Shown here: in pieces, positions 1-64,000 of the stretch
How the letters are laid out: each line of letters opens with the position of its first letter
Numbering within the stretch: the first letter of the stretch is position 1
Source of the DNA: Tannerella sp.
GTDB taxonomy: Bacteria; Bacteroidota; Bacteroidia; Bacteroidales; Tannerellaceae
Direction: 5' to 3'
DNA length: 64,000 nt
NCBI GenBank assembly: GCA_031285565.1
Contig: JAITVY010000105.1
Coordinates: 1 to 64,000 of the forward strand
Notes under the pieces: generated by a model
Database searches by the model: none
What the model was told of the DNA's origin: nothing
Seen by the model: only the letters and a program-made list of their open reading frames with translations
Position numbers and translations under genes: made by a program

Positions 1-36
1 GACATCTGTTAATTCTAATTTCTTTATCTTTCCCAT
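1..36 (-). CDS. Possible 5' end of a gene running off the left edge (transposase-like?)
   Basis: A minus-strand ATG at 36-34 opens twelve codons without a stop, reading MGKIKKLELTDV before the window ends. The lysine-rich start followed by ELT recalls the N-termini of IS630-type transposases of Bacteroidota, but twelve residues cannot establish this. No promoter was recognised upstream. It may be a chance open frame. Confidence 0.2.
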   Translation of the reverse strand, partial: MGKIKKLELTDV

Positions 37-121
37 TATTGATTATCCTATCTAATATAATAACAGGCGAAGTAAAGAAAAATATATTATATAAACTAAT
101 TATGAACATCTACTTATCAGA

Positions 122-196
122 ATAAACCGCATATTTACTTTCATCTTGTTCATGATTTAAAATTCAAAATTTATTGAACTGCAATGATAACGTAAA
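122..196. repeat. Direct repeat, copy 1 (about 75 bp)
   Basis: This stretch recurs at 237-310 with only a few substitutions and one single-base indel. It begins ATAAA(C/A)CGCATATTTACTT and ends TGCAATGATAACGTAAA. It lies in the gene-free region left of rpsP (37-468) and carries no open frame. It could be a duplicated regulatory segment or mobile-element debris. Confidence 0.8.
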
Positions 197-236
197 AAAG
201 GTGCATAAGATTGTGACACATAACAAACTTATCCGG

Positions 237-310
237 ATAAAACGCATATTTACTTTCATCTTGTTCATGATTTAAAATTAAAATATATTGAACTGCAATG
301 ATAACGTAAA
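237..310. repeat. Direct repeat, copy 2 (about 74 bp)
   Basis: Second copy of the repeat at 122-196, offset by 114-115 bases. The rest of 37-468 contains AT-rich sequence and the rpsP terminator, and I see no gene in it. Confidence 0.8.
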
Positions 311-407
311 TTTGTAATGGTTTTGTAACAAATTCAACAAATGCCATCTTTTTATCAATGAAACCTTTTGTTTAAATATTTATATGCTGTGTAGAATGAG
401 GGGTACA

Positions 408-443
408 AAAAAAAGAAGATTACCAACCGGCAATCTTCTTTTT
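408..443 (-). terminator. Rho-independent terminator of rpsP
   Basis: The arms AAAAAGAAGATT and AATCTTCTTTTT enclose a short GC-containing loop. On the minus strand the hairpin follows the rpsP stop codon (469) by about 25 bases and runs into a T stretch. It is nearly symmetric and could work in both directions. Confidence 0.8.
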
Positions 444-468
444 AATTATAGTAAGAAATAACTTTTTC

Positions 469-1164
469 TTATTCAGCAGCTTCTGCTTTAGGTTCTTCTG
501 CAGGTGTTTCAGCCGGAGCTTCTACTTCAACCTTCACTTCTTCAGCCGGAGCTTCTGCTTCTGTAGGAGTTTCTACTTCTGCTTTAACTTCTTCTACCGG
601 AGCAGCATTTTCTACTGGAGTTTCTTCTACAGCCGATGCTTCTTCTACTGCTGGAGCTTCTTCTGCTCTGGCTTCAGCTTCTTTTTGAGCAGCTTCTGCA
701 GCTAATTCAGCTTTCTTTTGTGCAATCACTTCAGCTTTTGCCTTGTTTACTTCTTTTTCGGCATCCAGACGTGCTTTCGCTACTGCTTTATTAGCTTCGC
801 GGTCTTTGTCTTTTTGCGTTTGTATAGAAGATTTCTTTTCTGATATCCATGCCTGAAACTTTGTTTCGGCAGCAGCTTCATCAAAAGCTCCTTTTTTAAC
901 TCCTTCTAATAGATGCTTTTTAAAGCATACACCTTCGCGTGATAAAATCATACGCGCTGTATCTGTTGGTTGTGCACCAACCTGTAACCAATACAAAGCT
1001 CTTTCGAAATTCAAATCTATTGTAGCAGGATTAGTGTTCGGATTATAAGAACCTACCCTTTCAATAAACTTTCCATCCCGTGGAGCCCTGCTGTCTGCGA
1101 CAACGACCTGATAAAAGGCATATCCTTTACGGCCGAATCTCTGCAATCTGATTTTTGTTGCCAT
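469..1164 (-). CDS. rpsP: 30S ribosomal protein bS16 with a long acidic C-terminal tail
   Basis: Small-subunit ribosomal protein S16. The first ~85 residues match the family: [20 protein letters not shown] at the start, then [22 protein letters not shown] and a tail of the S16 fold around [18 protein letters not shown]. Typical bS16 has 80-90 residues; this one has 231. Residues ~105-160 are lysine- and alanine-rich and probably helical. Residues ~160-231 are almost only Glu, Ala, Pro and Val ([18 protein letters not shown]). Long tails of this kind are known in S16 of Bacteroidota. The gene stands alone between its own promoter and terminator. The tail is probably disordered and its role is unknown. 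Confidence 0.97.
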
Positions 1165-1204
1165 TTGTTTGAATGATTTGTTAATAACTTCGCATTAGCG
1201 GCTG

Positions 1205-1212
1205 CAAAGGTA
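1205..1212 (-). promoter_or_regulatory. -7 box of the rpsP promoter
   Basis: The minus strand reads TACCTTTG, a perfect TAnnTTTG box of the Bacteroides primary sigma factor, about 40 nt before the rpsP start. No clear TTTG -33 element lies 19-21 nt upstream. Confidence 0.6.
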
Positions 1213-1378
1213 ATAAAAAATAAATAATTACCTATTGATTCTTTCTCTTTTTTATATTTATAGAAAAACAATTTGTGTAATGTCACTACAAAACGATATT
1301 TATCCGAGTGTATTTATTTTTTAGAACTTGTTTATTGCTTGCGTATTCTTTGAGTTATTATGCATCAAGCTTTTATTA

Positions 1379-2071
1379 TTACTCATCGGATATATGATAG
1401 ATTCTACAGTTTTCTATTTTCCATGATTGTAAATTGTCAAAACTCAATTTTTTGAACTTGCTGTTTTCTATATTTATAAGACCGGCTTTCAAAATAGTCA
1501 ACGTATTGGCATCACATCCGTGGATGTGTACATGGCTTTCCGCGTTTACCTTTATCTCATCTGTTTCGATATTACGAATTTCTGTTACGACTCCATTTAA
1601 TTTGTTGATAACATTAACCGTTGATGTATGTAGTTTAAGGTTCATGCCTGAAATTGCCACATTGTCTTTGTCTGCTTTCTCATATTTTTGTCCAAGCTCA
1701 TCTAATTTTACTTTTATCGTTAATGTATCATTGAGCGTATTCATTGTAATAAAACCAGCTAAATCTACCGGTATAGCAAGTTTATCTCTCTCATTTTCTG
1801 TCGAAACCGGATTGAAAGATAGGGTGCATTCGTCTGTAAACCAATAGTGATGCACATTCGGATCAACCTGATATTTATCCAAAACAACTACTTTATATGA
1901 TCCTGTTTCTAAATGGGAATACTCGGATACAGTAATCTCTACATTTTCATAATTGAGTGGCGACACAGTATAATTTTTTCTGTCGGAAAAAGAAAATGCG
2001 ATTATAAAGGCAAGTGATATAACGAGAATCGACAGGATGATTCCTATTGTTATTTTAGTTGTTAGTCTCAT
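1379..2071 (-). CDS. Membrane-anchored hypothetical protein of the GntR-ABC operon
   Basis: A 230-residue protein with one N-terminal hydrophobic segment (about residues 8-27, IGIILSILVISLAFIIAFSF) and a probably extracytoplasmic beta-rich remainder. It is not a recognised enzyme. The C-terminal ~100 residues (IETDEIKVNAESHVHIHGCD, then LTILKAGLINIENSKFKKLS) show strand-like repeats resembling the beta-helical adhesin-like fold of DUF2807-type proteins; this is inference. It is the last gene of an operon, five bases after the GntR regulator gene, so it is probably co-expressed with the ABC exporter and may sense or shape its function at the membrane. Confidence 0.7.
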   Translation of the reverse strand: MRLTTKITIGIILSILVISLAFIIAFSFSDRKNYTVSPLNYENVEITVSEYSHLETGSYKVVVLDKYQVDPNVHHYWFTDECTLSFNPVSTENERDKLAIPVDLAGFITMNTLNDTLTIKVKLDELGQKYEKADKDNVAISGMNLKLHTSTVNVINKLNGVVTEIRNIETDEIKVNAESHVHIHGCDANTLTILKAGLINIENSKFKKLSFDNLQSWKIENCRIYHISDE

Positions 2072-2076
2072 ACTAC

Positions 2077-2445
2077 TTATTTTTCTTGTTGTTTATACGT
2101 GTTATACATCTCCGTAATTTTTTCTATCGGAATGTCGAGCATATAGATTTGTTTAAAGAAATCGTTGATTTCATGCCGGAGGAAATAGTCTTTTCTTATT
2201 GAGATTATTTTTTTCTTAGCTCCGGCATTCACAAAATAACCGATACCCCGTTTATTAAAAATAATTTCCGACGATTGAAGATACTCAAATGACCGCATGA
2301 CAGTATTGAAGTTCACCTCTACAACCGAAGCATATTCGCGTACAGATGGGATACGTTCTTCTTCCTTATATTTCCCGAGCAATATTTCATCGCATATTCG
2401 CTCGGCTATTTGCAAATAGATTGCTTTATTATCTTTAAAATTCAT
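2077..2445 (-). CDS. GntR-family regulator, YtrA subfamily
   Basis: A 122-residue repressor. The N-terminal winged helix of the GntR family is clear: IYLQIAERICDEILLGKYKE, then the recognition region RIPSVREYASVVEVNFNTVMRSFEYL, then the wing IIFNKRGIGYFV. The C-terminal part is only ~50 residues, as in YtrA-type members, which lack a large effector domain and usually control a neighbouring ABC transporter. It lies two bases before the permease stop in operon order and five bases ahead of the anchored protein. The palindrome at 4215-4228, overlapping the operon's predicted transcription start, is a likely target. Signals for such regulators are often cell-envelope stress or peptide antibiotics; nothing here shows which. 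Confidence 0.9.
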   Translation of the reverse strand: MNFKDNKAIYLQIAERICDEILLGKYKEEERIPSVREYASVVEVNFNTVMRSFEYLQSSEIIFNKRGIGYFVNAGAKKKIISIRKDYFLRHEINDFFKQIYMLDIPIEKITEMYNTYKQQEK

Positions 2446-2447
2446 AC

Positions 2448-3296
2448 TTAGAAGCGTTTAATTATTTCTGATTCGCGAAACCTGAAAAATGCAAGTGTCC
2501 AGTTGATAAGCGCACAGACAGATAAAATGAATGCTGTCCCTGTGAATACTTTGTCTTCATCAAGACGCCCTTCCATTTGTGGCTCAAAGGAACTGAGCAT
2601 ATTGAAAAAACTGTTGAAGTCTCCGTAAAACAATAAAATTGTCCACCGGCATATTAAAATAAACGCAATCGTGATAATCACGCCGGCTGAGAACGTTTTT
2701 ATAAACGTTGCTTTCTCCCAGAAAGTAGCGCCTAAGATAAATATCGATTGGAAGAAAAGATACATTCCCACAGCTATTCCGAAGAAAGATTTACTGTAAA
2801 AGAAATAATTGCCGGGATGTCCTTCGCCCGGAGATATCAGTTGCCTCAAATCCATAAACCGGATATCCAGATCCGGATAACGTGCTGAGCAAATTCCTAC
2901 ACGTAGTGCATCCACAATCCAGAATGAAATAAAAAAGGCAATGATGTATCCGATCGTAATAATCATCCACCGGGATAAATATTTTTCCAGATTCGAAGAA
3001 GGACTGATTAAATAGAATATTCGTTTTACTTTATTATTCATCGGTTTCATTATCGTGGAAGCAAAAAGAATTCCAAACACAGGAAACAGGAACGTCATGA
3101 ATATTAATAAATCTCCATTAACATCCGTATAAGATCCTCCCGCAATTTTATTGTAAAGAAAAAGGGATCGCCATATTAATATAACTCCTAATATGCCGGT
3201 CATAGTCAGGAACAGTAACAGGTACCATTTCCCATTTTCCAGGAAGTCTTTTCTGAAAACCATTCCTAATCGTTTTATATCAATTATATTATTCAT
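2448..3296 (-). CDS. ABC transporter permease-like membrane protein
   Basis: A 282-residue integral membrane protein with about six hydrophobic segments (for example YLLLFLTMTGILGVILI at 25-41 and AGVIITIAFILICRWTILLF near 200). It has no recognisable enzyme motif. It lies twelve bases downstream of the ATPase gene and just before the GntR gene, the place where ABC-2-like permeases sit in YtrA-type operons. It should dimerise in the inner membrane and pair with the ATPase at 3309-4154. The substrate is unknown. Confidence 0.8.
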   Translation of the reverse strand: MNNIIDIKRLGMVFRKDFLENGKWYLLLFLTMTGILGVILIWRSLFLYNKIAGGSYTDVNGDLLIFMTFLFPVFGILFASTIMKPMNNKVKRIFYLISPSSNLEKYLSRWMIITIGYIIAFFISFWIVDALRVGICSARYPDLDIRFMDLRQLISPGEGHPGNYFFYSKSFFGIAVGMYLFFQSIFILGATFWEKATFIKTFSAGVIITIAFILICRWTILLFYGDFNSFFNMLSSFEPQMEGRLDEDKVFTGTAFILSVCALINWTLAFFRFRESEIIKRF

Positions 3297-3308
3297 CGTA
3301 TCTTTGTT

Positions 3309-4154
3309 TTAAAGTTTATTGTCAAACAGTGCTTTTATTTTATCAGGACTTTCTAAGACCGCGTTAAAGAGTATTTCCAGATTAAGTATACTCTCTTCTT
3401 TTCTTTCATTATATAAAAGAGCATTGTATCCCAGTAAAGAAGGAGAAGCGTATATCGCTTTTTCATGGTTCATATCATTTGTCCCATTCACAAAATACAG
3501 ATTCTGGCAAATATCGGTTGCTGCAGCATTCAGTAGTATTGCGTTATTGTCCAGGATAATAACATGTTCTATCAGTTTCTCCACATCCTGTACCTGATGC
3601 GTTGAAATGATGATTGTACGTTCGTCGGTCATGTTTGAAGCAATGAATTTTTTAAATTGACTTTTGCCCGGAATATCCAGTCCGTTTGTCGGCTCATCCA
3701 TTATCAATAGCGAAGTGTTTGTAGCCAGTGCAAAGCTCATAAATACCTTTTTTTTCTGTCCCATCGAAAGCGCCCCCAGATTGATATCTAAATCTTCATC
3801 CAGATCGAAATGCTTTAAGTTTTGCTGCAACTGCTCTTGACTGAACTTCGGATAAAAAGAACTGTTTATGGCTATATACCTTTTCAGCGGTATATGGGGG
3901 AGCATAAATTCTTCCGTAACAATAAACATGTCTCTTAAAACGGAAGGCAGACGCTTTGATATATTTTCGTCATTATACGATACGTTGCCTTTTCGGGGTT
4001 GTAACAGGCCGGTCATTAAGTAGAGCAGGGTAGACTTGCCCGCTCCGTTTTTACCTAATAATCCATAAACTTTTCCTTTTTCTACCGATAAAGAGAAATC
4101 TTTAAAAACAGTTTTCTTCTTGTATCGAAAAGTGATTTCTTCTACTTTAATCAT
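3309..4154 (-). CDS. ABC transporter ATP-binding protein
   Basis: A 281-residue ABC ATPase with every core motif: Walker A GLLGKNGAGKST (about residues 31-42), signature LSMGQKKK (near 128), Walker B LLIMDEPTNGLD (near 148) and the switch histidine in STHQ (near 184). The last ~80 residues form a variable extension. It resembles the YtrB/EcsA/CcmA-like exporters coupled to GntR regulators. It is the first gene of a four-gene operon with a strong promoter and putative operator directly upstream. It should power the permease encoded next; the cargo cannot be told from the sequence. Confidence 0.95.
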   Translation of the reverse strand: MIKVEEITFRYKKKTVFKDFSLSVEKGKVYGLLGKNGAGKSTLLYLMTGLLQPRKGNVSYNDENISKRLPSVLRDMFIVTEEFMLPHIPLKRYIAINSSFYPKFSQEQLQQNLKHFDLDEDLDINLGALSMGQKKKVFMSFALATNTSLLIMDEPTNGLDIPGKSQFKKFIASNMTDERTIIISTHQVQDVEKLIEHVIILDNNAILLNAAATDICQNLYFVNGTNDMNHEKAIYASPSLLGYNALLYNERKEESILNLEILFNAVLESPDKIKALFDNKL

Positions 4155-4214
4155 AGTGTTTTTCTGTTTAATGGGTTTATTATTATGCGATTAAATGTTG
4201 ATATGCGTGTAATA

Positions 4215-4228
4215 GTGTATTAGTACAC
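4215..4228 (-). promoter_or_regulatory. Candidate GntR/YtrA operator
   Basis: A perfect inverted repeat GTGTA-TTAG-TACAC lies two bases downstream of the -7 box of the ABC operon, where it would cover the transcription start. The half-site AGTGTA matches the half-site reported for Bacillus subtilis YtrA, although the spacer there is longer. Position and symmetry suggest autoregulation by the GntR protein encoded in the operon. Confidence 0.6.
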
Positions 4229-4230
4229 AA

Positions 4231-4262
4231 CAAATGTAGATATCTATTTTTAATAACCAAAA
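4231..4262 (-). promoter_or_regulatory. Consensus Bacteroides promoter of the ABC-GntR operon
   Basis: On the minus strand TTTTG (4262-4258) is followed after exactly 19 nt by TACATTTG (4238-4231), matching both boxes of the Bacteroides promoter consensus. Transcription should start near 4225, giving a leader of about 70 nt before the ATPase ATG. Confidence 0.8.
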
Positions 4263-4341
4263 GAAAACGAAACTTTTTTCTTATAAAATGCTACTAATTC
4301 ATAATATTTTTTCAATAGGTCAATTCATTCATTTTATTACG

Positions 4342-4349
4342 TAAATTTG
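4342..4349 (+). promoter_or_regulatory. -7 box upstream of the TPR gene
   Basis: TAAATTTG fits TAnnTTTG and ends 19 nt before the ATG at 4369. No good -33 element is visible. Confidence 0.45.
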
Positions 4350-4368
4350 CCGTATAAAATAGAATCGA

Positions 4369-5205
4369 ATGAAACTTAGTTTTTTATACCTTATTATTCT
4401 TGCGATATTTTCTGTTTCATCCATAACGCTGAATGCCCAATCGTATGAAGATATGATTGCAAAAAGTTATGAGTATGTAGATAATAATGACCTGTTTGCT
4501 GCCGAAGAGACATTAAAAGCAGCTATGCGTCTTGAACCTGCCAACCGGTATAATTATGCTTTGCTGACAAATTTAGGGACCGTTCAGCGTCGCCAGGGTA
4601 AATTTGACGATGCGGTTATTTCGTATACCGCTGCGTTAAGTCAGCAACCGAAAAGTGATCTGATCCTTCGGAATCGTGCTGAAACATATGCCGAAATGGG
4701 TAAGACCGAAAATGCTTTGCTTGATTATGAAACATTGCTTTCAATCAATCCGCTGGATGAGGATGCTTTATATAACCGAGGTTTGCTTTATATTCAGACA
4801 GAGAATTTTCTTTTAGCTGAAGCTGATTTCGAAAGGGTGCTTGAATTGAATCCCGAAACGGAGAAAGGACGAATGGGTTTTGCTATTTTAGAAAAGGTTC
4901 GGCGAAATTACAGCGAGAGTGAAATTATTTTCAATTATCTTATAGACAAGAATCCTCGTAACTGGCGTCTTTATGAAGAACGTGCAGAACTTTATTTTCT
5001 GATGGATAAAAAAGGGCGTGCTATGTCTGACCTGAATAAGGTTTTTGCCGAAGTTGCCGAACCTTCTGCTGAATTGTATGTACTTCGCGGCAGGGTTAAA
5101 CTGGCTCAATATGAGAAAGAATCTGCTGCCATTGATTTCAAAAAGGCACAGGAATTAGGATATGATGCTGAGACGATAGCAACGCTGCTCAAGCAATCGT
5201 TTTAA
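4369..5205 (+). CDS. Exported tetratricopeptide-repeat protein
   Basis: A 278-residue protein with a signal peptide (hydrophobic LIILAIFSVSSI, probable cleavage after LNA near residue 24). From ~27 to ~275 it consists of successive TPR units with typical spacing, for example YALLTNLGTVQRRQGKFDDA, LILRNRAETYAEMGKTENAL, ALYNRGLLYIQTENFLLAEA and LYVLRGRVKLAQYEKESAAI. TPR arrays mediate protein-protein contact; no catalytic domain is present. It stands alone between divergent and convergent neighbours. It probably acts as a periplasmic scaffold, partner unknown. Confidence 0.9.
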   Translation: MKLSFLYLIILAIFSVSSITLNAQSYEDMIAKSYEYVDNNDLFAAEETLKAAMRLEPANRYNYALLTNLGTVQRRQGKFDDAVISYTAALSQQPKSDLILRNRAETYAEMGKTENALLDYETLLSINPLDEDALYNRGLLYIQTENFLLAEADFERVLELNPETEKGRMGFAILEKVRRNYSESEIIFNYLIDKNPRNWRLYEERAELYFLMDKKGRAMSDLNKVFAEVAEPSAELYVLRGRVKLAQYEKESAAIDFKKAQELGYDAETIATLLKQSF

Positions 5206-5215
5206 TTTTTAATGG

Positions 5216-5252
5216 GGAGACAGGAGTAAAGGAGTAATCAACCGTTGTCTCC
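5216..5252. repeat. Small inverted repeat after the TPR gene
   Basis: GGAGACA and TGTCTCC flank a core with the tandem motif GGAGTAA/AGGAGTAA. It begins eleven bases after the TPR stop codon and could form a weak terminator hairpin, but it has no T tract. Confidence 0.4.
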
Positions 5253-5296
5253 GGAATCCAGTGGATTATAATAAAAATGTGATCGAAATAATGATA

Positions 5297-5347
5297 AATG
5301 GTTAACACGAATCATTAGTTATCGTCTTCTGATTCACATTAACCATT
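5297..5347. repeat. Imperfect inverted repeat between convergent genes
   Basis: The 18-base arms (AATGGTTAACACGAATCA at 5297 and TGATTCACATTAACCATT at 5330) pair except for three central positions. The element sits between the ends of the TPR gene and leuB and may act as a bidirectional terminator. Its right arm belongs to a family of TTAACCATTAATCATTAATC-like strings seen in several gaps of this window. Confidence 0.5.
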
Positions 5348-5359
5348 AATCATTAATCA

Positions 5360-6427
5360 CTATTTAAGAATATAATCTGCAATCCAATCACCCACTGCTG
5401 AAGTTGAATGCGGGGTGGTACCTTGTGCAATATCTTCTGTTACCATACCTGCAGCCATTGAAGCTGTTACGGCATTCCGGATGATTTCTCCTTCCTGCAT
5501 TAAGCCAAAGGCATATTCAAACATTAATGCTGCGGATAAAATGGTAGCCAACGGATTTGCTATATTTTTCCCGGCTGCTTGTGGGTATGAACCATGGATC
5601 GGTTCAAATACAGAGGTATGGATACCTATGGATGCGGAAGGCAACATTCCTAACGAACCGGTAATTACGGATGCTTCATCTGTCAGAATATCACCGAACA
5701 TGTTTTCCGTTACCAGCACATCGAAACTTTTCGGCCATTGAATTAAACGCATAGCTGCATTATCAACGAACATATATTCTGTTTCTATAGCCGGATATTC
5801 TTTTTCAATTTCCTGTGCAACCTGTCTCCATAAACGAGATGTTGCCAGTACATTTGCCTTATCAACAATGGTTACTTTTTTACGCCGCTTCCCGGCATAT
5901 TCATAAGCCAGGCGAACGATGCGTTCAATTTCTTCACGGGTATAGACACACGTATCATAGGCTGTATTCCCGTCTTCACTACGTCCTTGCGGCCGACCAA
6001 AATACATGCCTCCCGTCAGTTCGCGGATACACATAAAATCGACGCCATCTACCAATTCCGAACGTAAAGGTGATTGATGGAGTAAAGAAGGGAAGGTGGT
6101 TACCGGACGGATATTGGCATATAAGCCCAGTTTTTTGCGCATAGCTAACAAGCCCTGCTCGGGACGTACCTTTGCAGAAGGATCATTGTCGTATTTAGGC
6201 GATCCGATTGCGCCAAAAAGTACGGCATCGCTTTGCATACAAAGTGTATGTGTCTCGTCCGGATACGGATTCCCTACAGCGTCAATCGCAGTTGCACCAA
6301 CCAACGCTTCTGTTGATGTCAACTCATGATTATATTTTACACAAACGGCCTTGACCGCTTTCATAGCTTGTGCTATAATTTCCGGACCGATACCATCGCC
6401 CGGTAAAACAGCAATATTTAATTTCAT
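5360..6427 (-). CDS. leuB: 3-isopropylmalate dehydrogenase
   Basis: Oxidises and decarboxylates 3-isopropylmalate to 2-ketoisocaproate with NAD+, the third step of leucine synthesis; the same enzyme can act on 3-methylmalate in the citramalate route to isoleucine. The 355-residue length is normal. Visible family motifs are [11 protein letters not shown] (7-17), [15 protein letters not shown] (near 135), the lysine/aspartate catalytic region [16 protein letters not shown] (near 187), [12 protein letters not shown] (near 243) and the NAD-binding [19 protein letters not shown] (near 272). It is the last gene of the leu cluster, after mgsA. Confidence 0.97.
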
Positions 6428-6483
6428 CTTTTAATGTTATAAATTTATAGAATTAATTGAGTAATAATGCGAATCAGTAGTCT

Positions 6484-6625
6484 ACTAAGTTCAAAGTTTC
6501 AGGTTCAATGTTCAAAGTTTCGGTTCATCAATAAGTTCTACTAACTACTTACTACCAACTACTATCTACTTAAAACAATGACTTCTTTAACTCCTGATTG
6601 GGATTAATCATTAACCACTAATCAT
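6484..6625. repeat. Low-complexity intergenic repeats between mgsA and leuB
   Basis: The 200-base gap has no gene. It contains TTCAAAGTTTCAGGTTCAAT repeated in degenerate form (6490-6525), then CTAACTACTTACTACCAACT-like short-period sequence (6540-6572) and ATTAATCATTAACCACTAAT (6604-6624). Similar strings occur at 7163, 41540, 45240 and 61681. Confidence 0.6.
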
Positions 6626-6627
6626 TA

Positions 6628-7077
6628 TTACTCGTTTCTTTTGTAATAAACATATTTTGGTTCCATAGGGACATACGAATCATCATCCCACATGGTACTG
6701 GTAATCATCAGGTCCGCGCTATAGCGGTTACATGCAATCGGAACATTATGTACCCGGCACTGGCGAAGTAACATCTGGATGTCAGCTTCGTGAGGTTGGG
6801 GATTCAAATCATCAATCAGAAAAACAGCCAGGTCAATTTCTTTACGAACCACCATTGCTGCAATTTCTGCATCGCCTCCCAATGGCCCTGAATGCATACG
6901 TGTGATATTAGCATCAATGCCTTTGTCTTCAAATGCTTTTTGAATTAAACCTCCGGTTGTTCCGGTACAGACAAGTTGATGTTCAGCAAGAAAGTCCGCA
7001 TTATGAATTGCCCATTCTATCATGTCCGCTTTACGGTTATCATGTGCCACTAATGCAATTTTTAATTTTCGGTTCAT
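6628..7077 (-). CDS. mgsA: Methylglyoxal synthase
   Basis: Converts dihydroxyacetone phosphate to methylglyoxal and phosphate, a cytosolic bypass of lower glycolysis used when phosphate is scarce or sugar phosphates accumulate. The 149-residue length is typical. Family motifs are IALVAHDNRKADMIEWA (7-23), the phosphate-binding TGTTGG (near 39), SGPLGGDAEIA (near 63) and the active-site stretch FLIDDLNPQPHEADIQMLLR (near 86-105), followed by VPIACNRYSADLMI. It lies inside the leu cluster on the same strand, 126 bases after the LeuA-like synthase and 200 bases before leuB. No metabolic reason for this position is apparent. Confidence 0.96.
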   Translation of the reverse strand: MNRKLKIALVAHDNRKADMIEWAIHNADFLAEHQLVCTGTTGGLIQKAFEDKGIDANITRMHSGPLGGDAEIAAMVVRKEIDLAVFLIDDLNPQPHEADIQMLLRQCRVHNVPIACNRYSADLMITSTMWDDDSYVPMEPKYVYYKRNE

Positions 7078-7159
7078 AGGTCTATTTTTTTAATGATTCT
7101 TTATTCCTACAAGTGATATATTTTTTCCATTACACTGTCCGTCATCTCGGATAAAATGG

Positions 7160-7203
7160 GAGATTATTTACTTTCCACTTTCAATTTTCAACTTTCCATT
7201 AAT
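7160..7203. repeat. Degenerate TTTCCACTTTCAA-type repeat
   Basis: Short-period sequence (TTTCCACTTTCAATTTTCAA then CTTTCCATT) directly after the stop codon of the LeuA-like gene. It belongs to the same class of intergenic low-complexity strings found elsewhere in the window. Confidence 0.5.
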
Positions 7204-8721
7204 TTAGCTCTCTGCATTTTCGATCTTATTCAACATTTTCAATGTTGCCTTAATCGCTGCTTCTATCTGGTCGGCATCCAGGCCGCGAGTCTTAAATTCT
7301 ACCCCGGCATAGTTCCAACTGATGACGGTTTGCACGAAAGCATCCGTGCGGCCACCGGGAGGAATAGATACCGCATAGTTCGTCAACATAGGGAACGGAC
7401 GACCCAGCGATTCATAAATCTTACGAAGCGCACGAACAAATGCATCGTATTGTCCGTCACCTGTTGCCGTTTCCTCATATGCCTGTCCGTCAATCTCAAT
7501 TTTCAATGTTGCTACAGGCTTTAATCCTTGTGTCAAAGATAAGGAATAATTCATTATCTTGATATCATTATCTATGGTATCGTATCGTAAAATATCTGAA
7601 ACGATGTAAGGCAGATCTTCCTGCGTGACCATTTCTTTTTTATCTCCCAACTCAATAATACGTTCCGTAACCTTACGCATAGATTCTTCATCCATCTCAA
7701 TGCCTAATGCTTCCAGGTTTTTGCGTATATTAGCTTTCCCGGATGTTTTCCCTAAGGCGTATTCACGTGTACGACCAAATCGCTCCGGCATCAGATCATT
7801 ATAATACAGGTTGTTTTTGCTGTCACCATCTGCATGCACACCGGCACACTGTGTGAATACATTTTCTCCGACTACCGGACTATTGGGAGAAATATGAATA
7901 CCGGAATACATTTCGACGGTTTTACTTACATGGTTTATTTTTTTCTCACAAATAGCCGTTTCTTTTTTCAGCTGGTCATGCAATACAGCTACCACACTGC
8001 TCAGTGATGCATTTCCGGCACGTTCTCCAAGCCCGTTGATGGTGGCATGTACGCCATGTATACCGGCGCGAACCGCAGAAAAGACATTTCCGACCGCCAA
8101 ATCATAATCATTATGCGCATGAAAATCGAAATGCACATCCGGATAACGGTCAATCATATCTTTGCAATAAGTATATGTATTTTCCGGATTCAGGATGCCC
8201 AGGGTATCCGGTATCATAATCCGGCGGACAGGCAGTTTTACCAATGCATCCATCATTTCATATACATAATCCGGTGAATGCTGAATACCATTAGACCAAT
8301 CTTCCAGATAGATATTTACCACTATACCAACTTCAGAAGCTTTTAGTACTTCGTTGGTTATATCTTTAATATGCTGTTCCGGTGTTTTCTTTAATTGTTC
8401 AGTCAAATGCTTCAATGAACCTTTACATAATAGATTCATCACTTCACATCCGGCCGATTGTATCCACTCGATTGACATGCCGTTATCCACAAAACCAAGA
8501 ACTTCCAGTCGCGACAAAAGTCCCGCCTCAGAAGCCCAGTCTGCGATTTTCTTCACCGATTCGAATTCGCCATCCGATACACGTGCTGAAGCAATCTCGA
8601 TCCGGTCAACGTTCAATTCATTCAGTAAAAGCCTTGCAATGGCTTTTTTTTCATGAGCAGAAAAAGAAACACCACGTGTTTGTTCACCATCACGCAAGGT
8701 TGTATCCATTATTTCTATCAT
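7204..8721 (-). CDS. LeuA-family synthase, probable (R)-citramalate synthase
   Basis: A 505-residue member of the 2-isopropylmalate/citramalate/homocitrate synthase family, which condenses acetyl-CoA with a 2-keto acid. The catalytic barrel carries [18 protein letters not shown] (5-22), FDFHAHNDYDLAVGN (near 198) with the metal-binding HxH, and NGLGERAGNASL (near 229). Residues ~385-505 form the C-terminal allosteric (LeuA dimer) domain. The cluster holds a separate, canonical leuA, so this paralogue probably uses another substrate. Citramalate synthase is the best fit: it feeds LeuCDB to make 2-ketobutyrate for isoleucine, and the operon's leader peptide is rich in Ile codons. A second isopropylmalate synthase is the alternative. 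Confidence 0.8.
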   Translation of the reverse strand: MIEIMDTTLRDGEQTRGVSFSAHEKKAIARLLLNELNVDRIEIASARVSDGEFESVKKIADWASEAGLLSRLEVLGFVDNGMSIEWIQSAGCEVMNLLCKGSLKHLTEQLKKTPEQHIKDITNEVLKASEVGIVVNIYLEDWSNGIQHSPDYVYEMMDALVKLPVRRIMIPDTLGILNPENTYTYCKDMIDRYPDVHFDFHAHNDYDLAVGNVFSAVRAGIHGVHATINGLGERAGNASLSSVVAVLHDQLKKETAICEKKINHVSKTVEMYSGIHISPNSPVVGENVFTQCAGVHADGDSKNNLYYNDLMPERFGRTREYALGKTSGKANIRKNLEALGIEMDEESMRKVTERIIELGDKKEMVTQEDLPYIVSDILRYDTIDNDIKIMNYSLSLTQGLKPVATLKIEIDGQAYEETATGDGQYDAFVRALRKIYESLGRPFPMLTNYAVSIPPGGRTDAFVQTVISWNYAGVEFKTRGLDADQIEAAIKATLKMLNKIENAES

Positions 8722-8754
8722 AAGCTCTTTGTTTTTTTTATATAGTACCCCAGA

Positions 8755-8812
8755 CCCCTAAAGGGGCTTAAAGAAAAAAAGATCTACTTTCCCTTATGTT
8801 CCCCTTTAGGGG
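8755..8812. repeat. Two copies of a CCCCTAAAGGGG palindrome
   Basis: CCCCTAAAGGGG (8755-8766) and its complement-like twin CCCCTTTAGGGG (8801-8812) face each other across 34 bases in the gap between leuD and the LeuA-like gene. Together they could form one long hairpin. A similar AGCCCTGAAGGGGCT string overlaps the nrfH stop at 41519-41539. Confidence 0.6.
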
Positions 8813-8820
8813 CTAGGGCT

Positions 8821-9408
8821 TTACTTGTTGCTTTGTTCATATGCTTCGATTTTATCTTTCCGGCTCAATAAATAATCAATATCATCCAGTCCATTTAATA
8901 AACAATCCCGTTTATAGGCGTTTATCTCGAATGACTCCGATTTTCCGGTTGCATGATTCGTTATTTGTTGCTTTTCCAGGTCGACAGTCACTTCTGTCTT
9001 TGGGTTCTTTTTTACTTCCTCAAAAATATCGGCTAAAAATTCAGGAGATACTACCACCGGTAAAATCCCATTATTCAACGAGTTATTTTTGAAAATGTCG
9101 GCAAAGAAACTGGACACTACTACCCGGAAGCCATATCCGCCAATAGCCCATGCTGCATGTTCACGGCTTGAACCGCTACCGAAATTCTTCCCGGCCACCA
9201 GGATTTGTCCGCTATATGTCGGATCATTCAGCACAAACGAAGCAACCGGATTGTCTTCCTTGTCGTATCGCCAGTCGCGAAACAGATTGTCACCAAAACC
9301 ATCTTTCGATGTCGCTTTTAAAAAACGTGCCGGGATAATCTGATCCGTATCTACATTTTCTAACGGAAGCGGCACAACTGTACTTGTTATTTTATTTAAT
9401 TTCTCCAT
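8821..9408 (-). CDS. leuD: 3-isopropylmalate dehydratase, small subunit
   Basis: Partner of LeuC in the isomerisation of 2- to 3-isopropylmalate. The 195-residue length and motifs fit: [20 protein letters not shown] (12-31), [17 protein letters not shown] (near 73) containing the substrate-binding serines, and [12 protein letters not shown] (near 107). It is separated from leuC by a small lipoprotein gene, which is unusual, since the two subunits normally sit side by side. Confidence 0.97.
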
Positions 9409-9423
9409 TATAATTATATTTTT

Positions 9424-9942
9424 CTATTCTTTGATGCGAAATAACATTTCGGTATCTATAAATATAATACCGGCATTCGGGTAACTCCCTGAAATTGTTT
9501 TAAAGCTATCTATATTTTGCCCTGTCACTTTAAATAAATATTCGTGATCAGTTTTTTTCTGAATATCAGCATTTTCATAGCCTGTCATAAAACCTTTACT
9601 GTAAATATATTCCAGACTATCCATCCCATTGTGTTCGATAAAATAAACCGATAAATTATCAAATGCTTGTCCATTCTTAAAACTAAAATCCAGATTGCTT
9701 AGTTTAAACACATACCGGTCGCCTGTATCAAATGTATTCTTGTAGAGAATGCCCGTTGAAGTTATATCATTGTTAATTAATAAAGTATCATAGACAAAGA
9801 CGTCTCCATCTTCATCCCAATCAAACCAGATAAATCTTGAATCTCCGGATATTATACATTCACACGCCATACCATGATTATCACTTTTCGAGCACGAAAA
9901 GAAAAGTAAGCCCAGGCATGCGTATAGTAGATATTTGCTCAT
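9424..9942 (-). CDS. Small lipoprotein encoded between leuC and leuD
   Basis: A 172-residue protein with a lipoprotein signal (YACLGLLFFSC, lipid-modified Cys near residue 17) and then a soluble part. ACECIISGDSRFIWFDWDED contains two further cysteines and an acidic patch. I recognise no family. The gene is on the same strand as the leu operon, seven bases from leuC and 15 bases from leuD, so it is almost certainly co-transcribed. A role in leucine synthesis is not implied by the sequence; an inserted passenger gene is more likely. Confidence 0.75.
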   Translation of the reverse strand: MSKYLLYACLGLLFFSCSKSDNHGMACECIISGDSRFIWFDWDEDGDVFVYDTLLINNDITSTGILYKNTFDTGDRYVFKLSNLDFSFKNGQAFDNLSVYFIEHNGMDSLEYIYSKGFMTGYENADIQKKTDHEYLFKVTGQNIDSFKTISGSYPNAGIIFIDTEMLFRIKE

Positions 9943-9949
9943 TGGAGTA

Positions 9950-11344
9950 TTAATTTACTGTTCTCGGATCACTGATTTTGCCGGTAACAGCAGCAGCAGC
10001 AGCTACTAACGGACCAGCCAACAACGTTCGTGCACCTGGTCCCTGGCGCCCTTCGAAGTTGCGGTTGCTGGTACTTACACTATACTTACCTGCCGGGATT
10101 TTATCTTCGTTCATAGCCAGACATGCGGAGCACCCCGGTTGACGCAGTTCGAAACCGGCTTCAACCAGTACTTTATCTAAACCTTCAGCACGGATTTGTT
10201 TTTCAACCTGCCATGATCCCGGAACAAGCCATGCAGTTACATTCGGCGCTTTCTTCTTCCCTTTTACAAACTTTGTAAAAGCGCGGAAATCTTCTATCCG
10301 GCCGTTTGTACAACTACCTAAAAAGACATAGTCAATTGGTTTACCAATGATCTTTTCTCCGGCTTTGAAGCCCATATAATCCAATGACTTTTCAAAAGAG
10401 ATATGTCCGGCTTCATCAATATTTTCCAGTGTTGGGATGGAGTCATTGATACCCATACCCATACCCGGATTTGTACCATAAGTGATCATCGGTTCAATGT
10501 CTTCGGCTTTAAACGAAATTTCTTTATCAAAGACAGCATCATCGTCCGAACGAAGTGTGCGCCAATACGCCAGCGCTTTTTCCCATTCATCGCCTTTTGG
10601 TGCAAATTCACGTCCTTTCAGATACTCAAAAGTGACTTCGTCGGGTGCAATCATACCACCACGTGCACCCATCTCAATCGATAGATTACATATCGTCAAA
10701 CGTTCTTCCATTGTGGTATTGCGGATCACTTCACCTGCATATTCAACAAAGTAGCCTGTGGCGCCCCCGGTTGTCATCCGGCTGATGATATATAAAGCAA
10801 CATCCTTGGCTGTTACGCCATCTTTCAGTTTGCCATCAACCGTGATGCGCATTGTTTTAGGCTTACGTTGCAGGATACATTGTGTTGCTAATGTCATTTC
10901 TACTTCACTGGTCCCAATTCCGAAAGCAATTGCACCCATGGCTCCGTGGGTTGATGTATGACTGTCACCGCAAACAATTGTCATACCCGGCTGGGTAAGT
11001 CCTGTTTCCGGGCCTACCACATGGATAATTCCGTTTTTAGGGTGTAACAGTCCATAATGTTCAACATTAAATTCGACAGCATTCTGCGCAAGTGTATCTA
11101 CCTGTTTTTTAGAAACCGGATCTTCAATGGGCCTGTCCTGATGCAAGGTCGGGATGTTATGATCGGGTATACATGTAATCCGTTGCGGACGGAAAGGGCG
11201 TAATCCACGTTCACGAAGTCCGGCAAAAGCCTGCGGACTGGTTACTTCATGACAGTACAGGCGATCGATATATAACTGTATGGTTCCATCAGATAATGTA
11301 TCCACTACATGTTTATTCCATATCTTTTCAAATAAAGTTTTCAT
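9950..11344 (-). CDS. leuC: 3-isopropylmalate dehydratase, large subunit
   Basis: Aconitase-family subunit of isopropylmalate isomerase, 464 residues as usual. The three cysteines that bind the 4Fe-4S cluster are seen in [14 protein letters not shown] (near 340) and PGCSACLAM (near 400). Other family stretches are [20 protein letters not shown] (near 125) and [16 protein letters not shown] (near 435). With LeuD it isomerises 2-isopropylmalate and, if the paralogous synthase makes citramalate, also that compound. It is the second structural gene of the operon, 119 bases after leuA. Confidence 0.98.
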
Positions 11345-11463
11345 ACGTTATTTTTTATTTTTTATATTATTGTCGTATGGAAACTCGCATAAAATACAAT
11401 AATGTTGATTATGAGTATTTTGAATGCTCGTTTTCATTCTTATTCGTATATTTTGAGTTGTAA

Positions 11464-12960
11464 TTATTTGACAAATTTATTGATTGCATCGACAAAAGCT
11501 TCAACTGACGCGGCAATAATATCCGTGTTTGCTGAAAATCCATAATACATGTTGCCTTCAAACTCAACCTGCATGTGCACTTTCCCAACATCATCACTAC
11601 CTCTGTCAATGGCCTGGATCAGGAATTCCTGGATCGTCATTTGCCTGTGAATGATACTTTTTACGGCCTTAATTGCTGCGTCAACCGGACCATTCCCTGA
11701 TGCGGCAGCTTCAAACTTCTCACCGGCAATATCCAGGCAAACACTTGCTACGGATTTCACACCTACACCCGAAGTTACCTGCAGATAATCTACTTTGATC
11801 CGGTGCGTTGAAGTCCGGTCTTCACCGACAAGCATTAATACATCATCATCGTTGATGTCTTTTTTACGGTCGGCAAGTTTCAGGAACGCTTCGTATACTT
11901 TGTCCAGTTTATCACTATCCAGCTTAACCCCTAATACATTGAGACGGTGTTTCAGGGCTGCACGTCCGCTACGTGCAGTTAATACGATTGCGTTATCGTC
12001 AATTCCTACATCTTTCGGATCGATAATTTCATAGCTTTCCCGGTTTTTAAGTACGCCATCCTGGTGGATACCTGATGAGTGCGCGAAAGCATTACGTCCC
12101 ACAATCGCTTTGTTGGGTTGTACAGGCATATTCATCAGGCTGGATACCATACGGCTGATTCCATAGATTTTAGAGGTATTGATATTTGTTTCAATATTTC
12201 GCTCTTTATGGCTTTTAAAGATCATAACAACTTCTTCCAATGATGTATTACCGGCACGTTCGCCAATTCCATTGATGGTTACTTCAACCTGACGTGCTCC
12301 ATTTAGTACGCCTTGTACCGTATTGGCTGTAGCCATTCCCAGGTCGTTGTGACAATGCGTTGAAATGATCGCTTTATGAACGCCATCTACATGTTCCATC
12401 AGATATTTAATCTTTGCTCCATATTCATCGGGTAAGCAATAGCCGGTAGTGTCCGGTATATTAACAACCGTAGCGCCTGCTTTTATTACCGCTTCGACTA
12501 CTTTCGCCAGGTATTCATTATCAGTCCGTCCGGCGTCTTCGCAATAGAACTCAACATCTTCAACATATTTCTTTGCATATTTGGTGGCAGCGATAGCGCG
12601 TTCCAGTATTTCGTCCTGATTCGAATTGAATTTATGTTTGATATGGTAGTCTGAAGTTCCGATACCTGTGTGTATACGTCCCCGTTTAGCCGCTTTTAAT
12701 GCTTCGGCTGCTACCTCGATATCTTTTTCTACAGCCCGTGTTAATGCGCATATTGTAGGCCAGGTAACGGCTTTCGTTAATTCGACTACGCTTTTAAAGT
12801 CACCCGGACTGGATACCGGAAAACCAGCCTCGATCACATCTACTCCAAGTTCCTCCAATGCCCGGGCTACCTGTATTTTTTCAACTGTATTCAACTGGCA
12901 TCCGGGCACTTGTTCTCCGTCCCGCAGTGTCGTGTCAAAAATAAATAATCTGTCTGCCAT
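11464..12960 (-). CDS. leuA: 2-isopropylmalate synthase
   Basis: Committed step of leucine synthesis: 2-ketoisovalerate plus acetyl-CoA to 2-isopropylmalate. The 498-residue protein has the full barrel with [17 protein letters not shown] (8-24), the metal site [18 protein letters not shown] (near 198-215), [15 protein letters not shown] (near 228) and the C-terminal regulatory domain (~365-498) that normally binds leucine for feedback inhibition. It is first in the operon and sits directly behind the attenuator at 13001-13031. The ATG at 12960 follows the terminator by about 35 nt. Confidence 0.97.
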
Positions 12961-12994
12961 AATTCTATTTTATTTAATTGTTAAAGTGCGATTC

Positions 12995-13031
12995 AAAAAA
13001 AAACCTTTCTCACGGGAAGTGAGAAAGGTTT
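12995..13031 (-). terminator. Attenuator terminator in the leuA leader
   Basis: A perfect 13-bp stem (arms at 13019-13031 and 13001-13013) with a five-base loop is followed on the minus strand by a run of T. It lies between the leader peptide gene and leuA. Its first arm overlaps the 11 bases that can instead pair with 13067-13077, so terminator and antiterminator exclude each other. Confidence 0.88.
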
Positions 13032-13077
13032 TTCTTTATGATATCTATGCCAAACTACATATAACATTCTCACTTCC
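13015..13077 (-). promoter_or_regulatory. Antiterminator pairing of the leu attenuator
   Basis: On the transcript GGAAGTGAGAA (13077-13067), spanning the stop codon of the leader peptide, is perfectly complementary to TTCTCACTTCC (13025-13015). That second segment includes part of the first terminator arm. A ribosome stalled on the Ile/Leu codons leaves the first segment free to pair. One that reaches the stop codon covers it and lets the terminator form. Confidence 0.8.
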
Positions 13078-13141
13078 TATCCTGTCCCCAGAGTAGAATA
13101 ATAATAGAAATGTTAATAATATTGTTTGTAAAATTCTGCAT
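13070..13141 (-). CDS. Ile/Leu-rich leader peptide of the leu operon
   Basis: A 23-codon frame opens with ATG at 13141-13139 and ends with TGA at 13072-13070. Residues 8-17 read IINISIIILL, so six Ile and two Leu fall within ten codons, followed by WGQDRK. It begins about 17 nt after the predicted transcription start and its stop codon lies in the antiterminator segment. This is the arrangement of a translated attenuator that senses charged branched-chain tRNAs, here isoleucine more than leucine. Confidence 0.85.
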   Translation of the reverse strand: MQNFTNNIINISIIILLWGQDRK

Positions 13142-13164
13142 AACTTGATTTCTGTTTACGGATG

Positions 13165-13196
13165 CAAAGATAGCGTGTATTTTGAGAACACCAAAA
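13165..13196 (-). promoter_or_regulatory. Consensus promoter of the leu operon
   Basis: On the minus strand TTTTG (13196-13192), a 19-nt spacer and TATCTTTG (13172-13165) match both boxes of the Bacteroides consensus exactly. The predicted start lies near 13159, just before the leader peptide. Confidence 0.85.
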
Positions 13197-13461
13197 TAAT
13201 TTACAACTTTTTCCTGATAAATCTTTCAGTTTATAATCAAAAGTCCGTTTTATCCTATAAATTGTCACTTATCGCTCTGTGTATCCTGCAAACGTTTACT
13301 GCTATGGAACGATCAAAGATTGGCTGTAACCACATGAAAACCGGACATCCTGAAAACGCATAACTATAATGATATCATTTTAATAAATTGTCTCACTGTA
13401 GATTCGATATGATGAATATATTTTTATGTTCTTTGGCAGTACCTTGTGCTAAACATTTTAT
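13197..13461. other. Gene-free stretch between leu promoter and DUF4251 gene
   Basis: This AT-rich stretch separates two divergent transcription units. Apart from the -33 box of the leu promoter at its left end and the -7 box of the next gene at its right end, I see no gene, repeat or hairpin of note. Confidence 0.6.
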
Positions 13462-13469
13462 TATTTTTG
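13462..13469 (+). promoter_or_regulatory. -7 box upstream of the DUF4251 gene
   Basis: TATTTTTG fits TAnnTTTG and lies 38 nt before the ATG at 13508. No TTTG with correct spacing is present upstream. Confidence 0.45.
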
Positions 13470-13507
13470 CTTGTTTAAATAATAAGGATAATAATATATA
13501 GTAAATT

Positions 13508-14053
13508 ATGAAACCAATAGTAATATTTTTAGGAATAATTGCATGTGTGCTTACCGGTTGTAAGACGACCCAGGATCCTGCTAAAATTGCAGAAAAAGAA
13601 GCGCAGGAAGCACAGGATAAGATTTGGTATGATGCTGCAGTAAAATCATTGAACGATCGTGAATTTGTGCTCGAGGCTGACCGTGTTAATTTTAGAGGGG
13701 GGCGTTTTATATACGTCACATCTAATACAAATTTTGTATCTATGCATGGGGATAAAGCTACGATTCAAATGGCATTCAACTCTCCTTACGCCGGTCCGAA
13801 CGGGATAGGAGGGATTACTGTAGACGGCACAGCTTCTAATATAAAAATGGATACGGATAGTAAAGGGAATGTTACATTCAGTATGATGGTACAGGGGGTT
13901 GCAGTGTCAGCTAACGTCACACTCCGGATGACAAACGGCAGTAATAAATGTACGGCTACTGTAAGTCCGAATTTTAGCGGAAACCGGATTGATTTTACGG
14001 GTTCGCTGTATCATGAGTCAGAGTCTAATGTGTTTAAAGGACGGTCTTTGTAA
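13508..14053 (+). CDS. DUF4251-family lipoprotein
   Basis: A 181-residue secreted lipoprotein. The signal ends in CVLTGC (Cys near residue 18). A short charged helical stretch follows (PAKIAEKEAQEAQDKIWYDA), then a beta-rich domain with FVLEADRVNFRGGRFIYV (about 52-69), NFVSMHGDKATIQMAF and PNGIGGITVDGTASNI. This matches the Bacteroidales family DUF4251, whose function is unknown. It is monocistronic, with the convergent TPR-like gene ending 30 bases downstream. Confidence 0.85.
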   Translation: MKPIVIFLGIIACVLTGCKTTQDPAKIAEKEAQEAQDKIWYDAAVKSLNDREFVLEADRVNFRGGRFIYVTSNTNFVSMHGDKATIQMAFNSPYAGPNGIGGITVDGTASNIKMDTDSKGNVTFSMMVQGVAVSANVTLRMTNGSNKCTATVSPNFSGNRIDFTGSLYHESESNVFKGRSL

Positions 14054-14083
14054 GATTTGGCTGTTATGAGACGAATAGAACCC

Positions 14084-16042
14084 TCATAACTTTATTGATT
14101 TTATTTTATGATATGCATTCGCTATTTCCGGCATCGGATAATCTTTCCATTTGGCGACCAATAGGGACACGTCATTCAGCAACCGTTCAATCTCTTTAGC
14201 TGATTTTTTTGCCGGAGAGCCAAACAGTGAAAATGTTTTCTTGGGTGTTTTATCTCTCAGATCTATTGCGTGATTTTGTGCGGCGAGAGCCAATCGCTTG
14301 GCAATTTCCAACCCCAGTGGGTTCTCGTCGATTTCTAATGAGGCATTTACATACTTCCGGTAGAGTTCTTTAAGCATCTGATATTTTTCTTCGGCATGGA
14401 TAAAATCTCCTTTATCGGAATAATCATAATGTGTATTATAAAGCTGCTTAACCTGACGTAGCACGACTTCGGCCGGAATATCGGGGTGACATAGTAATTC
14501 TGTGTGTAATTGATGACATTGTTCAACGTGTTCAAAGTCTTTATTCTCTAGTAGTTTGACGATCAGATTATACAAGCCTCGTGAAATCTGATTAAATGTA
14601 TCCGTGTCCCATGGCTGCGGCATAGAAGCTGCAATCTGCATAAATCCCAGGCTTTCATCTTTATCCGTCAATTGCTCTGCAATAAAAACAAGCGCCCGTG
14701 CATATTCCTCTTTCAGAGAACTGATTTTCGGATAACCGTTCACTAACTTTTTCAATTCCTCCAGGTAATATCCCTGGTATGTCTGACGATTATTATCCAT
14801 CCCGATACAGACCAGATCAGCAAGCGCCACTGCGTAGTTGTATTTGATCGACGTGTCTTCATCACGTTCGATCATGTATTTGAGCTGACGCAACGCTTCT
14901 TCACGAAAAGACGGTTCACGAACTTCTTCACTGTCAGTGGCAATTCCTCTCAGAACCATACTGATGTAGTTTGTTAAATCGCTCTTGATCTCCTTATACT
15001 TCCCGGATAATTGCTCTAATGCTTCTTTGCATTTTACGGCTTCTTTAAATTCCAGTTGCTTCAAATGGCGGATGGCAATTGCATAGATCGCTCGTGCATA
15101 ACACTCGGCGACATCAGGATGCTGCGTATCTGCCTCCATCTGTTTGAGTTCATCATATTTAAGTAGTGCGGCGTCTATCTGCTTAGTCAACACATAATGG
15201 TTGAACAAGGCTATTAAAATCTCAGCCATCCGCTTCCGTACAATCTCTTTGGTGCGCTCGTCTGTTTCTTTCAGCAGCAGATGGCGATGTGTGGCGCTTA
15301 GTTCTTCTGCTTTCCGGATCTGTTCATGTTCTATATTTAATTCAACTAATGTTTCGGTCAGGCCGGAGATTGTCCGAATGATGCCCTCATCTGTATCATT
15401 CGGGATCTGTCTGGCAGTATCAAACCACTCGTTGGCCGATTCGTAATCATCTTGTTTGATATAAAACTCGATCCAGTATGAAAAAGCGCGGACATATAGG
15501 TAAGTCATATATTCATTTGCAGCATACGGCAAATAGAATTTGTGTAATTCTTTAAAGATTTGGTCGGCTTCTTCCTCCATTTCTATCCGGAGATAATAGT
15601 AGACAAAGTCGACGAACGCACGCATCAGACTTTCTTCGAGTTCGCAGTGAGGGTTTTTCCGGACTAATTGTTTCAGTGTATCGTGTAACTCGCAGGCTCT
15701 GTCGAGATTCTCATTTTCATCCAGCAGATAGCCGTCTCCTGCAAGATAAACCAATGCATCGACATAAATCCGGGTGATGGCACAATCGTTGGTTTGCTCG
15801 TGAAGCCGGCATAAATCAGCCAGGTGCTTTTCGGCTTTCGGTGATGCGCCGTAGTCGGCAAACGCCTCAATCAGGCGGTATTTGGCATGAGCCAGATTTT
15901 CCTGTTGTCGGCCATTTCCATTCTTTTTGCATGAAACAGCATATTGATCAACGTATTCAACGGCTTCTTTGAAATCCGTATCATCACAATATTCGATTAA
16001 CTCCTCAACTTTTTCAATTAACTCTCCTAATGTATTATCCAT
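14084..16042 (-). CDS. Large helical-repeat (TPR-like) cytoplasmic protein
   Basis: A 652-residue protein read from MDNTLGELIEKVEELIEYC. An upstream in-frame ATG at 16093 would add 17 residues (IYIYHRFTFCSSKYEK) unlike the rest, so I prefer 16042. There is no signal peptide or membrane segment. The sequence is almost entirely amphipathic helix pairs with Ala/Leu/Tyr spacing of degenerate TPR units, for example LAHAKYRLIEAFADYGASPK and VAECYARAIYAIAIRHLKQL. A charged stretch near 605 (SLFGSPAKKSAKEIE) breaks the pattern. It presumably serves as a scaffold; no family or partner could be named. Confidence 0.75.
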   Translation of the reverse strand: MDNTLGELIEKVEELIEYCDDTDFKEAVEYVDQYAVSCKKNGNGRQQENLAHAKYRLIEAFADYGASPKAEKHLADLCRLHEQTNDCAITRIYVDALVYLAGDGYLLDENENLDRACELHDTLKQLVRKNPHCELEESLMRAFVDFVYYYLRIEMEEEADQIFKELHKFYLPYAANEYMTYLYVRAFSYWIEFYIKQDDYESANEWFDTARQIPNDTDEGIIRTISGLTETLVELNIEHEQIRKAEELSATHRHLLLKETDERTKEIVRKRMAEILIALFNHYVLTKQIDAALLKYDELKQMEADTQHPDVAECYARAIYAIAIRHLKQLEFKEAVKCKEALEQLSGKYKEIKSDLTNYISMVLRGIATDSEEVREPSFREEALRQLKYMIERDEDTSIKYNYAVALADLVCIGMDNNRQTYQGYYLEELKKLVNGYPKISSLKEEYARALVFIAEQLTDKDESLGFMQIAASMPQPWDTDTFNQISRGLYNLIVKLLENKDFEHVEQCHQLHTELLCHPDIPAEVVLRQVKQLYNTHYDYSDKGDFIHAEEKYQMLKELYRKYVNASLEIDENPLGLEIAKRLALAAQNHAIDLRDKTPKKTFSLFGSPAKKSAKEIERLLNDVSLLVAKWKDYPMPEIANAYHKIKSIKL

Positions 16043-16140
16043 TTTTTCGTATTTTGATGAGCAAAACGTAAACCGGTGGTAAATATATATCAAAAGTTAA
16101 AGTTATTAAAGTTTTAGTGAGACATGGATGACTTGATTCT

Positions 16141-16175
16141 AAAAAAAAAGGCCGCCCCCAAAATGGAGACAGCCT
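16141..16175 (-). terminator. Strong terminator after the DUF6266 gene
   Basis: On the minus strand AGGCTGTCTCC, the loop ATTTTG and GGGGCGGCCT form an 11-bp stem with three G-U pairs, followed by nine T. It lies about 40 nt after the stop codon at 16216. Confidence 0.9.
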
Positions 16176-16215
16176 GATTCCAATTATTGATATGATTAAA
16201 AAAAGATTTTTAAAA

Positions 16216-16878
16216 TTAGGGCTCTATTAGTTTTATGTCTTTTAAGTAATAACTATCGGAGAACGAAGAGTTCTGTTCATTTCCCCAGAAGCAATACAAA
16301 TACGTTTGGTCATCGAAATCGGAAGATGTGGAAAATAAGGCTTTTCCTTTGCTGCGGGAAATGCCGGTTTCATGAAATACGGTTGTATAAGTTTTCGGTT
16401 GATCTTTCGGTTGCTTTTCCGGTCGTAATTCTACTATATATAACAGGTCGTTCGGTGTGCCAATCGCTTTCGCAGGGTCGTATTCCCATTGCAACAGGCA
16501 GTCGCGGTTATTATGTTGCTCAACCTGTATATGGTCGGGTAACGGGAGCAATCCAAAGCTGAAATGTAAGCGTCCGTAGTCAATTACTTCCTTGTCTTTC
16601 CCGAAAGCATAGATATTACGTTGCGTAAATATATTTTTTGCATTTTTCCCGGTTCCATTGGCCGCGATTTTCCATACCTGCTTGAAAATATCCACTTTTA
16701 TTTTATCATAAAAACGGTTACATCCCGCAAAGCGTCCACGCGCTGAAAGCTGCTTTTCGGTTTTCGCATCACGATATTTTTTGGGTTTAGAGCGAATGTA
16801 ATTTACTCCATTCCGCTGATAGAATACCAGGTTACTAACCGTGCCCGAAATATTAAGTAATTCATTGACCCTTGCCAT
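16216..16878 (-). CDS. DUF6266-family protein
   Basis: A 220-residue protein without signal peptide. Its N-terminus MARVNELLNISGTVSNLVFY followed by QRNGVNYIRSKPKK is characteristic of a Bacteroidota family (DUF6266) of unknown function. A central helical part (KDRF-like stretch around FAGCNRFYDKIKVDIFKQVW) is followed by a C-terminal beta-rich half ending in YLYCFWGNEQNSSFSDSYYL. It stands alone, with its own -7 box (16905-16912) and a strong terminator. Confidence 0.8.
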   Translation of the reverse strand: MARVNELLNISGTVSNLVFYQRNGVNYIRSKPKKYRDAKTEKQLSARGRFAGCNRFYDKIKVDIFKQVWKIAANGTGKNAKNIFTQRNIYAFGKDKEVIDYGRLHFSFGLLPLPDHIQVEQHNNRDCLLQWEYDPAKAIGTPNDLLYIVELRPEKQPKDQPKTYTTVFHETGISRSKGKALFSTSSDFDDQTYLYCFWGNEQNSSFSDSYYLKDIKLIEP

Positions 16879-16904
16879 ATATCATTCTTATGTTTTTACT
16901 GTGG

Positions 16905-16912
16905 CAAAGATA
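16905..16912 (-). promoter_or_regulatory. -7 box of the DUF6266 gene
   Basis: The minus strand reads TATCTTTG, 27 nt before the ATG at 16878. No TTTG is found at the usual distance upstream. Confidence 0.5.
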
Positions 16913-16972
16913 TTGCAAAAAATTGAATAAATACTAATTTAAATCGAAATAGTTCGAAAATTGCGGTTTTAA

Positions 16973-17005
16973 TGCCGAGTTTGTGCCGAATTAGTGCCGA
17001 GTTTG
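16973..17005. repeat. Three tandem 11-bp units
   Basis: TGCCGAGTTTG, TGCCGAATTAG and TGCCGAGTTTG follow each other directly in the gap 16879-17206. The rest of the gap is AT-rich with T tracts and shows no gene. The array lies upstream of the DUF6266 promoter and could be a regulator site, but nothing proves it. Confidence 0.6.
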
Positions 17006-17206
17006 ACATTAATAAAAGCTTAAGATATAGTGTTTTAATGTCGGCGTTTTTTTTAGCGTATTTTTTTTGTATTTTTCTCAAGAAATCCGGTTAAGCACGG
17101 GAAATGTGTGAACGGATTTGTATGTTCGTTTCGGATTTTTAATCTTTGTAAGAACTTAGAGGTCGCTTAACTATTCTCGTGGAAAATTTAAACAGCCTCT
17201 TATCCG

Positions 17207-18364
17207 ATGCGTATGAAAAAGATCGTTATAGCTGCTGATTCGTTTAAAGGTTCTGTTCGTTCAATAGAAGTTGCTGAATATGTAGAACAAGGAATAAAAT
17301 CTGTGTTTCCGGAATGTGAAGTACGGAAAGTGTATATTGCAGATGGCGGGGAAGGTACAGTGGAGGCATTGGTATCATCGTTGAATGGTAAATATGTAGA
17401 GGTTAATGTTCATGATCCCCTGATGCGTCCGGTTGTTGCAACATATGGTATTCTTGAAGAGGGAACAGTTGCAGTGCTCGAAATGGCCTCTGCCTCGGGA
17501 TTGACTTTGTTAAAACCGGAAGAACGCAATCCGTTAAAAACAACGACTTACGGAACGGGCGAAATGATGGCTGATGCTTTACAGCGTGGTTGCCGTAAAT
17601 TGTTGGTAGGGATTGGCGGAAGCGCGACTAACGATGGCGGAACAGGAATGCTTTCGGCGTTGGGATTCCGTTTCTATAGCAAAGAAGGAAATGAATTAAA
17701 GGGTGGCGGGGAAATATTATCTCGAATTGCATCCATAGACAACCGTTATGTTATGGAAGAATTAGCAAATGCAGAAATCACAGTAGCTTGTGATGTGACT
17801 AATCCTTTTTCCGGGCCTGATGGAGCTGCTTATGTGTATGCACCTCAAAAAGGTGCGGACAGTTGTATGGTTGAAGAGCTTGACCGGGGATTAAAGCATT
17901 TTGCCGACGTGATTAAAACATATAATGGAATCGATGTGGAATTGATTCCGGGTGCAGGCGCTGCAGGAGGATTAGGAGGTGGCTTTGCAGCGCTTCTTGG
18001 CGCCAGGCTGGTCTCCGGAATAGAAATGGTATTGGAAACTATTCGTTTCAGGGAGATAATTCGTAGTGCGGATCTGATTATTACCGGTGAGGGCAAACTG
18101 GATTTGCAAACGGCAATGGGTAAAGCTCCGCGTGGTGTATTGGATGCTGCAGCTTTGCAGGGAATACCGGTAATTGCAATCGGCGGTTCCGTTGAAAATA
18201 CAGGGATGCTGAATGAGCAGGGTTTTGCAGGGGTGTTTTCTATTCAGCCCGGTCCGGTAACACTTGAAAAAGCAATGGAGCATGATTATACCTGTCGGCA
18301 AATTGTACGGACAGTTTCACAATTGATGTTGTTTGTCGGAAAGATGAAGCCTTTAATCAAGTAA
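17207..18364 (+). CDS. glxK: Glycerate kinase
   Basis: Phosphorylates D-glycerate with ATP (GarK/GlxK family), feeding glycerate from sugar acids or glyoxylate into glycolysis. The 385-residue length is normal. Family stretches include KKIVIAADSFKGSVRSIEVA (4-23), ADGGEGTVEALV (near 45), the glycine-rich LLVGIGGSATNDGGTGMLSA (near 130) and IITGEGKLDLQTAMGKAP (near 290). A second ATG two codons in (17213) is an equally possible start. The 3' end overlaps the convergent propeller gene by 12 bases. Confidence 0.95.
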   Translation: MRMKKIVIAADSFKGSVRSIEVAEYVEQGIKSVFPECEVRKVYIADGGEGTVEALVSSLNGKYVEVNVHDPLMRPVVATYGILEEGTVAVLEMASASGLTLLKPEERNPLKTTTYGTGEMMADALQRGCRKLLVGIGGSATNDGGTGMLSALGFRFYSKEGNELKGGGEILSRIASIDNRYVMEELANAEITVACDVTNPFSGPDGAAYVYAPQKGADSCMVEELDRGLKHFADVIKTYNGIDVELIPGAGAAGGLGGGFAALLGARLVSGIEMVLETIRFREIIRSADLIITGEGKLDLQTAMGKAPRGVLDAAALQGIPVIAIGGSVENTGMLNEQGFAGVFSIQPGPVTLEKAMEHDYTCRQIVRTVSQLMLFVGKMKPLIK

Positions 18365-19366
18365 ATCCCCTAGGTCCAAATATCCAAACTGTATATCGTC
18401 ATCCATGCTCATGATAATCCGGTGGTTGTCCTTGTCATAACAAAATTTCACAATTTGATATCCAGTTTCTAAGGTCTTCAGATAATTACCCTCTAAGTCA
18501 AAAATTATAAATTTGGTTGCCCAGATAGATTTTCCATCTTTAAAACTTTTTTCTCCCGAGTAGAGTGTGACTATTCGATCGTTACAAAATGCCACATCTC
18601 CATAATAATCAATGCCATGCGTTTGTGTATCCCAGCCAGGTCCATATATATTATATTTTAAGTTTCCATCAAGACCACATATCGTCATCAAATCATGAGG
18701 TACATAACACTCTATATACATACCATGTTCCTCAGATATACCAAAACAAATGCGTTTCTTTTTTACATCCGGATGAATCGTATAATTCATAAGTTTTATT
18801 TCACCGGTTCTCATATTGAATTTCCCAACAACAGGTTTGAAATCACTACTACCAATGGGTTCTACAATTACGCCAATAGATAAGGTATCGTTAATGAATG
18901 CATAGTCCCAAGGATGTAATTGTTCGCCCATTTTCATTTTTTCTATAGGCAAGTATGCCGGATCAGTAATTACACTGTCCAGGTCATAACTGAAAATTTT
19001 GTTTTTACCATGATCTGTTACGTAAAACTTACGATTTATTTTGTCTTCTACTATATACCCTAAACGTGCAATCTCTCCCGGTCCTTGTCCTTTAAGCCCG
19101 GTGCTCGTTATATACTCGAAATTGTCTTTGTCAAAAATATGTATTAACTCATTGGCCGATTTGTGATCCTCGATGAATAAATAATTATCGACAATCTGCA
19201 GCCATGAATAATTGTTGATGAGGAGCTCTTCTATCACGATCTCTTTTATTTTGTGACGCACATTGGTTGTATTATTTCTTTTGTTTTGGTGTTTCTCAGT
19301 TGTTGAATTTGATGAGCATCCCCAGCAAAAGGCGATCAGTAGAAACAGGCATACTGTTTTATTCAT
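18353..19366 (-). CDS. 6-bladed beta-propeller lipoprotein
   Basis: A 337-residue lipoprotein (signal with CLFLLIAFCWGC, Cys at residue 17). The body shows repeated beta-propeller-like blades such as WLQIVDNYLFIEDHKSANEL, IHIFDKDNFEYITSTGLKGQ then GPGEIARLGY, and KNKIFSYDLDS. The GQGPGE motif is typical of the Bacteroidales group annotated as 6-bladed beta-propeller or BF3164-like lipoproteins. They are cell-surface or periplasmic, function unknown. Its stop codon lies inside the end of the glycerate kinase gene. Confidence 0.85.
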   Translation of the reverse strand: MNKTVCLFLLIAFCWGCSSNSTTEKHQNKRNNTTNVRHKIKEIVIEELLINNYSWLQIVDNYLFIEDHKSANELIHIFDKDNFEYITSTGLKGQGPGEIARLGYIVEDKINRKFYVTDHGKNKIFSYDLDSVITDPAYLPIEKMKMGEQLHPWDYAFINDTLSIGVIVEPIGSSDFKPVVGKFNMRTGEIKLMNYTIHPDVKKKRICFGISEEHGMYIECYVPHDLMTICGLDGNLKYNIYGPGWDTQTHGIDYYGDVAFCNDRIVTLYSGEKSFKDGKSIWATKFIIFDLEGNYLKTLETGYQIVKFCYDKDNHRIIMSMDDDIQFGYLDLGDLLD

Positions 19367-19734
19367 ATTTGGTGACGATTTTGTGTATTGTGAGACATGT
19401 TTACTTTCATTGATAAGATATATAATTCCTAAATTTCTAAACTGGTACTATATAATGGTTTGAAATATACTTGTTTTTTTTCTGTTCTTTATTGTTTTTG
19501 TTCTTTTTATGATATATATTTGTTATGTGTAAATATTTCGAATGAAATTGAATTAAACGTAAAATATTGAAATTGGCGCTCCCTCCCAGGTATGCCGAAG
19601 GGATGGCGTTTAATAGCAAAATTTTCACAGATCCTAATTATGTTTTAGATGACCAAAAAGGTGAACATAGATACACATATTATACGAGTTGCGATATTAT
19701 CCACAATATTCGACCCAATAAATAAAAATAAAAT
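19367..19734. other. AT-rich gap with no gene
   Basis: This stretch separates the divergent propeller and secreted-protein genes. It contains long T-rich runs (19470-19510). I saw no consensus promoter box pair, repeat or conserved frame. Confidence 0.55.
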
Positions 19735-20820
19735 ATGAATAAGCAAATGGAAAAATTAAAACAACTTTTCCTGATTTTAGTTGGATTATGTTTTACAGGC
19801 TTTGTATCTGCACAACTCGATTGTACGATTGATGGTCCATCCCATCCGTTGAAACCGGTATTCGGGCTACCACGGATTCTGGCAGATACCGTGCATATTA
19901 AGACATACGTATTAACAGGGCACTCGTCTCCACCACCTCCTTCCTGGACAAATGTGTATACATTCCACGAAAATAACCGCATTGATACGATATGTAACGT
20001 TACAGGAGGCCAGATCTTAAAGTACTCGGATAAAGGTCAACTTCTTTCAAAATCAAGATATGCTCCCGGCTATGTTTCAGTGAATACAGGTGAATATGTT
20101 GCTCCTTGGGAAGTGTTAGACGTTGAATTTGAATACGGCGAAGACGGACGGATGCTTAAAACTACACAGTATGGATTTGATGGGGATAGTTCCTATGTCG
20201 ATTCTGTTTATACCTATAATTACACGATGACGGATAGCGGTTATATTGTACACAATCAGGCAGAGTGTATCCTGGATGATCAGGGGCGTGTGACCCATAT
20301 TAAAGGTCTGGACGATAGCAAAAAAGTTGAATATGTTTACGATGAGGAAGGCCGTCAATTCAGGGTTGGGGAGACTTATTATTTCTATTTTGAGAATGGT
20401 TTCAGATCCTTGATCTATTCTCATCGGGGCCAAAGTGTGTTGGGAGCTCCGGATGCATGGTCGAGAATAGATTATTTTTTTCAGGAAAATGGTTATTTGA
20501 AAGAAAAGATAGACTATTTAAAGGATGAAGGTGAAACGGAGTGGAGAGTTTATAATCACGATGAATGGTTTTACTATTACAAGGATGATAATCCGTTGGC
20601 AAATATTACGATTGAAGAACAGCCGGGAGGCACAGTTTATGCCACGGCCGGTGCAGTCATGATAGGAACGGAAGCAGCTACAACCGTAAGCGTTTATTCG
20701 TTCAGTGGACAACTGGTAACCCAACAGCGTATTTCAGCCGGCACCAACCGTATTGCTTTATCCAAAGGATTGTATATCATTGTTGTCAATGATAAAGGAT
20801 ATAAAATCGTTGTAAAATAA
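19735..20820 (+). CDS. Secreted protein with a type IX secretion-like C-terminal domain
   Basis: A 361-residue protein with signal peptide (LFLILVGLCFTGFVSA, cleavage before QLDC). A second ATG at 19747 is possible. The centre has YD-like repeats (YSDKGQLLSKSRY, FEYGEDGRMLKTTQY, YVYDEEGRQFRVGE) as in RHS-type surface proteins. The last ~70 residues, with VSVYSFSGQLVTQQ, TNRIALSKGLYIIVV and the final GYKIVVK, have the layout of type A sorting domains of the type IX system: a conserved beta sandwich ending in basic residues. It would be exported across the outer membrane and probably surface-attached. No type IX machinery is in the window. Confidence 0.75.
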   Translation: MNKQMEKLKQLFLILVGLCFTGFVSAQLDCTIDGPSHPLKPVFGLPRILADTVHIKTYVLTGHSSPPPPSWTNVYTFHENNRIDTICNVTGGQILKYSDKGQLLSKSRYAPGYVSVNTGEYVAPWEVLDVEFEYGEDGRMLKTTQYGFDGDSSYVDSVYTYNYTMTDSGYIVHNQAECILDDQGRVTHIKGLDDSKKVEYVYDEEGRQFRVGETYYFYFENGFRSLIYSHRGQSVLGAPDAWSRIDYFFQENGYLKEKIDYLKDEGETEWRVYNHDEWFYYYKDDNPLANITIEEQPGGTVYATAGAVMIGTEAATTVSVYSFSGQLVTQQRISAGTNRIALSKGLYIIVVNDKGYKIVVK

Positions 20821-20872
20821 AGGTTTTCAGTTTCTGGAAGTCAACTAAATAATATCGATATTACATAGTTAG

Positions 20873-20914
20873 CTGCGGATATCTCTTTCAGGGAGATATT
20901 CGCAGTTTTTTTTT
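20873..20914 (+). terminator. Rho-independent terminator
   Basis: CTGCGGATATCTC and GAGATATTCGCAG form a nearly perfect 13-bp stem with a six-base loop, followed by nine T. It lies ~50 nt after the secreted-protein stop. The remaining gap to 21128 is AT-rich and shows no gene. Confidence 0.9.
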
Positions 20915-21128
20915 AGCCAGGTTTCTTACCAGAATAAATGTTTTACAAATTTATTTTTTTTTGGATGGTTTTATGGAAATCTTTATAAAAAAGCATCTGT
21001 ATGACTAGTAGTATCTTTAAGCGTAAAGAATGTACTGATTCTTATTTTTTACTAATATTAAAACAATTATTTTATTTTAGAAGGGAATGCCGATGCCCGG
21101 TTTAAGTAGGCTTTAAAAGTAAGTTACT

Positions 21129-21698
21129 ATGGTAAAAAAAATCTTTTTAGCGTTCACATTGATGAGCTGTTTTTTCTTTCATGCCAATGCGCAGGATTTG
21201 TTTGCTAAAGGCGACAAAGTCGTTAGTGTAGGTGTCGGTATCGGCAGTTACCTGGGTGGATCTGGTTATAAGATGAGTGTTCCTCCAATTTTAGCTACTT
21301 ATGATCAATGCATCATCGACGGATTGATAAAAGGTAAAGCATCTATCGGTGTAGGAGGTTATCTTGCATATACAGCGAACAAATGGGAGACAACGATTTC
21401 CGGTTACGATTATGGATATAAATATAGCTATATGATTATCGGCGCTCGCGGAACGTTTCATTATCAGGCTATGGACAAGCTGGATACGTATGGCGGTGCA
21501 ATGTTGGGATACGATATTGTAAATAGTAGGTATTTCGGTGATGATGCATATAGTGCTGCCTCAAAGGCTTCCGGAAGCGAATTGGCTTATTCCTTGTTTG
21601 TTGGTGCACGTTACTACTTCATGGATAACCTGGCTGCTTTCGCAGAAGTTGGTTACGGCATCGCCGCTTTAGAATTAGGTATTTCTTATAAGTTCTAA
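21129..21698 (+). CDS. Outer-membrane beta-barrel protein
   Basis: A 189-residue protein with signal peptide (AFTLMSCFFFHANAQ, cleavage after AQ near residue 22). The mature part alternates short polar turns with amphipathic strands: VSVGVGIGSYLGGSGYK, ASIGVGGYLAYTANKWE, YSYMIIGARGTFHYQAM, AYSLFVGARYYFMDNLAAFA, and ends LELGISYKF, with a terminal aromatic as barrel proteins have. It belongs to the small 8-stranded OmpX/OmpW-like group; no specific role can be assigned. Confidence 0.85.
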   Translation: MVKKIFLAFTLMSCFFFHANAQDLFAKGDKVVSVGVGIGSYLGGSGYKMSVPPILATYDQCIIDGLIKGKASIGVGGYLAYTANKWETTISGYDYGYKYSYMIIGARGTFHYQAMDKLDTYGGAMLGYDIVNSRYFGDDAYSAASKASGSELAYSLFVGARYYFMDNLAAFAEVGYGIAALELGISYKF

Positions 21699-21718
21699 GA
21701 GAAATAAAAACAGTAGAA

Positions 21719-21762
21719 AAGAGGATGAGGCTGCAAGTAGGCAGTATCATCCTCTTTTTCTT
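21719..21762 (+). terminator. Terminator of the barrel-protein gene
   Basis: AGAGGATGA and TCATCCTCT with inner pairs around CTGC/GCAG form the hairpin, followed by TTTTCTTTT. It overlaps the 3' end of the acyltransferase remnant on the other strand. Confidence 0.85.
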
Positions 21763-21862
21763 TTATTCATCAGCCATTTACGAATAGATGTATTGACCTA
21801 TTGCATGATTATATACGCAAAGAGTAAGTTAATAAATGTGATAACTACCAACGCAATTTCTT
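21747..21862 (-). pseudogene. Remnant of an acyltransferase gene (C-terminal ~37 codons)
   Basis: Read on the minus strand, this stretch gives IALVVITFINLLFAYIIMQ, a stop, then VNTSIRKWLMNKRKRG and a stop. It aligns with the C-terminus of the intact acyltransferase at 26830-27915 (INLFFAYTIMRWVDTPVRKW, then LTNKRKKG). At DNA level 21757-21835 and 26840-26920 are clearly similar. An in-frame TAG replaces Trp and no upstream coding sequence remains, so it is a decayed fragment. Confidence 0.85.
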
Positions 21863-21879
21863 TTGTTTCTCTACTTTAT

Positions 21880-21887
21880 TAACTTTG
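21880..21887 (+). promoter_or_regulatory. -7 box upstream of the GH43/GH92 gene
   Basis: TAACTTTG matches TAnnTTTG. The -33 position (21857-21860) reads TTTC, one base off. The leader to the ATG at 21974 would be about 80 nt. Confidence 0.5.
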
Positions 21888-21973
21888 TACTTCTGAATAA
21901 TGTAACTCGAAAAAATAATACTAAAGCGCCTCTTAGTAGCTGTTAGGGGCACTGAATCATAAAAAATAGTACC

Positions 21974-24900
21974 ATGAGACTCTTACTTATATTATTGATG
22001 TTTGTTCCCTTCATGGAAACATTTGCACAACAATCTGGTTCACAGGGTGAATTTAAGATTGAAGGAGATAAAGACATTTATATGTTGACTTATTTCCGCC
22101 AACGTTATCCGACGCGTATTGAAATTGATTCCAAAGGAAATATAATCGAAGTTCCACTGCCGGACCCGATGCAGGTAGAGGAATTACATATTGCCCTATC
22201 CACGGATGGACGGCATTGGACGGCATTGAATAATAATGAGCCGGTATGGGATCAACAGATGCGCGACCCTTATGTGCGCCGTAGTCCTGATGGGCTTTGG
22301 CGGCTTATGGCAACGGGCGGTGGCAGAAGGGCCGACCGTGAAACAGTAGGGCCGGGTTGTCTGTACGCCACCTCGAAAGACTTGATAAACTGGCAGGTTG
22401 AAGGCTCTTTGCCATTAATGAAAGATGTCCGGAATGAAGAGGGGGCCATGGCAAGGAATATCTGGGCGCCGGAATGGTTCTACGATGAAAAGACGAAAGA
22501 ATATATGTTGTTCTGGTCTTCATCATTCGAAGATGCGGGTTGGAAAAAAAGTCGGCTTTGGTACTGCAAGACCCGCGACTGGGAAACATTTACCCCTGCT
22601 CAGGTTCTATTTGAACCGTCCTATTCAGTTATCGACGGTACACTGCTGGAGCATGAGGGTACTTACTACTTGTACCACAAAGAAGAAGAGTTTGGAGAAA
22701 AGACCGGTGAAAGAAGAGCAATCCGCCTGGCTACATCAAAGAAACTGGAAGGGCCTTACACGATTATCGAAGGGCCGCTGAATCAAGGCCAGATCGTTCC
22801 GGTAATAACCGAAGGTCCTACTATAGCGAAAGATCCTGTAAAACCCGGATGGTTACTATACTATGATTATTGTATGACCAACCGCTTTGGAGCTTCTTAT
22901 TCGTCCGACCTGATCAACTGGTCAGTGGTAGAAGATGCTAGTTTCCCCTCCGAAGCACGTCATGCCACCGTTTCCATTCTCAAACCGGAAGAAGCAAAGA
23001 AGCTCATGGAGACTTATAATACGAAAACCATTACCGGTTATGTTAATCCGTTTTATGGTACGACTACGCTTTGGGATAGCATAGACCTGGGTTATAAACC
23101 CAGCCCTCATCCCGAGTTTCGTACAGTGCTTACCGAACAGGGACGTCGTCCGGCACAAGGTTATGCACGAGCCTGGGGTGGCGAAACTTATCCGGGTGCA
23201 GCATTGCCTCATGCTATGGTGCAAGCAACGCCTGTTACCATGTGGGGATCCGGCTCCGGCTATCAGTATGAAGATACAACTATCTATGGATTTTACCATA
23301 CCAGTCATGGACAATGGGGATTGGGACACGTTCCTGTTTTGCCTTTCACGGGGCAACTAACCCCTGATAATTACGCTTCGGGATATAGCCACGAAAATGA
23401 ATCGGCAAAGGCCGGTTATTACCAGGTTTACCTTGAACGTTATGGCGTGAATGTTGAAATGACCACTACAAAACGCAGTGTATATCATAAACACACATAC
23501 CGCAAAGGAGACGACAGGAAATTATTGCTCAACCTGTCGCGAACAAATAGCGTGCGCGCCGGAGGGGCCAAATGGACTTTTAAGCTTATCGATGAAAACT
23601 CTTTCTCCGGTTCACAGAACGACATCTATTTTTATGCCGTGTCAAACCACAAGATCACCGGAACAGATTCAGTAAAGCACAACCGGGAAACATTCACCAT
23701 TGTTCATTTTGCCGACGGCAACAACCCGGTGGAACTGAAGATTGGTTTCTCCTTCGTAAGTGCTGACAAAGCAAAGAAAAACTTAGAAGCGGAAATGATA
23801 AACAAGAGTTTCGCACAGGTAGTCGAAGAGGCTGACAAGACCTGGGAAAATATGTTGTCAAAAATCCGGGTAACCGGCGGAACCGAAAAACAAAAACGGA
23901 CGTTCTATACCTGTCTGTACCGGGTGTTACAGTATCCGGCTCTCCGCAGCGATGTCGATGGTGATTATACCGATCCGCGTGGGATTGTGACCAACAAAGG
24001 TTTTGATTATTACACCAGCAATAATTACTGGGACACTTACGCTAATAAAATGGTGCTGTTGGAAATGCTCGAGCCGGAACTGACCACCCATGTGATCCGG
24101 TCGGATATTGAAAGGGCAAAATCCTCCGGTTATTTATCAAGCGGCTTCCACGGCGACTTCTCTACATCGTTTATTACAGGTAGTTATCTTCGCGGACTTC
24201 GTGATTTTGATGTCGAAAGCGCTTACAAATTTGCGTTGAACAACGCTACAAAACCTGGGGAAAGTGGCCGTAGAGGCGGAAGGAAATATCTTGACGAATA
24301 CATACAAAGAGGTTGGATCGCCGAGAATCGCGTTCCCAATCCTACGGTTAAGACCGAAGAGGACGAAGCAAAGGCTGCCGTGATGAAAACGATCGAGTAT
24401 GCTTATAGTGATTATTCCGTGGCGCTTTTTGCCAAAGAAATGGGTGATATGGATAATTACAATCTTCTGATGCAACGCTCAAAGAACTATAAAAACCTGT
24501 TCGACCCGTCAACCGGCTTCTTGCGCGGACGTTGGGATAATGGCGATTGGGTGACCCCTTACGATCCCACTTATCCTTATTATGTATATATGTACCGCGA
24601 ATCCTCCGGATGGCAATCCACCTTCTTCGCACCACAAGATCCAAAGGGTCTTATAAGCCTGTTTCCAAGCAAGCAGGCTGTTGAGCAAAAGCTTGATTCA
24701 CTGTTTGCCATTCCTTTTGCCGGCTACGAAGCAGATAACCTGACCGGATGGTTTGGCCAGTATTGCGCAGGAAACCAGCCTGCACAGGGTATCTCTTATT
24801 ATTACTACTTTGTCGGAAAACCTGAAAAAGCACAGGATAAGATAGATATCCTGATGCGGGACTATTACGACATGGGTAAAGAAGGTCTTGCCTACGCCGG

Positions 24901-25171
24901 AATGGATGATGAAGGCGGGCTGTCGGCATGGTATGTTATGAATGCTCTCGGTCTGTACTCCTTCTCGCCTGCCGATCCGGAATATATTATTACAGTTCCT
25001 GTTTTCGACAGTGTTGTTTTTGACCTTGGCGGAACACCGTTTACCATCACTAAAAAAGGGAATGGGAGAAAGCTTAGCAACATTACTTACGATGGTAAGA
25101 GGGTAGATGGCTATTTCATATCACATGATGATTTGAAAAAGGGGAAGCAATTGATAATTACAACCGAATAA
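21974..25171 (+). CDS. Two-domain glycosidase: GH43-like propeller fused to GH92 mannosidase-like domain
   Basis: A 1065-residue exported protein (signal LLLILLMFVPFMETFAQ). Residues ~30-355 look like a GH43-type five-bladed propeller: DPYVRRSPDG with a candidate catalytic Asp, ARNIWAPEWFYDEKTKEYML (near 163) and ITEGPTIAKDP (near 277) with a candidate Glu. Residues ~375-1065 are GH92-like: FYHTSHGQWGLGHVPVLPFT, the WDT box in SNNYWDTYANKMVLLEML (near 680), YRESSGWQSTFFAPQD (near 875, likely general acid Glu) and GMDDEGGLSAWYVMNALGLY (near 975, base Asp). GH92 enzymes are calcium-dependent alpha-mannosidases. The usual NEPSH box reads NQPAQ here, so specificity may differ. It is followed at 26 bases by an aldose epimerase gene. 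Confidence 0.85.
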   Translation: MRLLLILLMFVPFMETFAQQSGSQGEFKIEGDKDIYMLTYFRQRYPTRIEIDSKGNIIEVPLPDPMQVEELHIALSTDGRHWTALNNNEPVWDQQMRDPYVRRSPDGLWRLMATGGGRRADRETVGPGCLYATSKDLINWQVEGSLPLMKDVRNEEGAMARNIWAPEWFYDEKTKEYMLFWSSSFEDAGWKKSRLWYCKTRDWETFTPAQVLFEPSYSVIDGTLLEHEGTYYLYHKEEEFGEKTGERRAIRLATSKKLEGPYTIIEGPLNQGQIVPVITEGPTIAKDPVKPGWLLYYDYCMTNRFGASYSSDLINWSVVEDASFPSEARHATVSILKPEEAKKLMETYNTKTITGYVNPFYGTTTLWDSIDLGYKPSPHPEFRTVLTEQGRRPAQGYARAWGGETYPGAALPHAMVQATPVTMWGSGSGYQYEDTTIYGFYHTSHGQWGLGHVPVLPFTGQLTPDNYASGYSHENESAKAGYYQVYLERYGVNVEMTTTKRSVYHKHTYRKGDDRKLLLNLSRTNSVRAGGAKWTFKLIDENSFSGSQNDIYFYAVSNHKITGTDSVKHNRETFTIVHFADGNNPVELKIGFSFVSADKAKKNLEAEMINKSFAQVVEEADKTWENMLSKIRVTGGTEKQKRTFYTCLYRVLQYPALRSDVDGDYTDPRGIVTNKGFDYYTSNNYWDTYANKMVLLEMLEPELTTHVIRSDIERAKSSGYLSSGFHGDFSTSFITGSYLRGLRDFDVESAYKFALNNATKPGESGRRGGRKYLDEYIQRGWIAENRVPNPTVKTEEDEAKAAVMKTIEYAYSDYSVALFAKEMGDMDNYNLLMQRSKNYKNLFDPSTGFLRGRWDNGDWVTPYDPTYPYYVYMYRESSGWQSTFFAPQDPKGLISLFPSKQAVEQKLDSLFAIPFAGYEADNLTGWFGQYCAGNQPAQGISYYYYFVGKPEKAQDKIDILMRDYYDMGKEGLAYAGMDDEGGLSAWYVMNALGLYSFSPADPEYIITVPVFDSVVFDLGGTPFTITKKGNGRKLSNITYDGKRVDGYFISHDDLKKGKQLIITTE

Positions 25172-25197
25172 CTAACTTTTTAAGATACCTCCGCACA

Positions 25198-26301
25198 ATG
25201 AAGTTTAATCTGATTATTGCATTATGCATCCTGATTACAACTGTCAGCGCATCGAATAACAAACCTGTGATCAGTTCCGAAAACTGGGGTTCGGTCGATT
25301 CGAAGCCCGTATCTCTGTATACGTTGACCAATTCAAATGGTGTAATAGCCAAAATCACCAACTACGGCGGGATTGTTGTTGAATTTTATACCCCCGATAA
25401 TAAAGGGAATATGGACAACATCGTGCTTGGGTTAGGGAGCCTGGACGATTATCTGGCGGGACATCCGGCGTTTGGCTGCATCGTCGGACGTGTCATTAAC
25501 CGTATCGACGGGGCCAAGTTCACCCTCGACGGGACGGAATATGTGTTGGCTAAAAACTTTCTCAGGAAACATAGTATTCATGGAGGCATACATAATTTCA
25601 GCAGTAAGGTATGGGATGCAACAACTTCGAGTAGCAGAGAATCAGTAACGCTGTCGCTTGCTTACCTGTCTCCCGACATGGAAGAAGGTTTTCCCGGCAA
25701 CCTGACGGTGAGGGTGGATTATGTGTTGAACAACGATAATGAACTACAGATACACTACACAGCTACTACTGACAAGCCAACCGTAGTAAACCTATCCAAT
25801 CATAGCTACTTCAACCTTACAGGTTGCAAAGAGAATGTTCTCGACCATGAGGTTCGGATTTATGCCGACGCCTACACACCGGCAAACGACGAGCTTATCC
25901 CTACCGGAGAAATAGCCTCAGTAGAAGGCACGCCCTACGACCTGCGTGAATGGACGCGCATCAGTGACCGCCTGACCGACCTGCCGAAAGGATATGACAA
26001 TAACTTTTGTATAAAAGGCACGCCCGGCAAGCCGGTGCTGGTTGCCGAGATGTACGAACCCAAAAGTGGTCGTTTGTTACAAACCTACACTACCGAGCCC
26101 GGTCTTTGTTTCTATACCGCCTACGGTATGAAGATGAACCGGAACACGCCTCAAGGTGTCCCCTATACCTCATCCATGGGTGCCTGTTTCGAAACGCAAC
26201 ATTATCCCGATTCGCCCAATCATCCCAATTTCCCGTCAACGGTGCTTCGGCCGGGAGAAACCTATAAACAACTAACGATATACAAAGTCGGAGTAAAATA
26301 G
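25198..26301 (+). CDS. galM: Aldose 1-epimerase
   Basis: Interconverts alpha and beta anomers of free sugars. A 367-residue protein with an N-terminal signal-like segment (LIIALCILITTVSA), suggesting periplasmic location. Family motifs are LGSLDDYLAGHPAFGCIVGR (near 80), HSIHGGIHNFSSKVWDA (near 125), the catalytic His in VVNLSNHSYFNLTG (near 205) and the catalytic Glu in GACFETQHYPDSPNHPNFPS (near 325). It lies directly behind the GH43/GH92 gene and probably processes the sugar it releases. Confidence 0.95.
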   Translation: MKFNLIIALCILITTVSASNNKPVISSENWGSVDSKPVSLYTLTNSNGVIAKITNYGGIVVEFYTPDNKGNMDNIVLGLGSLDDYLAGHPAFGCIVGRVINRIDGAKFTLDGTEYVLAKNFLRKHSIHGGIHNFSSKVWDATTSSSRESVTLSLAYLSPDMEEGFPGNLTVRVDYVLNNDNELQIHYTATTDKPTVVNLSNHSYFNLTGCKENVLDHEVRIYADAYTPANDELIPTGEIASVEGTPYDLREWTRISDRLTDLPKGYDNNFCIKGTPGKPVLVAEMYEPKSGRLLQTYTTEPGLCFYTAYGMKMNRNTPQGVPYTSSMGACFETQHYPDSPNHPNFPSTVLRPGETYKQLTIYKVGVK

Positions 26302-26348
26302 GGTGTTCTAAGTAATTGTCTAAAAAAGTGGATTGTTTTTTTTATACG

Positions 26349-26369
26349 TATTTTTGTATTACAAAAATA
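26349..26369 (+). promoter_or_regulatory. Promoter -7 box inside a palindrome, BRO gene
   Basis: TATTTTTG (26349-26356) fits the -7 consensus and is the left arm of a palindrome TATTTTTGT-ATT-ACAAAAATA. The symmetric sequence could be an operator covering the transcription start. The ATG at 26385 follows 28 nt after the -7 box. Confidence 0.5.
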
Positions 26370-26384
26370 GAATAGATATGCAAT

Positions 26385-26891
26385 ATGGATAAAAATGCAA
26401 ATATTCAGCTATTTGAGAGCAAACGGGTTCGTACGGCATGGAACGAAGACGAAGAAGAGTGGTATTTCTCTATAGTAGATGTTGTCAGTATTCTAACTGA
26501 AAGTATTGATGGCAGGAAATATTGGAATAAGCTGAAACAAAGGCTGAAAGAGGAAGGGAATGAACTGGTGACAAATTGTCACCAGTTGAAAATGCTTGCA
26601 TCTGATGGTAAAATGCGTATGACTGATGTGGCTAATACTGAGCAGATATTCAGAATTATACAATCCATTCCCTCGCCTAAAGCAGAGCCGTTTAAACAAT
26701 GGCTGGCGCAAATAGGTAAGGAGCGTTTGGACCAAATGCAAGACCCTGAATTATCGATTGAACAGGCGATGACCGACTATAAACGTTTGGGATATTCCGA
26801 CAATTGGATTAACCAACGGTTGAAAAGTATTATCCTTTCTTTCTCTTATTTGTCAGCCATTTACGAACAGGCGTATCAACCCATCGCATGA
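26385..26891 (+). pseudogene. BRO-N domain protein gene, 3' truncated
   Basis: The 168-residue frame begins with a clear BRO N-terminal domain (a DNA-binding fold common in phage and mobile elements): MDKNANIQLFESKRVRTAWN, EEEWYFSIVDVVSILTES, TDVANTEQIFRIIQSIPSPK and FKQWLAQIGKERLDQMQDPE. Relatives of this Bacteroidales type run to ~270 residues. Homology stops after NWINQRLKSI (near 148). The last ~20 residues (LSFSYLSAIYEQAYQPIA) are antisense to the acyltransferase 3' end. The gene was thus cut at about 26828, exactly where the acyltransferase homology begins. The product may be made but lacks its C-terminal half. Confidence 0.75.
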
Positions 26892-27915
26892 TTGTATAAG
26901 CAAAGAATAAGTTGATTATCGATAATACCGCCACAATTAAGACTAATTTCATCCCGGACGGTTGGTATTTATAGTAATAGTCGCCGAATATCCAAACGGT
27001 AGTAATATGTGTCATATATAAAGGGTAGGACAGTCGTCCAATAAAATCGCACATTCTCTCCGTAACACCTGCAGTTTTAGCACCTGCCCCTATACTTAAG
27101 ATAATAGGAAATACAACTACTACCAATATAGATTCGGTAATCCAGTCATTGTGAAAGTGAGGATAGAAAAATACTGCTAAAAGCAATAAACAGGGTAAGA
27201 TGAAACCAAGTTTATGTTTGATAATCAAATTATATCTGTAGACCAGTAAGCCTGCAGAAAACGAAAAGGCGACCCGTGCAAAGCCATCACCAATCGAGCG
27301 AATTTCCCAGCCTCCGATAAGCCATCCTGCACTGTAGGCGCAATATACAAGCCATACCGCACTTAAAAAGCAGATTGCTATTAAATATTTACGTTTGATG
27401 CGGACTAAAACTAATGCATAAATGATATTGGCTATATATTCATAGAATAAAGACCAGGCAGGTGTATTATAAGGGAACAGTCCGCCACCCCGGTAATCGA
27501 CATAAGGAAAAGGTAATAAGAAAACAGAAAAAACGAATGCTAATATTATAAATCCCCAGCCTGAAGCGAGCGGATCATCTATAAACGGATTGAATATATA
27601 TCCTATAAGTCCGATCAGCGAACCTACGATTACAAGTGGGTGCAGCCTGATCAGCCTGTTTATAAAAAATGATTTTATTCCGATTTTTGCTACTCTGCCA
27701 TCGTAGGCATAACCAATTACAAAACCAGACAGACAAAAGAAAAAGTCGACGGCTAAAAAACCATGCGCCATCGAATTAAGTGTATAGTCGTCGGGGTATA
27801 TCATTTCCATGTAATGGTAAACAAGGATAACGATTGCAGCAACACCTCTTAACCCGTCAAGGGCGACATAATGAGGTTTGTTGGAAGAGGTCTGTTGTAA
27901 TTTTTCAGTATTCAA
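26830..27915 (-). CDS. Acyltransferase family 3 membrane protein (OafA/YrhL type)
   Basis: A 361-residue integral membrane O-acyltransferase with about ten hydrophobic segments. The family start is clear: YVALDGLRGVAAIVILVYHY (16-35) with the catalytic His and Arg-Gly context, FLAVDFFFCLSGFVIGYAYD (near 53) and FFINRLIRLHPLVIVG (near 83). Such enzymes acetylate or otherwise acylate surface polysaccharides, lipids or glycans. The C-terminal 37 codons have a degenerate copy at 21747-21862. Its end overlaps the artificial end of the truncated BRO frame. Confidence 0.92.
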   Translation of the reverse strand: MNTEKLQQTSSNKPHYVALDGLRGVAAIVILVYHYMEMIYPDDYTLNSMAHGFLAVDFFFCLSGFVIGYAYDGRVAKIGIKSFFINRLIRLHPLVIVGSLIGLIGYIFNPFIDDPLASGWGFIILAFVFSVFLLPFPYVDYRGGGLFPYNTPAWSLFYEYIANIIYALVLVRIKRKYLIAICFLSAVWLVYCAYSAGWLIGGWEIRSIGDGFARVAFSFSAGLLVYRYNLIIKHKLGFILPCLLLLAVFFYPHFHNDWITESILVVVVFPIILSIGAGAKTAGVTERMCDFIGRLSYPLYMTHITTVWIFGDYYYKYQPSGMKLVLIVAVLSIINLFFAYTIMRWVDTPVRKWLTNKRKKG

Positions 27916-27951
27916 AATAGGTTAAATTAGTTGTCAACAATAACGCAACCG

Positions 27952-27959
27952 CAAAGATA
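27952..27959 (-). promoter_or_regulatory. -7 box of the acyltransferase gene
   Basis: The minus strand reads TATCTTTG, 37 nt before the ATG at 27915. The -33 position has no TTTG. Confidence 0.5.
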
Positions 27960-28029
27960 AAATTTTATGGTATTCTGCGCTGCGGATTATTCCTTTATTT
28001 TTTTCTCTTCTTATGAGATTTCCAAATAA

Positions 28030-28069
28030 AAAATGAAAAAACGCTATTAATGTTGCATTTTTTCATTTT
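28030..28069 (-). terminator. Terminator of the redox operon
   Basis: AAAATGAAAAAACGC and GCATTTTTTCATTTT pair over 15 positions with one mismatch and end in T on the minus strand. The hairpin follows the stop codon at 28091 by about 22 nt. Confidence 0.7.
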
Positions 28070-28090
28070 ACATATTCTTAAGTCAAAATC

Positions 28091-28723
28091 TTAAGATCCA
28101 ATAATAGGCATAGAATGTATATACTGCTTGTCGGTAACCTGCTCTACCATAAATGCGGCAATATCGGAGCGAGAGATGTTAAAACTCATTTTAACATCGC
28201 CAAAACCTACTTTAACTTTACCCGTGTATAGTGTATCTTTCGGCGCCATAAAGCGGACTAATGTCCAATCGAGACCTGAGTTGGCAACGAGTTCTCCAAT
28301 AGCGATCATTTCTGCTTTTCCCTGCTTATATAATATTCCTGCCAACAATCCGGGAACAACTGTTATAAAGGATTTCTTATCATTTTTAAATGGAACGCTC
28401 GGCGTTGCCCAGTCGATCAACCGGAAGACCCCGTTATCCGCCATTGCCTTTATCAGAACCTTGTGCCCGTCCAATGAAGGTGTTCCTGTATATTTTTTCA
28501 TGGGTATGCCCACACACCAAATGACGGCATTACATCCCTTTACGGTTTCGCTGACGTTTTCATAATCGTTAATTTCACCTTGTATGATGGTGAGATTTTC
28601 ATGCTCCAACATCAGTTTGGATGTATCGCGTACATAAGCTTTTACCTGATAACCTTTATCTAAAGCGTGCCAGACGGCATGTTTCCCAATGCTACCGGCT
28701 GCGCCGAAAATAGCTACTTTCAT
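28091..28723 (-). CDS. NAD(P)-binding oxidoreductase, NmrA/SDR-like
   Basis: A 210-residue Rossmann protein. The start at 28723 (MKVAIFGAAGSIGKHAVWHA) places the nucleotide-binding GAAGSIG at residues 7-13; a longer frame from 28882 adds a basic stretch that is antisense to the next gene. Further features are YVRDTSKLMLEHENLTIIQG (near 37), CNAVIWCVGIPMKKYTG and WTLVRFMAPKDTLYTGKVKV. The NmrA-like group includes atypical SDR enzymes and redox sensors. The gene is third in an operon with a nitroreductase lipoprotein and a Cys-rich protein under a divergent HxlR regulator. Confidence 0.85.
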   Translation of the reverse strand: MKVAIFGAAGSIGKHAVWHALDKGYQVKAYVRDTSKLMLEHENLTIIQGEINDYENVSETVKGCNAVIWCVGIPMKKYTGTPSLDGHKVLIKAMADNGVFRLIDWATPSVPFKNDKKSFITVVPGLLAGILYKQGKAEMIAIGELVANSGLDWTLVRFMAPKDTLYTGKVKVGFGDVKMSFNISRSDIAAFMVEQVTDKQYIHSMPIIGS

Positions 28724-28737
28724 AATATATACTTCTT

Positions 28738-29424
28738 TTAATATCCTACTGTCTGTGCAAGCGCGACATGATGGCTTTCTCCCAGATGTAATAATTCGAG
28801 CAATTCCTTTTCCTTTACGCCGCCGCGAACAACGGATTTCAAACCTTCGGACGCGCAGTACAAATAAACGTTCTGCGTGCAATGCCCGGCGTCCGCGCCT
28901 GCCAGAGTCATATACATTTCAGCAGGTATTGGCATGCCACTCTGCCTGAATTTGTCGAAATCGGCTATCAGCAGAATGTTTAACGGAGCCGTTTCTACAA
29001 ACGGCTTCAATCCAGCCAGTGCACGGTGGTCGCCTTCGACAACGGTTTCCAAAACATGCTCCTGGGGGTTATAAAGATAAACTCCGTTGGCGAGAAAAAC
29101 ATACGTGTCGAGAGGATAGATCGCCGATGCGGCCGGAACCGTCCTTCTGTTTTCTTCCGGACGGTTGATGCCGTTCGCCACCCACAATATTTCCGACAAA
29201 TGTTTGAGGGATAGGTTTTCCGGTGCAAACTCGCGATACGATTTGCGTTCCTGCATACATTTCATAAGTGGAGCGCCGCTTTCGATATTCGGGGCTAATA
29301 ACTTGATATTTTCGAATTTGGTCAATTCCATAGGGGTTGTTTTTTCTGGTGTATAAACTTGATTGTCTGTGCATCCCGCAAATACAATCGCAAGGATGCT
29401 GAATGAAAGAATGATTTTTTTCAT
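28738..29424 (-). CDS. Nitroreductase-family lipoprotein (SagB-like)
   Basis: A 228-residue protein with a lipoprotein signal (FSILAIVFAGC, Cys at 18) followed by a nitroreductase fold. The FMN-site start RKSYREFAPENLSLKHLSEI (near 60) is followed by LWVANGINRPEENRRTVPAA (near 80), the SagB-like YPLDTYVFLANGVYLYNP, and AGADAGHCTQNVYLYCASEG (near 175) with the usual dimer helix. Nitroreductases move hydride from NAD(P)H via FMN; an exported lipoprotein form is common in Bacteroidales, role unknown. It lies 14 bases from each neighbour and so belongs to one operon. Confidence 0.88.
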   Translation of the reverse strand: MKKIILSFSILAIVFAGCTDNQVYTPEKTTPMELTKFENIKLLAPNIESGAPLMKCMQERKSYREFAPENLSLKHLSEILWVANGINRPEENRRTVPAASAIYPLDTYVFLANGVYLYNPQEHVLETVVEGDHRALAGLKPFVETAPLNILLIADFDKFRQSGMPIPAEMYMTLAGADAGHCTQNVYLYCASEGLKSVVRGGVKEKELLELLHLGESHHVALAQTVGY

Positions 29425-29437
29425 ATAGCTTTAAGAC

Positions 29438-29881
29438 TTAAACGATAATCTTTATGACGCAATCATTGCCGCCACGTAAAAAGGATTCTACAATCTCTGC
29501 ATCGACTGGTCTGCCAAAAAACATGCTCCACGTTGCTTTCTCATGTCCGAGAGTACAGTTGCACAGAGCATCGGCGTTTTTTGTAATCTCCGTCGCCATC
29601 TTACAGCCGCACTTGTCTTTTCCCAAATGCATGATAATACCGTCTGTTGTTTCGGTGAATGTTACTGGCAGTCGTTCATTTAGAAACTCCACATAATCTG
29701 TGCGGGTTTTGCAATGTGAAGCATCATTACGCAGCTTTACCATAAACTCGAACACATTTTGACGGGATGCACAGCCTTTTCCGCAACTCTCTATCAACTT
29801 TATTGCATTTGGGCTGGCATCGTCTTTGACTGCGCCCAGCAAGTCGTCTATCCATACTGCAAAATGATTCGCCATACTCAT
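29438..29881 (-). CDS. Cys-rich protein, possibly DUF6144-like
   Basis: A ~147-residue soluble protein starting at MSMANHF (29881) or two codons later (29875). A longer frame from 29944 runs through the promoter and is unlikely. Eight cysteines stand out: ESCGKGCASRQ (near 32), SHCKTRTDY, GKDKCGCKMATE and ADALCNCTLGHEKATWSMFF (near 106), suggesting metal or cluster binding. The pattern resembles small Bacteroidales and Firmicutes proteins annotated DUF6144; I am not certain. It is first in the operon with a nitroreductase and an NmrA-like protein, directly opposite the HxlR regulator. Confidence 0.7.
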   Translation of the reverse strand: MSMANHFAVWIDDLLGAVKDDASPNAIKLIESCGKGCASRQNVFEFMVKLRNDASHCKTRTDYVEFLNERLPVTFTETTDGIIMHLGKDKCGCKMATEITKNADALCNCTLGHEKATWSMFFGRPVDAEIVESFLRGGNDCVIKIIV

Positions 29882-29900
29882 ACTCAATTTGTTTACAGTG

Positions 29901-29908
29901 CAAAAATA
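29901..29908 (-). promoter_or_regulatory. -7 box of the redox operon
   Basis: The minus strand reads TATTTTTG, 20 nt before the start at 29881. The -33 position falls at about 29928, inside the palindrome 29919-29933, so a bound regulator would block it. Confidence 0.6.
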
Positions 29909-29918
29909 CATATCTTTG

Positions 29919-29933
29919 CTTACATATTGTAAG
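29919..29933. promoter_or_regulatory. Palindrome CTTACA-TAT-TGTAAG, candidate HxlR site
   Basis: A perfect inverted repeat with six-base arms in the divergent region. It covers the -33 position of the redox operon and shares the CTTAC half-site with the operator-like repeats at 29955 and 30372. Confidence 0.55.
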
Positions 29934-29948
29934 TCGTTACCCAAATGT

Positions 29949-29979
29949 AACTACTTACCTTCAGGTAACTTGGTTTATG
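29949..29979. repeat. Operator-like repeat at the start of the HxlR gene
   Basis: A 31-base stretch centred on TTACCT-TC-AGGTAA (29955-29968) and including the ATG of the regulator gene. It recurs at 30364-30394 with six changes. The palindrome fits an HxlR-type operator and suggests autoregulation. Confidence 0.7.
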
Positions 29980-30381
29980 AAGACAGATAGAGATATAGAA
30001 AAAAGCATTGATGACAGACCGAGTCCGGAAGTCTGTAAATCCACACTGGCTCCCGTGCAGGACGCTTTATATGTACTGAATGGCAAATGGAAATTGACTA
30101 TTCTGGTTGCAATGTTGGAAGGCAATAATCGTTTTGGAGATATTCAAAGGGCTCTCAATAAAATTGCGCCCAAAGTTCTATCCCACGAATTGAAGGAGTT
30201 AGAACTTCATGGTTTTATTACACGAACTGTATTTGATTCGACTCCCGTTGTTATCAAATATGAACTGACCGATTACAGTGCCTCGTTAGGACCGGTTATA
30301 GCAGCATTAAGGGATTGGGGAGTACAGCATCGTGAAAGAATCGTATTGCAAATGAATAAAAGTGTAACAACTTACCTTTAG
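29977..30381 (+). CDS. HxlR-family transcriptional regulator
   Basis: A 134-residue winged-helix regulator. The HxlR core is plain: ALYVLNGKWKLTILVAMLEG (near 30-49), NNRFGDIQRALNKIAPKVLS (near 50) with the recognition helix, HELKELELHGFITRTVF and the wing TPVVIKYELTDYSASLGPVI. A cysteine in the N-terminal arm (SPEVCKSTLAPV, residue 18) sits where redox- or electrophile-sensing HxlR proteins have theirs. The gene is divergent from the nitroreductase/NmrA operon, which it probably represses. Its stop codon lies inside a second copy of the putative operator. Confidence 0.92.
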   Translation: MKTDRDIEKSIDDRPSPEVCKSTLAPVQDALYVLNGKWKLTILVAMLEGNNRFGDIQRALNKIAPKVLSHELKELELHGFITRTVFDSTPVVIKYELTDYSASLGPVIAALRDWGVQHRERIVLQMNKSVTTYL

Positions 30382-30394
30382 GTAACCCGGTATA
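30364..30394. repeat. Operator-like repeat at the end of the HxlR gene
   Basis: Second copy of 29949-29979. Its palindrome TTACCT-TT-AGGTAA (30372-30385) contains the TAG stop of the regulator gene at 30379-30381, and it ends in an ATG at 30394 in the same relative place as the regulator start in copy 1. No gene now follows on this strand. Confidence 0.7.
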
Positions 30395-30492
30395 TGAAAA
30401 AGAAAGAGCCATATAGGTCTAATTCAAAAATAAAATTACATCACAAAAATTTTATCTTTACAAAACGGGTAAAATGAGTGCCGAATAGAAGC

Positions 30493-30996
30493 TTAGGCTT
30501 TGTTATTTTTCTTTTTCCATGGTTTTTGTACTGAAATAATAATGACTACCAGCAGTAATAGTGTTTGAACAGTTCCCCATATTTGTGTCATGTGTATATT
30601 TTCAAGAAATGCGGGATCTGTCAATGCGGCATCCCGGAGTTGGTCGGCAAGGATGACGTTATTATTAATGCAAGGCCCGAGTACAAACGTTCCGAATAAT
30701 ATTTGCATGATTATCATTACCCACTTAACTATAATCCATGGGTGTTTGAAAAATCCCCAGTTTGTCCATATACTATAAACCAGTCCTGTCACCAGTGCTC
30801 CGATAGCACCGTAAATGATGAAATAGTCGTCAACTATCTGTAATATCCTCGAACGCATATAAAGTTCATCACCCGATTCCGGATGAGTAATAAAGACCAG
30901 CAAACAGAGTGTAAGGCCTCCGACAATCCAACAGAAAGCAAAAAAAAGGTGAAAGATCTTTAGTATTTTTACTTCCTGTGTGTTTAATTTTTTCAT
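30493..30996 (-). CDS. Four-helix membrane protein, DUF2269-like
   Basis: A 167-residue integral membrane protein with four hydrophobic segments (FHLFFAFCWIVGGLTLCLLV, YFIIYGAIGALVTGLVYSIW, WIIVKWVMIIMQILFGTFVL, WGTVQTLLLLVVIIISV). A His near the start of the first (IFHLFFAFCW) and a Trp-rich loop fit the small DUF2269-type family, sometimes suspected of heme or quinone binding. It has no linked partner; the gene upstream ends 26 bases away. Function unknown. Confidence 0.75.
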   Translation of the reverse strand: MKKLNTQEVKILKIFHLFFAFCWIVGGLTLCLLVFITHPESGDELYMRSRILQIVDDYFIIYGAIGALVTGLVYSIWTNWGFFKHPWIIVKWVMIIMQILFGTFVLGPCINNNVILADQLRDAALTDPAFLENIHMTQIWGTVQTLLLLVVIIISVQKPWKKKNNKA

Positions 30997-31022
30997 ATTT
31001 GATATAAATCAGTTGGAACAAT

Positions 31023-31517
31023 TCAATTGGCAGTTATTTTTTTAAGAATGATTTTATTTACAATATTATTGTCTTGTATAGCAACTTGTTCAAGAATGTC
31101 CGGACTTCTAAATTCGAATTTAAACTTAAATGGGGCATTTTCAGGGTTGGTAATAACTATTTCGCCGGTTCTTTCTGATGTAAACCAAATTAAACATAAT
31201 TCGATGCCTGGCGAAGATTCTTTAAGTTCGGCAATAATAAATTTGTCAGTTTTATTGTCGTAACCATAAATCTGAGTAATGGAATCAACAATTTTGCCAT
31301 CTGCTATAACTTGACTATTAGAGACCAAACCTCCTGCAAATTGATTGTTTTCACTTTTGAAAAATGTATTATTTCCAAATTCTCCTTCCCAAATTCCTAA
31401 AAATTGCTTCATAAGCTCAACTTGGTCGAGATTTGTCTCTGTTGATTGTGTAAATGCTTTATTCATACAAAATATATTCAGCAAAATGATTAATAAGATC
31501 TTTGTAAATTGCTTCAT
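31023..31517 (-). CDS. Secreted hypothetical protein
   Basis: A 164-residue protein read from MKQFTKILLI (31517); nine codons upstream in frame (to 31544) look like leader sequence. The signal (ILLIILLNIFCMNKAFTQ) ends at AFTQ. The mature part begins with an acidic linker, then MKQFLGIWEGEFGNNTFF, ITQIYGYDNKTDKFIIAEL and FKFKFEFRSPDILEQVAI. The GIWEG start followed by beta strands recalls lipocalin-like DUF1579-type domains. It lies 40 bases after the rhamnosidase gene and may be co-transcribed. Confidence 0.65.
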   Translation of the reverse strand: MKQFTKILLIILLNIFCMNKAFTQSTETNLDQVELMKQFLGIWEGEFGNNTFFKSENNQFAGGLVSNSQVIADGKIVDSITQIYGYDNKTDKFIIAELKESSPGIELCLIWFTSERTGEIVITNPENAPFKFKFEFRSPDILEQVAIQDNNIVNKIILKKITAN

Positions 31518-31556
31518 TTTTAATTTTATTTTAATTCGTTGCAAGGTGTTCTCCTT

Positions 31557-34211
31557 TTAATAACTTAGCCTATATTTACCGCTTTCTAAAACAAGTATAT
31601 TTGATTTTGTCTTTTCAGATTGTTTTTCATTCAGTGTATATTCTGTTATGGTTACAGGTAACACGACATTAGCTGTACTGCCCGGTGGTATGGTTATTTC
31701 CATGTTCATTTTGTTTTCTTTGATCTCCCAGTTGACACTTAATAAGCCATAAGGTGTTTCTTTGGATGTTTTTGCCCAGGTGATGCCTGCCGGTATCTGT
31801 GGATTGATCCATATCAACTTATAACCCGGTTGATGCTCATCTGGGCGGATGCCACCTATTGCCTGATAGAACCAGGAGCCGATGCCGTTATAGCAATTGT
31901 GCAACCGGCTACGCGCTCCGTCCCAATGTTCCCATGTTGCAGTAGCGCCGTTGTCGATCATATAGAGGTATCCGGGATAATCCCTTTTTTTCAACATGGA
32001 ATAGATAAAGTCCGGTTGGTTGTTTTTAACAGCCCACTCGGTAATAACAGGTATACCAACCAGTCCGCAGGCCAGGTGTCCCTGTCGGTTTTGTTCCGTT
32101 TCTTCGAATAGATGTTGGGTAACTTTTTCTAATAAAGGTTGAGGGGTTACTCCCGATAGCATTGGGTATACAAGGTCGATTTGCGATCCGGTGCTATAGA
32201 TGCCTTTTTCTTCCGAATAAAAAGCTTCCTGTATTCGTTTTTGCAGGCTGCTTCTTTTATCGGTATACAGCTTTGCGTCTTCCGGCTTCCCAAGAAAAGT
32301 CGCAATCTTTTCCATTGTTTCATAACAGACACTGATAAAGCTGTTATTTACTACACCTATAGAGGCCGGATTGGTCTGGTCGATACCTCTCGGACAAGCC
32401 CAGTCACCCAGATACCAGCCTCGGTAGGGGGTGTCGGGCCATGGCTCTAACAGTCCGTCGACCGTATATTTATCTACGTAGCTTAACCAGTGTTGCATTA
32501 CCGGATAGTATTTTTCTATCAGGCGGCTGTCTCCATAATTCACATATGTCCGCCAGGAAGCAGTAATAATAAATCCGCACCAATAAGGTCCGCCACCTGC
32601 CGGATAGGGGTTTGGCGCCGTATGCGGCATACCCCCGTCTTCGCGGATGCAGTCCGCCCATGCCTGCATCCAGTTTGAGTATAAAGGAGAAAGATCAAAC
32701 ATCGTCTGCGCCGTTTCGGTTGAGGCATTGCCGTCGCCGCCGTATCCCAGACGTTCCAGTTGTGTACAGTCCACCAAATATCCTCCCAGACTCAGGTTGC
32801 GAAGCGTATACTGAAACATATCATGGATGGCATTCATATCGGCATCGGAGCATTCAAAAGAAGATGTCTGCCTGAAATCCGTCTGGATAAGGTGGGCTGC
32901 AATATGGTTTATTTCGGGAGGAGTTGCCAGATTGGAGATTTGTATATACTGGAAACCGTGGTAATTAAATTTGCTGCAGAATGTTTCATTTGCTTTGCCC
33001 GAGGCAATATAACGGTCTTCCTGGTTTTGCGAAGCCGGATTTCCCTGTTCGTCCAGATGATCGGCATACGTCAGGATAATTTCCTGTCCCGGAGTTAATG
33101 CAGGAAACTTTATTTCCGCCCAACCGGTCAGTGCCTGTCCCATATCGGCCAGCCATACACTATCTGAAAGTTGTGTGATCTTTATAGCTTTTATGGTTTC
33201 CGTGATACGATTTTCTTCCGTCATTTGCGGGGATATGGCATGTGCCGGAACGTCTATTTCTACTACTGCATGCCATGATAGTTTATCAAGGGAAGAAATG
33301 GTCATATCTTCCGGTAGTACGGATGCATCGATATGCTCGCCACCGAACTGAAGTGGTCGCCATGAGCCGATGCTTGCATACCCGCTTTCTGTTGCCAGCC
33401 AGGATTGATCAGAAACAATTAAAGTTTTCCATCTGTCTTCCTGCTCTGCTTTTAACCAGACTTTAGCTAACGGTCCGTCGTATGCATCCAGCAATCCCGG
33501 ACGATACCAACCCTGTCCGAGCCATACTACCAAATCGTTATTTCCTTCGTTTACATACGATGTGATATCGTAGGTATTATATAAAGAACGTTTATTCATT
33601 TGGGATACAGCAGGTGTGAGTACATGATCTCCTACTTTTTTCCCGTTGATATAAACTTCATGGTAACCCAATGAGTTTACATATAGCAGTATTTTCCCTG
33701 TTTTTTCGCTGACTTCAAATTTTTTTCGCAACAATGGACTTTGCGGGTTACCTGTTTCTTTTGGATACCCGATATATTGTGCGGTATGGATTTCATTTTC
33801 CGACAGGCCTGTTCCGAAACATGCTGTTTCGCTCCATTCAGTTGCATTATCAGCCGTATCCCAAACACGGACTTTCCAGTATGCCAGAGGTTCACCGGTC
33901 AGGTCTTTTCCGGCATATTTAATCATTACAGATGCCGGAGAGAGGTTTTTCCCGGAATCCCACAGATCGGTTTTCCCCTCCTCCAGTAAAGCCGGATTTG
34001 TTGCAACCAGAACCTGGAAAGCGATTTGTTTTTCTCCGTCCTGACCGGCTTTCAGTTTCCAACTCAAATGGGGTGTTGTGTGACCGATACTTAACGGATT
34101 TTGCAGGTTTTCGCAACGGAGATCATAAAGGGTATGTTTGGGGGAATCATTACAGCCGATTAGAAAACAAATCAGACATAATATAACAGATAAAGGTGTT
34201 ATTCGGGACAT
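31557..34211 (-). CDS. GH78 alpha-L-rhamnosidase
   Basis: An 884-residue lipoprotein (signal ILCLICFLIGC, Cys at 20) that removes terminal alpha-L-rhamnose from plant glycans or glycosides. Domains in order: Fn3/Ig-like (LYDLRCENLQNPLSIGHTTP onward, 28-130), N-terminal jelly roll (PLLRKKFEVSEKTGKILLYV to ~310), a second beta domain (~310-440), the (alpha/alpha)6 barrel (~450-800) and a C-terminal beta sandwich. The catalytic region DCTQLERLGYGGDGNAST (near 490) matches the usual DER-W-GD box with its acidic residue. GATATWEHWDGARSRLHNCY (near 775) holds the general base Glu. A good promoter lies upstream. Confidence 0.93.
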   Translation of the reverse strand: MSRITPLSVILCLICFLIGCNDSPKHTLYDLRCENLQNPLSIGHTTPHLSWKLKAGQDGEKQIAFQVLVATNPALLEEGKTDLWDSGKNLSPASVMIKYAGKDLTGEPLAYWKVRVWDTADNATEWSETACFGTGLSENEIHTAQYIGYPKETGNPQSPLLRKKFEVSEKTGKILLYVNSLGYHEVYINGKKVGDHVLTPAVSQMNKRSLYNTYDITSYVNEGNNDLVVWLGQGWYRPGLLDAYDGPLAKVWLKAEQEDRWKTLIVSDQSWLATESGYASIGSWRPLQFGGEHIDASVLPEDMTISSLDKLSWHAVVEIDVPAHAISPQMTEENRITETIKAIKITQLSDSVWLADMGQALTGWAEIKFPALTPGQEIILTYADHLDEQGNPASQNQEDRYIASGKANETFCSKFNYHGFQYIQISNLATPPEINHIAAHLIQTDFRQTSSFECSDADMNAIHDMFQYTLRNLSLGGYLVDCTQLERLGYGGDGNASTETAQTMFDLSPLYSNWMQAWADCIREDGGMPHTAPNPYPAGGGPYWCGFIITASWRTYVNYGDSRLIEKYYPVMQHWLSYVDKYTVDGLLEPWPDTPYRGWYLGDWACPRGIDQTNPASIGVVNNSFISVCYETMEKIATFLGKPEDAKLYTDKRSSLQKRIQEAFYSEEKGIYSTGSQIDLVYPMLSGVTPQPLLEKVTQHLFEETEQNRQGHLACGLVGIPVITEWAVKNNQPDFIYSMLKKRDYPGYLYMIDNGATATWEHWDGARSRLHNCYNGIGSWFYQAIGGIRPDEHQPGYKLIWINPQIPAGITWAKTSKETPYGLLSVNWEIKENKMNMEITIPPGSTANVVLPVTITEYTLNEKQSEKTKSNILVLESGKYRLSY

Positions 34212-34248
34212 AGATATAGTTATTTAAGATTCAAAGTACATTATTTGT

Positions 34249-34278
34249 CAAATATACGATTAATGGACTTTATATCAA
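34249..34278 (-). promoter_or_regulatory. Promoter of the rhamnosidase gene
   Basis: On the minus strand TTG (34278-34276), a 19-nt spacer and TATATTTG (34256-34249) match the Bacteroides consensus. The leader is about 30 nt. Confidence 0.7.
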
Positions 34279-34347
34279 TGAATCGGCAAAAAAACTATAT
34301 TCTTTTTTAACAAAGGTCTTTCTTTTCCTTGCCGGTGAATTTTCCTG

Positions 34348-35034
34348 TTATGGTTTGCAGTAAAGGTATTCTCCGGAATTTACGCGCCCGACAATAGAAT
34401 CTGCAAATTCTTTTTTGATGATAAACAGAGATACGAACGGCTCAAACGTTTCATAAAAACGTCCTGGTTCATACTCGAGCGATCGAATCTGTATGTGGTC
34501 TACCGGGTTTTCGCCAAGTATTCCGGAAGGAAAAACTATTTTTACCAGTTGATCCCCTGCATCCCATGTGTAAATGCTGTTGGGCACATTGAAAAACTTT
34601 CGTTCATTCATTTGGGGCTTTCCGTATTGTTTATTGCACTGGTTAATGGTTTCTGTTATTTCAGCTTTAAGTTGCTTGGATTTCTCTTCCGGATTTCCTT
34701 CGATTACCTGTGGTTCCGAAGCAGAAATGGCGGAAAGGTGATCGTCTAAATCCGTAACCATACTCATTTTCTTGAAACTGAGACTACCGAAGACGGCAGT
34801 TGTAGTTAGCGAACCCCGTTGACTGTAGAGAATACCCCGGCGGTTGTTTTCATCTTCGCTCAGGTATTCAGCTTCTATCCGGATATATGGTGATGACGTT
34901 TTTGAATAAAACTGCTCGGCGTTGGTTGAAAAATCAGGAGCCGTAAGATCGTATGGCTTTTCGCCAAGGTATTCAGGTTGACTGACTGTACACGATAGGC
35001 TAAGGAGGCATATACAGATAATTTTCGTTAGCAT
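34348..35034 (-). CDS. Hypothetical lipoprotein
   Basis: A 228-residue protein read from MLTKIICICLLSLSCTVSQP (35034), which gives a standard lipobox; an upstream ATG at 35070 would add twelve polar residues. Recognisable stretches such as TSSPYIRIEAEYLSEDENNR and FVSLFIIKKEFADSIVGRVN do not match a family I know. The gene is alone, 136 bases before the rhamnosidase promoter region. Location is probably the outer membrane; function unknown. Confidence 0.65.
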   Translation of the reverse strand: MLTKIICICLLSLSCTVSQPEYLGEKPYDLTAPDFSTNAEQFYSKTSSPYIRIEAEYLSEDENNRRGILYSQRGSLTTTAVFGSLSFKKMSMVTDLDDHLSAISASEPQVIEGNPEEKSKQLKAEITETINQCNKQYGKPQMNERKFFNVPNSIYTWDAGDQLVKIVFPSGILGENPVDHIQIRSLEYEPGRFYETFEPFVSLFIIKKEFADSIVGRVNSGEYLYCKP

Positions 35035-35070
35035 AAATAGTGTCTTGTAATTGAACTTATTCAGCATCAT

Positions 35071-35522
35071 TTTTTCGATTATTAGAAACTGTTTTGAATT
35101 TTATCCGGTGATAAATCAAGCTGATTTTTTGTTTAGCTGTGCATGGATGTTTATGAGCATAGCGGGCTATGTGATTATACAGCCAGGTGCAGATGGGCGA
35201 AAAAGAAGCCTGATTTAGCCCGGGATATAAAATAAAAATATATTTCATAAAATTCAAAACGGTTTCTAAGTCTGCAAAAGTACGGAAAGTGTTTAAACCT
35301 GCATAGAGTATTAACAAAAAAGCCATAACGACTCATTCTTACCAAACTCGTATTTAATATCTTATAAAACCATCCGTTAACAGAATTGATTTTAGCAATG
35401 TGGCTTGTTTTTATGTTTTTGCTTCAGAAATCTTTACCAAAATTCTTTGCAATATAAAGAAATTTTCGTAACTTTAATTATTCTAACTCTTATCCAAAAC
35501 TAAGAAGCAGTTTGTCAAATAA
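35071..35522. other. Gene-free stretch between divergent lipoprotein genes
   Basis: A short open frame on the minus strand (35057-35326) overlaps the lipoprotein start and has unlikely composition, so I do not call it. AT-rich sequence and no clear promoter pair or repeat were seen. Confidence 0.5.
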
Positions 35523-36881
35523 ATGAATGAAATTATGATAACGAGAGATTCATTGTTAAAATTGTTTGCCGGTTTATTATGCTTTTGCTTACAGATGGGT
35601 TGCAGTGATGATAATGATCCGTTACCTAAAAGTTCGGATATCACCATTGAAATTAAGGAAGAAGGATTTTTTGCCGTCGTAGATGTATCGGTCATAGGTG
35701 TACCACAGAATAAAATAGAAGAATGTGGTATTGAGTGGGATATTGCTCTTACCGGAACTCAAAGGTTGATTGGAGAAAAAGACCATACGATGAAACAGGA
35801 GGGTGGTAGTTTATCCTATACTTTCCGGATTTTCCCCTGGAGCCATTTTATGGCGCCAACCTATTATAATACTGACTGCAAAATCTTTGCAACGCCCTAT
35901 GTGCGTATAAATGGTCAGACCATTAAAGGTAACAGGAAAAACCAGAACATAAAAAACGATACAAATGTATACTTATGGACACACAAAAGCGAGGTCGTAG
36001 ATAATTCTGACATCCGGCTTCCCGGAAAATTTAGCTACACAGGCCGATTAAGGATCGAAGAATGTGGGGTCTATTGGTCTGAAAATGAGAGTGACGATCT
36101 GGTGGATTACACAAAATGTAAAAGTCCGGACACAACTCCTGAATTTTTTGTTACTATTCCCGGTATCGCACACTTAAAAAGTGTCTATATGGTTGGTTAT
36201 ACAGAGACTGCATTGGGAACATTCTATTCCGGCCCATCTAAAGTCTATCTTCCTGGTGATGAAGTAACGATTTCTATTGATTCGGAAGTAAAAGATGTTA
36301 CATTTGAACGGCTTACCGTATCGGCTCATTGCACGGTAGAGAATCCGGCCGCTTATCCGATTACAGAACGTGGATTTTGTTATTTTCCTTACTCCAGTAG
36401 CAGCTCACCCACAGTGAATGATAGTAAAGTCACAGTCGAACCGGGTAACGGAGCCTTTACTGCTAGTATCACCGGGCTGAAACCTTTTACTTATTACACG
36501 ATCAGGGCATATGCAATAAGCAACGGACGGGTCACTTATTCAGAACGCATCAGTAAATATACGGTATATTCAGATATGTTTACTCCGTATAATAGGTTGA
36601 ATACGGCAGAGGTAGATCCGTATCAACAAGGGCAGGTTTTACTGGAAGGGACGATTACCAATGATTGTGGATATATGGTTACAGAACGGGGTTTTTGCTA
36701 TAATGCTTTGGGGCAGACGCCTACTATTAATCATTATAAAGTAATAGCAGACGGTGTAGGTTTAGGTACATTCGAAGCTGCAGTAAAACTTTCTCCCGGA
36801 AAATATTTTTTCAAATCGTATGCCATAAATCAGGCAGGGGTTAGATACTCTTCGGATTACAAAGAAGTTGTTGTAAAATAA
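35523..36881 (+). CDS. Lipoprotein with repeated Fn3-like domains
   Basis: A 452-residue lipoprotein (LFAGLLCFCLQMGC, Cys near 27; starts at 35523 or 35535 possible). After a unique N-terminal region it carries at least two repeats of a Bacteroidota extracellular module: ITERGFCYFPYSSSSSPTVN with ASITGLKPFTYYTIRAYAIS (about 280-345), and VTERGFCYNALGQTPTINHY with SPGKYFFKSYAINQAGVRYS (about 380-445). A more distant unit occurs near 175 (IEECGVYWSENESDD). The ERGFCY...YYxRAYAxxxxGxxYS layout is typical of surface adhesion or glycan-contact proteins. No enzyme domain is present. Confidence 0.8.
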   Translation: MNEIMITRDSLLKLFAGLLCFCLQMGCSDDNDPLPKSSDITIEIKEEGFFAVVDVSVIGVPQNKIEECGIEWDIALTGTQRLIGEKDHTMKQEGGSLSYTFRIFPWSHFMAPTYYNTDCKIFATPYVRINGQTIKGNRKNQNIKNDTNVYLWTHKSEVVDNSDIRLPGKFSYTGRLRIEECGVYWSENESDDLVDYTKCKSPDTTPEFFVTIPGIAHLKSVYMVGYTETALGTFYSGPSKVYLPGDEVTISIDSEVKDVTFERLTVSAHCTVENPAAYPITERGFCYFPYSSSSSPTVNDSKVTVEPGNGAFTASITGLKPFTYYTIRAYAISNGRVTYSERISKYTVYSDMFTPYNRLNTAEVDPYQQGQVLLEGTITNDCGYMVTERGFCYNALGQTPTINHYKVIADGVGLGTFEAAVKLSPGKYFFKSYAINQAGVRYSSDYKEVVVK

Positions 36882-36894
36882 AAGTCTGATAAAA

Positions 36895-36935
36895 TAAAAA
36901 ATCTGCGCCGCTAAGTAAGCCGGCGCAGATCAAAA
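36895..36935. terminator. Bidirectional terminator
   Basis: ATCTGCGCCG and CGGCGCAGAT form a perfect 10-bp stem (36901-36930) between the ends of two convergent genes. On the minus strand it is followed by TTTTTTATTTT, so it mainly ends the oxidoreductase transcript. Confidence 0.9.
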
Positions 36936-36962
36936 ACAGTTTATTATTTTAACATAACGCTT

Positions 36963-38345
36963 TTACAAAATCCTTGTATACGGTTTTTCCACCTGCAACT
37001 GGATGGTTGTTAAATCTGCAATATTTACAGGTTGTTTAGAAGCAATACTGTTGCGGGCAGCTATCCCGATCAGGCACGATAAAGCGCCATCCCTTGCACC
37101 TGCACATTGTTTGAACGGATCCGGGATATTTGGCAGGAAGATCTGATCCTGTAGCAAAGCATCTCCACCTCCATGACCGGATGTGCCATGTGGAACCTGT
37201 ATATATTCCCGCTTGGAGAAGTTTTTGAACACGATGATCTCGTCATAGTTTTTATCACTTACCGGTTTCGATTCCTCTATCCATGCATCGATACGTCCTT
37301 TTGTACCGTTGAATGCAATGCGGTATCCTTCGTAAGGTGAGTAGGTGGTCAGGGAATAAGCCACCTGTACCCCGTTTTTGTACTTTATGGTAGCCGCCAT
37401 CTTATCAAAGATGTTAATGTCGTTTTTGAACACACAACCATCCCGCAGATATCCGTCATGTTTTTCGTTATCGGTATAGAGCATTTTGTAATATGGGTTT
37501 TTGTCCACATCCCAGTAGAAGTCGCACTTTTGGGTATGTGGGCAGTTACGGCAGTTTTCAGCGCGGAAAGACCCGTTCTTCCCGTAGAAATCTAATGCAC
37601 CTGCCCCATAAACGGTTTCTGGATCGCTGTCGATCCACCAGTTCAGCAGGTCGAAATGATGTGTGGCTTTGTGTAACCATAGTGAACCGCTTTCTTCTAC
37701 CAGCCGGTGCCACCGCCTGAAGTAATCTGCCCCGTGCGAGGTGTCGAGGTACCAGTGGAAGTCGACTGATGTTAATTCACCAATTGTACCTTCCCTGAGT
37801 AATTCCCATATTTTCGCCCGGTGTGGTGAATAGCGGTAGTTGAATGTAACGCGGCATTGTTTGCCGGTACGTTTTTCTGCATCGATGATGGCCTGCACCT
37901 TACGTTCGTCGATAGTCATCGGTTTTTCGGTCAGTACGTTGCATCCCATATCCATTGCCTTGACGATGAAATCATGATGAGTGGAATCTTTTGTACATAC
38001 GATCAACAGATCGGGTTTTGATTCTTTCATCATCTTTTCGAAGTCGGTATAGGTAGGGCAATCCACCCCGATGTATTCTTTGCCTGCTTGTAGGCGTCCG
38101 GGATTGATATCGCATAACCCTACAAACGTTAAGTTATCGGAGTAGCGTTTTACGAGGTCGCGTCCCCACATACCACATCCCCTGGAGCCGGTACCAATGA
38201 GTGCCACTTTTAATTTGTTTCCCGGGGCAGTGTAGGAGGGAGCTGTTGCTGAAGCTGCCTGTATGGTTTCTCCCGGATTGATGAGTGCGCTTCCGGCGAT
38301 CATACCGGAGGTAGCTAAGAAGTTTCGTCGTGAAATTTTTGTCAT
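36963..38345 (-). CDS. Gfo/Idh/MocA-family oxidoreductase, Tat-exported
   Basis: A 460-residue protein. The twin-arginine signal SRRNFLATSGMIAGSALI (5-22) sends the folded, cofactor-bound enzyme to the periplasm. The Rossmann start KVALIGTGSRGCGMWGRDLV (near 45) binds NAD(P). VLTEKPMTIDERKVQAII (near 137) holds the conserved EKP lysine. The C-terminal half has ESGSLWLHKATHHFDLLNWW (near 217) with His residues of the active site, and a CRNCPHTQKC stretch (near 260), which may bind metal. The substrate is probably a sugar or glycan-derived polyol. GH109-type glycosidases share this fold, but I see no reason to prefer that. Confidence 0.9.
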   Translation of the reverse strand: MTKISRRNFLATSGMIAGSALINPGETIQAASATAPSYTAPGNKLKVALIGTGSRGCGMWGRDLVKRYSDNLTFVGLCDINPGRLQAGKEYIGVDCPTYTDFEKMMKESKPDLLIVCTKDSTHHDFIVKAMDMGCNVLTEKPMTIDERKVQAIIDAEKRTGKQCRVTFNYRYSPHRAKIWELLREGTIGELTSVDFHWYLDTSHGADYFRRWHRLVEESGSLWLHKATHHFDLLNWWIDSDPETVYGAGALDFYGKNGSFRAENCRNCPHTQKCDFYWDVDKNPYYKMLYTDNEKHDGYLRDGCVFKNDINIFDKMAATIKYKNGVQVAYSLTTYSPYEGYRIAFNGTKGRIDAWIEESKPVSDKNYDEIIVFKNFSKREYIQVPHGTSGHGGGDALLQDQIFLPNIPDPFKQCAGARDGALSCLIGIAARNSIASKQPVNIADLTTIQLQVEKPYTRIL

Positions 38346-38388
38346 AGCTTTGTGTTTTATAAGTATGATATTATTGCTTAGTTGGTTA

Positions 38389-38396
38389 CAAATATA
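38389..38396 (-). promoter_or_regulatory. -7 box of the oxidoreductase gene, within a repeated element
   Basis: The minus strand reads TATATTTG, 43 nt before the ATG at 38345. The box forms the edge of the repeat element at 38389-38455. A -33 TTTG is absent at 19 nt. Confidence 0.55.
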
Positions 38397-38455
38397 ATCA
38401 AGCCGAGGGCAGAATTGAGCTTGTTCAAGTTATGCCAAGGCGAAGTTTATATTCT
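38389..38455. repeat. Divergent copy of the promoter-bearing hairpin element
   Basis: CAAATATAATCAAGCCGAGG opens this copy. It continues with a small hairpin (TTGAGCTTGTTCAA) and ends AAGGCGAAGTTTATA. It matches the better-preserved element at 39203-39277 in order and orientation. Confidence 0.6.
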
Positions 38456-38482
38456 ACAAATATAGTTAATTAAAATATTTTT

Positions 38483-39175
38483 TTATAAGACTATTTGTCT
38501 AAGTTGCGATAATTCCAGCAATTGTACTTTTTTTCCATCAACATGTATAAGGCCTTCTTTAATCATTTTATTAATTTCTTTTGACAGTGCGGGGCGGGTA
38601 ACGCATAGATAATCCGCCAATTGAGAATGGTTGTGCTCAATAGTAACCCAATCCTTTTCCGGTCGTTTTTTTTCAAGTAAGTAAACAATAAAACGGTTGC
38701 GAATGCTTTTTTGCGTTAATGCCCGCAGGCGTGTAACTGTACATTTGTTACAATTACCGGTTACGCATAAAAAGTTTTTCAGCAGGTTGGGCTCTTCGCT
38801 GATCAATTTGAATAATGAGTCTTTGGTTGCTTTCAGTAAGGTCCCTTTAATAGTCACAGTAAAAGTAGCCGGAAGTGTGTTGTCTTTGCTGAAAAGATGT
38901 GGAGTCGCAAATGCACGGGGGGCAATAATATCTTCAATCATTACATTATTACCCCATCCATCGATAATATCTACCCGGAGTTGTCCTTCCAATAAAATAT
39001 ATAGTGATTTGCAAGGAGTATCCTGCCTGGCTATAATCTCATTTTTGGCAATGTCGTAGATCTGAAAATCAAGCCTGTCTAAGATACTTGTTTTAATGTT
39101 GTCGGGTAAACCCTCGAATAACGGTATCTGAAATAAGATTTTTTGATGTTTTTCCGTCAAACAAACTGCTTCCAT
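38483..39175 (-). CDS. Crp/Fnr-family regulator, probably HcpR-like
   Basis: A 230-residue regulator read from MEAVCLTEKHQKILFQIPLF (39175); the promoter's position just upstream argues against the longer frame from 39193. Residues ~15-125 form the cyclic-nucleotide-binding fold (EIIARQDTPCKSLYILLEGQ). Cysteines lie in FLCVTGNCNKCTVTRL (near 140), before the dimer helix. The C-terminal HTH is HSQLADYLCVTRPALSKEIN (near 185). Crp/Fnr relatives called HcpR control nitrosative-stress and nitrite genes in Bacteroidota. The neighbouring porin and nrf genes carry a shared palindrome, so this protein is the likely activator. Confidence 0.88.
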   Translation of the reverse strand: MEAVCLTEKHQKILFQIPLFEGLPDNIKTSILDRLDFQIYDIAKNEIIARQDTPCKSLYILLEGQLRVDIIDGWGNNVMIEDIIAPRAFATPHLFSKDNTLPATFTVTIKGTLLKATKDSLFKLISEEPNLLKNFLCVTGNCNKCTVTRLRALTQKSIRNRFIVYLLEKKRPEKDWVTIEHNHSQLADYLCVTRPALSKEINKMIKEGLIHVDGKKVQLLELSQLRQIVL

Positions 39176-39202
39176 GATATTATTCCATTTCAATTTTAAT
39201 CA

Positions 39203-39234
39203 CAAATATAGCGCAAGCCGAGAGCAATACAAAA
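39203..39234 (-). promoter_or_regulatory. Consensus promoter of the Crp/Fnr gene
   Basis: On the minus strand TTTTG (39234-39230), 19 nt, and TATATTTG (39210-39203) match the consensus. The start would be near 39197, favouring the ATG at 39175. The whole promoter is contained in the repeat described next. Confidence 0.75.
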
Positions 39235-39277
39235 CGAACTTGTTTGTTTTTTATTGTCAAGGCGCAGCCTATCTTCT
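39203..39277. repeat. Promoter-bearing hairpin element, full copy
   Basis: The element runs from CAAATATAGCGCAAGCC to GGCGCAGCCTATCTT. Its arms pair around the centre (CAATACAAAACGAAC against GTTTGTTTTTTATTG), and the outer parts GCGC...GGCGC also complement partly. The first 31 bases after C39203 recur exactly at 39280-39310. Confidence 0.75.
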
Positions 39278-39279
39278 GA

Positions 39280-39310
39280 AAATATAGCGCAAGCCGAGAG
39301 CAATACAAAA
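39280..39310. repeat. Exact 31-bp partial copy of the element
   Basis: 39280-39310 is identical to 39204-39234. The base corresponding to the final G of TATATTTG is changed, so its -7 box is imperfect. After it, 39311-39418 holds short-period AT-rich sequence with AGTAGTCAAGTAGTC-like units and no gene. Confidence 0.85.
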
Positions 39311-39418
39311 TAAATCAGTAGTCAAGTAGTCACAGAAGTCATCAATCGCATTGCTCCTTAAAAGTCAAGTAGATTATTATTTCTATCTGGAAATTACAAG
39401 CTAAAATATTTTGCGAAG

Positions 39419-39436
39419 CGTAATTTAGATTACACT
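39419..39436 (+). promoter_or_regulatory. Crp/Fnr-type palindrome, porin promoter
   Basis: GCGTAAT-TTAG-ATTACAC, with matching half-sites GTAAT/ATTAC. Its centre (39427.5) lies 36.5 bases before the last base of a TTTG (39461-39464), the same distance as at nrfH. No -33 box is present. This fits an activator site near -41 to -43. Confidence 0.7.
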
Positions 39437-39490
39437 TTTTAATATTGAATTTTATTTTTTTTGCATATAACAAATTTAAATAAACGGCAT

Positions 39491-40774
39491 ATGAGAATTA
39501 AACTACTACCTATTTATACATTTTTTATAGCAAGCTGTTTTGCTTTGCAAGGGCAAAATGCTGATAACGAAACATCTATTTCTGTACAGATACGTCCACG
39601 TGCCGAATACCGTAACGGAGCAATATTTCCGCGTTATGAAGGTGAAGAAGCTGCCGGGTTTGTTAATAACCGGGCTCGTTTATCGCTGGATTATAGCAGG
39701 GATAAGCTTAGTATGAAAGTTTCGGGTCAACATGTAGGTGTGTGGGGACAAGATCCACAGGTTGATAAAAACGGTCGTTTTATGTTGAATGAGGCCTGGG
39801 CGAAACTGTATTTGACGCCTTCCTTTTTTGCGCAATTGGGACGTCAAAGTTTGATATATGACGATGAGCGGATTTTAGGAGGACTGGACTGGAATACATC
39901 GGGGCGTTTTCATGATGTATTAAAAGTCGGCTTTGAGAATAAACAAAATAAGTTGCATTTGATTTTAGCTTTTAATCAGAATGACGAGAAGGTTAATGGA
40001 GGTACATATTATGCTCCCGGCGGACAACCTTATAAACTGATGCAGACCTTATGGTATAATTACGCAAAATCTGATTTCTCTCTTTCTACTCTTTTTATGA
40101 ATCTGGGACAAGAGGGTGGTGATGCCGAGACTCAGACGGCTGATACGCGTTATTTACAGACATTTGGCACACATATCAATTATACTCCTGCAGCATGGAA
40201 ATTTCAGGGAACATTTTACTATCAAACAGGGAAAACGGTTGCAGACGTGAGTGTTTCAGCTTGGATGGCTGCATTGAAAGCTTCTTACCAGATTAACCAT
40301 CAATGGTCTGCTGGAATCGGAAGCGATTTTTTGAGCGGAGATAAGAATAGTGATAGTAAGTATAAGGCTTTTAATCCGTTGTATGGAACGCATCATAAGT
40401 TTTACGGATCAATGGATTATTTTTATGCTTCTTCTTTTATTAATGGTGTAAATCCCGGTTTATTGGATTTGTATGGAAATGTTGCATTTACTCCTTCTAA
40501 ATCACTTAACTTATCGCTTACTTATCATAATTTTAGTATAGCAAAGAAGGTTGAAGATAATTCGGGTAAGGAATTAAAAAAAGGGTTGGGATCGGAAATG
40601 GATTTTCAGTTGGATTGGACTATTATGAAAGATGTAAAGCTTTCGGGAGGTTATTCTGTTATGTTTGGAACAAAAACAATGGATTTTGTGAAAGGCGGGG
40701 ACCATAATAGCTGGCAGGACTGGGGATGGGTTTCATTGAATATAAGCCCCCGGGTGTTTTATGCGAAATGGTAA
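39491..40774 (+). CDS. Outer-membrane porin-like protein, alginate-export family type
   Basis: A 427-residue protein read from MRIKLLPIYTFFIASCFALQ (39491), which gives a normal signal peptide; ten residues upstream in frame lack one. The mature part is a large beta barrel with alternating strands: SVQIRPRAEYRNGAIFPRYE, NNRARLSLDYSRDKLSMKVS, FAQLGRQSLIYDDERILGGL, WFNYAK-like and INYTPAAWKFQGTFYYQTGK, ending in VSLNISPRVFYAKW. It fits the alginate-export/DUF1302-like barrels often found beside NrfHA in Bacteroidales and may let nitrite or another small anion through. Its promoter shares the palindrome with nrfH. Confidence 0.85.
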   Translation: MRIKLLPIYTFFIASCFALQGQNADNETSISVQIRPRAEYRNGAIFPRYEGEEAAGFVNNRARLSLDYSRDKLSMKVSGQHVGVWGQDPQVDKNGRFMLNEAWAKLYLTPSFFAQLGRQSLIYDDERILGGLDWNTSGRFHDVLKVGFENKQNKLHLILAFNQNDEKVNGGTYYAPGGQPYKLMQTLWYNYAKSDFSLSTLFMNLGQEGGDAETQTADTRYLQTFGTHINYTPAAWKFQGTFYYQTGKTVADVSVSAWMAALKASYQINHQWSAGIGSDFLSGDKNSDSKYKAFNPLYGTHHKFYGSMDYFYASSFINGVNPGLLDLYGNVAFTPSKSLNLSLTYHNFSIAKKVEDNSGKELKKGLGSEMDFQLDWTIMKDVKLSGGYSVMFGTKTMDFVKGGDHNSWQDWGWVSLNISPRVFYAKW

Positions 40775-40826
40775 ATCAATTGACAATTGACAATTTAATC
40801 ACTAATTAGTTGCATAAAAAATAAAT

Positions 40827-40844
40827 GTGTAATAATTATTACAC
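40827..40844 (+). promoter_or_regulatory. Crp/Fnr-type palindrome, nrf promoter
   Basis: GTGTAATAATTATTACAC is a perfect 18-bp palindrome. Its centre (40835.5) is 36.5 bases before the end of the -7 box TATTTTTG (40865-40872). There is no -33 element, so an activator is probably needed. Confidence 0.75.
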
Positions 40845-40864
40845 TTATTGATTAATAAAATGAG

Positions 40865-40872
40865 TATTTTTG
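40865..40872 (+). promoter_or_regulatory. -7 box of the nrfHA operon
   Basis: TATTTTTG fits TAnnTTTG. The predicted start (about 40879) lies before the hairpin at 40896-40927. Confidence 0.6.
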
Positions 40873-40895
40873 TTTCAGGAGATTTAAACAGTTTA

Positions 40896-40927
40896 TTAGG
40901 GGTTGTTCAAATTTAAACAACCCCTAA
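40896..40927 (+). promoter_or_regulatory. Perfect hairpin in the nrfH leader
   Basis: TTAGGGGTTGTT and AACAACCCCTAA pair over 12 bases with an 8-base loop. The hairpin ends 14 nt before the nrfH ATG (40942), so it may affect stability or translation. It has no T tract and is not a typical terminator. Confidence 0.6.
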
Positions 40928-40941
40928 GTATAGGGCATACC

Positions 40942-41529
40942 ATGAAGAAATTTTTAGAATATATACCCAGTCAATTTATTCTGCCTTTATTTATTATCGG
41001 GGGATTAGCAGTAGGTTTGGGTGGTTATACGGTTTTTATGTCGAGGGCACATTCTTATCTTTCGGATGAACCTGCGGCATGTGTAAACTGTCATATAATG
41101 GCGCCTTATTACCAATCGTGGAATCATAGCTCGCATGCACAATGGGCCACCTGTAATGATTGTCATGTACCGCAGGATAATGTAGCGGAAAAGTATGCAT
41201 TTAAAGCGATGGATGGTTTGTATCATGCTGCTGTTTTCACAGTTAAAGGCGAACCGGACGTCATACGTCCCCGTGATGCCAGTAATACGGTTGTTATGAA
41301 TAATTGTATTCGTTGCCATACACAGCTAAATACGGAATTTGTTAAGACAGGGATGATTACATATGCAGATGTGCAGGAGGATAAAGGCAAAGCTTGTTGG
41401 GATTGTCACACCAATGTTCCGCATACGAAAATAAGTAATTTGTCGTCTTCCCCGAATGCGATTGTACCATTGCCGGAATCACCGGTTCCTGACTGGCTGA
41501 AGGAGATGATGAGATCTCAAAAGCCCTGA
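40942..41529 (+). CDS. nrfH: Cytochrome c nitrite reductase, small subunit
   Basis: Membrane-anchored tetraheme cytochrome that takes electrons from menaquinol and passes them to NrfA. Read from MKKFLEYIPSQFILPLFI (40942), the first ATG after the leader hairpin, giving 195 residues. An N-terminal anchor (PLFIIGGLAVGLGGYTVFM) is followed by four heme motifs: CVNCHIM (near 47, with the axial Met of heme 1), CNDCH (near 71), CIRCH (near 118) and CWDCH (near 152). nrfA follows 184 bases later. The stop codon lies within a hairpin. Confidence 0.96.
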   Translation: MKKFLEYIPSQFILPLFIIGGLAVGLGGYTVFMSRAHSYLSDEPAACVNCHIMAPYYQSWNHSSHAQWATCNDCHVPQDNVAEKYAFKAMDGLYHAAVFTVKGEPDVIRPRDASNTVVMNNCIRCHTQLNTEFVKTGMITYADVQEDKGKACWDCHTNVPHTKISNLSSSPNAIVPLPESPVPDWLKEMMRSQKP

Positions 41530-41539
41530 AGGGGCTTTT
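41519..41539 (+). terminator. Hairpin spanning the nrfH stop codon
   Basis: AAAAGCCC-TGAAG-GGGCTTTT, an 8-bp stem with the TGA stop in the loop. It may weaken transcription or protect the 3' end, since nrfA must be transcribed past it. It also resembles the CCCCTAAAGGGG repeats at 8755 and 8801. Confidence 0.4.
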
Positions 41540-41613
41540 CAATTGACAATTGAGAGTTGACAATTGACAATGGGAGGAAATCGTCATGTCGAACTATGTG
41601 AGACATCTCATCT
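41535..41613. repeat. TTGACAATTGACAA-type repeat and a dispersed-repeat remnant
   Basis: The nrfH-nrfA gap holds CAATTGACAATTGAGAGTTG followed by ACAATTGACAATGG, then GTCATGTCGAACTATGTGAG with ACATCTC, a string resembling dispersed repeats of many Bacteroidota. The same TTGACAATTGACAA motif stands after the porin stop (40778-40794). The rest of the gap to 41713 is AT-rich, without a gene. Confidence 0.6.
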
Positions 41614-41713
41614 AAACAGTTAAAAAGGAGAAGTTAAGAGTTGAAATGTAAGAGAAAATTAAGGTGACTGATTACTGATAGCTAATAAGAAATAATAAAT
41701 AAAAATATCGGAT

Positions 41714-43213
41714 ATGTTTAAGAAATTAACTGAGGCAATTAAGCGTAAACCTATCATTGGATGGGGGATATTTTTGGTTGTGATGGCAGGTGTATTCGTT
41801 CTGGGTTTACTTGCCGCATCTATTACAGAGCGCAGAGCTGAAATAGCAACCTTGTACAATAACAAGAAAGTGGATATAAGCGGTATTGAGTCAAAAAATG
41901 AGATCTGGGGTGAGAATTATCCACGTGAGTATAATACCTGGAAGAATACTCAAAATATGGATTTCAAAAGCAAGCATCTTGGGAATATGCCTGAAGATGT
42001 ATTGGAACATCGTCCGGAAATGGTTATTCTCTGGGCGGGATATGCTTTTTCGCGTGATTACTCTGCCCCGCGAGGACATATGCATGCCATTGAAGATATG
42101 CGTGTGACATTAAGAACCGGTACTCCTGATGAACATACAGCCGATATGCAACCGGCTACGTGCTGGACATGTAAAAGTCCGGATGTCCCCCGGATGATGC
42201 ACGAAATGGGGATTGCTAATTTTTATAAAGATAAATGGAGCGCAATGGGTAGTGAAATCGTGAATCCGATCGGATGTGCCGATTGTCATGATCCCCAGAC
42301 CATGAATCTCACGATTACACGTCCGGCTTTAATTGAGGCTTTTGAGAATAGAGGGAAAGATATAACTGAGGCTACTCCTCAGGAAATGCGTTCGTTGGTT
42401 TGTGCACAGTGCCATGTGGAATATTATTTCAAGGGTGAAGAGAAATACCTGACATTTCCCTGGCACGATGGTATGACGGTAGAAGATATGGAGAGGTATT
42501 ATGATGAGGTTGAATTCACTGACTGGACACATGCACTTAGTAAGGCTCCTATGCTGAAAGCGCAACATCCGGATTATGAATTATTCCTTCTCGGGCCACA
42601 TGCGCAACGTGGATTGTCATGTGCCGATTGCCATATGCCATATATGTCGGAAGGCGGAATTAAATATTCCAATCATCAGGTTATGAGTCCGTTGAAAAAT
42701 ATCTCTTCAACATGTCAAACGTGCCATCGCGACAGTGAGGATAATTTGCGTAATTATGTATACCAATATCAGGATAAAGCGTTGGAAATCCGGGATCGCA
42801 TTGAAAAAGAACTTTCTAAAGCGCATATAATGGCGAAAACAGCCTGGGATAAAGGTGCAGCAGAAAATGAAATGCAGGCTTCCCTGAAATTACTCCGTCA
42901 GGCTCAGTGGCGGTGGGATTTTGCAGTTGCTTCGCACGGAGGTTCTTTCCATGCTCCGGTGGAAACACAACGGATCCTTGCACATAGTCTGGATCGTACC
43001 ATGCAGGCACAGCTCGAGCTTCAAAAAGTATTATTTGCTTATGGGGTGACGGATTTGGATATGCCCGATATTTCAACGAAGGACAAGGCTCAGATGTATA
43101 TCGGTTTGGATATGAATACACTTAAAAATAATAAAGATCAATGGAATAAGACTGTAATTCCGAAATGGGTCGAAGAGGCAAAAAGAAAAGATAGGTTAGC
43201 AAGTTTAAAATGA
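41714..43213 (+). CDS. nrfA: Cytochrome c nitrite reductase (ammonia-forming), catalytic subunit
   Basis: Pentaheme enzyme that reduces nitrite to ammonium with six electrons on the outer face of the inner membrane. 499 residues, with an N-terminal membrane anchor or signal (WGIFLVVMAGVFVLGLLAAS, 17-36). The active-site heme motif CWTCK (150-154) has the diagnostic lysine. Four further motifs follow: CADCH (near 190), CAQCH (near 232), CADCH (near 301) and CQTCH (near 337). The calcium-site region and GLSCADCHMPYMSEGGIKYS are normal. It overlaps the resB start by four bases and depends on NrfH for electrons. Confidence 0.98.
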   Translation: MFKKLTEAIKRKPIIGWGIFLVVMAGVFVLGLLAASITERRAEIATLYNNKKVDISGIESKNEIWGENYPREYNTWKNTQNMDFKSKHLGNMPEDVLEHRPEMVILWAGYAFSRDYSAPRGHMHAIEDMRVTLRTGTPDEHTADMQPATCWTCKSPDVPRMMHEMGIANFYKDKWSAMGSEIVNPIGCADCHDPQTMNLTITRPALIEAFENRGKDITEATPQEMRSLVCAQCHVEYYFKGEEKYLTFPWHDGMTVEDMERYYDEVEFTDWTHALSKAPMLKAQHPDYELFLLGPHAQRGLSCADCHMPYMSEGGIKYSNHQVMSPLKNISSTCQTCHRDSEDNLRNYVYQYQDKALEIRDRIEKELSKAHIMAKTAWDKGAAENEMQASLKLLRQAQWRWDFAVASHGGSFHAPVETQRILAHSLDRTMQAQLELQKVLFAYGVTDLDMPDISTKDKAQMYIGLDMNTLKNNKDQWNKTVIPKWVEEAKRKDRLASLK

Positions 43214-44475
43214 AGCAGTCGACTCGTGAGATGTGGCAATATCCCTGGCGCTATAAAGAAAGCATTGCTTTTGTGTCAGGGATTATTTTTGTAGGGATTG
43301 TTTTGCAGTTTGCAACAGGTTCATTTGATTTTAGTATCATACAGTCTCCTGTAAATATAATACTTGGAGTATGTATGATAGTTTTACTTTCTTTATTTTT
43401 CCTGCTTCGTAATCATCCTTTTTATAAATGGTTTTCGGGAGTCCCATTCTCTGTAACTTTAATTGCCACTTTGCTGATATTAGGAGTGGTTATGGGTCTT
43501 ACCCCTCAAAAAGCAGGGCATGTGCATGGTGAACGAACGTTTTTTTCATTACTGGGATTTGACCGGATGACATCATCCTGGCCGTTTGTACTCATTTATT
43601 TTTTCATATTATTATCGCTAGGAGCATTGATTCTTCGTCGTTTAATACCTTTTCGGAAAAAGGATTATGCGTTTTATTTGAATCATATCGGTTTATGGAT
43701 TTTATTATTCGCAGCCGGGTTAGGATCTTCGGATATAAGAAGATATGTAATGCATATTCGTGAAGGAGAAACGGAATGGCGTGTATACAGTGAGCAAAAA
43801 GATGTATTGGAGTTGCCTATTGCTATCGAGCTGAATGATTTTTATATGGAAGAATATCCTCCGAAGCTTGCCATTATTAACCGTAATACCGGTCAGGTGC
43901 AACCTGAAGAGACACCTGACTATTTCCAGATAGATACGGAACGGCCGGAAGGTGAATTGGCCGGGTGGGAAGTGCGGCTGGAAACATATATTCATGAAGC
44001 GATCCGGAACAGTGACAGCACTTATCATGAAGTTCATATGCCCGGAGCATCGCCGGCAGCTTATGTTTATGCACAAAATAAAGCTACAGGAGAATCTACT
44101 GCGGGATGGATTTGTGGAGGAAATATTTCGCAGCTTTATATGGTGTTAAATCTGGATTCTACGTATTGTGTGGTTATGACGCAACCGGAACCTAAGCGGT
44201 TTGTTTCGGATATCCACATTATGACAGAGAACAGGCAGGAGGCACATGCGCTTCTTGAAGTGAATAAACCCTACCGGATGGGTAACTGGATGCTATATCA
44301 GTACGGATATGATAATGAGGCAGGTAAATTGTCAACATATAGTAGTATTGAACTCGTGTATGATCCCTGGGTGACCCCGGTATATATCGGTATATGTATG
44401 TTGGCTGCCGGATCCGTTTGTATGTTATGGAGTGGCAACAGAAGGAGAGAAGGAGTGAATAATGACGTGGGATGA
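43210..44475 (+). CDS. resB: Cytochrome c biogenesis protein, ResB/Ccs1 type
   Basis: A 421-residue membrane protein of the system II cytochrome c assembly machinery. It has about four transmembrane segments (SIAFVSGIIFVGIVLQFATG, NIILGVCMIVLLSLFFLLRN, SVTLIATLLILGVVMGL, and one near 405: WVTPVYIGICMLAAGSVCML) and a large periplasmic domain between the third and last. Together with the CcsA protein encoded next it delivers heme to apocytochromes, here NrfH and NrfA. The start overlaps nrfA (ATGA), typical of translational coupling. Confidence 0.88.
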   Translation: MKQSTREMWQYPWRYKESIAFVSGIIFVGIVLQFATGSFDFSIIQSPVNIILGVCMIVLLSLFFLLRNHPFYKWFSGVPFSVTLIATLLILGVVMGLTPQKAGHVHGERTFFSLLGFDRMTSSWPFVLIYFFILLSLGALILRRLIPFRKKDYAFYLNHIGLWILLFAAGLGSSDIRRYVMHIREGETEWRVYSEQKDVLELPIAIELNDFYMEEYPPKLAIINRNTGQVQPEETPDYFQIDTERPEGELAGWEVRLETYIHEAIRNSDSTYHEVHMPGASPAAYVYAQNKATGESTAGWICGGNISQLYMVLNLDSTYCVVMTQPEPKRFVSDIHIMTENRQEAHALLEVNKPYRMGNWMLYQYGYDNEAGKLSTYSSIELVYDPWVTPVYIGICMLAAGSVCMLWSGNRRREGVNNDVG

Positions 44476-45238
44476 TTTTTTATGGTTTGCAATTCCGGCC
44501 ATTATTTGCTGGCTGACTGCAGGTATTACGATTTATGCCTTTAAACGTAAGATCGGCGAATGGCTGATGCTATGCGGTATTTTGATTTTTGCAGCTTTTA
44601 TTGTGGGGCTATGGATTGGACAGGAACGTCCGCCGATGCGAACTATTGGTGAAACACGTTTGTGGTATTCATTTTTTCTTTCGATTGTCGGGTTTATAAC
44701 TTATAAACATTGGAAATATAAATGGTTGCTGTCATTTTCAGGTCTGATGGCTATTGTTTTTACCTGTATAAATATTTTTAAGCCGGAAATTCATTCCAAA
44801 CATTTGATGCCTGCTTTACAGAGTTATTGGTTTGTACCTCATGTTACGGTTTATATTCTTTCGTATGCAATGCTGGCGGCAGCAACCATTGCATCTTTTA
44901 TCCAGCTTCGTAAATTAGGCAGAGGAAGCTCTGACAGTCAGCTTTACCAGTTAATGGATAACCTTGTATATGTGGGATTCGGCTTTTTAATGTTAGGCAT
45001 GCTGATGGGTTGTATTTGGGCTAAAGAAGCTTGGGGACATTACTGGTCGTGGGACCCGAAAGAAACATGGGCTTTTGTGACAGCGGCAGCTTATCTGGTC
45101 TATATCCATTTACGTTTGCGATCATCTCATCCACGGTTTACGTTGTGGATGCTTCCCGTATCATTTGTTTTGTTGTTAATCACATGGATTGGGGTTAATT
45201 ATTTGCCTGCGGCGCAGGGGAGTATACATGTGTATTAA
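44462..45238 (+). CDS. ccsA: Cytochrome c biogenesis protein CcsA
   Basis: Heme handling and ligation protein of system II, 258 residues, with about eight transmembrane segments. The tryptophan-rich heme-binding motif is clear in WAKEAWGHYWSWDPKETWAF (near 188), with flanking His residues in PHVTVYILSYAMLAA and GVNYLPAAQGSIHVY. It overlaps resB by 14 bases and closes the nrfH-nrfA-resB-ccsA operon, which is thus self-sufficient for making its own cytochromes. Confidence 0.93.
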   Translation: MTWDDFLWFAIPAIICWLTAGITIYAFKRKIGEWLMLCGILIFAAFIVGLWIGQERPPMRTIGETRLWYSFFLSIVGFITYKHWKYKWLLSFSGLMAIVFTCINIFKPEIHSKHLMPALQSYWFVPHVTVYILSYAMLAAATIASFIQLRKLGRGSSDSQLYQLMDNLVYVGFGFLMLGMLMGCIWAKEAWGHYWSWDPKETWAFVTAAAYLVYIHLRLRSSHPRFTLWMLPVSFVLLLITWIGVNYLPAAQGSIHVY

Positions 45239-45290
45239 TTGTTAATGATTAATGGTTAGTTATTAATGAGTAATTAATTCAATTACTAGG
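45239..45290. repeat. TTAATGATTAATGGTTAG-type string
   Basis: TTAATGATTAATGGTTAGTT follows the ccsA stop; the mirror string ATTAACCATTAATCATTAAT stands before leuB (5337-5358). This is one of the recurring intergenic motifs of the window. Confidence 0.5.
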
Positions 45291-45341
45291 ATGGTGCAAC
45301 AATTTAACGGATATGGTTGTTAAACAATAAAATGCTTCGCT

Positions 45342-45701
45342 ATGACGAAAATCCAGATAAAACGCGTATATGATCCCGATAGCAAGGCCGATGGCTTTCG
45401 TGTGCTGGTGGATAAACTGTGGCCAAGAGGGGTAAAAAAGGAAAATCTGCATTACGATTACTGGGCAAAAGAAATCGCACCATCAACAGCTTTGCGTCAA
45501 TGGTTTCATCAGGATCAGGGAAAGCATTGGACTGAATTTCGTGAGAAATATATTCATGAGTTGAATGAAAGTCCGGATGCCGGACATTTTTTAGACGAGA
45601 TTAAAAGAAAGGAAATAGTAACCTTATTGTATGCTTCTAAGAATGGAAAAGAAAATCACGCACTCGTCTTACAGGAGTATTTGACAAAGCATTTAAAATA
45701 A
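45342..45701 (+). CDS. DUF488-family protein
   Basis: A 119-residue soluble protein matching the compact DUF488 (YeaO-like) family: IQIKRVYDPDSKADGFRVLV (4-23), DKLWPRGVKKENLHYDYWAK (24-43), APSTALRQWFHQDQGKHWTE, FREKYIHEL and VTLLYASKNGKENHALVLQE. The function of the family is not established. The gene stands alone after the nrf operon and upstream of the PepSY protein gene. Confidence 0.9.
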   Translation: MTKIQIKRVYDPDSKADGFRVLVDKLWPRGVKKENLHYDYWAKEIAPSTALRQWFHQDQGKHWTEFREKYIHELNESPDAGHFLDEIKRKEIVTLLYASKNGKENHALVLQEYLTKHLK

Positions 45702-45726
45702 ATGTAGGCTCGTAAATTAATTTTAC

Positions 45727-45744
45727 ATGTAATTATAATTACAT
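45727..45744 (+). promoter_or_regulatory. Crp/Fnr-type palindrome, PepSY gene promoter
   Basis: ATGTAATTATAATTACAT is a perfect 18-bp palindrome of the same GTAAT-N4-ATTAC type as at the porin and nrf promoters. Its centre is 37.5 bases before the end of TATCTTTG (45766-45773), one base more than in the other two. Confidence 0.7.
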
Positions 45745-45765
45745 ATTTAAAAGCGGATAATCATT

Positions 45766-45773
45766 TATCTTTG
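45766..45773 (+). promoter_or_regulatory. -7 box of the PepSY gene
   Basis: TATCTTTG, a perfect -7 box, 49 nt before the ATG at 45823. No -33 TTTG at the right spacing. Confidence 0.6.
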
Positions 45774-45822
45774 TATTTCTGAAAATATACAAAGAATCTG
45801 ACTTGTGAGAAAAAGATAATCG

Positions 45823-47325
45823 ATGCGTTTTTTTACGAAATATCATAAATGGGGTGGTCTTGTTATCGCTTTTTTTGTTATAATGTTCTCGCTTTCCGGA
45901 ATTGTATTAAATCACCGGAAAGTGTTTTCATCTGTCGATATTCCGCGAAAGGTTTTACCGGAGGAATTCCGGTTCTCAAATTGGAATAATGCTGCTGCTA
46001 AAGGTTCGCTGAAGCTTTCGTCGGATTCCGTTTTATTATATGGAACGGCGGGAATCTGGTTGACTGATTCGTTACAGTCATCTTTTTCGGAGTTTGCATA
46101 CGGAATGAAGAAAGGTGCCGATAACCAGATTGTAAACCGTATTGTAAAAGCATCCGGGGGATCCATTTATGCTGTTACAACATTTGATTTTTACAAGTTG
46201 GGCGAAAATAACCAATGGGCAAGCATGACTGCACAGGCAGGTATTACCGAACGCATAGTCGATCTGGAAATAGCAGGTGATACGATGGTTATTCTTACAC
46301 GTTCACATTTGTATTATTCACAAATGCCTTTTTCGCAATTTACATGTGTCGAATTAAACCGTCCGAACGATTATACGCCTGAAACAAACTTATTCCGTTT
46401 TTTCTGGCTTTTGCATAGTGGTCAGCTGTTTGGTATTGCGGGACAACTTTTTGTTGATTTCTTAGGGCTATTGTTAATAACCCTATCTATTACGGGAGTG
46501 ATTTATTTTTTCAGCCCGAAATTAATCAAACGTAGAAAAAGGAGGAATAAACCTACCAAACGACTTATACATACAATGAAAGTTTCTGTCAGGTGGCATA
46601 ATAAGATAGGTATCCTGTTTTTGTTCTTTTTTCTTCTGTTGTCGGTTACTGGTATGTTTTTGCGTCCACCCTTATTGATTGCAGTTGTACGTTCGAAGAT
46701 AAAGAATATTCCGGGCACTGTGCTTCATACTTCTAATCCCTGGAATGATAAATTGCGAACCATACGGTATGAACCGGATTCTCAGCAATATTTGCTTTAT
46801 ACATCGTCCGGATTTTATACAATCAGGAATTTCCTGGCCATACCACATAAAACTCAGGTAACGCCTCCGGTCAGTGTAATGGGGGTTACGGTACTTGAAC
46901 CAACATCCGGTGGCTGGCTGGTTGGTTCGTTCAGCGGTCTGTTCCATTGGAACCGGAATACAGGGATGATTATAAATTGTCATACCGGAGAGCTTGTACG
47001 TGGTGTACAAAGAGGCCGTCCCGTATCTACATTTCCTGTAAGTGGTTACAGTAGTGATTTTGCAGTTCCGGTTGTTTTTGAATATTATAAAGGGGCTTTG
47101 ACTTTTGATACGGGCCGTAGTTTTGCTTCTATGCCCCATGAACTGGAAGATGGACGGATGTCGCTCTGGCATTTTGCGCTTGAAGTGCATACGGGCCGCA
47201 TTTACAACCTGATTCTGGGTGTTTTTGCTGATCTTTATGTATTTCTGGCTGGTTTGTTAATCTCGTTGATATTTATCTCCGGTTACATTCTTTATCGTAA
47301 GAAGTATAAAAAAAGAACTCCTTAA
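45823..47325 (+). CDS. PepSY-associated transmembrane protein
   Basis: A 500-residue membrane protein of the PepSY-TM type, a family often linked to iron uptake or ferric reduction. N-terminal segment FTKYHKWGGLVIAFFVIMFS with its conserved His (residue 7), then a periplasmic domain, a TM near 210 (LFVDFLGLLLITLSITGVIY), a second basic loop with VRWHNKIGILFLFFFLLLSV (His near 258), another periplasmic domain, and a last TM pair near 455-490 (HTGRIYNLILGVFADLYVFL). The paired His residues near helix ends could bind heme. The Crp/Fnr-type palindrome upstream links it to the nrf regulon. Confidence 0.85.
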   Translation: MRFFTKYHKWGGLVIAFFVIMFSLSGIVLNHRKVFSSVDIPRKVLPEEFRFSNWNNAAAKGSLKLSSDSVLLYGTAGIWLTDSLQSSFSEFAYGMKKGADNQIVNRIVKASGGSIYAVTTFDFYKLGENNQWASMTAQAGITERIVDLEIAGDTMVILTRSHLYYSQMPFSQFTCVELNRPNDYTPETNLFRFFWLLHSGQLFGIAGQLFVDFLGLLLITLSITGVIYFFSPKLIKRRKRRNKPTKRLIHTMKVSVRWHNKIGILFLFFFLLLSVTGMFLRPPLLIAVVRSKIKNIPGTVLHTSNPWNDKLRTIRYEPDSQQYLLYTSSGFYTIRNFLAIPHKTQVTPPVSVMGVTVLEPTSGGWLVGSFSGLFHWNRNTGMIINCHTGELVRGVQRGRPVSTFPVSGYSSDFAVPVVFEYYKGALTFDTGRSFASMPHELEDGRMSLWHFALEVHTGRIYNLILGVFADLYVFLAGLLISLIFISGYILYRKKYKKRTP

Positions 47326-47466
47326 AAATAATAGACGTTAAAAAATAACGTTTCTGTTTTAATGAACAGATGTATAATGTCGTTAATATATGACAGAGCG
47401 TTAAAATTTCCTATACTGATTTGTTTTTATTTTTTAAACAGGCTGGGATGTGTGGGAATATGTTTC

Positions 47467-47474
47467 TACATTTG
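47467..47474 (+). promoter_or_regulatory. -7 box of the sigma-factor gene
   Basis: TACATTTG matches TAnnTTTG, ~70 nt before the ATG at 47544; no -33 TTTG is seen at 19-21 nt. Earlier in the gap 47332-47348 holds an ACGTTA-N5-TAACGT palindrome that might end the PepSY transcript. Confidence 0.5.
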
Positions 47475-47543
47475 TCAGGCACGATTATTAACATTACATA
47501 TTGAAAAACTAAATACCATAAAGTGAGAGAATCTGTTACTACT

Positions 47544-48128
47544 ATGCAAGAAATAGATGCCAATAGCACCCGGATAGACTTTTGTCTTCAAAGGATCTCA
47601 AAATACGGGTGTTCCGATTCTTTCAGAGAATTGTATAATCATTATTACAACCGACTTTTCCGTCAGGCATTATACTATTTGAATAATAATCCGGATTATG
47701 CACAGGAGGTTGTTTCAGACGTTTTTATTGCCTTGTGGCAGGGACGTGCGGTATTGTCGGAAGTAAAAAGTCCTGATGATTATCTTTTTATCGCATTGAA
47801 GCATGCAGCAGCACGATATATTGAGAAAAATTATAAGCATCGCAGGGAATTATTGACTGAAAACTTACCGGATATACAGTCTGATGATCTATTGGGAGAC
47901 TTAAACCTGATTGACCGGGAATTGAGAGATAAATACAGAGAGGCTTTAAATCTTTTACCACCCCGGTGTGCAGAAGTGTTTCGCCTGGTCAGGGAAGAAC
48001 GGAAGAAATATTCGGAGGTAGCCGAATTGTTAGGGATATCTGTTAAAACCGTAGATAACCAGATGAATAAAGCTGTTAAGATGTTGTATGCCCAACTAAA
48101 AGAAAATCTTTTTTTTATTTTTTTCTAA
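47544..48128 (+). CDS. RNA polymerase sigma factor, ECF type
   Basis: A 194-residue ECF sigma factor read from the ATG at 47544 (MQEIDANSTRIDF); a GTG seven codons upstream is possible but less likely. Region 2 shows FRELYNHYYNRLFRQALYYL and DYAQEVVSDVFIALWQGRAV (near 52-71). Region 4 shows LPPRCAEVFRLVREERKKYS and EVAELLGISVKTVDNQMNKA (near 160). It is of the Bacteroidota type that pairs with FecR-like anti-sigma factors and TonB receptors. Unusually, no intact fecR follows directly; the nearest is 3.9 kb downstream, after a TonB receptor/DUF4249 pair. Confidence 0.93.
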   Translation: MQEIDANSTRIDFCLQRISKYGCSDSFRELYNHYYNRLFRQALYYLNNNPDYAQEVVSDVFIALWQGRAVLSEVKSPDDYLFIALKHAAARYIEKNYKHRRELLTENLPDIQSDDLLGDLNLIDRELRDKYREALNLLPPRCAEVFRLVREERKKYSEVAELLGISVKTVDNQMNKAVKMLYAQLKENLFFIFF

Positions 48129-48279
48129 AAACGGATAGGGAGTTTTATTGTTTTCTGTCTCTTTATTATCAGAATAGCCGATTCAAGGATTTTTGAAATA
48201 TAAAGCAGGATGTATATCTAAAACAGAAACAGTTTTTTTAATTGAATAATAAATAGAGCGCCAAAACTAAATCTGATTT
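48129..48279 (+). pseudogene. Linker with a fecR remnant between sigma factor and first TonB receptor
   Basis: 48133-48185 resembles the sequence ahead of the intact fecR (51957-52012: GGATAGGGA, CTCTTTATT, AGAACAGCCGAT). At 48193-48232, TTGAAATATAAA matches the first codons (M)KYK of fecR with ATG changed to TTG, and CTAAAACAGAAA matches a stretch a few codons on. 48242-48282 (GCGCCAAAACTAAATCT) matches the sequence between fecR and the second receptor gene. The first fecR copy thus seems deleted but for its edges. Confidence 0.65.
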
Positions 48280-50910
48280 ATGATAAAAAAACTGATTCTG
48301 GCCTTGATTATGCTATTGCTGGTGTGTTATGGTTATTCTCAGGAGTATCCAACTGTAACATTAGAGATGAGGAATGTAAAGCTGATTGCTGTTCTGAAAC
48401 AATTAGAACGGCAGTCAGCTTATTCTTTTGTTTATAATGAGACAGTGAATCTGAATCAGGAAAAAAGTGTTTCTATTCAAAATCTGCAACTTTTGGATGC
48501 GCTAGAAATTATATTTCAGGAAACTGATATTACATGGAAAATAGATAAGAAATATATTATTCTTTTTCCTCAAAAACCGGAGGCATCCATAAAGAAAGTG
48601 ACTATTTCGGGTTATATTACGGATTCCGAATCGTCGGAAGTTTTAATTGGAGCCAATGTCTATGATTGGATAAGTGGTTCCGGTACTGCAACCAATGAGT
48701 TTGGTTTTTATAGCTTAACGCTTCCGGCGGGTGAAATAGATCTGCAGTTCTCGTATACAGGGTATGAACCGGAGAAAAAAAAGATAGATTTGCAGGAAAA
48801 TGAAAGAATAAATATCCGGTTGGCCACTCATATGATGCTGGATGAAGTTGTCATATTAGGAGATAGGGCAGAGACCGGTATTTCTGCAACTCAAATGGGC
48901 GCATTGGATGTGCCGTTGGATATATTAAAAAATACACCTTCATTATTGGGGGAGGCGGACGTTATGAAGACTATTCAGATGCTGCCGGGAGTTCAGTCGG
49001 GAACGGAAGGAGGTGCTGGTGTTTATGTGCGGGGTGGTGGACCGGAAGAGAATCTGGTTTTGTTGGATGGAATACCTTTATATAATGTAGATCATGTGTT
49101 TGGTTTTTTTTCAGTGTTCACGCCGGAAGCTGTAAAAAAAGTAAGTCTATTTAAAAGTAGTTTTCCAGCACGTTTTGGTGGCCGGTTGTCTTCGGTTATT
49201 GATGTACGGACTAATGATGGCGACATGCATCATTATCATGGCGCTGCTGGGATTGGATTATTATCAGCTAAATTTCAACTGGAGGGTCCGATCCGTAAAG
49301 GGCGTACTTCATTTAATATTTCAGGGCGACGTTCTTACCTGGATTTGATGTCTAAACCACTTTTTGGGAAGGGAGATGATTTTGGTTATTTCTTTTATGA
49401 CTTAAATGCTAAATTGAATCATAAATTCAATGATAAAAGCCGTTTGTTTCTTAGTTTTTATAATGGGAAAGATAAGTTTCATTCTAAATTCAGTGAGAGT
49501 GACGGCATATTTAAGTCGAAAGATGAGGCTACTTTAAATTGGGGTAATAAATTGCTTGCCGTCAGGTGGAACTATATATTTTCGCCTAAGCTTTTTAGTA
49601 ATACAACGGTAGCTTTTACTGAATATCGTTTTGGTATAAAAACGGAATGGCTAAATTATAATTCAGAAAAAGGTCTGGATTATAAACTGAATTCACAATA
49701 TCGTTCGGGCATTAAAGACTGGGCATATAAAATTGATTTTGATTATTATCCCTTACCTAAACATCATGTGAAATTTGGTACAAACTATTTGTATCATGAT
49801 TTTAAACCGGAGGTTGAGTCCTCAAGAATACGCGATAATGAAAAAGGGCATATGAAAGATACTATTTATACGCATTTATCAGATTCGCATATTTATGCTC
49901 ATGAGGTTTCAATATATGCAGAGGATAATTTTGATGTCACATCCCGTTTAAGTGTGAATGCCGGCATCCATTTTTCCCTGTTTCGTGTTAAAAATACAAC
50001 ATATACATCTGCGCAGCCCCGTTTATCGGCACGTTACCAATTAACTGATGATATAGCTTTAAAGGCTTCATATACAAAGATGAATCAATATATCCATTTA
50101 CTGTCAAGCTATACGATAACAATGCCTACTGATTTATGGGTTCCGGTAACAGAACGCATCAAACCTATGCGATCGCACCAATATTCCATTGGCGGATATT
50201 ACACCGGTATACAAGGATGGGAGTTTTCTACAGAGGTTTATTATAAGAATATGCGGAATGTACTGGAGTATAAAGATGGGGCTACATTTTTAGGTTCATC
50301 TTATAATTGGGAAGAAAAAGTAGAAATGGGACGAGGGCGTGCATACGGAATTGAATTAATGGCTCAGAAAACAATTGGAAAAACAACCGGTTGGCTTGCT
50401 TATACATTGGCAAAAAGTGAACGTAGGTTTGGCAAAAATGGGATCAATCAGGGTGAATGGTTTCCATACCGTTATGACCGGCGACATCTTATTAATCTGA
50501 TGGTGAATCATACTTTTTCGGATCGGATTGATGTAGGCGCTTCCTGGGAATTTTATACAGGAGGAGCTACCACATTAGGGGAAGAAACTACGCTTATTAT
50601 TAGTCCTACAGATGCACCCGGATTTGGTTATTACTACGGATATTGGGGACAATATAACGGGCCGGTATTTGAGGGAGTTGATTATGTTGATAAGCGGAAT
50701 AATTACCGGATGCCGCCGAGTCACCGGCTGAACATCGGAATAAACTTCCGAAAAAAGAAAAAGCATGGAGAAAGAATCTGGAACTTTAGTATTTATAATA
50801 TTTATAATGCCATGAATCCGACTTTTATTAATCGTGTTAATGATACAAGCGTAAGAAAAATAACCATTTTTCCGATTATTCCCTCATTTACGTATACCTA
50901 TAAATTCTGA
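48280..50910 (+). CDS. TonB-dependent outer-membrane receptor with STN domain, copy 1
   Basis: An 876-residue transporter. After a signal peptide (LILALIMLLLVCYGYSQ) comes the secretin/TonB short N-terminal signalling domain (YPTVTLEMRNVKLIAVLKQL, 24-43, to ~105), a carboxypeptidase-like repeat (VTISGYITDSESSEVLIGAN, ~108-190), the plug (MLPGVQSGTEGGAGVYVRGG, LLDGIPLYNVDHVFGFFSVF, ~235-280) and a 22-strand barrel ending ITIFPIIPSFTYTYKF. The STN domain implies signalling to a FecR/sigma pair. The cargo is unknown. It is closely similar to copy 2 at 53253 and forms a pair with the DUF4249 gene four bases downstream. Confidence 0.92.
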   Translation: MIKKLILALIMLLLVCYGYSQEYPTVTLEMRNVKLIAVLKQLERQSAYSFVYNETVNLNQEKSVSIQNLQLLDALEIIFQETDITWKIDKKYIILFPQKPEASIKKVTISGYITDSESSEVLIGANVYDWISGSGTATNEFGFYSLTLPAGEIDLQFSYTGYEPEKKKIDLQENERINIRLATHMMLDEVVILGDRAETGISATQMGALDVPLDILKNTPSLLGEADVMKTIQMLPGVQSGTEGGAGVYVRGGGPEENLVLLDGIPLYNVDHVFGFFSVFTPEAVKKVSLFKSSFPARFGGRLSSVIDVRTNDGDMHHYHGAAGIGLLSAKFQLEGPIRKGRTSFNISGRRSYLDLMSKPLFGKGDDFGYFFYDLNAKLNHKFNDKSRLFLSFYNGKDKFHSKFSESDGIFKSKDEATLNWGNKLLAVRWNYIFSPKLFSNTTVAFTEYRFGIKTEWLNYNSEKGLDYKLNSQYRSGIKDWAYKIDFDYYPLPKHHVKFGTNYLYHDFKPEVESSRIRDNEKGHMKDTIYTHLSDSHIYAHEVSIYAEDNFDVTSRLSVNAGIHFSLFRVKNTTYTSAQPRLSARYQLTDDIALKASYTKMNQYIHLLSSYTITMPTDLWVPVTERIKPMRSHQYSIGGYYTGIQGWEFSTEVYYKNMRNVLEYKDGATFLGSSYNWEEKVEMGRGRAYGIELMAQKTIGKTTGWLAYTLAKSERRFGKNGINQGEWFPYRYDRRHLINLMVNHTFSDRIDVGASWEFYTGGATTLGEETTLIISPTDAPGFGYYYGYWGQYNGPVFEGVDYVDKRNNYRMPPSHRLNIGINFRKKKKHGERIWNFSIYNIYNAMNPTFINRVNDTSVRKITIFPIIPSFTYTYKF

Positions 50911-50914
50911 TCAA

Positions 50915-51943
50915 ATGAAGACAACGTGTTTATTCATCATACTTTCCGCAGTTTTTGTATTCTCAGCCTGTGAAAATGAAATTCCGTTAAAGGTTAAAAA
51001 CAATTCACCCAAGATGATACTAAATGCATTGTTTGAGGTAGAACGGGATACCAATTATATTTCATTGGGTTTGACTGGTCTTGACTATGTAGATCTTATT
51101 GATAATGCAAAAATAAAGATCTACGTAAATAATGAATTAAAAGATGAAATTAATAAAGTAAGTCTGCTGAATTATTATTACAATGACTTGAAAGTTTATA
51201 AAACAACACTAAAATTTTCACCGGGTGATCTCGTTAGAATTGAAGCTGAAACACCTGATGGCAAATATCATGCCTGGGCCGAAGATATTGTGCCTGAACT
51301 AATCGGGATAGAGAATATTGATACCACAACCTATGTCGAAAAAGATATTTGGGGTGAGTATGCTCATCTACGTATCAGAACTACTTTTACGGATAATCCG
51401 GGTAAAAAAAATTATTACCGGTTAGCTATAACCGAGCATAAAACATATCATGGCTTATCAATCATCACTGAAATGGATTCTGTTGTAGTTGATGAGTATC
51501 CTGTAGAATTGAACATCCGGGAGGATATTGTATTAAATGATGGCAGACCTCCTTTAGATAATTCCAGTTATCCGCTGCCTGAGACTAAAAATCAAATGAA
51601 TATTTTTGATGATTCCCGTTTGAACGGTTCATATACATTGAATGTCAGTTTCCGGTTAGATTCATGGTTTTCCAGTCCCTGGAATGTGGAGATAAAACAA
51701 CTCAGCAGAAGAATAAAAGTACGCTTAATAAGTATTACTGAAGCAGAGTTCTACTATTTGAGAGCACTGAATTTGTATGTATCTGATAACTATGATGATA
51801 TTTTGTCGCAACCGATAAGATATCCTAGTAATGTACATGGTGGAATAGGTATATTTGGTATTAGCTTCGGCACATCCCAGACCATACAGTTACCTGATTA
51901 TATTCTTATGGAGAATGCCCCCCTGGCTTTAAAAAATGAGTAG
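50915..51943 (+). CDS. DUF4249 lipoprotein, copy 1
   Basis: A 342-residue lipoprotein (FIILSAVFVFSAC, Cys near 19) with the family opening ENEIPLKVKNNSPKMILNAL and the central DGKYHAWAEDIVPELIGIEN, then FDDSRLNGSYTLNVSFRLDS and LRALNLYVSDNYDDILSQPI. DUF4249 proteins are the usual partner encoded after this type of TonB receptor and are thought to sit at the surface and help capture the cargo. The gene begins four bases after the receptor gene, so both should be made together. Confidence 0.88.
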   Translation: MKTTCLFIILSAVFVFSACENEIPLKVKNNSPKMILNALFEVERDTNYISLGLTGLDYVDLIDNAKIKIYVNNELKDEINKVSLLNYYYNDLKVYKTTLKFSPGDLVRIEAETPDGKYHAWAEDIVPELIGIENIDTTTYVEKDIWGEYAHLRIRTTFTDNPGKKNYYRLAITEHKTYHGLSIITEMDSVVVDEYPVELNIREDIVLNDGRPPLDNSSYPLPETKNQMNIFDDSRLNGSYTLNVSFRLDSWFSSPWNVEIKQLSRRIKVRLISITEAEFYYLRALNLYVSDNYDDILSQPIRYPSNVHGGIGIFGISFGTSQTIQLPDYILMENAPLALKNE

Positions 51944-52022
51944 ATGAATTTTTTTAATAACAGGATAGGGATATTTTCTTTTTTTGAACTCTTTATTTTT
52001 AGAACAGCCGATAGATAAATAT

Positions 52023-52973
52023 ATGAAGTACAAACATACGGTACAACATGCCAGAGCAAAATTTTTAAAACAGAAAGATCTTTCGAAGAATGAGAGAATA
52101 CTGTTGGAAAAGGATTTTAGCGGAAAGGATTATGTTTACTATCAGAATATTGAAGGAGACGAAATCTTATTGTCTGAGCAGTATTCGGCAGATGCTACTT
52201 ATAGTAAAATAGAACATGTCTTTGCTGGGAAACATACCCGTAGATCTGTCCTGAAATATGTGGCTGCGGCAGTTTTATTTATTTGTACTACAATAAGCCT
52301 GTATTATGTCAATAGCTATCCGAAAATAATAACAGTATCTACATCATATGGAGAAAAAAAGGATGTAATCCTGCCGGATGGTTCAACAGTTATGCTAAAT
52401 AGTTTATCGTCTGTTTCATACCCGAAAAAGATGAAAGACAAGACGCGTGAAGTTGTATTGGACGGTGAAGCTTTTTTTAATGTAGTTAAGAATGACCGGA
52501 AAACATTTATTGTAAAAGTGCAGGAAATAGAAGTAAAAGTACTGGGTACCCAGTTTAATGTTTCGGCTTATGCAGATGATGATAAGATTATTACCAGTTT
52601 ATATGAAGGCTCTGTGGCTGTTTCATTGAATTCAGGAGAAGTATTTCAGTTGCGACCCGGTGAACAAGCTATTTATGATAAACATATAAAATCTGTTGAG
52701 ATTGAATCTTTCGAAGAAAATACCCAAAACTGGATAGATGGAAGTTTATGCTTTTATCATAAGCCGTTAAGGGAAATCTGGAAGACGTTAGACCGGGAGA
52801 AGAATGTTTCGTTTGAAATTTCGGATGAGGTCAACAGCGATCTTAAGATAACTGCCAGTTTCAACCGGAATGACTCAATAGAAGATATATTGGATATTCT
52901 TGGGCAAACAGGGGAATTTACATTTGAAAAAACAGGAAACTTATATATTATAAAAGCAATAGATCATGAATAG
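52023..52973 (+). CDS. FecR-family anti-sigma factor
   Basis: A 316-residue protein read from MKYKHTVQHARAKFL (52023), placed after the conserved linker; 13 codons upstream are in frame but lie in that linker. The short cytosolic part is followed by one TM (VLKYVAAAVLFICTTISLYY, ~72-92), the FecR domain (TSYGEKKDVILPDGSTVMLN, ~105-125; GTQFNVSAYADDDKIITSLY, ~170) and a C-terminal DUF4974 region (WIDGSLCFYHKPLREIWKTL, ~235 to the end) that contacts the receptor STN domain. It probably controls the sigma factor at 47544, although two other genes lie between. Confidence 0.92.
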   Translation: MKYKHTVQHARAKFLKQKDLSKNERILLEKDFSGKDYVYYQNIEGDEILLSEQYSADATYSKIEHVFAGKHTRRSVLKYVAAAVLFICTTISLYYVNSYPKIITVSTSYGEKKDVILPDGSTVMLNSLSSVSYPKKMKDKTREVVLDGEAFFNVVKNDRKTFIVKVQEIEVKVLGTQFNVSAYADDDKIITSLYEGSVAVSLNSGEVFQLRPGEQAIYDKHIKSVEIESFEENTQNWIDGSLCFYHKPLREIWKTLDREKNVSFEISDEVNSDLKITASFNRNDSIEDILDILGQTGEFTFEKTGNLYIIKAIDHE

Positions 52974-53044
52974 GAAATATGTATATATGTCGGTCAGGAA
53001 TTAATTTAATTGTTGATCAGATAATTATTGTTCGGTTCTTAATT

Positions 53045-53206
53045 AACAAAGAATTCATCGCTTCGCTTAGATGTTGTAGGAGTCAGAGAGGTAATACTCT
53101 CATTTATCCCTAATTACTTAACTTCATAGACATCATAGACTATTATTAATCACAAATTTATTATTCAGCCCCTCCAACTATTTGCGAAGCGATGTTTTCT
53201 TTGATT
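53045..53206. repeat. Inverted-repeat-bounded intergenic element, ~160 bp
   Basis: CATCGCTTCGC (53056-53066) and GCGAAGCGATG (53184-53194) are perfect inverted 11-mers. The flanking ten bases also complement (AACAAAGAATT against TTTTCTTTGATT), giving arms of about 22 bases. The inside is AT-rich with short-period pieces (GTAGGAGTCAGAGAGGTAAT) and no frame. It resembles a MITE-like element in the gap 52974-53252 between fecR and the second receptor. Confidence 0.55.
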
Positions 53207-53252
53207 TCCTTATTCGTTGAATAACAAACGCCCAAAACTAAATCTTTAATTT

Positions 53253-55919
53253 ATGATAAGAAAACTGATTTTTACGATGGCTTTGCTATTGTTTGTCTGG
53301 TATGGTTATTCGCAGGAATATCCGAAAGTTACATTGGAGATGAAAGATGCAACATTACAAGCTATTCTGAAACAATTGGAACAGCAAATCGGATATTCAT
53401 TTGTGTATAATGAGACCGTTAACCTGGATCACAAAAAAACGATCTCAGTTCAAAACCAACCATTACAAACGGTGTTGGATCTTATTTTCAGTCAGACCGG
53501 TATTCGCTGGAAAATAAGTAAAAGACATATTATTCTTACGCCAGAGAAGCAATATAGCCCGAAACAGAAAGTAACTGTTTCAGGCTATATTACTGACTCG
53601 GAGTCATCGGAAATCTTGATCGGAGCCAATATTTATGACCGGATAAGCGGAATGGGAACGGCAACCAATGAATTTGGTTTTTATAGTCTGACGCTTCCAT
53701 CCGGTGAGGTTGATCTGCGATTTTCTTATACCGGGTATGAGACGGAAGATCGGATGGTTGATATAAAAGAGAATCAGAAAATTGACATTCAGTTGAAAAC
53801 GCATATGATACTTGATGAAGTCGTTGTTTATGGCGATAAGTCTGAAACCGGTATAACGGCTACGCAAATGAGCGCCATAGATGTGCCTCTGAATATATTA
53901 AAAAATACGCCTTCATTACTGGGAGAAGCTGATGTTATGAAAACGCTCCAGATGCTGCCGGGTGTACAGGCCGGGACCGAAGGGAGTGCCGGTGTGTATG
54001 TACGCGGTGGCGGACCGGATGAAAACCTGATCCTGCTGGATGGTATTCCGTTATATAATGTAGATCATGTGTTTGGTTTTTTTTCGGTATTTACACCGGA
54101 AGCTATAAAGAAAGTCAGTTTGTTTAAAGGCAGTTTTCCGGCACGTTTTGGCGGACGGTTATCATCTGTCATTGATGTCCGTACAAATGACGGAGATATG
54201 CATAATTATCATGGAACGGTTAGCCTTGGGTTAGTTTCCAGTAAATTACAACTAGAAGGACCGATCTGGAAAGGTCGTACTTCATTCCATGTTTCGGGTC
54301 GCCGGTCTTATCTGGATTTGTTGGCCCGGCCTTTTATGCCGGATGATGAAAAATACGGTTACTATTTTTACGATTTGAATGCCAAAATCAATCATATATT
54401 TAATAATAGAAGTCGCCTGTTTTTTAGCTTTTATAATGGTCGTGACCATTTGAATATAAAATATACGGATAATTATGAAGAGTATGAAACTGGCTATAAA
54501 TCTTATTCGAGTGATGAAAACAATCTGCAATGGGGCAATACATTACTTGCAGCCCGTTGGAATTATATTTTTTCACCCAAATTGTTTAGTAATACTACAG
54601 TGGCATTTACGGACTATAATTTTAGGGTAGATAGTAAGTGGGATGATTATGTGCCCAATGTGTTAGAGAGTAATTTTAATACAAAATGCCGTTCCGGTAT
54701 AAAAGATTGGGCATTTAAAATGGATTTTGATTATTATCCGTTACCCAGGCATCATGTTAAATTTGGTCTGGGCTATCTATATCATGATTTTAAACCGGAA
54801 GTTGAAGTTGTCAGGGTTCACGAACTGGTAGATCAACAGTTGAGTGATACGATTCATTCCGGATTATCAAATTCGCATATTTATGCCAATGAAGTTTCTG
54901 TTTATGCAGAGGATAATTTTGATATAACACCTCGTTTGAGTGTAAATACTGGTCTCCATTTTTCATTATTTAATGTGAAAAACACCACCTATGCATCTTT
55001 GCAGCCTCGTTTCTCTGCTCGCTATCAATTAACGGATGCTGTGGCATTAAAGGCTTCGTATACAAAAATGAATCAATATATTCATTTGCTATCGAGCTAT
55101 ACGGTTACACTACCTACGGATATCTGGGTTCCGGCAACGGATCGTATTAAACCGATGCGATCACACCAATATTCCTTGGGAGGGTATTACACTGGTATTC
55201 AGGGATGGGAGTTTTCGGCTGAAACGTATTATAAGGATATGCGAAATATTCTGGAATATAAAGACGGTTCTACCTTTTTAGGGTCATCTCATAATTGGGA
55301 AGAAAAGGTGGAAATGGGTAGAGGACGTGCCTACGGATTGGAATTGATGGCGCAGAAAACTACCGGTAAAACCACCGGTTGGCTGGCTTATACACTGGCA
55401 AAGAGTGAGCGGCAGTTTGATAAAAAAGGCATCAATCGGGGAAGATGGTTTCCGTATCGCTATGACCGGCGCCATCATATCAATCTGACGCTAAACCATA
55501 CATTTAACGACCGGATTGATGTGGGGGCTTCGTGGGAGTTTTATACCGGAGGAACGACCACCCTGGCAGAAGAGATGACTGTTATTTTATCTCCTTCTCA
55601 TGGAGGTTATGGAGGAAATTATGGGGGGAATGTTATGGCAATTAGTGAAACGGACTTTGTTGACCGGCGCAATAATTACCGGTTACCTTCGAGTCACCGG
55701 TTGAATCTGGGTGTAAATTTCAGGAAAAAGAAAAAACATGGCGAACGAATCTGGAATATTAGTATCTACAATATATACAATGCAATGAATCCGGCTTTTG
55801 TATACAGGGATTATTATCAAAAAACCACTGATGGAACTCATTATCGAAGAGTTCCTATACTTAAAAAAGTAACGATTCTGCCGATTGTACCGTCGGTGAG
55901 CTATACCTATAGATTTTAA
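53253..55919 (+). CDS. TonB-dependent outer-membrane receptor with STN domain, copy 2
   Basis: An 888-residue paralogue of the receptor at 48280 with the same domains: signal (FTMALLLFVWYGYSQ), STN (YPKVTLEMKDATLQAILKQL, from residue 24), carboxypeptidase-like repeat (VTVSGYITDSESSEILIGAN), plug (MLPGVQAGTEGSAGVYVRGG) and barrel ending LPIVPSVSYTYRF. The N-terminal and plug parts are nearly identical in sequence to copy 1. Barrel loops differ, for example YTDNYEEYETGYKSYSSDEN near 415 and a glycine-rich loop HGGYGGNYGGN near 790, so cargo may differ. It follows fecR. Confidence 0.92.
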   Translation: MIRKLIFTMALLLFVWYGYSQEYPKVTLEMKDATLQAILKQLEQQIGYSFVYNETVNLDHKKTISVQNQPLQTVLDLIFSQTGIRWKISKRHIILTPEKQYSPKQKVTVSGYITDSESSEILIGANIYDRISGMGTATNEFGFYSLTLPSGEVDLRFSYTGYETEDRMVDIKENQKIDIQLKTHMILDEVVVYGDKSETGITATQMSAIDVPLNILKNTPSLLGEADVMKTLQMLPGVQAGTEGSAGVYVRGGGPDENLILLDGIPLYNVDHVFGFFSVFTPEAIKKVSLFKGSFPARFGGRLSSVIDVRTNDGDMHNYHGTVSLGLVSSKLQLEGPIWKGRTSFHVSGRRSYLDLLARPFMPDDEKYGYYFYDLNAKINHIFNNRSRLFFSFYNGRDHLNIKYTDNYEEYETGYKSYSSDENNLQWGNTLLAARWNYIFSPKLFSNTTVAFTDYNFRVDSKWDDYVPNVLESNFNTKCRSGIKDWAFKMDFDYYPLPRHHVKFGLGYLYHDFKPEVEVVRVHELVDQQLSDTIHSGLSNSHIYANEVSVYAEDNFDITPRLSVNTGLHFSLFNVKNTTYASLQPRFSARYQLTDAVALKASYTKMNQYIHLLSSYTVTLPTDIWVPATDRIKPMRSHQYSLGGYYTGIQGWEFSAETYYKDMRNILEYKDGSTFLGSSHNWEEKVEMGRGRAYGLELMAQKTTGKTTGWLAYTLAKSERQFDKKGINRGRWFPYRYDRRHHINLTLNHTFNDRIDVGASWEFYTGGTTTLAEEMTVILSPSHGGYGGNYGGNVMAISETDFVDRRNNYRLPSSHRLNLGVNFRKKKKHGERIWNISIYNIYNAMNPAFVYRDYYQKTTDGTHYRRVPILKKVTILPIVPSVSYTYRF

Positions 55920-55950
55920 TAAAAAAATAACCGAATATAAATATCTACAG

Positions 55951-56931
55951 ATGAAACAAGGATATATATTACTCATAGCATGTACAATATTTGTTTTTAC
56001 AGCTTGTGAAAATGAGATTCCGTTTAATATAAAAGATAATCCTCCTAAATTGGTTTTGAACGCATTTTTTGATAGTGATAAAGAAGAGAATCTGGTTACT
56101 TTATCTTTGACTGGACGTGAAGAAGTGAGCGCTAAATTTGATGCGGAAGTTTCTGTTTATATAAATGGCGAATTGAAAGAGCAGCTAAAAGAACAGAATA
56201 GTGAGGAAGCAGACCCTTACAAGATAGCAAAAATGTACTTTAGCAAGATAAAGTTTAAACCTGGAGATATTGTTAAAATAGAGGCAAAAACAGCTGATGG
56301 TAAATATCATGCCTGGGCGGAAGATGTTGTTCCGAAGCCCATTGAAATTGATAAGGTTGATACAACGACTTATATAGAACAATCATCCTGGGGGGCCTCA
56401 GCAAACTATAGGTATATTCGTATAAAAACTACATTTACGGATGATCCGCTTGAAAAAAATTACTATCAGATCGGTGTTTATGACAGAACTATTGTGTGCG
56501 GACAATTTGATATTGAGGGAAGAGATACTTGTCTGATTTATGAAGATGTTGAATACTTGAATATCCGTGAAGATATTGTTTTAAATGAGGGGCGTTTGCC
56601 TGTAGACGAAGATAATAGTATATTGGAACAAACGAATAATATACATAATGTTTTTGATGATTCACGTTTAAACGGTTCTTATACAATGACTGTAAGTACA
56701 TCATTCTATAGTGGGTGGGAACAAACGGGAAATATAGAAAAGGTACTTAGGGTTAGCTTGATCAGCCTTTCAGAAGATTTATATTATTATTACAGGGCAT
56801 TAAACCTTTTTGATTCCCATAATTATGATGATGTGCTATCGCTACCGATTTCGTTTCCAAGTAATGTACATGGAGGTACGGGTATTGTTGGATTTTGTAC
56901 AGTCTCGTCCAAGTTCATCCATTATTTATGA
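55951..56931 (+). CDS. DUF4249 lipoprotein, copy 2
   Basis: A 326-residue lipoprotein (IACTIFVFTAC, Cys near 19). It shares ENEIPFNIKDNPPKLVLNAF, ADGKYHAWAEDVVPKPIEI and FDDSRLNGSYTMTVSTSFYS with copy 1, and SNVHGGTGIVGFC near the end. It lacks the last ~20 residues of copy 1 (52 bases shorter frame at the end). It is the partner of receptor copy 2, 31 bases downstream of it. Confidence 0.87.
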   Translation: MKQGYILLIACTIFVFTACENEIPFNIKDNPPKLVLNAFFDSDKEENLVTLSLTGREEVSAKFDAEVSVYINGELKEQLKEQNSEEADPYKIAKMYFSKIKFKPGDIVKIEAKTADGKYHAWAEDVVPKPIEIDKVDTTTYIEQSSWGASANYRYIRIKTTFTDDPLEKNYYQIGVYDRTIVCGQFDIEGRDTCLIYEDVEYLNIREDIVLNEGRLPVDEDNSILEQTNNIHNVFDDSRLNGSYTMTVSTSFYSGWEQTGNIEKVLRVSLISLSEDLYYYYRALNLFDSHNYDDVLSLPISFPSNVHGGTGIVGFCTVSSKFIHYL

Positions 56932-56961
56932 TTACATATCTGAAAATTAAAATATATAACT

Positions 56962-57903
56962 ATGAATACTCAAGATCTACTGGTATGTATGGTCGCTAAT
57001 ATGCCTTACTATACAGACAATGAAGAAAATGTATATTATGTATTAACATCCGTAAATCATCCTTCCGGTTCATTAGTGCCTGTTAAATCAGCGGCTGGTG
57101 AATTACTTGAAATCGGCGGTGTTTTTAAGTTTGATCCATCGGGTTTGTTTTCAGAGGAGGATAAAAAAGGGTTGCTGCCAAAAGCATATATTGTAGAGCA
57201 ACTTCCAGCTATAAGAGATCTGCGGTTGGGAAGCCATTATCCTCCTATGATTGCTATCAGGATGGAAGGTCTTAAAAGTAGCAAAGTTAAAATATTGTCG
57301 GTGGAATATGTATCATATGAAAACCGGGTTTTTGTATCTACTTTGTCAATAGACTGTGCAGATACAGATACCTTTTTTATCTATCCGGAGTCGTTGTATT
57401 CAAAGGATAAAAACCAGGTTTACTATCGGGATAAGACTATAAAGAAAGCGAATCCGGAGACTTTTCAAATCATAAGTCCGCAATTTCAGAAAGATGATGA
57501 GCATGTATGGTATATGGGCAGTTTGTTATGTGCAGATAGTAACACATTCCGGGTTTTTACATGCGAAAGGGCAGAGCATCCTGAAAAAAGAATGTCTTTA
57601 TACGCCTGTGATAAAAACCATGTATTTTATCAATACCTGATATTGGATGATGCCGATTTAAAAACATTCCGGGTGCTGAAGAGTGCAATATCGGATGAGT
57701 TGTATGGAATAGATGAAAGGCGGGTGTTTTATCATCACATGTACCTGGAATATGCGGATGCGAAAACGTTCCGGGTGGTGACTGAAAATGATCGTTTACG
57801 GATTGATCATCCGGATGCTGATGCGTATGATATAAATTATAAATATACCTGCGGAAACAGGATCCCACTAACTGAAAAAGAGAAACAAGTACTATTTCTG
57901 TAA
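56962..57903 (+). CDS. DKNYY-repeat protein
   Basis: A 313-residue soluble protein without a signal peptide. Its second half is built from repeats of the DKNYY type: YSKDKNQVYYRDKTIKKANP (near 150), FQKDDEHVWYMGSLLCADSN, YACDKNHVFYQYLILDDADL and YGIDERRVFYHHMYLEYADA, each followed by TFRV or TFQI. The function of this family is unknown. The N-terminal ~90 residues (MPYYTDNEENVYYVLTSVNH) may be a degenerate unit plus a separate fold. The gene follows the second DUF4249 gene by 30 bases and may be the last of that operon. Confidence 0.75.
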   Translation: MNTQDLLVCMVANMPYYTDNEENVYYVLTSVNHPSGSLVPVKSAAGELLEIGGVFKFDPSGLFSEEDKKGLLPKAYIVEQLPAIRDLRLGSHYPPMIAIRMEGLKSSKVKILSVEYVSYENRVFVSTLSIDCADTDTFFIYPESLYSKDKNQVYYRDKTIKKANPETFQIISPQFQKDDEHVWYMGSLLCADSNTFRVFTCERAEHPEKRMSLYACDKNHVFYQYLILDDADLKTFRVLKSAISDELYGIDERRVFYHHMYLEYADAKTFRVVTENDRLRIDHPDADAYDINYKYTCGNRIPLTEKEKQVLFL

Positions 57904-57921
57904 CTTATCAGTAATTAAGGG

Positions 57922-58016
57922 AGTTATCACTTGCTACGCTCGTTAGTAGTCAAGGAGTAAAGAATAATGCAAATGTATTTCTACTTAATTACAAAGTTGC
58001 AAAGCAATTGATAACT
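57922..58016. repeat. Small inverted-repeat element
   Basis: AGTTATCACTTGC (57922-57934) and GCAATTGATAACT (58004-58016) pair over 12 of 13 bases. The inside carries AGTAGTCAAGGAGTAAAG-like short-period sequence, as in the gaps 39311-39418 and 5222-5237. The rest of the 206-base gap holds the promoter of the BASS gene. Confidence 0.5.
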
Positions 58017-58063
58017 ACTAGACAACGTATTTTTCCTGCCGGATGGAGTGATTTTTCATATTC

Positions 58064-58096
58064 TTTTGCTGTGTTCTGTTGATTTGTTTACTTTTG
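58064..58096 (+). promoter_or_regulatory. Promoter of the BASS transporter gene
   Basis: TTTTG (58064-58068), a 20-nt spacer and TACTTTTG (58089-58096). The start would be near 58103, giving a very short leader before the ATG at 58110. Confidence 0.65.
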
Positions 58097-58109
58097 AACT
58101 CAAAAAAAG

Positions 58110-59087
58110 ATGTACGAATCACTCCTTGGATTAGATCCTGTTAAAATAAATTTCTCAAATGCCGGAAGTTTTTTACTGAACATTATTCTTGCTTTTATCA
58201 TGTTTGGTGTAGCTTTAGGTATACGTCCCGCCCAGTTTAAGCAACTGGCTTTATCTCCCAGACCTGTAGTGTTGGGTGTTGTATTGCAGTTTGTATTATT
58301 ACCATTAATTACTTTTCTGCTTGTTTTGTTATTCAGCCGGTTTATCACGCCTACGGTTGCTATGGGTATGATTTTAGTGGCAGCCTGTCCGGGTGGGAAT
58401 GTATCTAATTTTATGTCTTCATTTTCCAGGGGTAATACGGAACTATCGGTTACGCTGACTGCCATTACCACCGGTTTGGCTGTATTTATGACGCCTTTTA
58501 ATTTTTCGTTCTGGGGAGGAATGTACGTAAGGTTTATCAGTAAACGGACGGAACTGCTTCAGCCGTTAGAGATCGAATATATGCAGATGTTTGAAACGAT
58601 ATTTATCATTATGGGTATTCCGGTTATACTGGGTGTTTTGTGCTCGCGTTATTTACCGGGAATTGCGAATAAACTTACTAAACCGCTTCAATATCTTTCT
58701 CTGATATTCTTCGTAGCCTTAGTTGCTGTTATGTTTATAAATAACTGGCAACTATTTGTGCAGTATATTCATTATATTTTGATTATTGTTTTTATACATA
58801 ATCTGGTTGCTCTTTCTACTGGTTATGGTGTTGCTACATTGTTTAAACAATCGGAACGTAACCGGAGAACATTGACCATTGAAACGGGAATACAGAATTC
58901 AGGATTAGGGTTGGTTTTGTTATTTAATCCGAAAATTTTCCCTCCGGATCTCGCTATTGGCGGGATGCTGTTTGTTACTGCATGGTGGGGTATCTGGCAT
59001 ATTATTTCCGGTTTAACTATTTCATCTTATTGGCATAGGAAAGAGCTGAAAGAGCCAACTTTAAGTCCCTTGAAAAGTAAAAGGTGA
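58110..59087 (+). CDS. Bile acid:sodium symporter family transporter (BASS)
   Basis: A 325-residue membrane protein with about nine or ten helices. The BASS signature is visible: FIMFGVALGIRPAQFKQLAL (near 30), AACPGGNVSNFMSSFSRGNT (near 90) with the Na+-binding crossover, LTAITTGLAVFMTPFNFSFW (near 113) and TIETGIQNSGLGLVLLFNP (near 257). Bacterial members move bile salts, pantoate or other organic anions with sodium. The gene stands alone with its own promoter; the substrate is unknown. Confidence 0.93.
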   Translation: MYESLLGLDPVKINFSNAGSFLLNIILAFIMFGVALGIRPAQFKQLALSPRPVVLGVVLQFVLLPLITFLLVLLFSRFITPTVAMGMILVAACPGGNVSNFMSSFSRGNTELSVTLTAITTGLAVFMTPFNFSFWGGMYVRFISKRTELLQPLEIEYMQMFETIFIIMGIPVILGVLCSRYLPGIANKLTKPLQYLSLIFFVALVAVMFINNWQLFVQYIHYILIIVFIHNLVALSTGYGVATLFKQSERNRRTLTIETGIQNSGLGLVLLFNPKIFPPDLAIGGMLFVTAWWGIWHIISGLTISSYWHRKELKEPTLSPLKSKR

Positions 59088-59158
59088 AAGAAAATCAATG
59101 GTGAACGGTTAGTGATAAGTGGTAAATTGAATATACTTGATAAACTCAATTGATTCGA

Positions 59159-59668
59159 TTAATTTTGTGTGTTTTTTTTGATCGAAACGATCTTTTGCAG
59201 GAACAGGTTATTCGGAATAACAATCAATTCTTTTTCTTCGGTTCGTATATGCGTATAGAATGTCTGTATGCTTTCTATGGTAGCAACGATAGGAATATCT
59301 TTATCAATAATATGAATCCGGTCGCCAATACGGAAAGGCGCTGTGAAAAACATGATTATACCGGCAGTTATATTACTCAGCATCGACCATTGAGCAAACA
59401 TCGCCACTCCAATAATAGCAAAAATTGAAGAGAGCCCTAATAAGATGTTATTTGGTTTTACCCCCCAGATAATGGCTATTATAAAAATAAAAGTAAAATT
59501 CATTAATATCGATATGACTTGCTTCATTTGCTTGATACGTACATCTTGTATTTGTACTAATTTTCCATATTTGGAAATCAGTTTTCTGGCTAAAAGTTTT
59601 AAAAAGGGTAATAGTATCAGGACAATTACCGAAGCTACAGTCTGTAGTAAATAGTCTTTAATATCCAT
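59159..59668 (-). CDS. Small-conductance mechanosensitive channel, short MscS type
   Basis: A 169-residue protein, shorter than E. coli MscS (286). It has two N-terminal helices (VASVIVLILLPFLKLLARKL, ILMNFTFIFIIAIIWGV), the pore helix region LGLSSIFAIIGVAMFAQWSM (near 80) and the beta domain start LSNITAGIIMFFTAPFRIGD (near 98) with IVATIESIQTFYTHIRTEEK. It ends soon after VIPNNLFLQKIVSIKK, so the alpha-beta cytosolic domain is missing. Such truncated forms are common in Bacteroidales. Convergent with the BASS gene. Confidence 0.9.
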   Translation of the reverse strand: MDIKDYLLQTVASVIVLILLPFLKLLARKLISKYGKLVQIQDVRIKQMKQVISILMNFTFIFIIAIIWGVKPNNILLGLSSIFAIIGVAMFAQWSMLSNITAGIIMFFTAPFRIGDRIHIIDKDIPIVATIESIQTFYTHIRTEEKELIVIPNNLFLQKIVSIKKNTQN

Positions 59669-59692
59669 AGATGCATTCTATATTAGGCACTG

Positions 59693-59700
59693 CAAACTTA
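59693..59700 (-). promoter_or_regulatory. -7 box of the MscS gene
   Basis: The minus strand reads TAAGTTTG, 24 nt before the ATG at 59668. No clear -33 TTTG. Confidence 0.45.
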
Positions 59701-59771
59701 GATAAAATTGTGATAAATATGGAAAGCTTCATTCAAATTTTCCTTATACTTGCAAACTCAATTATATAGCA

Positions 59772-60224
59772 ATGAATACAGATTACCTGAAAACAAGACT
59801 TGCCCCTTGCGGGCTGCATTGCGGGAAATGCTTTGCATTCAGTAATGGAGATATTTCGAAGAATAGCCGCAAACTAAAAACGGATTTGGGACAATTTGAT
59901 ATTTATGCGGAGCGGTTTGTTTCGCTATTACAAGCTCCTGTATTTTTACAGTATCCGGCGTTTAAAGAAATGCTTGCTTATTTTAGTGAGGCGAGTTGTA
60001 AAGGCTGCCGGAACGAACGATGCAAACTATTTAAAAACTGTAAGGTCAGGGATTGTGCAGAACAAATGCAGATTGATTTTTGCTTCGAATGTAGCCAATT
60101 TCCGTGTGGCCGGACCGGATTTGACGAACATCTCCAAAATCGTTCGGTTGCTATCAATCAACGTATGAAAGAGATCGGTGTTGAGGAATACTATGAAGAA
60201 ATTAAAGAACTGCCCCGGTATTGA
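59772..60224 (+). CDS. DUF3795-family cysteine-rich protein
   Basis: A 150-residue soluble protein. The N-terminal APCGLHCGKCFAFSNGD (10-26) and later CKGCRNERCKLFKNCKVRDC (near 78) and FCFECSQFPCGRTGFDEH (near 105) contain a dozen cysteines in the DUF3795 pattern, presumably binding metal or iron-sulphur clusters. The family is found in many anaerobes; its role is unknown. It lies in its own unit, convergent with the DUF6125-like gene. Confidence 0.88.
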   Translation: MNTDYLKTRLAPCGLHCGKCFAFSNGDISKNSRKLKTDLGQFDIYAERFVSLLQAPVFLQYPAFKEMLAYFSEASCKGCRNERCKLFKNCKVRDCAEQMQIDFCFECSQFPCGRTGFDEHLQNRSVAINQRMKEIGVEEYYEEIKELPRY

Positions 60225-60246
60225 TTTTATATTTAATCCGTTTGTT

Positions 60247-60756
60247 TTATGTTGATAACGTAAATTTCCAGGCACAGGCACATTGGTCGTCTGTAACATC
60301 GGGAAAGCAACTGACGGTTTCACATTCGATACGATCATCAATGACTTTGGCAAAGTCAGCATGTTCGACATAACCGACCGGTTTACAGGGATGGTATGGC
60401 ATTCCTTTTTGTTTACGTGCAGTTTGTACACGACAATCTATTACACGATAAATAAGTGATTCTTTTTCGCAGATCAATTCGATCTTCGGATTAGCCAGCG
60501 CGGAAAACCGTATGGATAATGCTTTTTCCAGTCCTTCGAGTCCAGGCTGTTCGGGTAATTGCAGAAAGTTTTTGATACGCTGTGCTTCAGTTCGGGTAAA
60601 CCGTCCCATCGCATTCCGGTCATGAAACATTGCTTCATCCATACCTTTTTCTTGTTCTATGGATTGAAACCATACGCCATCCATTGCATAGATATTACGT
60701 GCGTAGATTTGCACCAATGCTTTTAACTCATCTTTTGAAAGTTCATCTAATCCCAT
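60247..60756 (-). CDS. DUF6125-like cysteine-containing protein
   Basis: A 169-residue soluble protein. The N-terminal ELSKDELKALVQIYARNIYA (5-24) and MDGVWFQSIEQEKGMDEAMF are helical. The C-terminal half holds YRVIDCRVQTARKQKGMPYH with PCKPVGY (near 105-130) and ETVSCFPDVTDDQCACAWKF (near 145-164), five cysteines in total. The pattern matches proteins annotated DUF6125 in anaerobes, where such cysteines may hold a cofactor. The gene start overlaps the end of the SIR2-like gene by 14 bases, so the two form one unit. Confidence 0.8.
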   Translation of the reverse strand: MGLDELSKDELKALVQIYARNIYAMDGVWFQSIEQEKGMDEAMFHDRNAMGRFTRTEAQRIKNFLQLPEQPGLEGLEKALSIRFSALANPKIELICEKESLIYRVIDCRVQTARKQKGMPYHPCKPVGYVEHADFAKVIDDRIECETVSCFPDVTDDQCACAWKFTLST

Positions 60757-61636
60757 GCTTCTCTATTTTATCGAGGATGCGAAGATAGTAATCCGCTTCG
60801 TTTTTTTCGTCAAAAGGCATGGATTTTGTTTTGATTTCATACGCATTTAATAACTGGAGCTTATGTTGTATTTTGCTTTCCAGGAAGTCCGGATAGAAAT
60901 AAGTAATGCTATTATTCAGTTTTAGTTTTTTGGATTGAATCGTGCGTTGCCGAAAAGTAAGCAGCCACCAGAGATGTATTTCAATGAAATCGAGAGTAAG
61001 CCCGATGATATAGATATTATTTTTGAAAAAGAAATCCAACCAACTGTATATGATGGTTCTATCACTTGTATTTTTCCTTATTATCAGCGGTTCTAACTTT
61101 AAATTTGTATAGGAAGCGCCTGTTGCTACATAGTTGCGCATCTGTTGCAGATAGCCACTGTAGTGTTCATATCCCAATGTGATACTTAATAGATGGTTGC
61201 GGTCGCCATGGATATGCCAGATATATTTATCATTTAACTGATGATGGCGAAAGATGCTGTAGAGGTTTTCTTTTACAATGCCTTCATTTTTCATTTGATC
61301 TGTCTGGGACGTAAGGAGTTGTTCAAGTGTAAAATCGTAATTCGTGGTAAGGATATGTTGAACACCGGATGTAATAATTCGCTGATGTATTTTGTTAGGT
61401 TGCAATTTTTTGATTTGTTCAGCAATAAATTTTTTGATATCTGTTTCTGAAATATCATTTTTCCGGATTGCACTGGCTACAATTTCTTCGTAGAGCAGAG
61501 GAAAAGGTTTATTAATGGTATGAATCCGTCCTTTTGCTCCGATATATTTTATTAAATCCTCAATCAGATCATACCAGGTATAGGTAGTATTGATATTATT
61601 GATTCCATTCCCGATAAGAAATACATTGTTCTTCAT
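60743..61636 (-). CDS. SIR2-like NAD-binding domain protein
   Basis: A 297-residue protein read from MKNNVFLIGNGINNINTTYT (61636), favoured by the -7 box only 20 nt upstream; three codons more (61645) are possible. SIR2-type motifs: FLIGNGIN (5-12), ILTTNYDFTLEQLL (near 94) with the Asn-Tyr-Asp box, IWHIHGDRN (near 140) with the catalytic-type His, and NIYIIGLTLDFIEIHLWWLL (near 208). Stand-alone SIR2-like proteins of this kind can act as NADases in phage defence, but no partner domain (TIR, helicase, Ago) is present. The overlapping DUF6125-like gene is the only linked gene. Confidence 0.82.
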   Translation of the reverse strand: MKNNVFLIGNGINNINTTYTWYDLIEDLIKYIGAKGRIHTINKPFPLLYEEIVASAIRKNDISETDIKKFIAEQIKKLQPNKIHQRIITSGVQHILTTNYDFTLEQLLTSQTDQMKNEGIVKENLYSIFRHHQLNDKYIWHIHGDRNHLLSITLGYEHYSGYLQQMRNYVATGASYTNLKLEPLIIRKNTSDRTIIYSWLDFFFKNNIYIIGLTLDFIEIHLWWLLTFRQRTIQSKKLKLNNSITYFYPDFLESKIQHKLQLLNAYEIKTKSMPFDEKNEADYYLRILDKIEKHGIR

Positions 61637-61655
61637 TGTTACCATTTAAGATAAA

Positions 61656-61663
61656 CAAAAATA
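61656..61663 (-). promoter_or_regulatory. -7 box of the SIR2-like gene
   Basis: The minus strand reads TATTTTTG, 20 nt before the ATG at 61636. No -33 TTTG at normal spacing. Confidence 0.5.
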
Positions 61664-61680
61664 GTAAAATATTTAGATTT

Positions 61681-61762
61681 GTAGTCAGTAGTTAGTAGTT
61701 AGTAGAAAATATCAATTATAACTAATCATTCTACAAACTACTATCTACAAACTACCAGCTAT
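61681..61762. repeat. Short-period GTAGTTAGTAG-type repeats
   Basis: GTAGTCAGTAGTTAGTAGTT on the left and CTACAAACTACTATCTACAA on the right are degenerate and roughly complementary, so they can fold back on each other. They lie directly after the pyruvate oxidase stop. The same class of string stands at 6540-6572. Confidence 0.6.
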
Positions 61763-61766
61763 TGTT

Positions 61767-63491
61767 CTATTTCATCAGGTCTTTCAGTAGCGGCATATCT
61801 TTTACCTGATACCGTTGTTTGAATGCTTCTACAGCTTCTTTTCCGAATTTTTCTTCATCCAGGATAAACGCTTCTGCCGGGAAGGGTCTTTCGTGATTCA
61901 GTTTTATATCGATCACTACCGGCACTTTGCTCACTTTAGCTTCATCAAAGATGCCTCTTAATTGATCCGGATGTGTGACTGAAAACGCTTTTGCTCCCAT
62001 TCCTTCGGCAATCTTAGCATAATCGACATCCATCAGATCCACACCATATTTAGGTTGCCTGGTATCCTCCTGTTCGGCATCTATAAAACCAAAAGAAGCG
62101 TTCGAAAAAACAATGTTAATAACAGGCAGATTATATTTGACTTGTGTAATGATATCCTGCATCACCATTGCAAACCCGCCATCACCACTCAGAGTGAAGA
62201 CTTGCCGGTCGGGATAAGATAGTTTTGCACCGATCCCTCCCGGAACTCCGTAACCCATCGTTGCGAATAGGCCTGAAGTGGTAAACTGTTGTTGTCCATT
62301 CATATTCAGAAACCGGATGGCAAAGATGGTAACATTTCCTACGTCCGTAACGAAAATAGCATCGTCAGTTGCAATCCGGTTTATTTCTCTGAAGACCGGC
62401 TCCGGACGCATCGGCATTTTTTTACTATCATTGAAGCTGTGTATCCATCTTAACCAGTTTTGACGGTTTTGGCGGCAAGCTTCCAGGAACCGGGACACAG
62501 GTTTGCGTTTTCCGTTTTGAACCAATCGTTTCATTGATTCTTTGGCATCACCTAGAATGGCTACATCTGCTTTATGGCGGCTACCTAATTTAGAACTATC
62601 TGTGTCGATCTGGATAAACCGGGCTTCTTTCGGAAAGAAAAATCGGGCAAACGGGAAGTTACTTCCGACGAAGAGTATCAGGTCACTCATCTGAAGCGCT
62701 TCGTTTGCCGGTTTGGTTGCCACACGTGCTGCCATACCCATGAAGTTTTTCGCCGAATCCGGAATAATACCTTTTGCCATTACGGATAATACGATAGGCA
62801 TGGAATAATGTTCGGATAGTGCAATGACTTCATCTCCGGCGCCTTGTGCACCTCGTCCTACATATAACACAGGACGCTCGGCAGCTTCGATTAACCTGAT
62901 GGCTTCCTGAATATCTTTATCATCCGGAAGGAGTAAACTTACACGATGATTTTTTGCAGAAGTGATACTTTCGTTCGTGATATCTACATATCCGTAATCA
63001 ACCGGAATAGTAACAACGGCGACCCCTTGATATTCGTATGCTTTCCGGATAGCTTCATCAATAATAAACGGAAGGCTTTCAGGTGTCATTACAGTACGGT
63101 TGTATACACTGACATCCGTGAACATCGGATTTTCATTCAGTTCCTGAAATGAATTATAATTCATGGCATGTGAAGCTACTTGCCCTACCAATGCCAATAC
63201 AGGAGCATGATCCATTTGTGCATCATATAATCCGTTGAAAAGATGGGTAGCGCCGGGACCTGCTGTCCCGAAACAAACGCCTATTTTCCCTGTGAGTTTA
63301 GCTTCTGCCGCAGCGGCAATGGCTCCGGTTTCTTCATGACGTACCTGTATAAACCGGACTTTGTCTTTCCGGTCATATAATGCATTCATAATCGAATTAA
63401 ATGATCCACCGGGTATGCCGTAGATATGATCTACTCCCCAACTTTCCAGGACATTCAGCATGGCCACGCCTGATTTAATTGTATTATCCAT
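61767..63491 (-). CDS. poxB: Pyruvate oxidase (ThDP-dependent)
   Basis: A 574-residue thiamine-diphosphate enzyme of the pyruvate oxidase group (acetolactate synthase-like). Domain 1 has WGVDHIYGIPGGSFNSIMNA (18-37) and the catalytic-type Glu in RHEETGAIAAAAEAKLTGKI (near 51-70). A central FAD-fold follows (~190-330). Domain 3 has the ThDP site GYGVPGGIGAKLSYPDRQVF (near 415), GDGGFAMVMQDIITQVKYN (near 440) and the metal-binding Asn in NASFGFID. Products are acetyl phosphate or acetate plus CO2, depending on the acceptor. The gene is monocistronic; a beta-carbonic anhydrase gene lies divergently upstream. Confidence 0.9.
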   Translation of the reverse strand: MDNTIKSGVAMLNVLESWGVDHIYGIPGGSFNSIMNALYDRKDKVRFIQVRHEETGAIAAAAEAKLTGKIGVCFGTAGPGATHLFNGLYDAQMDHAPVLALVGQVASHAMNYNSFQELNENPMFTDVSVYNRTVMTPESLPFIIDEAIRKAYEYQGVAVVTIPVDYGYVDITNESITSAKNHRVSLLLPDDKDIQEAIRLIEAAERPVLYVGRGAQGAGDEVIALSEHYSMPIVLSVMAKGIIPDSAKNFMGMAARVATKPANEALQMSDLILFVGSNFPFARFFFPKEARFIQIDTDSSKLGSRHKADVAILGDAKESMKRLVQNGKRKPVSRFLEACRQNRQNWLRWIHSFNDSKKMPMRPEPVFREINRIATDDAIFVTDVGNVTIFAIRFLNMNGQQQFTTSGLFATMGYGVPGGIGAKLSYPDRQVFTLSGDGGFAMVMQDIITQVKYNLPVINIVFSNASFGFIDAEQEDTRQPKYGVDLMDVDYAKIAEGMGAKAFSVTHPDQLRGIFDEAKVSKVPVVIDIKLNHERPFPAEAFILDEEKFGKEAVEAFKQRYQVKDMPLLKDLMK

Positions 63492-63538
63492 ATATGTTAT
63501 TAATAAATAGTGAATGATCTAGTGCATTGGTGGTAAAA

Positions 63539-63546
63539 CAAATGTA
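63539..63546 (-). promoter_or_regulatory. -7 box of the pyruvate oxidase gene
   Basis: The minus strand reads TACATTTG, ~48 nt before the ATG at 63491. No TTTG is at the right upstream distance. Confidence 0.5.
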
Positions 63547-63740
63547 TAAGCAATCTTGTTGTCATTTTTTTGTATTTACTGGTTTGATATCGTTCTTACT
63601 CTTTCGGGAGATATATTTATAGTTTTAGCAGGAACGGAGGTAAATTTATTGTGAAGAAGTAGGTGAATATCTTTCTGAAAAAAGTGAGTCGTACTATTCA
63701 TATTTTTTCAGAATTAGCTCATTAAAAAAAATAGAAATTA

Positions 63741-63748
63741 TACTTTTG
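63741..63748 (+). promoter_or_regulatory. -7 box of the carbonic anhydrase gene
   Basis: TACTTTTG fits TAnnTTTG, 40 nt before the ATG at 63789. The gap 63492-63788 contains no other recognisable feature. Confidence 0.5.
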
Positions 63749-63788
63749 CAACGTTTTATTCTATAGGTATTATTAAAAACGACAAAAG

Positions 63789-64000
63789 ATGTATTTTTCT
63801 AAAAAAATGAAATGGGCTTTGCTTTTGAGCTTTGCCGGTATTGTTGCACAGGCCCAAGTAATTAATGGCGAGGTATTGGATTTATTAAAAGAAGGGAATA
63901 AACGTTTTTGTACCAATCAAATGATCCATCAGCATCAGGATGCAGAAACGTTAAAAACGTTGGTCGAAGGACAGCATCCTTTTGCAGTAGTAATCAGTTG
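63789..64000 (+). CDS. Beta-carbonic anhydrase, N-terminal part
   Basis: The first ~70 residues of a gene cut by the window end. A signal peptide (MKWALLLSFAGIVAQAQ, from either ATG 63789 or 63807) is followed by LLKEGNKRFCTNQMIHQHQD and EGQHPFAVVIS. This is the usual start of beta-carbonic anhydrases, just before the zinc-binding Cys-Ser-Asp-Ser-Arg box, which would come next. The signal suggests a periplasmic enzyme that interconverts CO2 and bicarbonate, which could deal with CO2 from the divergently encoded pyruvate oxidase; that link is only inference. Confidence 0.85.
   Translation, partial: MYFSKKMKWALLLSFAGIVAQAQVINGEVLDLLKEGNKRFCTNQMIHQHQDAETLKTLVEGQHPFAVVIS

Follow-up and report, generated by a model that had tools for sequence, protein, structure and literature searches.

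The Crp/Fnr-family regulator encoded next to the nitrite reductase genes of Tannerella sp., here named CrpA, is very likely a class II activator of a porin gene, of the nrfHA-ccsBA operon and, in the genome analyzed, probably also of a gene for a PepSY membrane protein. The window, a stretch of 64,000 nt from contig JAITVY010000105.1 (assembly GCA_031285565.1), harbors all of these genes (Table 1). CrpA would act as an activator of nitrite respiration to ammonia. A CrpA dimer would bind TGTAAT-N4-ATTACA, centred near -41.5 if the spacing to the -7 box is taken as the measure, and would recruit RNA polymerase to promoters in which a -7 element is present and a usable -33 element is missing. The resulting regulon would be small and local.

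The original prediction placed GTAAT-N4-ATTAC palindromes upstream of the porin, nrfHA and PepSY genes. Three exact copies are found there, namely GTAATTTAGATTAC (39420-39433), GTAATAATTATTAC (40829-40842) and GTAATTATAATTAC (45729-45742), and these are the only matches without mismatch in the window. The 18-bp coordinates originally given hold for sites 2 and 3, which are perfect palindromes in place, but are one base off for site 1. Here the symmetric 18-mer is located at 39418-39435, with one outer pair mismatched and a non-palindromic middle. The predicted distances of 36.5, 36.5 and 37.5 bases between the palindrome centres and the end of TTTG were reproduced, with TTTG ending at 39463, 40872 and 45773. 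The -7 consensus of Bacteroidetes is TAnnTTTG. It is matched completely by TATTTTTG (nrfH) and TATCTTTG (PepSY), whereas TTTTTTTG (porin) lacks the TA. The predicted absence of a -33 box was likewise borne out. With the spacing between the -33 and -7 elements taken as 17-23 bases, none of the three promoters harbors a TTG at this distance before the position of TA in the -7 element; the closest one lies 8 bases (porin) or 14 bases (nrfH) upstream, and none occurs within 60 bases for PepSY. Relative to the -7 element, class II geometry is thus present at all three promoters; the position relative to the transcription start is extrapolated from this element.

Table 1. Predicted regulatory elements and genes around the nrf operon in the window.
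Feature	Position	Strand	Remarks
crpA (name given here)	38483..39175	-	Crp/Fnr-family regulator, 230 aa; Pfam cNMP_binding and HTH_Crp_2 above cut-off
CrpA site 1 (predicted), porin promoter	39419..39434	+	CGTAATTTAGATTACA; centre 39426.5
-7-like element, porin promoter	39456..39463	+	TTTTTTTG; without TA
Porin, outer membrane, alginate-export family	39491..40774	+	Pfam PF13372
CrpA site 2 (predicted), nrfHA promoter	40828..40843	+	TGTAATAATTATTACA; centre 40835.5
-7 element, nrfHA promoter	40865..40872	+	TATTTTTG
nrfH, nitrite reductase small subunit	40942..41529	+	TIGR03153 above cut-off
Gene between nrfH and ccsB/resB-like gene	41714..43213	+	NF008339 above cut-off; PF02335
ccsB/resB-like cytochrome c assembly protein	43210..44475	+	PF05140
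ccsA-like cytochrome c assembly protein	44462..45238	+	PF01578
DUF488 protein, between ccsA and PepSY gene	45342..45701	+	PF22752
CrpA site 3 (predicted), PepSY promoter	45728..45743	+	TGTAATTATAATTACA; centre 45735.5
-7 element, PepSY promoter	45766..45773	+	TATCTTTG
PepSY_TM membrane protein, 500 aa	45823..47325	+	PF03929

The adjacent gene had been read as a Crp/Fnr regulator, and its product matches PF00027 and PF13545 above the gathering score. The recognition helix of CrpA is TRPALSKE, in which R194, P195 and K199 occupy the positions of R180, E181 and R185 of CRP (numbering by hand). The protein also carries Cys142-x-x-Cys145 together with Cys55 and His93. Orthologues sharing at least 47% identity were found at 45 loci in the Bacteroidales. 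All four residues are conserved in 38 of 38 aligned rows. An alignment of 46 rows that includes partial ones retains Cys142 in 45/45, Cys145 in 44/45, and R194 and P195 in 44/44 rows with letters at these positions. His93 is not universal, as the CrpA proteins of G352 and G353, which are linked to nar, have a tyrosine instead. CrpA of the window falls within the proposed definition of the clade, which combines Cys142-x-x-Cys145 with a recognition helix R-P-[AG]-L. A structure model based on 38 rows reached a pLDDT of 87 (77 for an earlier model from four rows). At 16 of the 45 orthologue loci no nrf head is within reach. The gene adjoins the nitrate reductase gene narG at L157-L159 and L228-L229; the narG-linked loci L157-L159 and L228 show a good left half-site only.

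All 29 readable nrf operon heads at the orthologue loci contain a palindrome that matches the site and is separated by 35.5-37.5 bases from a -7 element resembling TTTG, whereas none of 23 internal gene starts that were scored alike reached the score of an nrf head. Because sites of either form, TGTAAT or TGTCAT, were accepted and TTTG could deviate at one position, the scoring favors finds. Near-copies (L177/L178; L181, L182, L183 and L191) are among the 29 heads; the sites of L170 and G358, which have the same operon layout, were counted among those present. NrfH is borne by 24 of 99 genomes of the family. A GTAAT site is located at the nrf head in all 16 of these genomes that possess CrpA, but in only one of the eight that lack it (Fisher P 2e-5). 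Thirteen of the 16 sites are exact and accompanied by TTTG, the one in G034 has one mismatch, and those in G352 and G353 are exact and accompanied by TTTA. In G352 and G353, nrfH is flanked by the gene for another Crp-like protein whose helix is similar, so that binding at these two heads is not necessarily due to CrpA. The single genome with a GTAAT site but without CrpA (G354) encodes beside nrfH a Crp-like sister protein whose helix is likewise RPAL-x-K.

The sequence of the site also varies with the recognition helix. Where residue 199 is lysine or asparagine, the site is of the GTAAT type at 21 of 21 heads and a TGTCAT half-site occurs at none, whereas all seven heads associated with threonine or serine contain at least one TGTCAT half-site (L193, with a broken frame, was excluded from these counts). 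Several of the threonine/serine loci are near-copies. One clade with an altered recognition residue thus has an altered site, and the change is unreplicated because it represents a single event on the tree; a test by independent contrasts of residue against site found one independent pair only and no significance. Lysine 199 as the sole determinant of TGTAAT was discarded, since asparagine at this position also goes with TGTAAT.

The porin genes divergent from crpA are preceded by the site in six of six cases (window, L072, L073/L151, L077, L152 and L155), at a spacing of 36.5 or 37.5 bases. At L023, a porin gene heads the operon. A DUF488 gene is found downstream of ccsA at L073 as well as in the window. 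For the porin and nrfHA-ccsBA, the predicted class II circuit run by the adjacent regulator is therefore upheld by the conserved site and spacing, the co-occurrence with CrpA and the joint shift of residue and site, but not in the same way for the PepSY gene, whose perfect site occurs in the window genome only. No comparable site precedes any of the other 12 PepSY homologues for which the upstream sequence could be read (L214, which has no upstream DNA, is not included), and the close relatives G033 and G034 contain no homologue at E 1e-60. It is accordingly conceivable, if doubtful, that CrpA and its sites are real while the PepSY promoter stands outside the functional circuit or is controlled otherwise. 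Against this, the window combines a perfect palindrome with a perfect TATCTTTG at 37.5 bases, and PepSY genes are located directly before nrfH in G060 (L089/L215), one small gene after ccsA at L156, and beside frdX in G041. The PepSY gene is probably a member of the regulon, a membership that rests on one genome.

A further candidate for binding the palindromes is HcpR, the Crp/Fnr protein associated with hcp that responds to nitric oxide; it is encoded elsewhere in the window genome beside frdX-hcp (L080). By sequence comparison, HcpR is a protein different from CrpA. HcpR of the HcpR2 branch (B. thetaiotaomicron BT0688, P. gingivalis) shares with CrpA the Crp/Fnr fold, the occurrence in Bacteroidales and a response, putative for CrpA, to nitrogen oxides. 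Its sites are also palindromes with an N4 spacer, of the GTAAC type in many members, and those that precede frdX or hcp in the loci examined have a class II-like spacing. HcpR2-type sites, reported as GTAACnnnnGTTAC, resemble the window palindromes (PMC1274295), and in B. thetaiotaomicron nrfA is described as responding modestly to the deletion of HcpR (PMC13370916). In addition, GTAAC palindromes are located at 36.5 bases before nrfH in G356, G395 and G396, which lack a close CrpA, and hcp is within reach of crpA at 10 of 45 orthologue loci (adjacent in L154), always together with an HcpR-like gene. However, the recognition helix of the window genome's HcpR differs (SRQSIERE), and its frdX-hcp is preceded by the near-palindrome TGTCGC-N4-GTGACA (L080 5839-5854). 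The GTAAT site at nrf follows the presence of CrpA although in G396 and G397, two of the eight genomes lacking CrpA, frdX-hcp is accompanied by an HcpR gene. The neighbors of crpA in the window are the porin and nrf genes and not hcp, and the hcp of this genome has its own HcpR. The heads counted above are of the GTAAT type (21/21) or bear TGTCAT halves (7/7) instead of the HcpR motif GTAACnnnnGTTAC. Where the 45 loci contain an exact GTAAC site at class II spacing, it stands before frdX or an HcpR-like gene. In contrast to CrpA, HcpR resides beside hcp and in most cases has the motif GTAAC or another one, and three HcpR-like proteins share only 26-33% identity with CrpA. Cys142 and Cys145 are absent from all five HcpR-like proteins compared, and Cys55 is present in two of the five. 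Met68, a heme ligand of P. gingivalis HcpR (PMC12750200), aligns with residue 70 (counted along the HMMER alignment to 9day), which is isoleucine in the window's CrpA, isoleucine, leucine or serine in other aligned CrpA proteins, and methionine in the window genome's HcpR. Binding of the palindromes by HcpR is considered improbable.

The position of a palindrome does not by itself decide between activation and repression, and a class II position can in principle serve repression. Yet at the three promoters the palindrome takes the place of the missing -33 TTG, and the spacing is exactly 36.5 bases in 26 of the 29 nrf heads, a constancy expected for contact with RNA polymerase. Repressor operators are thus an unlikely reading, and activation by CrpA is preferred.

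With up to two mismatches, 55 copies of GTAAT-N4-ATTAC occur in the window against 57.5 expected, and degenerate copies therefore carry no meaning. The 5.0-Mb assembly (83% complete) contains exact copies at 24 places, compared with 18 for a reversed control pattern. The possibility that the motif is equally common in coding DNA, named as a refutation of the original prediction, applies to the bare motif, as 21 of the 24 copies lie within stop-free frames of at least 200 codons. It does not apply once class II spacing and a location outside such frames are required: the remaining three copies are the window sites, and in the genome-wide scan these three alone of the 24 have a 14-mer that is followed at 30 or 31 bases by the end of a TTTG. 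If the other 21 copies set the density, 0.026 copies would be expected in the 6.3-kb stretch (Poisson P ~3e-6). When the site and TAnnTTTG were scored jointly in five genomes, every match with zero or one mismatch fell in nrf/crpA loci, including the PepSY promoter with zero mismatches. The 18-letter class II pattern with up to three mismatches gave 71 matches versus 57 for the control and 76 versus 69 in the five genomes. Five candidates for a wider regulon in the window genome, with two mismatches (L104, L112, L128, L132 and L136), were examined; all are located inside long open frames and were rejected. As degenerate matches hardly exceed the control and these five candidates sit in long frames, a wider regulon is not claimed. 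An order-wide scan for the 16-letter site with TTTG matched 23 places in 20 of 295 genomes (four matches for the reversed control), and the exact site with TTTG occurs at 48 places in the 99 family genomes against 12 control matches; 26 of these places were assigned and some are unlinked to nrf. Within the 45 orthologue loci (800 kb), the exact GTAAT palindrome with TTTG at 35.5-38.5 bases gave 24 matches at 23 places, while the 29 alternative permutations of the half-site letters gave at most two matches each and four in all. Chance AT-rich inverted repeats near promoters would account for the near-background counts of the bare motif, but the confinement of class II spacing to three copies outside long frames, the conservation of the site across families and the low permutation control make them a negligible explanation.

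FNR recognizes TTGAT half-sites and has an N-terminal cysteine cluster for Fe-S. CrpA shows neither of these features; up to residue 50, the only cysteine of the window's CrpA is Cys5. At class II promoters of E. coli CRP, a palindrome with the motif TGTGA is centred near -41.5 and replaces the upstream promoter element. The CrpA promoters are alike in the inferred position of the palindrome in place of the upstream element, but differ in the Bacteroidetes -7 element TAnnTTTG and in the motif TGTAAT. Activation of nrf by a member of the Crp/Fnr family also has a parallel in Proteobacteria, where FNR and Crp activate nrf operons (PMC12285233). For B. thetaiotaomicron, a Crp-like regulator of the nrf operon is already known as a prediction: one published sentence names BT1413 for BT1414-BT1418, an operon that falls 30-36-fold in iron limitation (PMC10434189). 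Its gene order (crp, then porin-ccsA-ccsB-nrfA-nrfH on the opposite strand) equals that of L161-L163, and therefore BT1413, which did not appear among the matches of the scans, is, by synteny, probably the CrpA orthologue. Unlike the sites described here, the statement on BT1413 in that source comes without a binding motif, promoter geometry or test. A search for a published description of GTAAT-N4-ATTAC found none, the motif string itself being poorly searchable.

Gut Bacteroidales use the reduction of nitrite to ammonia for anaerobic respiration. The modest effect of HcpR in B. thetaiotaomicron led to a call for additional factors acting on nrfA (PMC13370916). CrpA is a candidate nrf regulator with a defined predicted site, spacing and specificity residue, which is testable in laboratory strains. 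Cys142-x-x-Cys145 is perhaps a sensor; its conservation, along with Cys55 and, in the aligned nrf-linked members, His93, points to a metal centre or a thiol switch by which nitrite, nitric oxide, redox state or iron may be read. More tentatively, CrpA might represent a Bacteroidales-wide Crp/Fnr subfamily dedicated to the respiration of nitrite and, in some members, nitrate. The Cys-x-x-Cys in the first half of the dimerisation helix, together with Cys55 and mostly His93 in the beta-roll, would then form an undescribed metal or Fe-S sensing site unlike those of FNR and HcpR, and CrpA would be the missing nrfA activator in gut Bacteroides, tying nitrite respiration to iron status. The conserved Cys-x-x-Cys hints at a possible new sensor chemistry.

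The three GTAAT-N4-ATTAC palindromes that the original prediction placed before the porin gene, nrfHA and the PepSY gene were all recovered by sequence reading and motif scan, the first shifted by one base. Their centres lie 36.5, 36.5 and 37.5 bases, respectively, from the end of the TTTG in the -7 element (TAnnTTTG), exactly as claimed, and none of the three promoters has a -33 TTG at a distance of 17-23 bases from where the TA of the -7 element stands. Two of the three -7 elements are perfect; that of the porin lacks the TA. The adjacent gene crpA encodes a protein (CrpA) with a cNMP-binding-like domain and a Crp-type HTH (Pfam).

Features of the crpA-nrf region and of one compared locus
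Feature	Location	Strand	Remark
crpA	38483-39175	-	230 aa
Palindrome, porin	from 39419		
Repeated runs	40777-40800		TTGACAATT-like, 3' of porin gene
Palindrome, nrfHA	from 40828		
Repeated runs	41540-41575		TTGACAATT-like, between nrfH and nrfA
Palindrome, PepSY gene	from 45728		
ECF sigma factor, then large TonB-dependent-receptor-like ORF	47523-50910		Directly past PepSY gene; receptor label by eye
Broken nrfH-nrfA remnant	2165-2520 of locus L223		Preceded by site

Near orthologues of CrpA occur in G030, G033, G034 and G055 among 61 compared genomes. The window's genome falls into the same genus as G034 and thus probably belongs to a Tannerellaceae bacterium. A scan of 84,980 species, represented by one genome each, yielded 54 loci, 45 of them at ≥47% identity (lowest in L188, 47-48%); the genomes of L151 (G034) and L159/L172 (G055) were counted once. 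By record title all 45 orthologue loci belong to Bacteroidales, including Bacteroides (B. fragilis among them), Phocaeicola, Parabacteroides, Dysgonomonas, Butyricimonas and Tannerella. CrpA is, judged by its sequence, a widespread regulator of the Crp/Fnr kind. Within these 45 loci the exact palindrome with TTTG at 35.5-38.5 bases was matched 24 times at 23 places, compared to at most two matches each, and four in total, for 29 other orderings of the half-site letters. The head of the nrf operon is visible in 29 of the 45 loci, and all 29 carry a site that agrees with the consensus, in the form TGTAAT or TGTCAT, at 10 or more of the 12 letters. The spacing is 36.5 in 26 of them, 37.5 in L151 and 35.5 in L186 and L188. 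None of 23 operon-internal gene starts exceeded 9 of 12 letters. The site also precedes every porin gene seen divergent from crpA (the window, L072, L073/L151, L077, L152 and L155).

The genome-wide motif scan bore out the prediction only in part. The bare motif is not rare: the 5.0-Mb assembly has 24 exact matches to it versus 18 to the reversed control, and 21 of the 24 are located in frames that run for 200 codons or longer without a stop. However, the remaining three are the window sites, and they alone among the 24 have a TTTG 30-31 bases from the 14-mer. When site and TAnnTTTG were scored jointly in five genomes (G000, G030, G033, G034 and G055), all matches with 0-1 mismatch fell into nrf/crpA loci, including the PepSY site of the window, whereas up to three mismatches gave numbers near control level (71 vs 57 and 76 vs 69). 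The CrpA regulon therefore looks local and small. A scan of 99 genomes from the window's family found 48 places with the 14-letter site plus TTTG, versus 12 reversed-control matches. The 26 assigned places comprise 13 nrf heads, six porin genes that diverge from crpA (assigned for G220 and G351 via coordinates common to L155 and L152, respectively), the PepSY gene, G358 on the opposite strand, a broken nrf remnant in G402 and four sites lying before or at a response-regulator-like gene. A class II-spaced TGTAAT site is kept in four genomes of one genus of this family that lack NrfH and close CrpA (L219-L222); the response-regulator-like gene (label by eye) lies 3' of it in L220-L222 and is broken in L219. 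This site may be what remains of an nrf promoter.

NrfH exceeded the cut-off in 24 of these 99 genomes and a close CrpA (>255 bits) was found in 17, with both in 16. A GTAAT site is located at the nrf head in 16/16 genomes with CrpA versus 1/8 without (G354; Fisher P 2e-5). It is exact and followed by TTTG in 13 of the 16, among them G358, whose site lies 1.1 kb upstream, before a porin gene heading the operon. G034 shows a single mismatch, and in G352 and G353 the palindrome is exact and spaced at 36.5, but TTTA takes the place of TTTG. Among the genomes without close CrpA, G356, G395 and G396 (L235, L232 and L234) carry a palindrome of the GTAAC type upstream of nrfH, with a spacing of 36.5, and G013, G014, G373 and G397 have neither palindrome at the nrf head. 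According to PMC1274295, GTAAC is the motif of HcpR2, a branch of the Crp/Fnr protein HcpR. The pattern in these three genomes would fit a takeover of nrf by HcpR.

CrpA itself is neither HcpR nor FNR. In the window's genome HcpR is encoded separately beside frdX-hcp and has the helix SRQSIERE, unlike CrpA; its locus carries TGTCGCAATTGTGACA, a near-palindrome lying 37.5 bases from where TACCTTTG ends. The HcpR heme ligand Met68, as given in PMC12750200, aligns with residue 70 (counted on the alignment); the window's CrpA has Ile there, and the HcpR encoded in this genome has Met. Cys55, His93, Cys142 and Cys145 are invariant in 38/38 rows, but only Cys142 and Cys145 distinguish CrpA and its sister: both are absent from 5/5 HcpR-like proteins, of which two retain Cys55. 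At position 93, the nar-linked CrpA of G352/G353 has Tyr, and sisters and HcpR-like proteins have Phe. In the predicted structure (pLDDT 87), residues 142 and 145 would lie in the long dimerisation helix 129-153, residue 55 next to beta strand 57-71 and residue 93 in a short helix (91-94).

R194, P195 and residue 199 correspond in the alignment (numbering by hand) to CRP positions 180, 181 and 185, whose role is stated in PMC1274295. R194 and P195 are present in 44/44 rows with letters. No TGTCAT half occurs in the 21 nrf heads where residue 199 is K/N, while all seven with T/S have at least one and L189 and L190 have both. On the tree, residue and site form each change once, on the same branch; these changes are concordant, but constitute one event. 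A further match of helix and motif is G051, where an HcpR-like gene (33% identity) encodes TRPALTKN and a TGTAAT site precedes hcp. In G352, G353 and G354, members of one genus, another Crp-like protein of about 33-35% identity to CrpA adjoins nrfH. This sister has the helix TRPALAK, retains Cys55, Cys142 and Cys145, and carries Phe93 and Met70. At same-genus loci L224, L225 and L226 its gene and nrfH are transcribed divergently; the palindrome there has the exact TGTAAT form, its spacing is 36.5, and the -7 element ends in TTTA. Since the recognition helix pattern is the same, the motif tracks the helix in this lineage also.

L157, L158 and L159 share a crpA-narK-narG island, for which the 99-100% identity of narG across Parabacteroides- and Dysgonomonas-titled records suggests recent horizontal transfer. 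The nar cluster is preceded by the asymmetric site TGTAATTAAGAACACC, 36.5 bases from TTTG; L228 has TGTAATAAAGAACACA at 37.5.

In B. thetaiotaomicron, BT1414-BT1418 encode porin, CcsA, CcsB, NrfA and NrfH, are down 30-36-fold under iron limitation and were predicted to be regulated by the Crp-like BT1413, according to PMC10434189. The existence of the regulator has thus already been predicted in print, in one sentence. No published account of motif, geometry, breadth or Cys signature was found in a literature search, for which the motif string is poorly suited. According to PMC13370916, hcpR deletion abolished hcp transcription and lowered nrfA only modestly, and under iron limitation nitrite no longer induced hcp but still induced nrfA. 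This persistence of nrfA induction argues against nrf activation simply requiring an iron cofactor.

Of the circuit originally proposed, porin and nrf are thus supported, and the PepSY promoter of the window, with its perfect site, probably belongs to it as well. Upstream DNA could be read for 12 other PepSY homologues, and none of these showed a comparable site. PepSY-family genes lie directly before nrfH (G060), one small gene past ccsA (L156) and beside frdX (G041), and this neighborhood fits a role of the family in nitrogen-oxide respiration.
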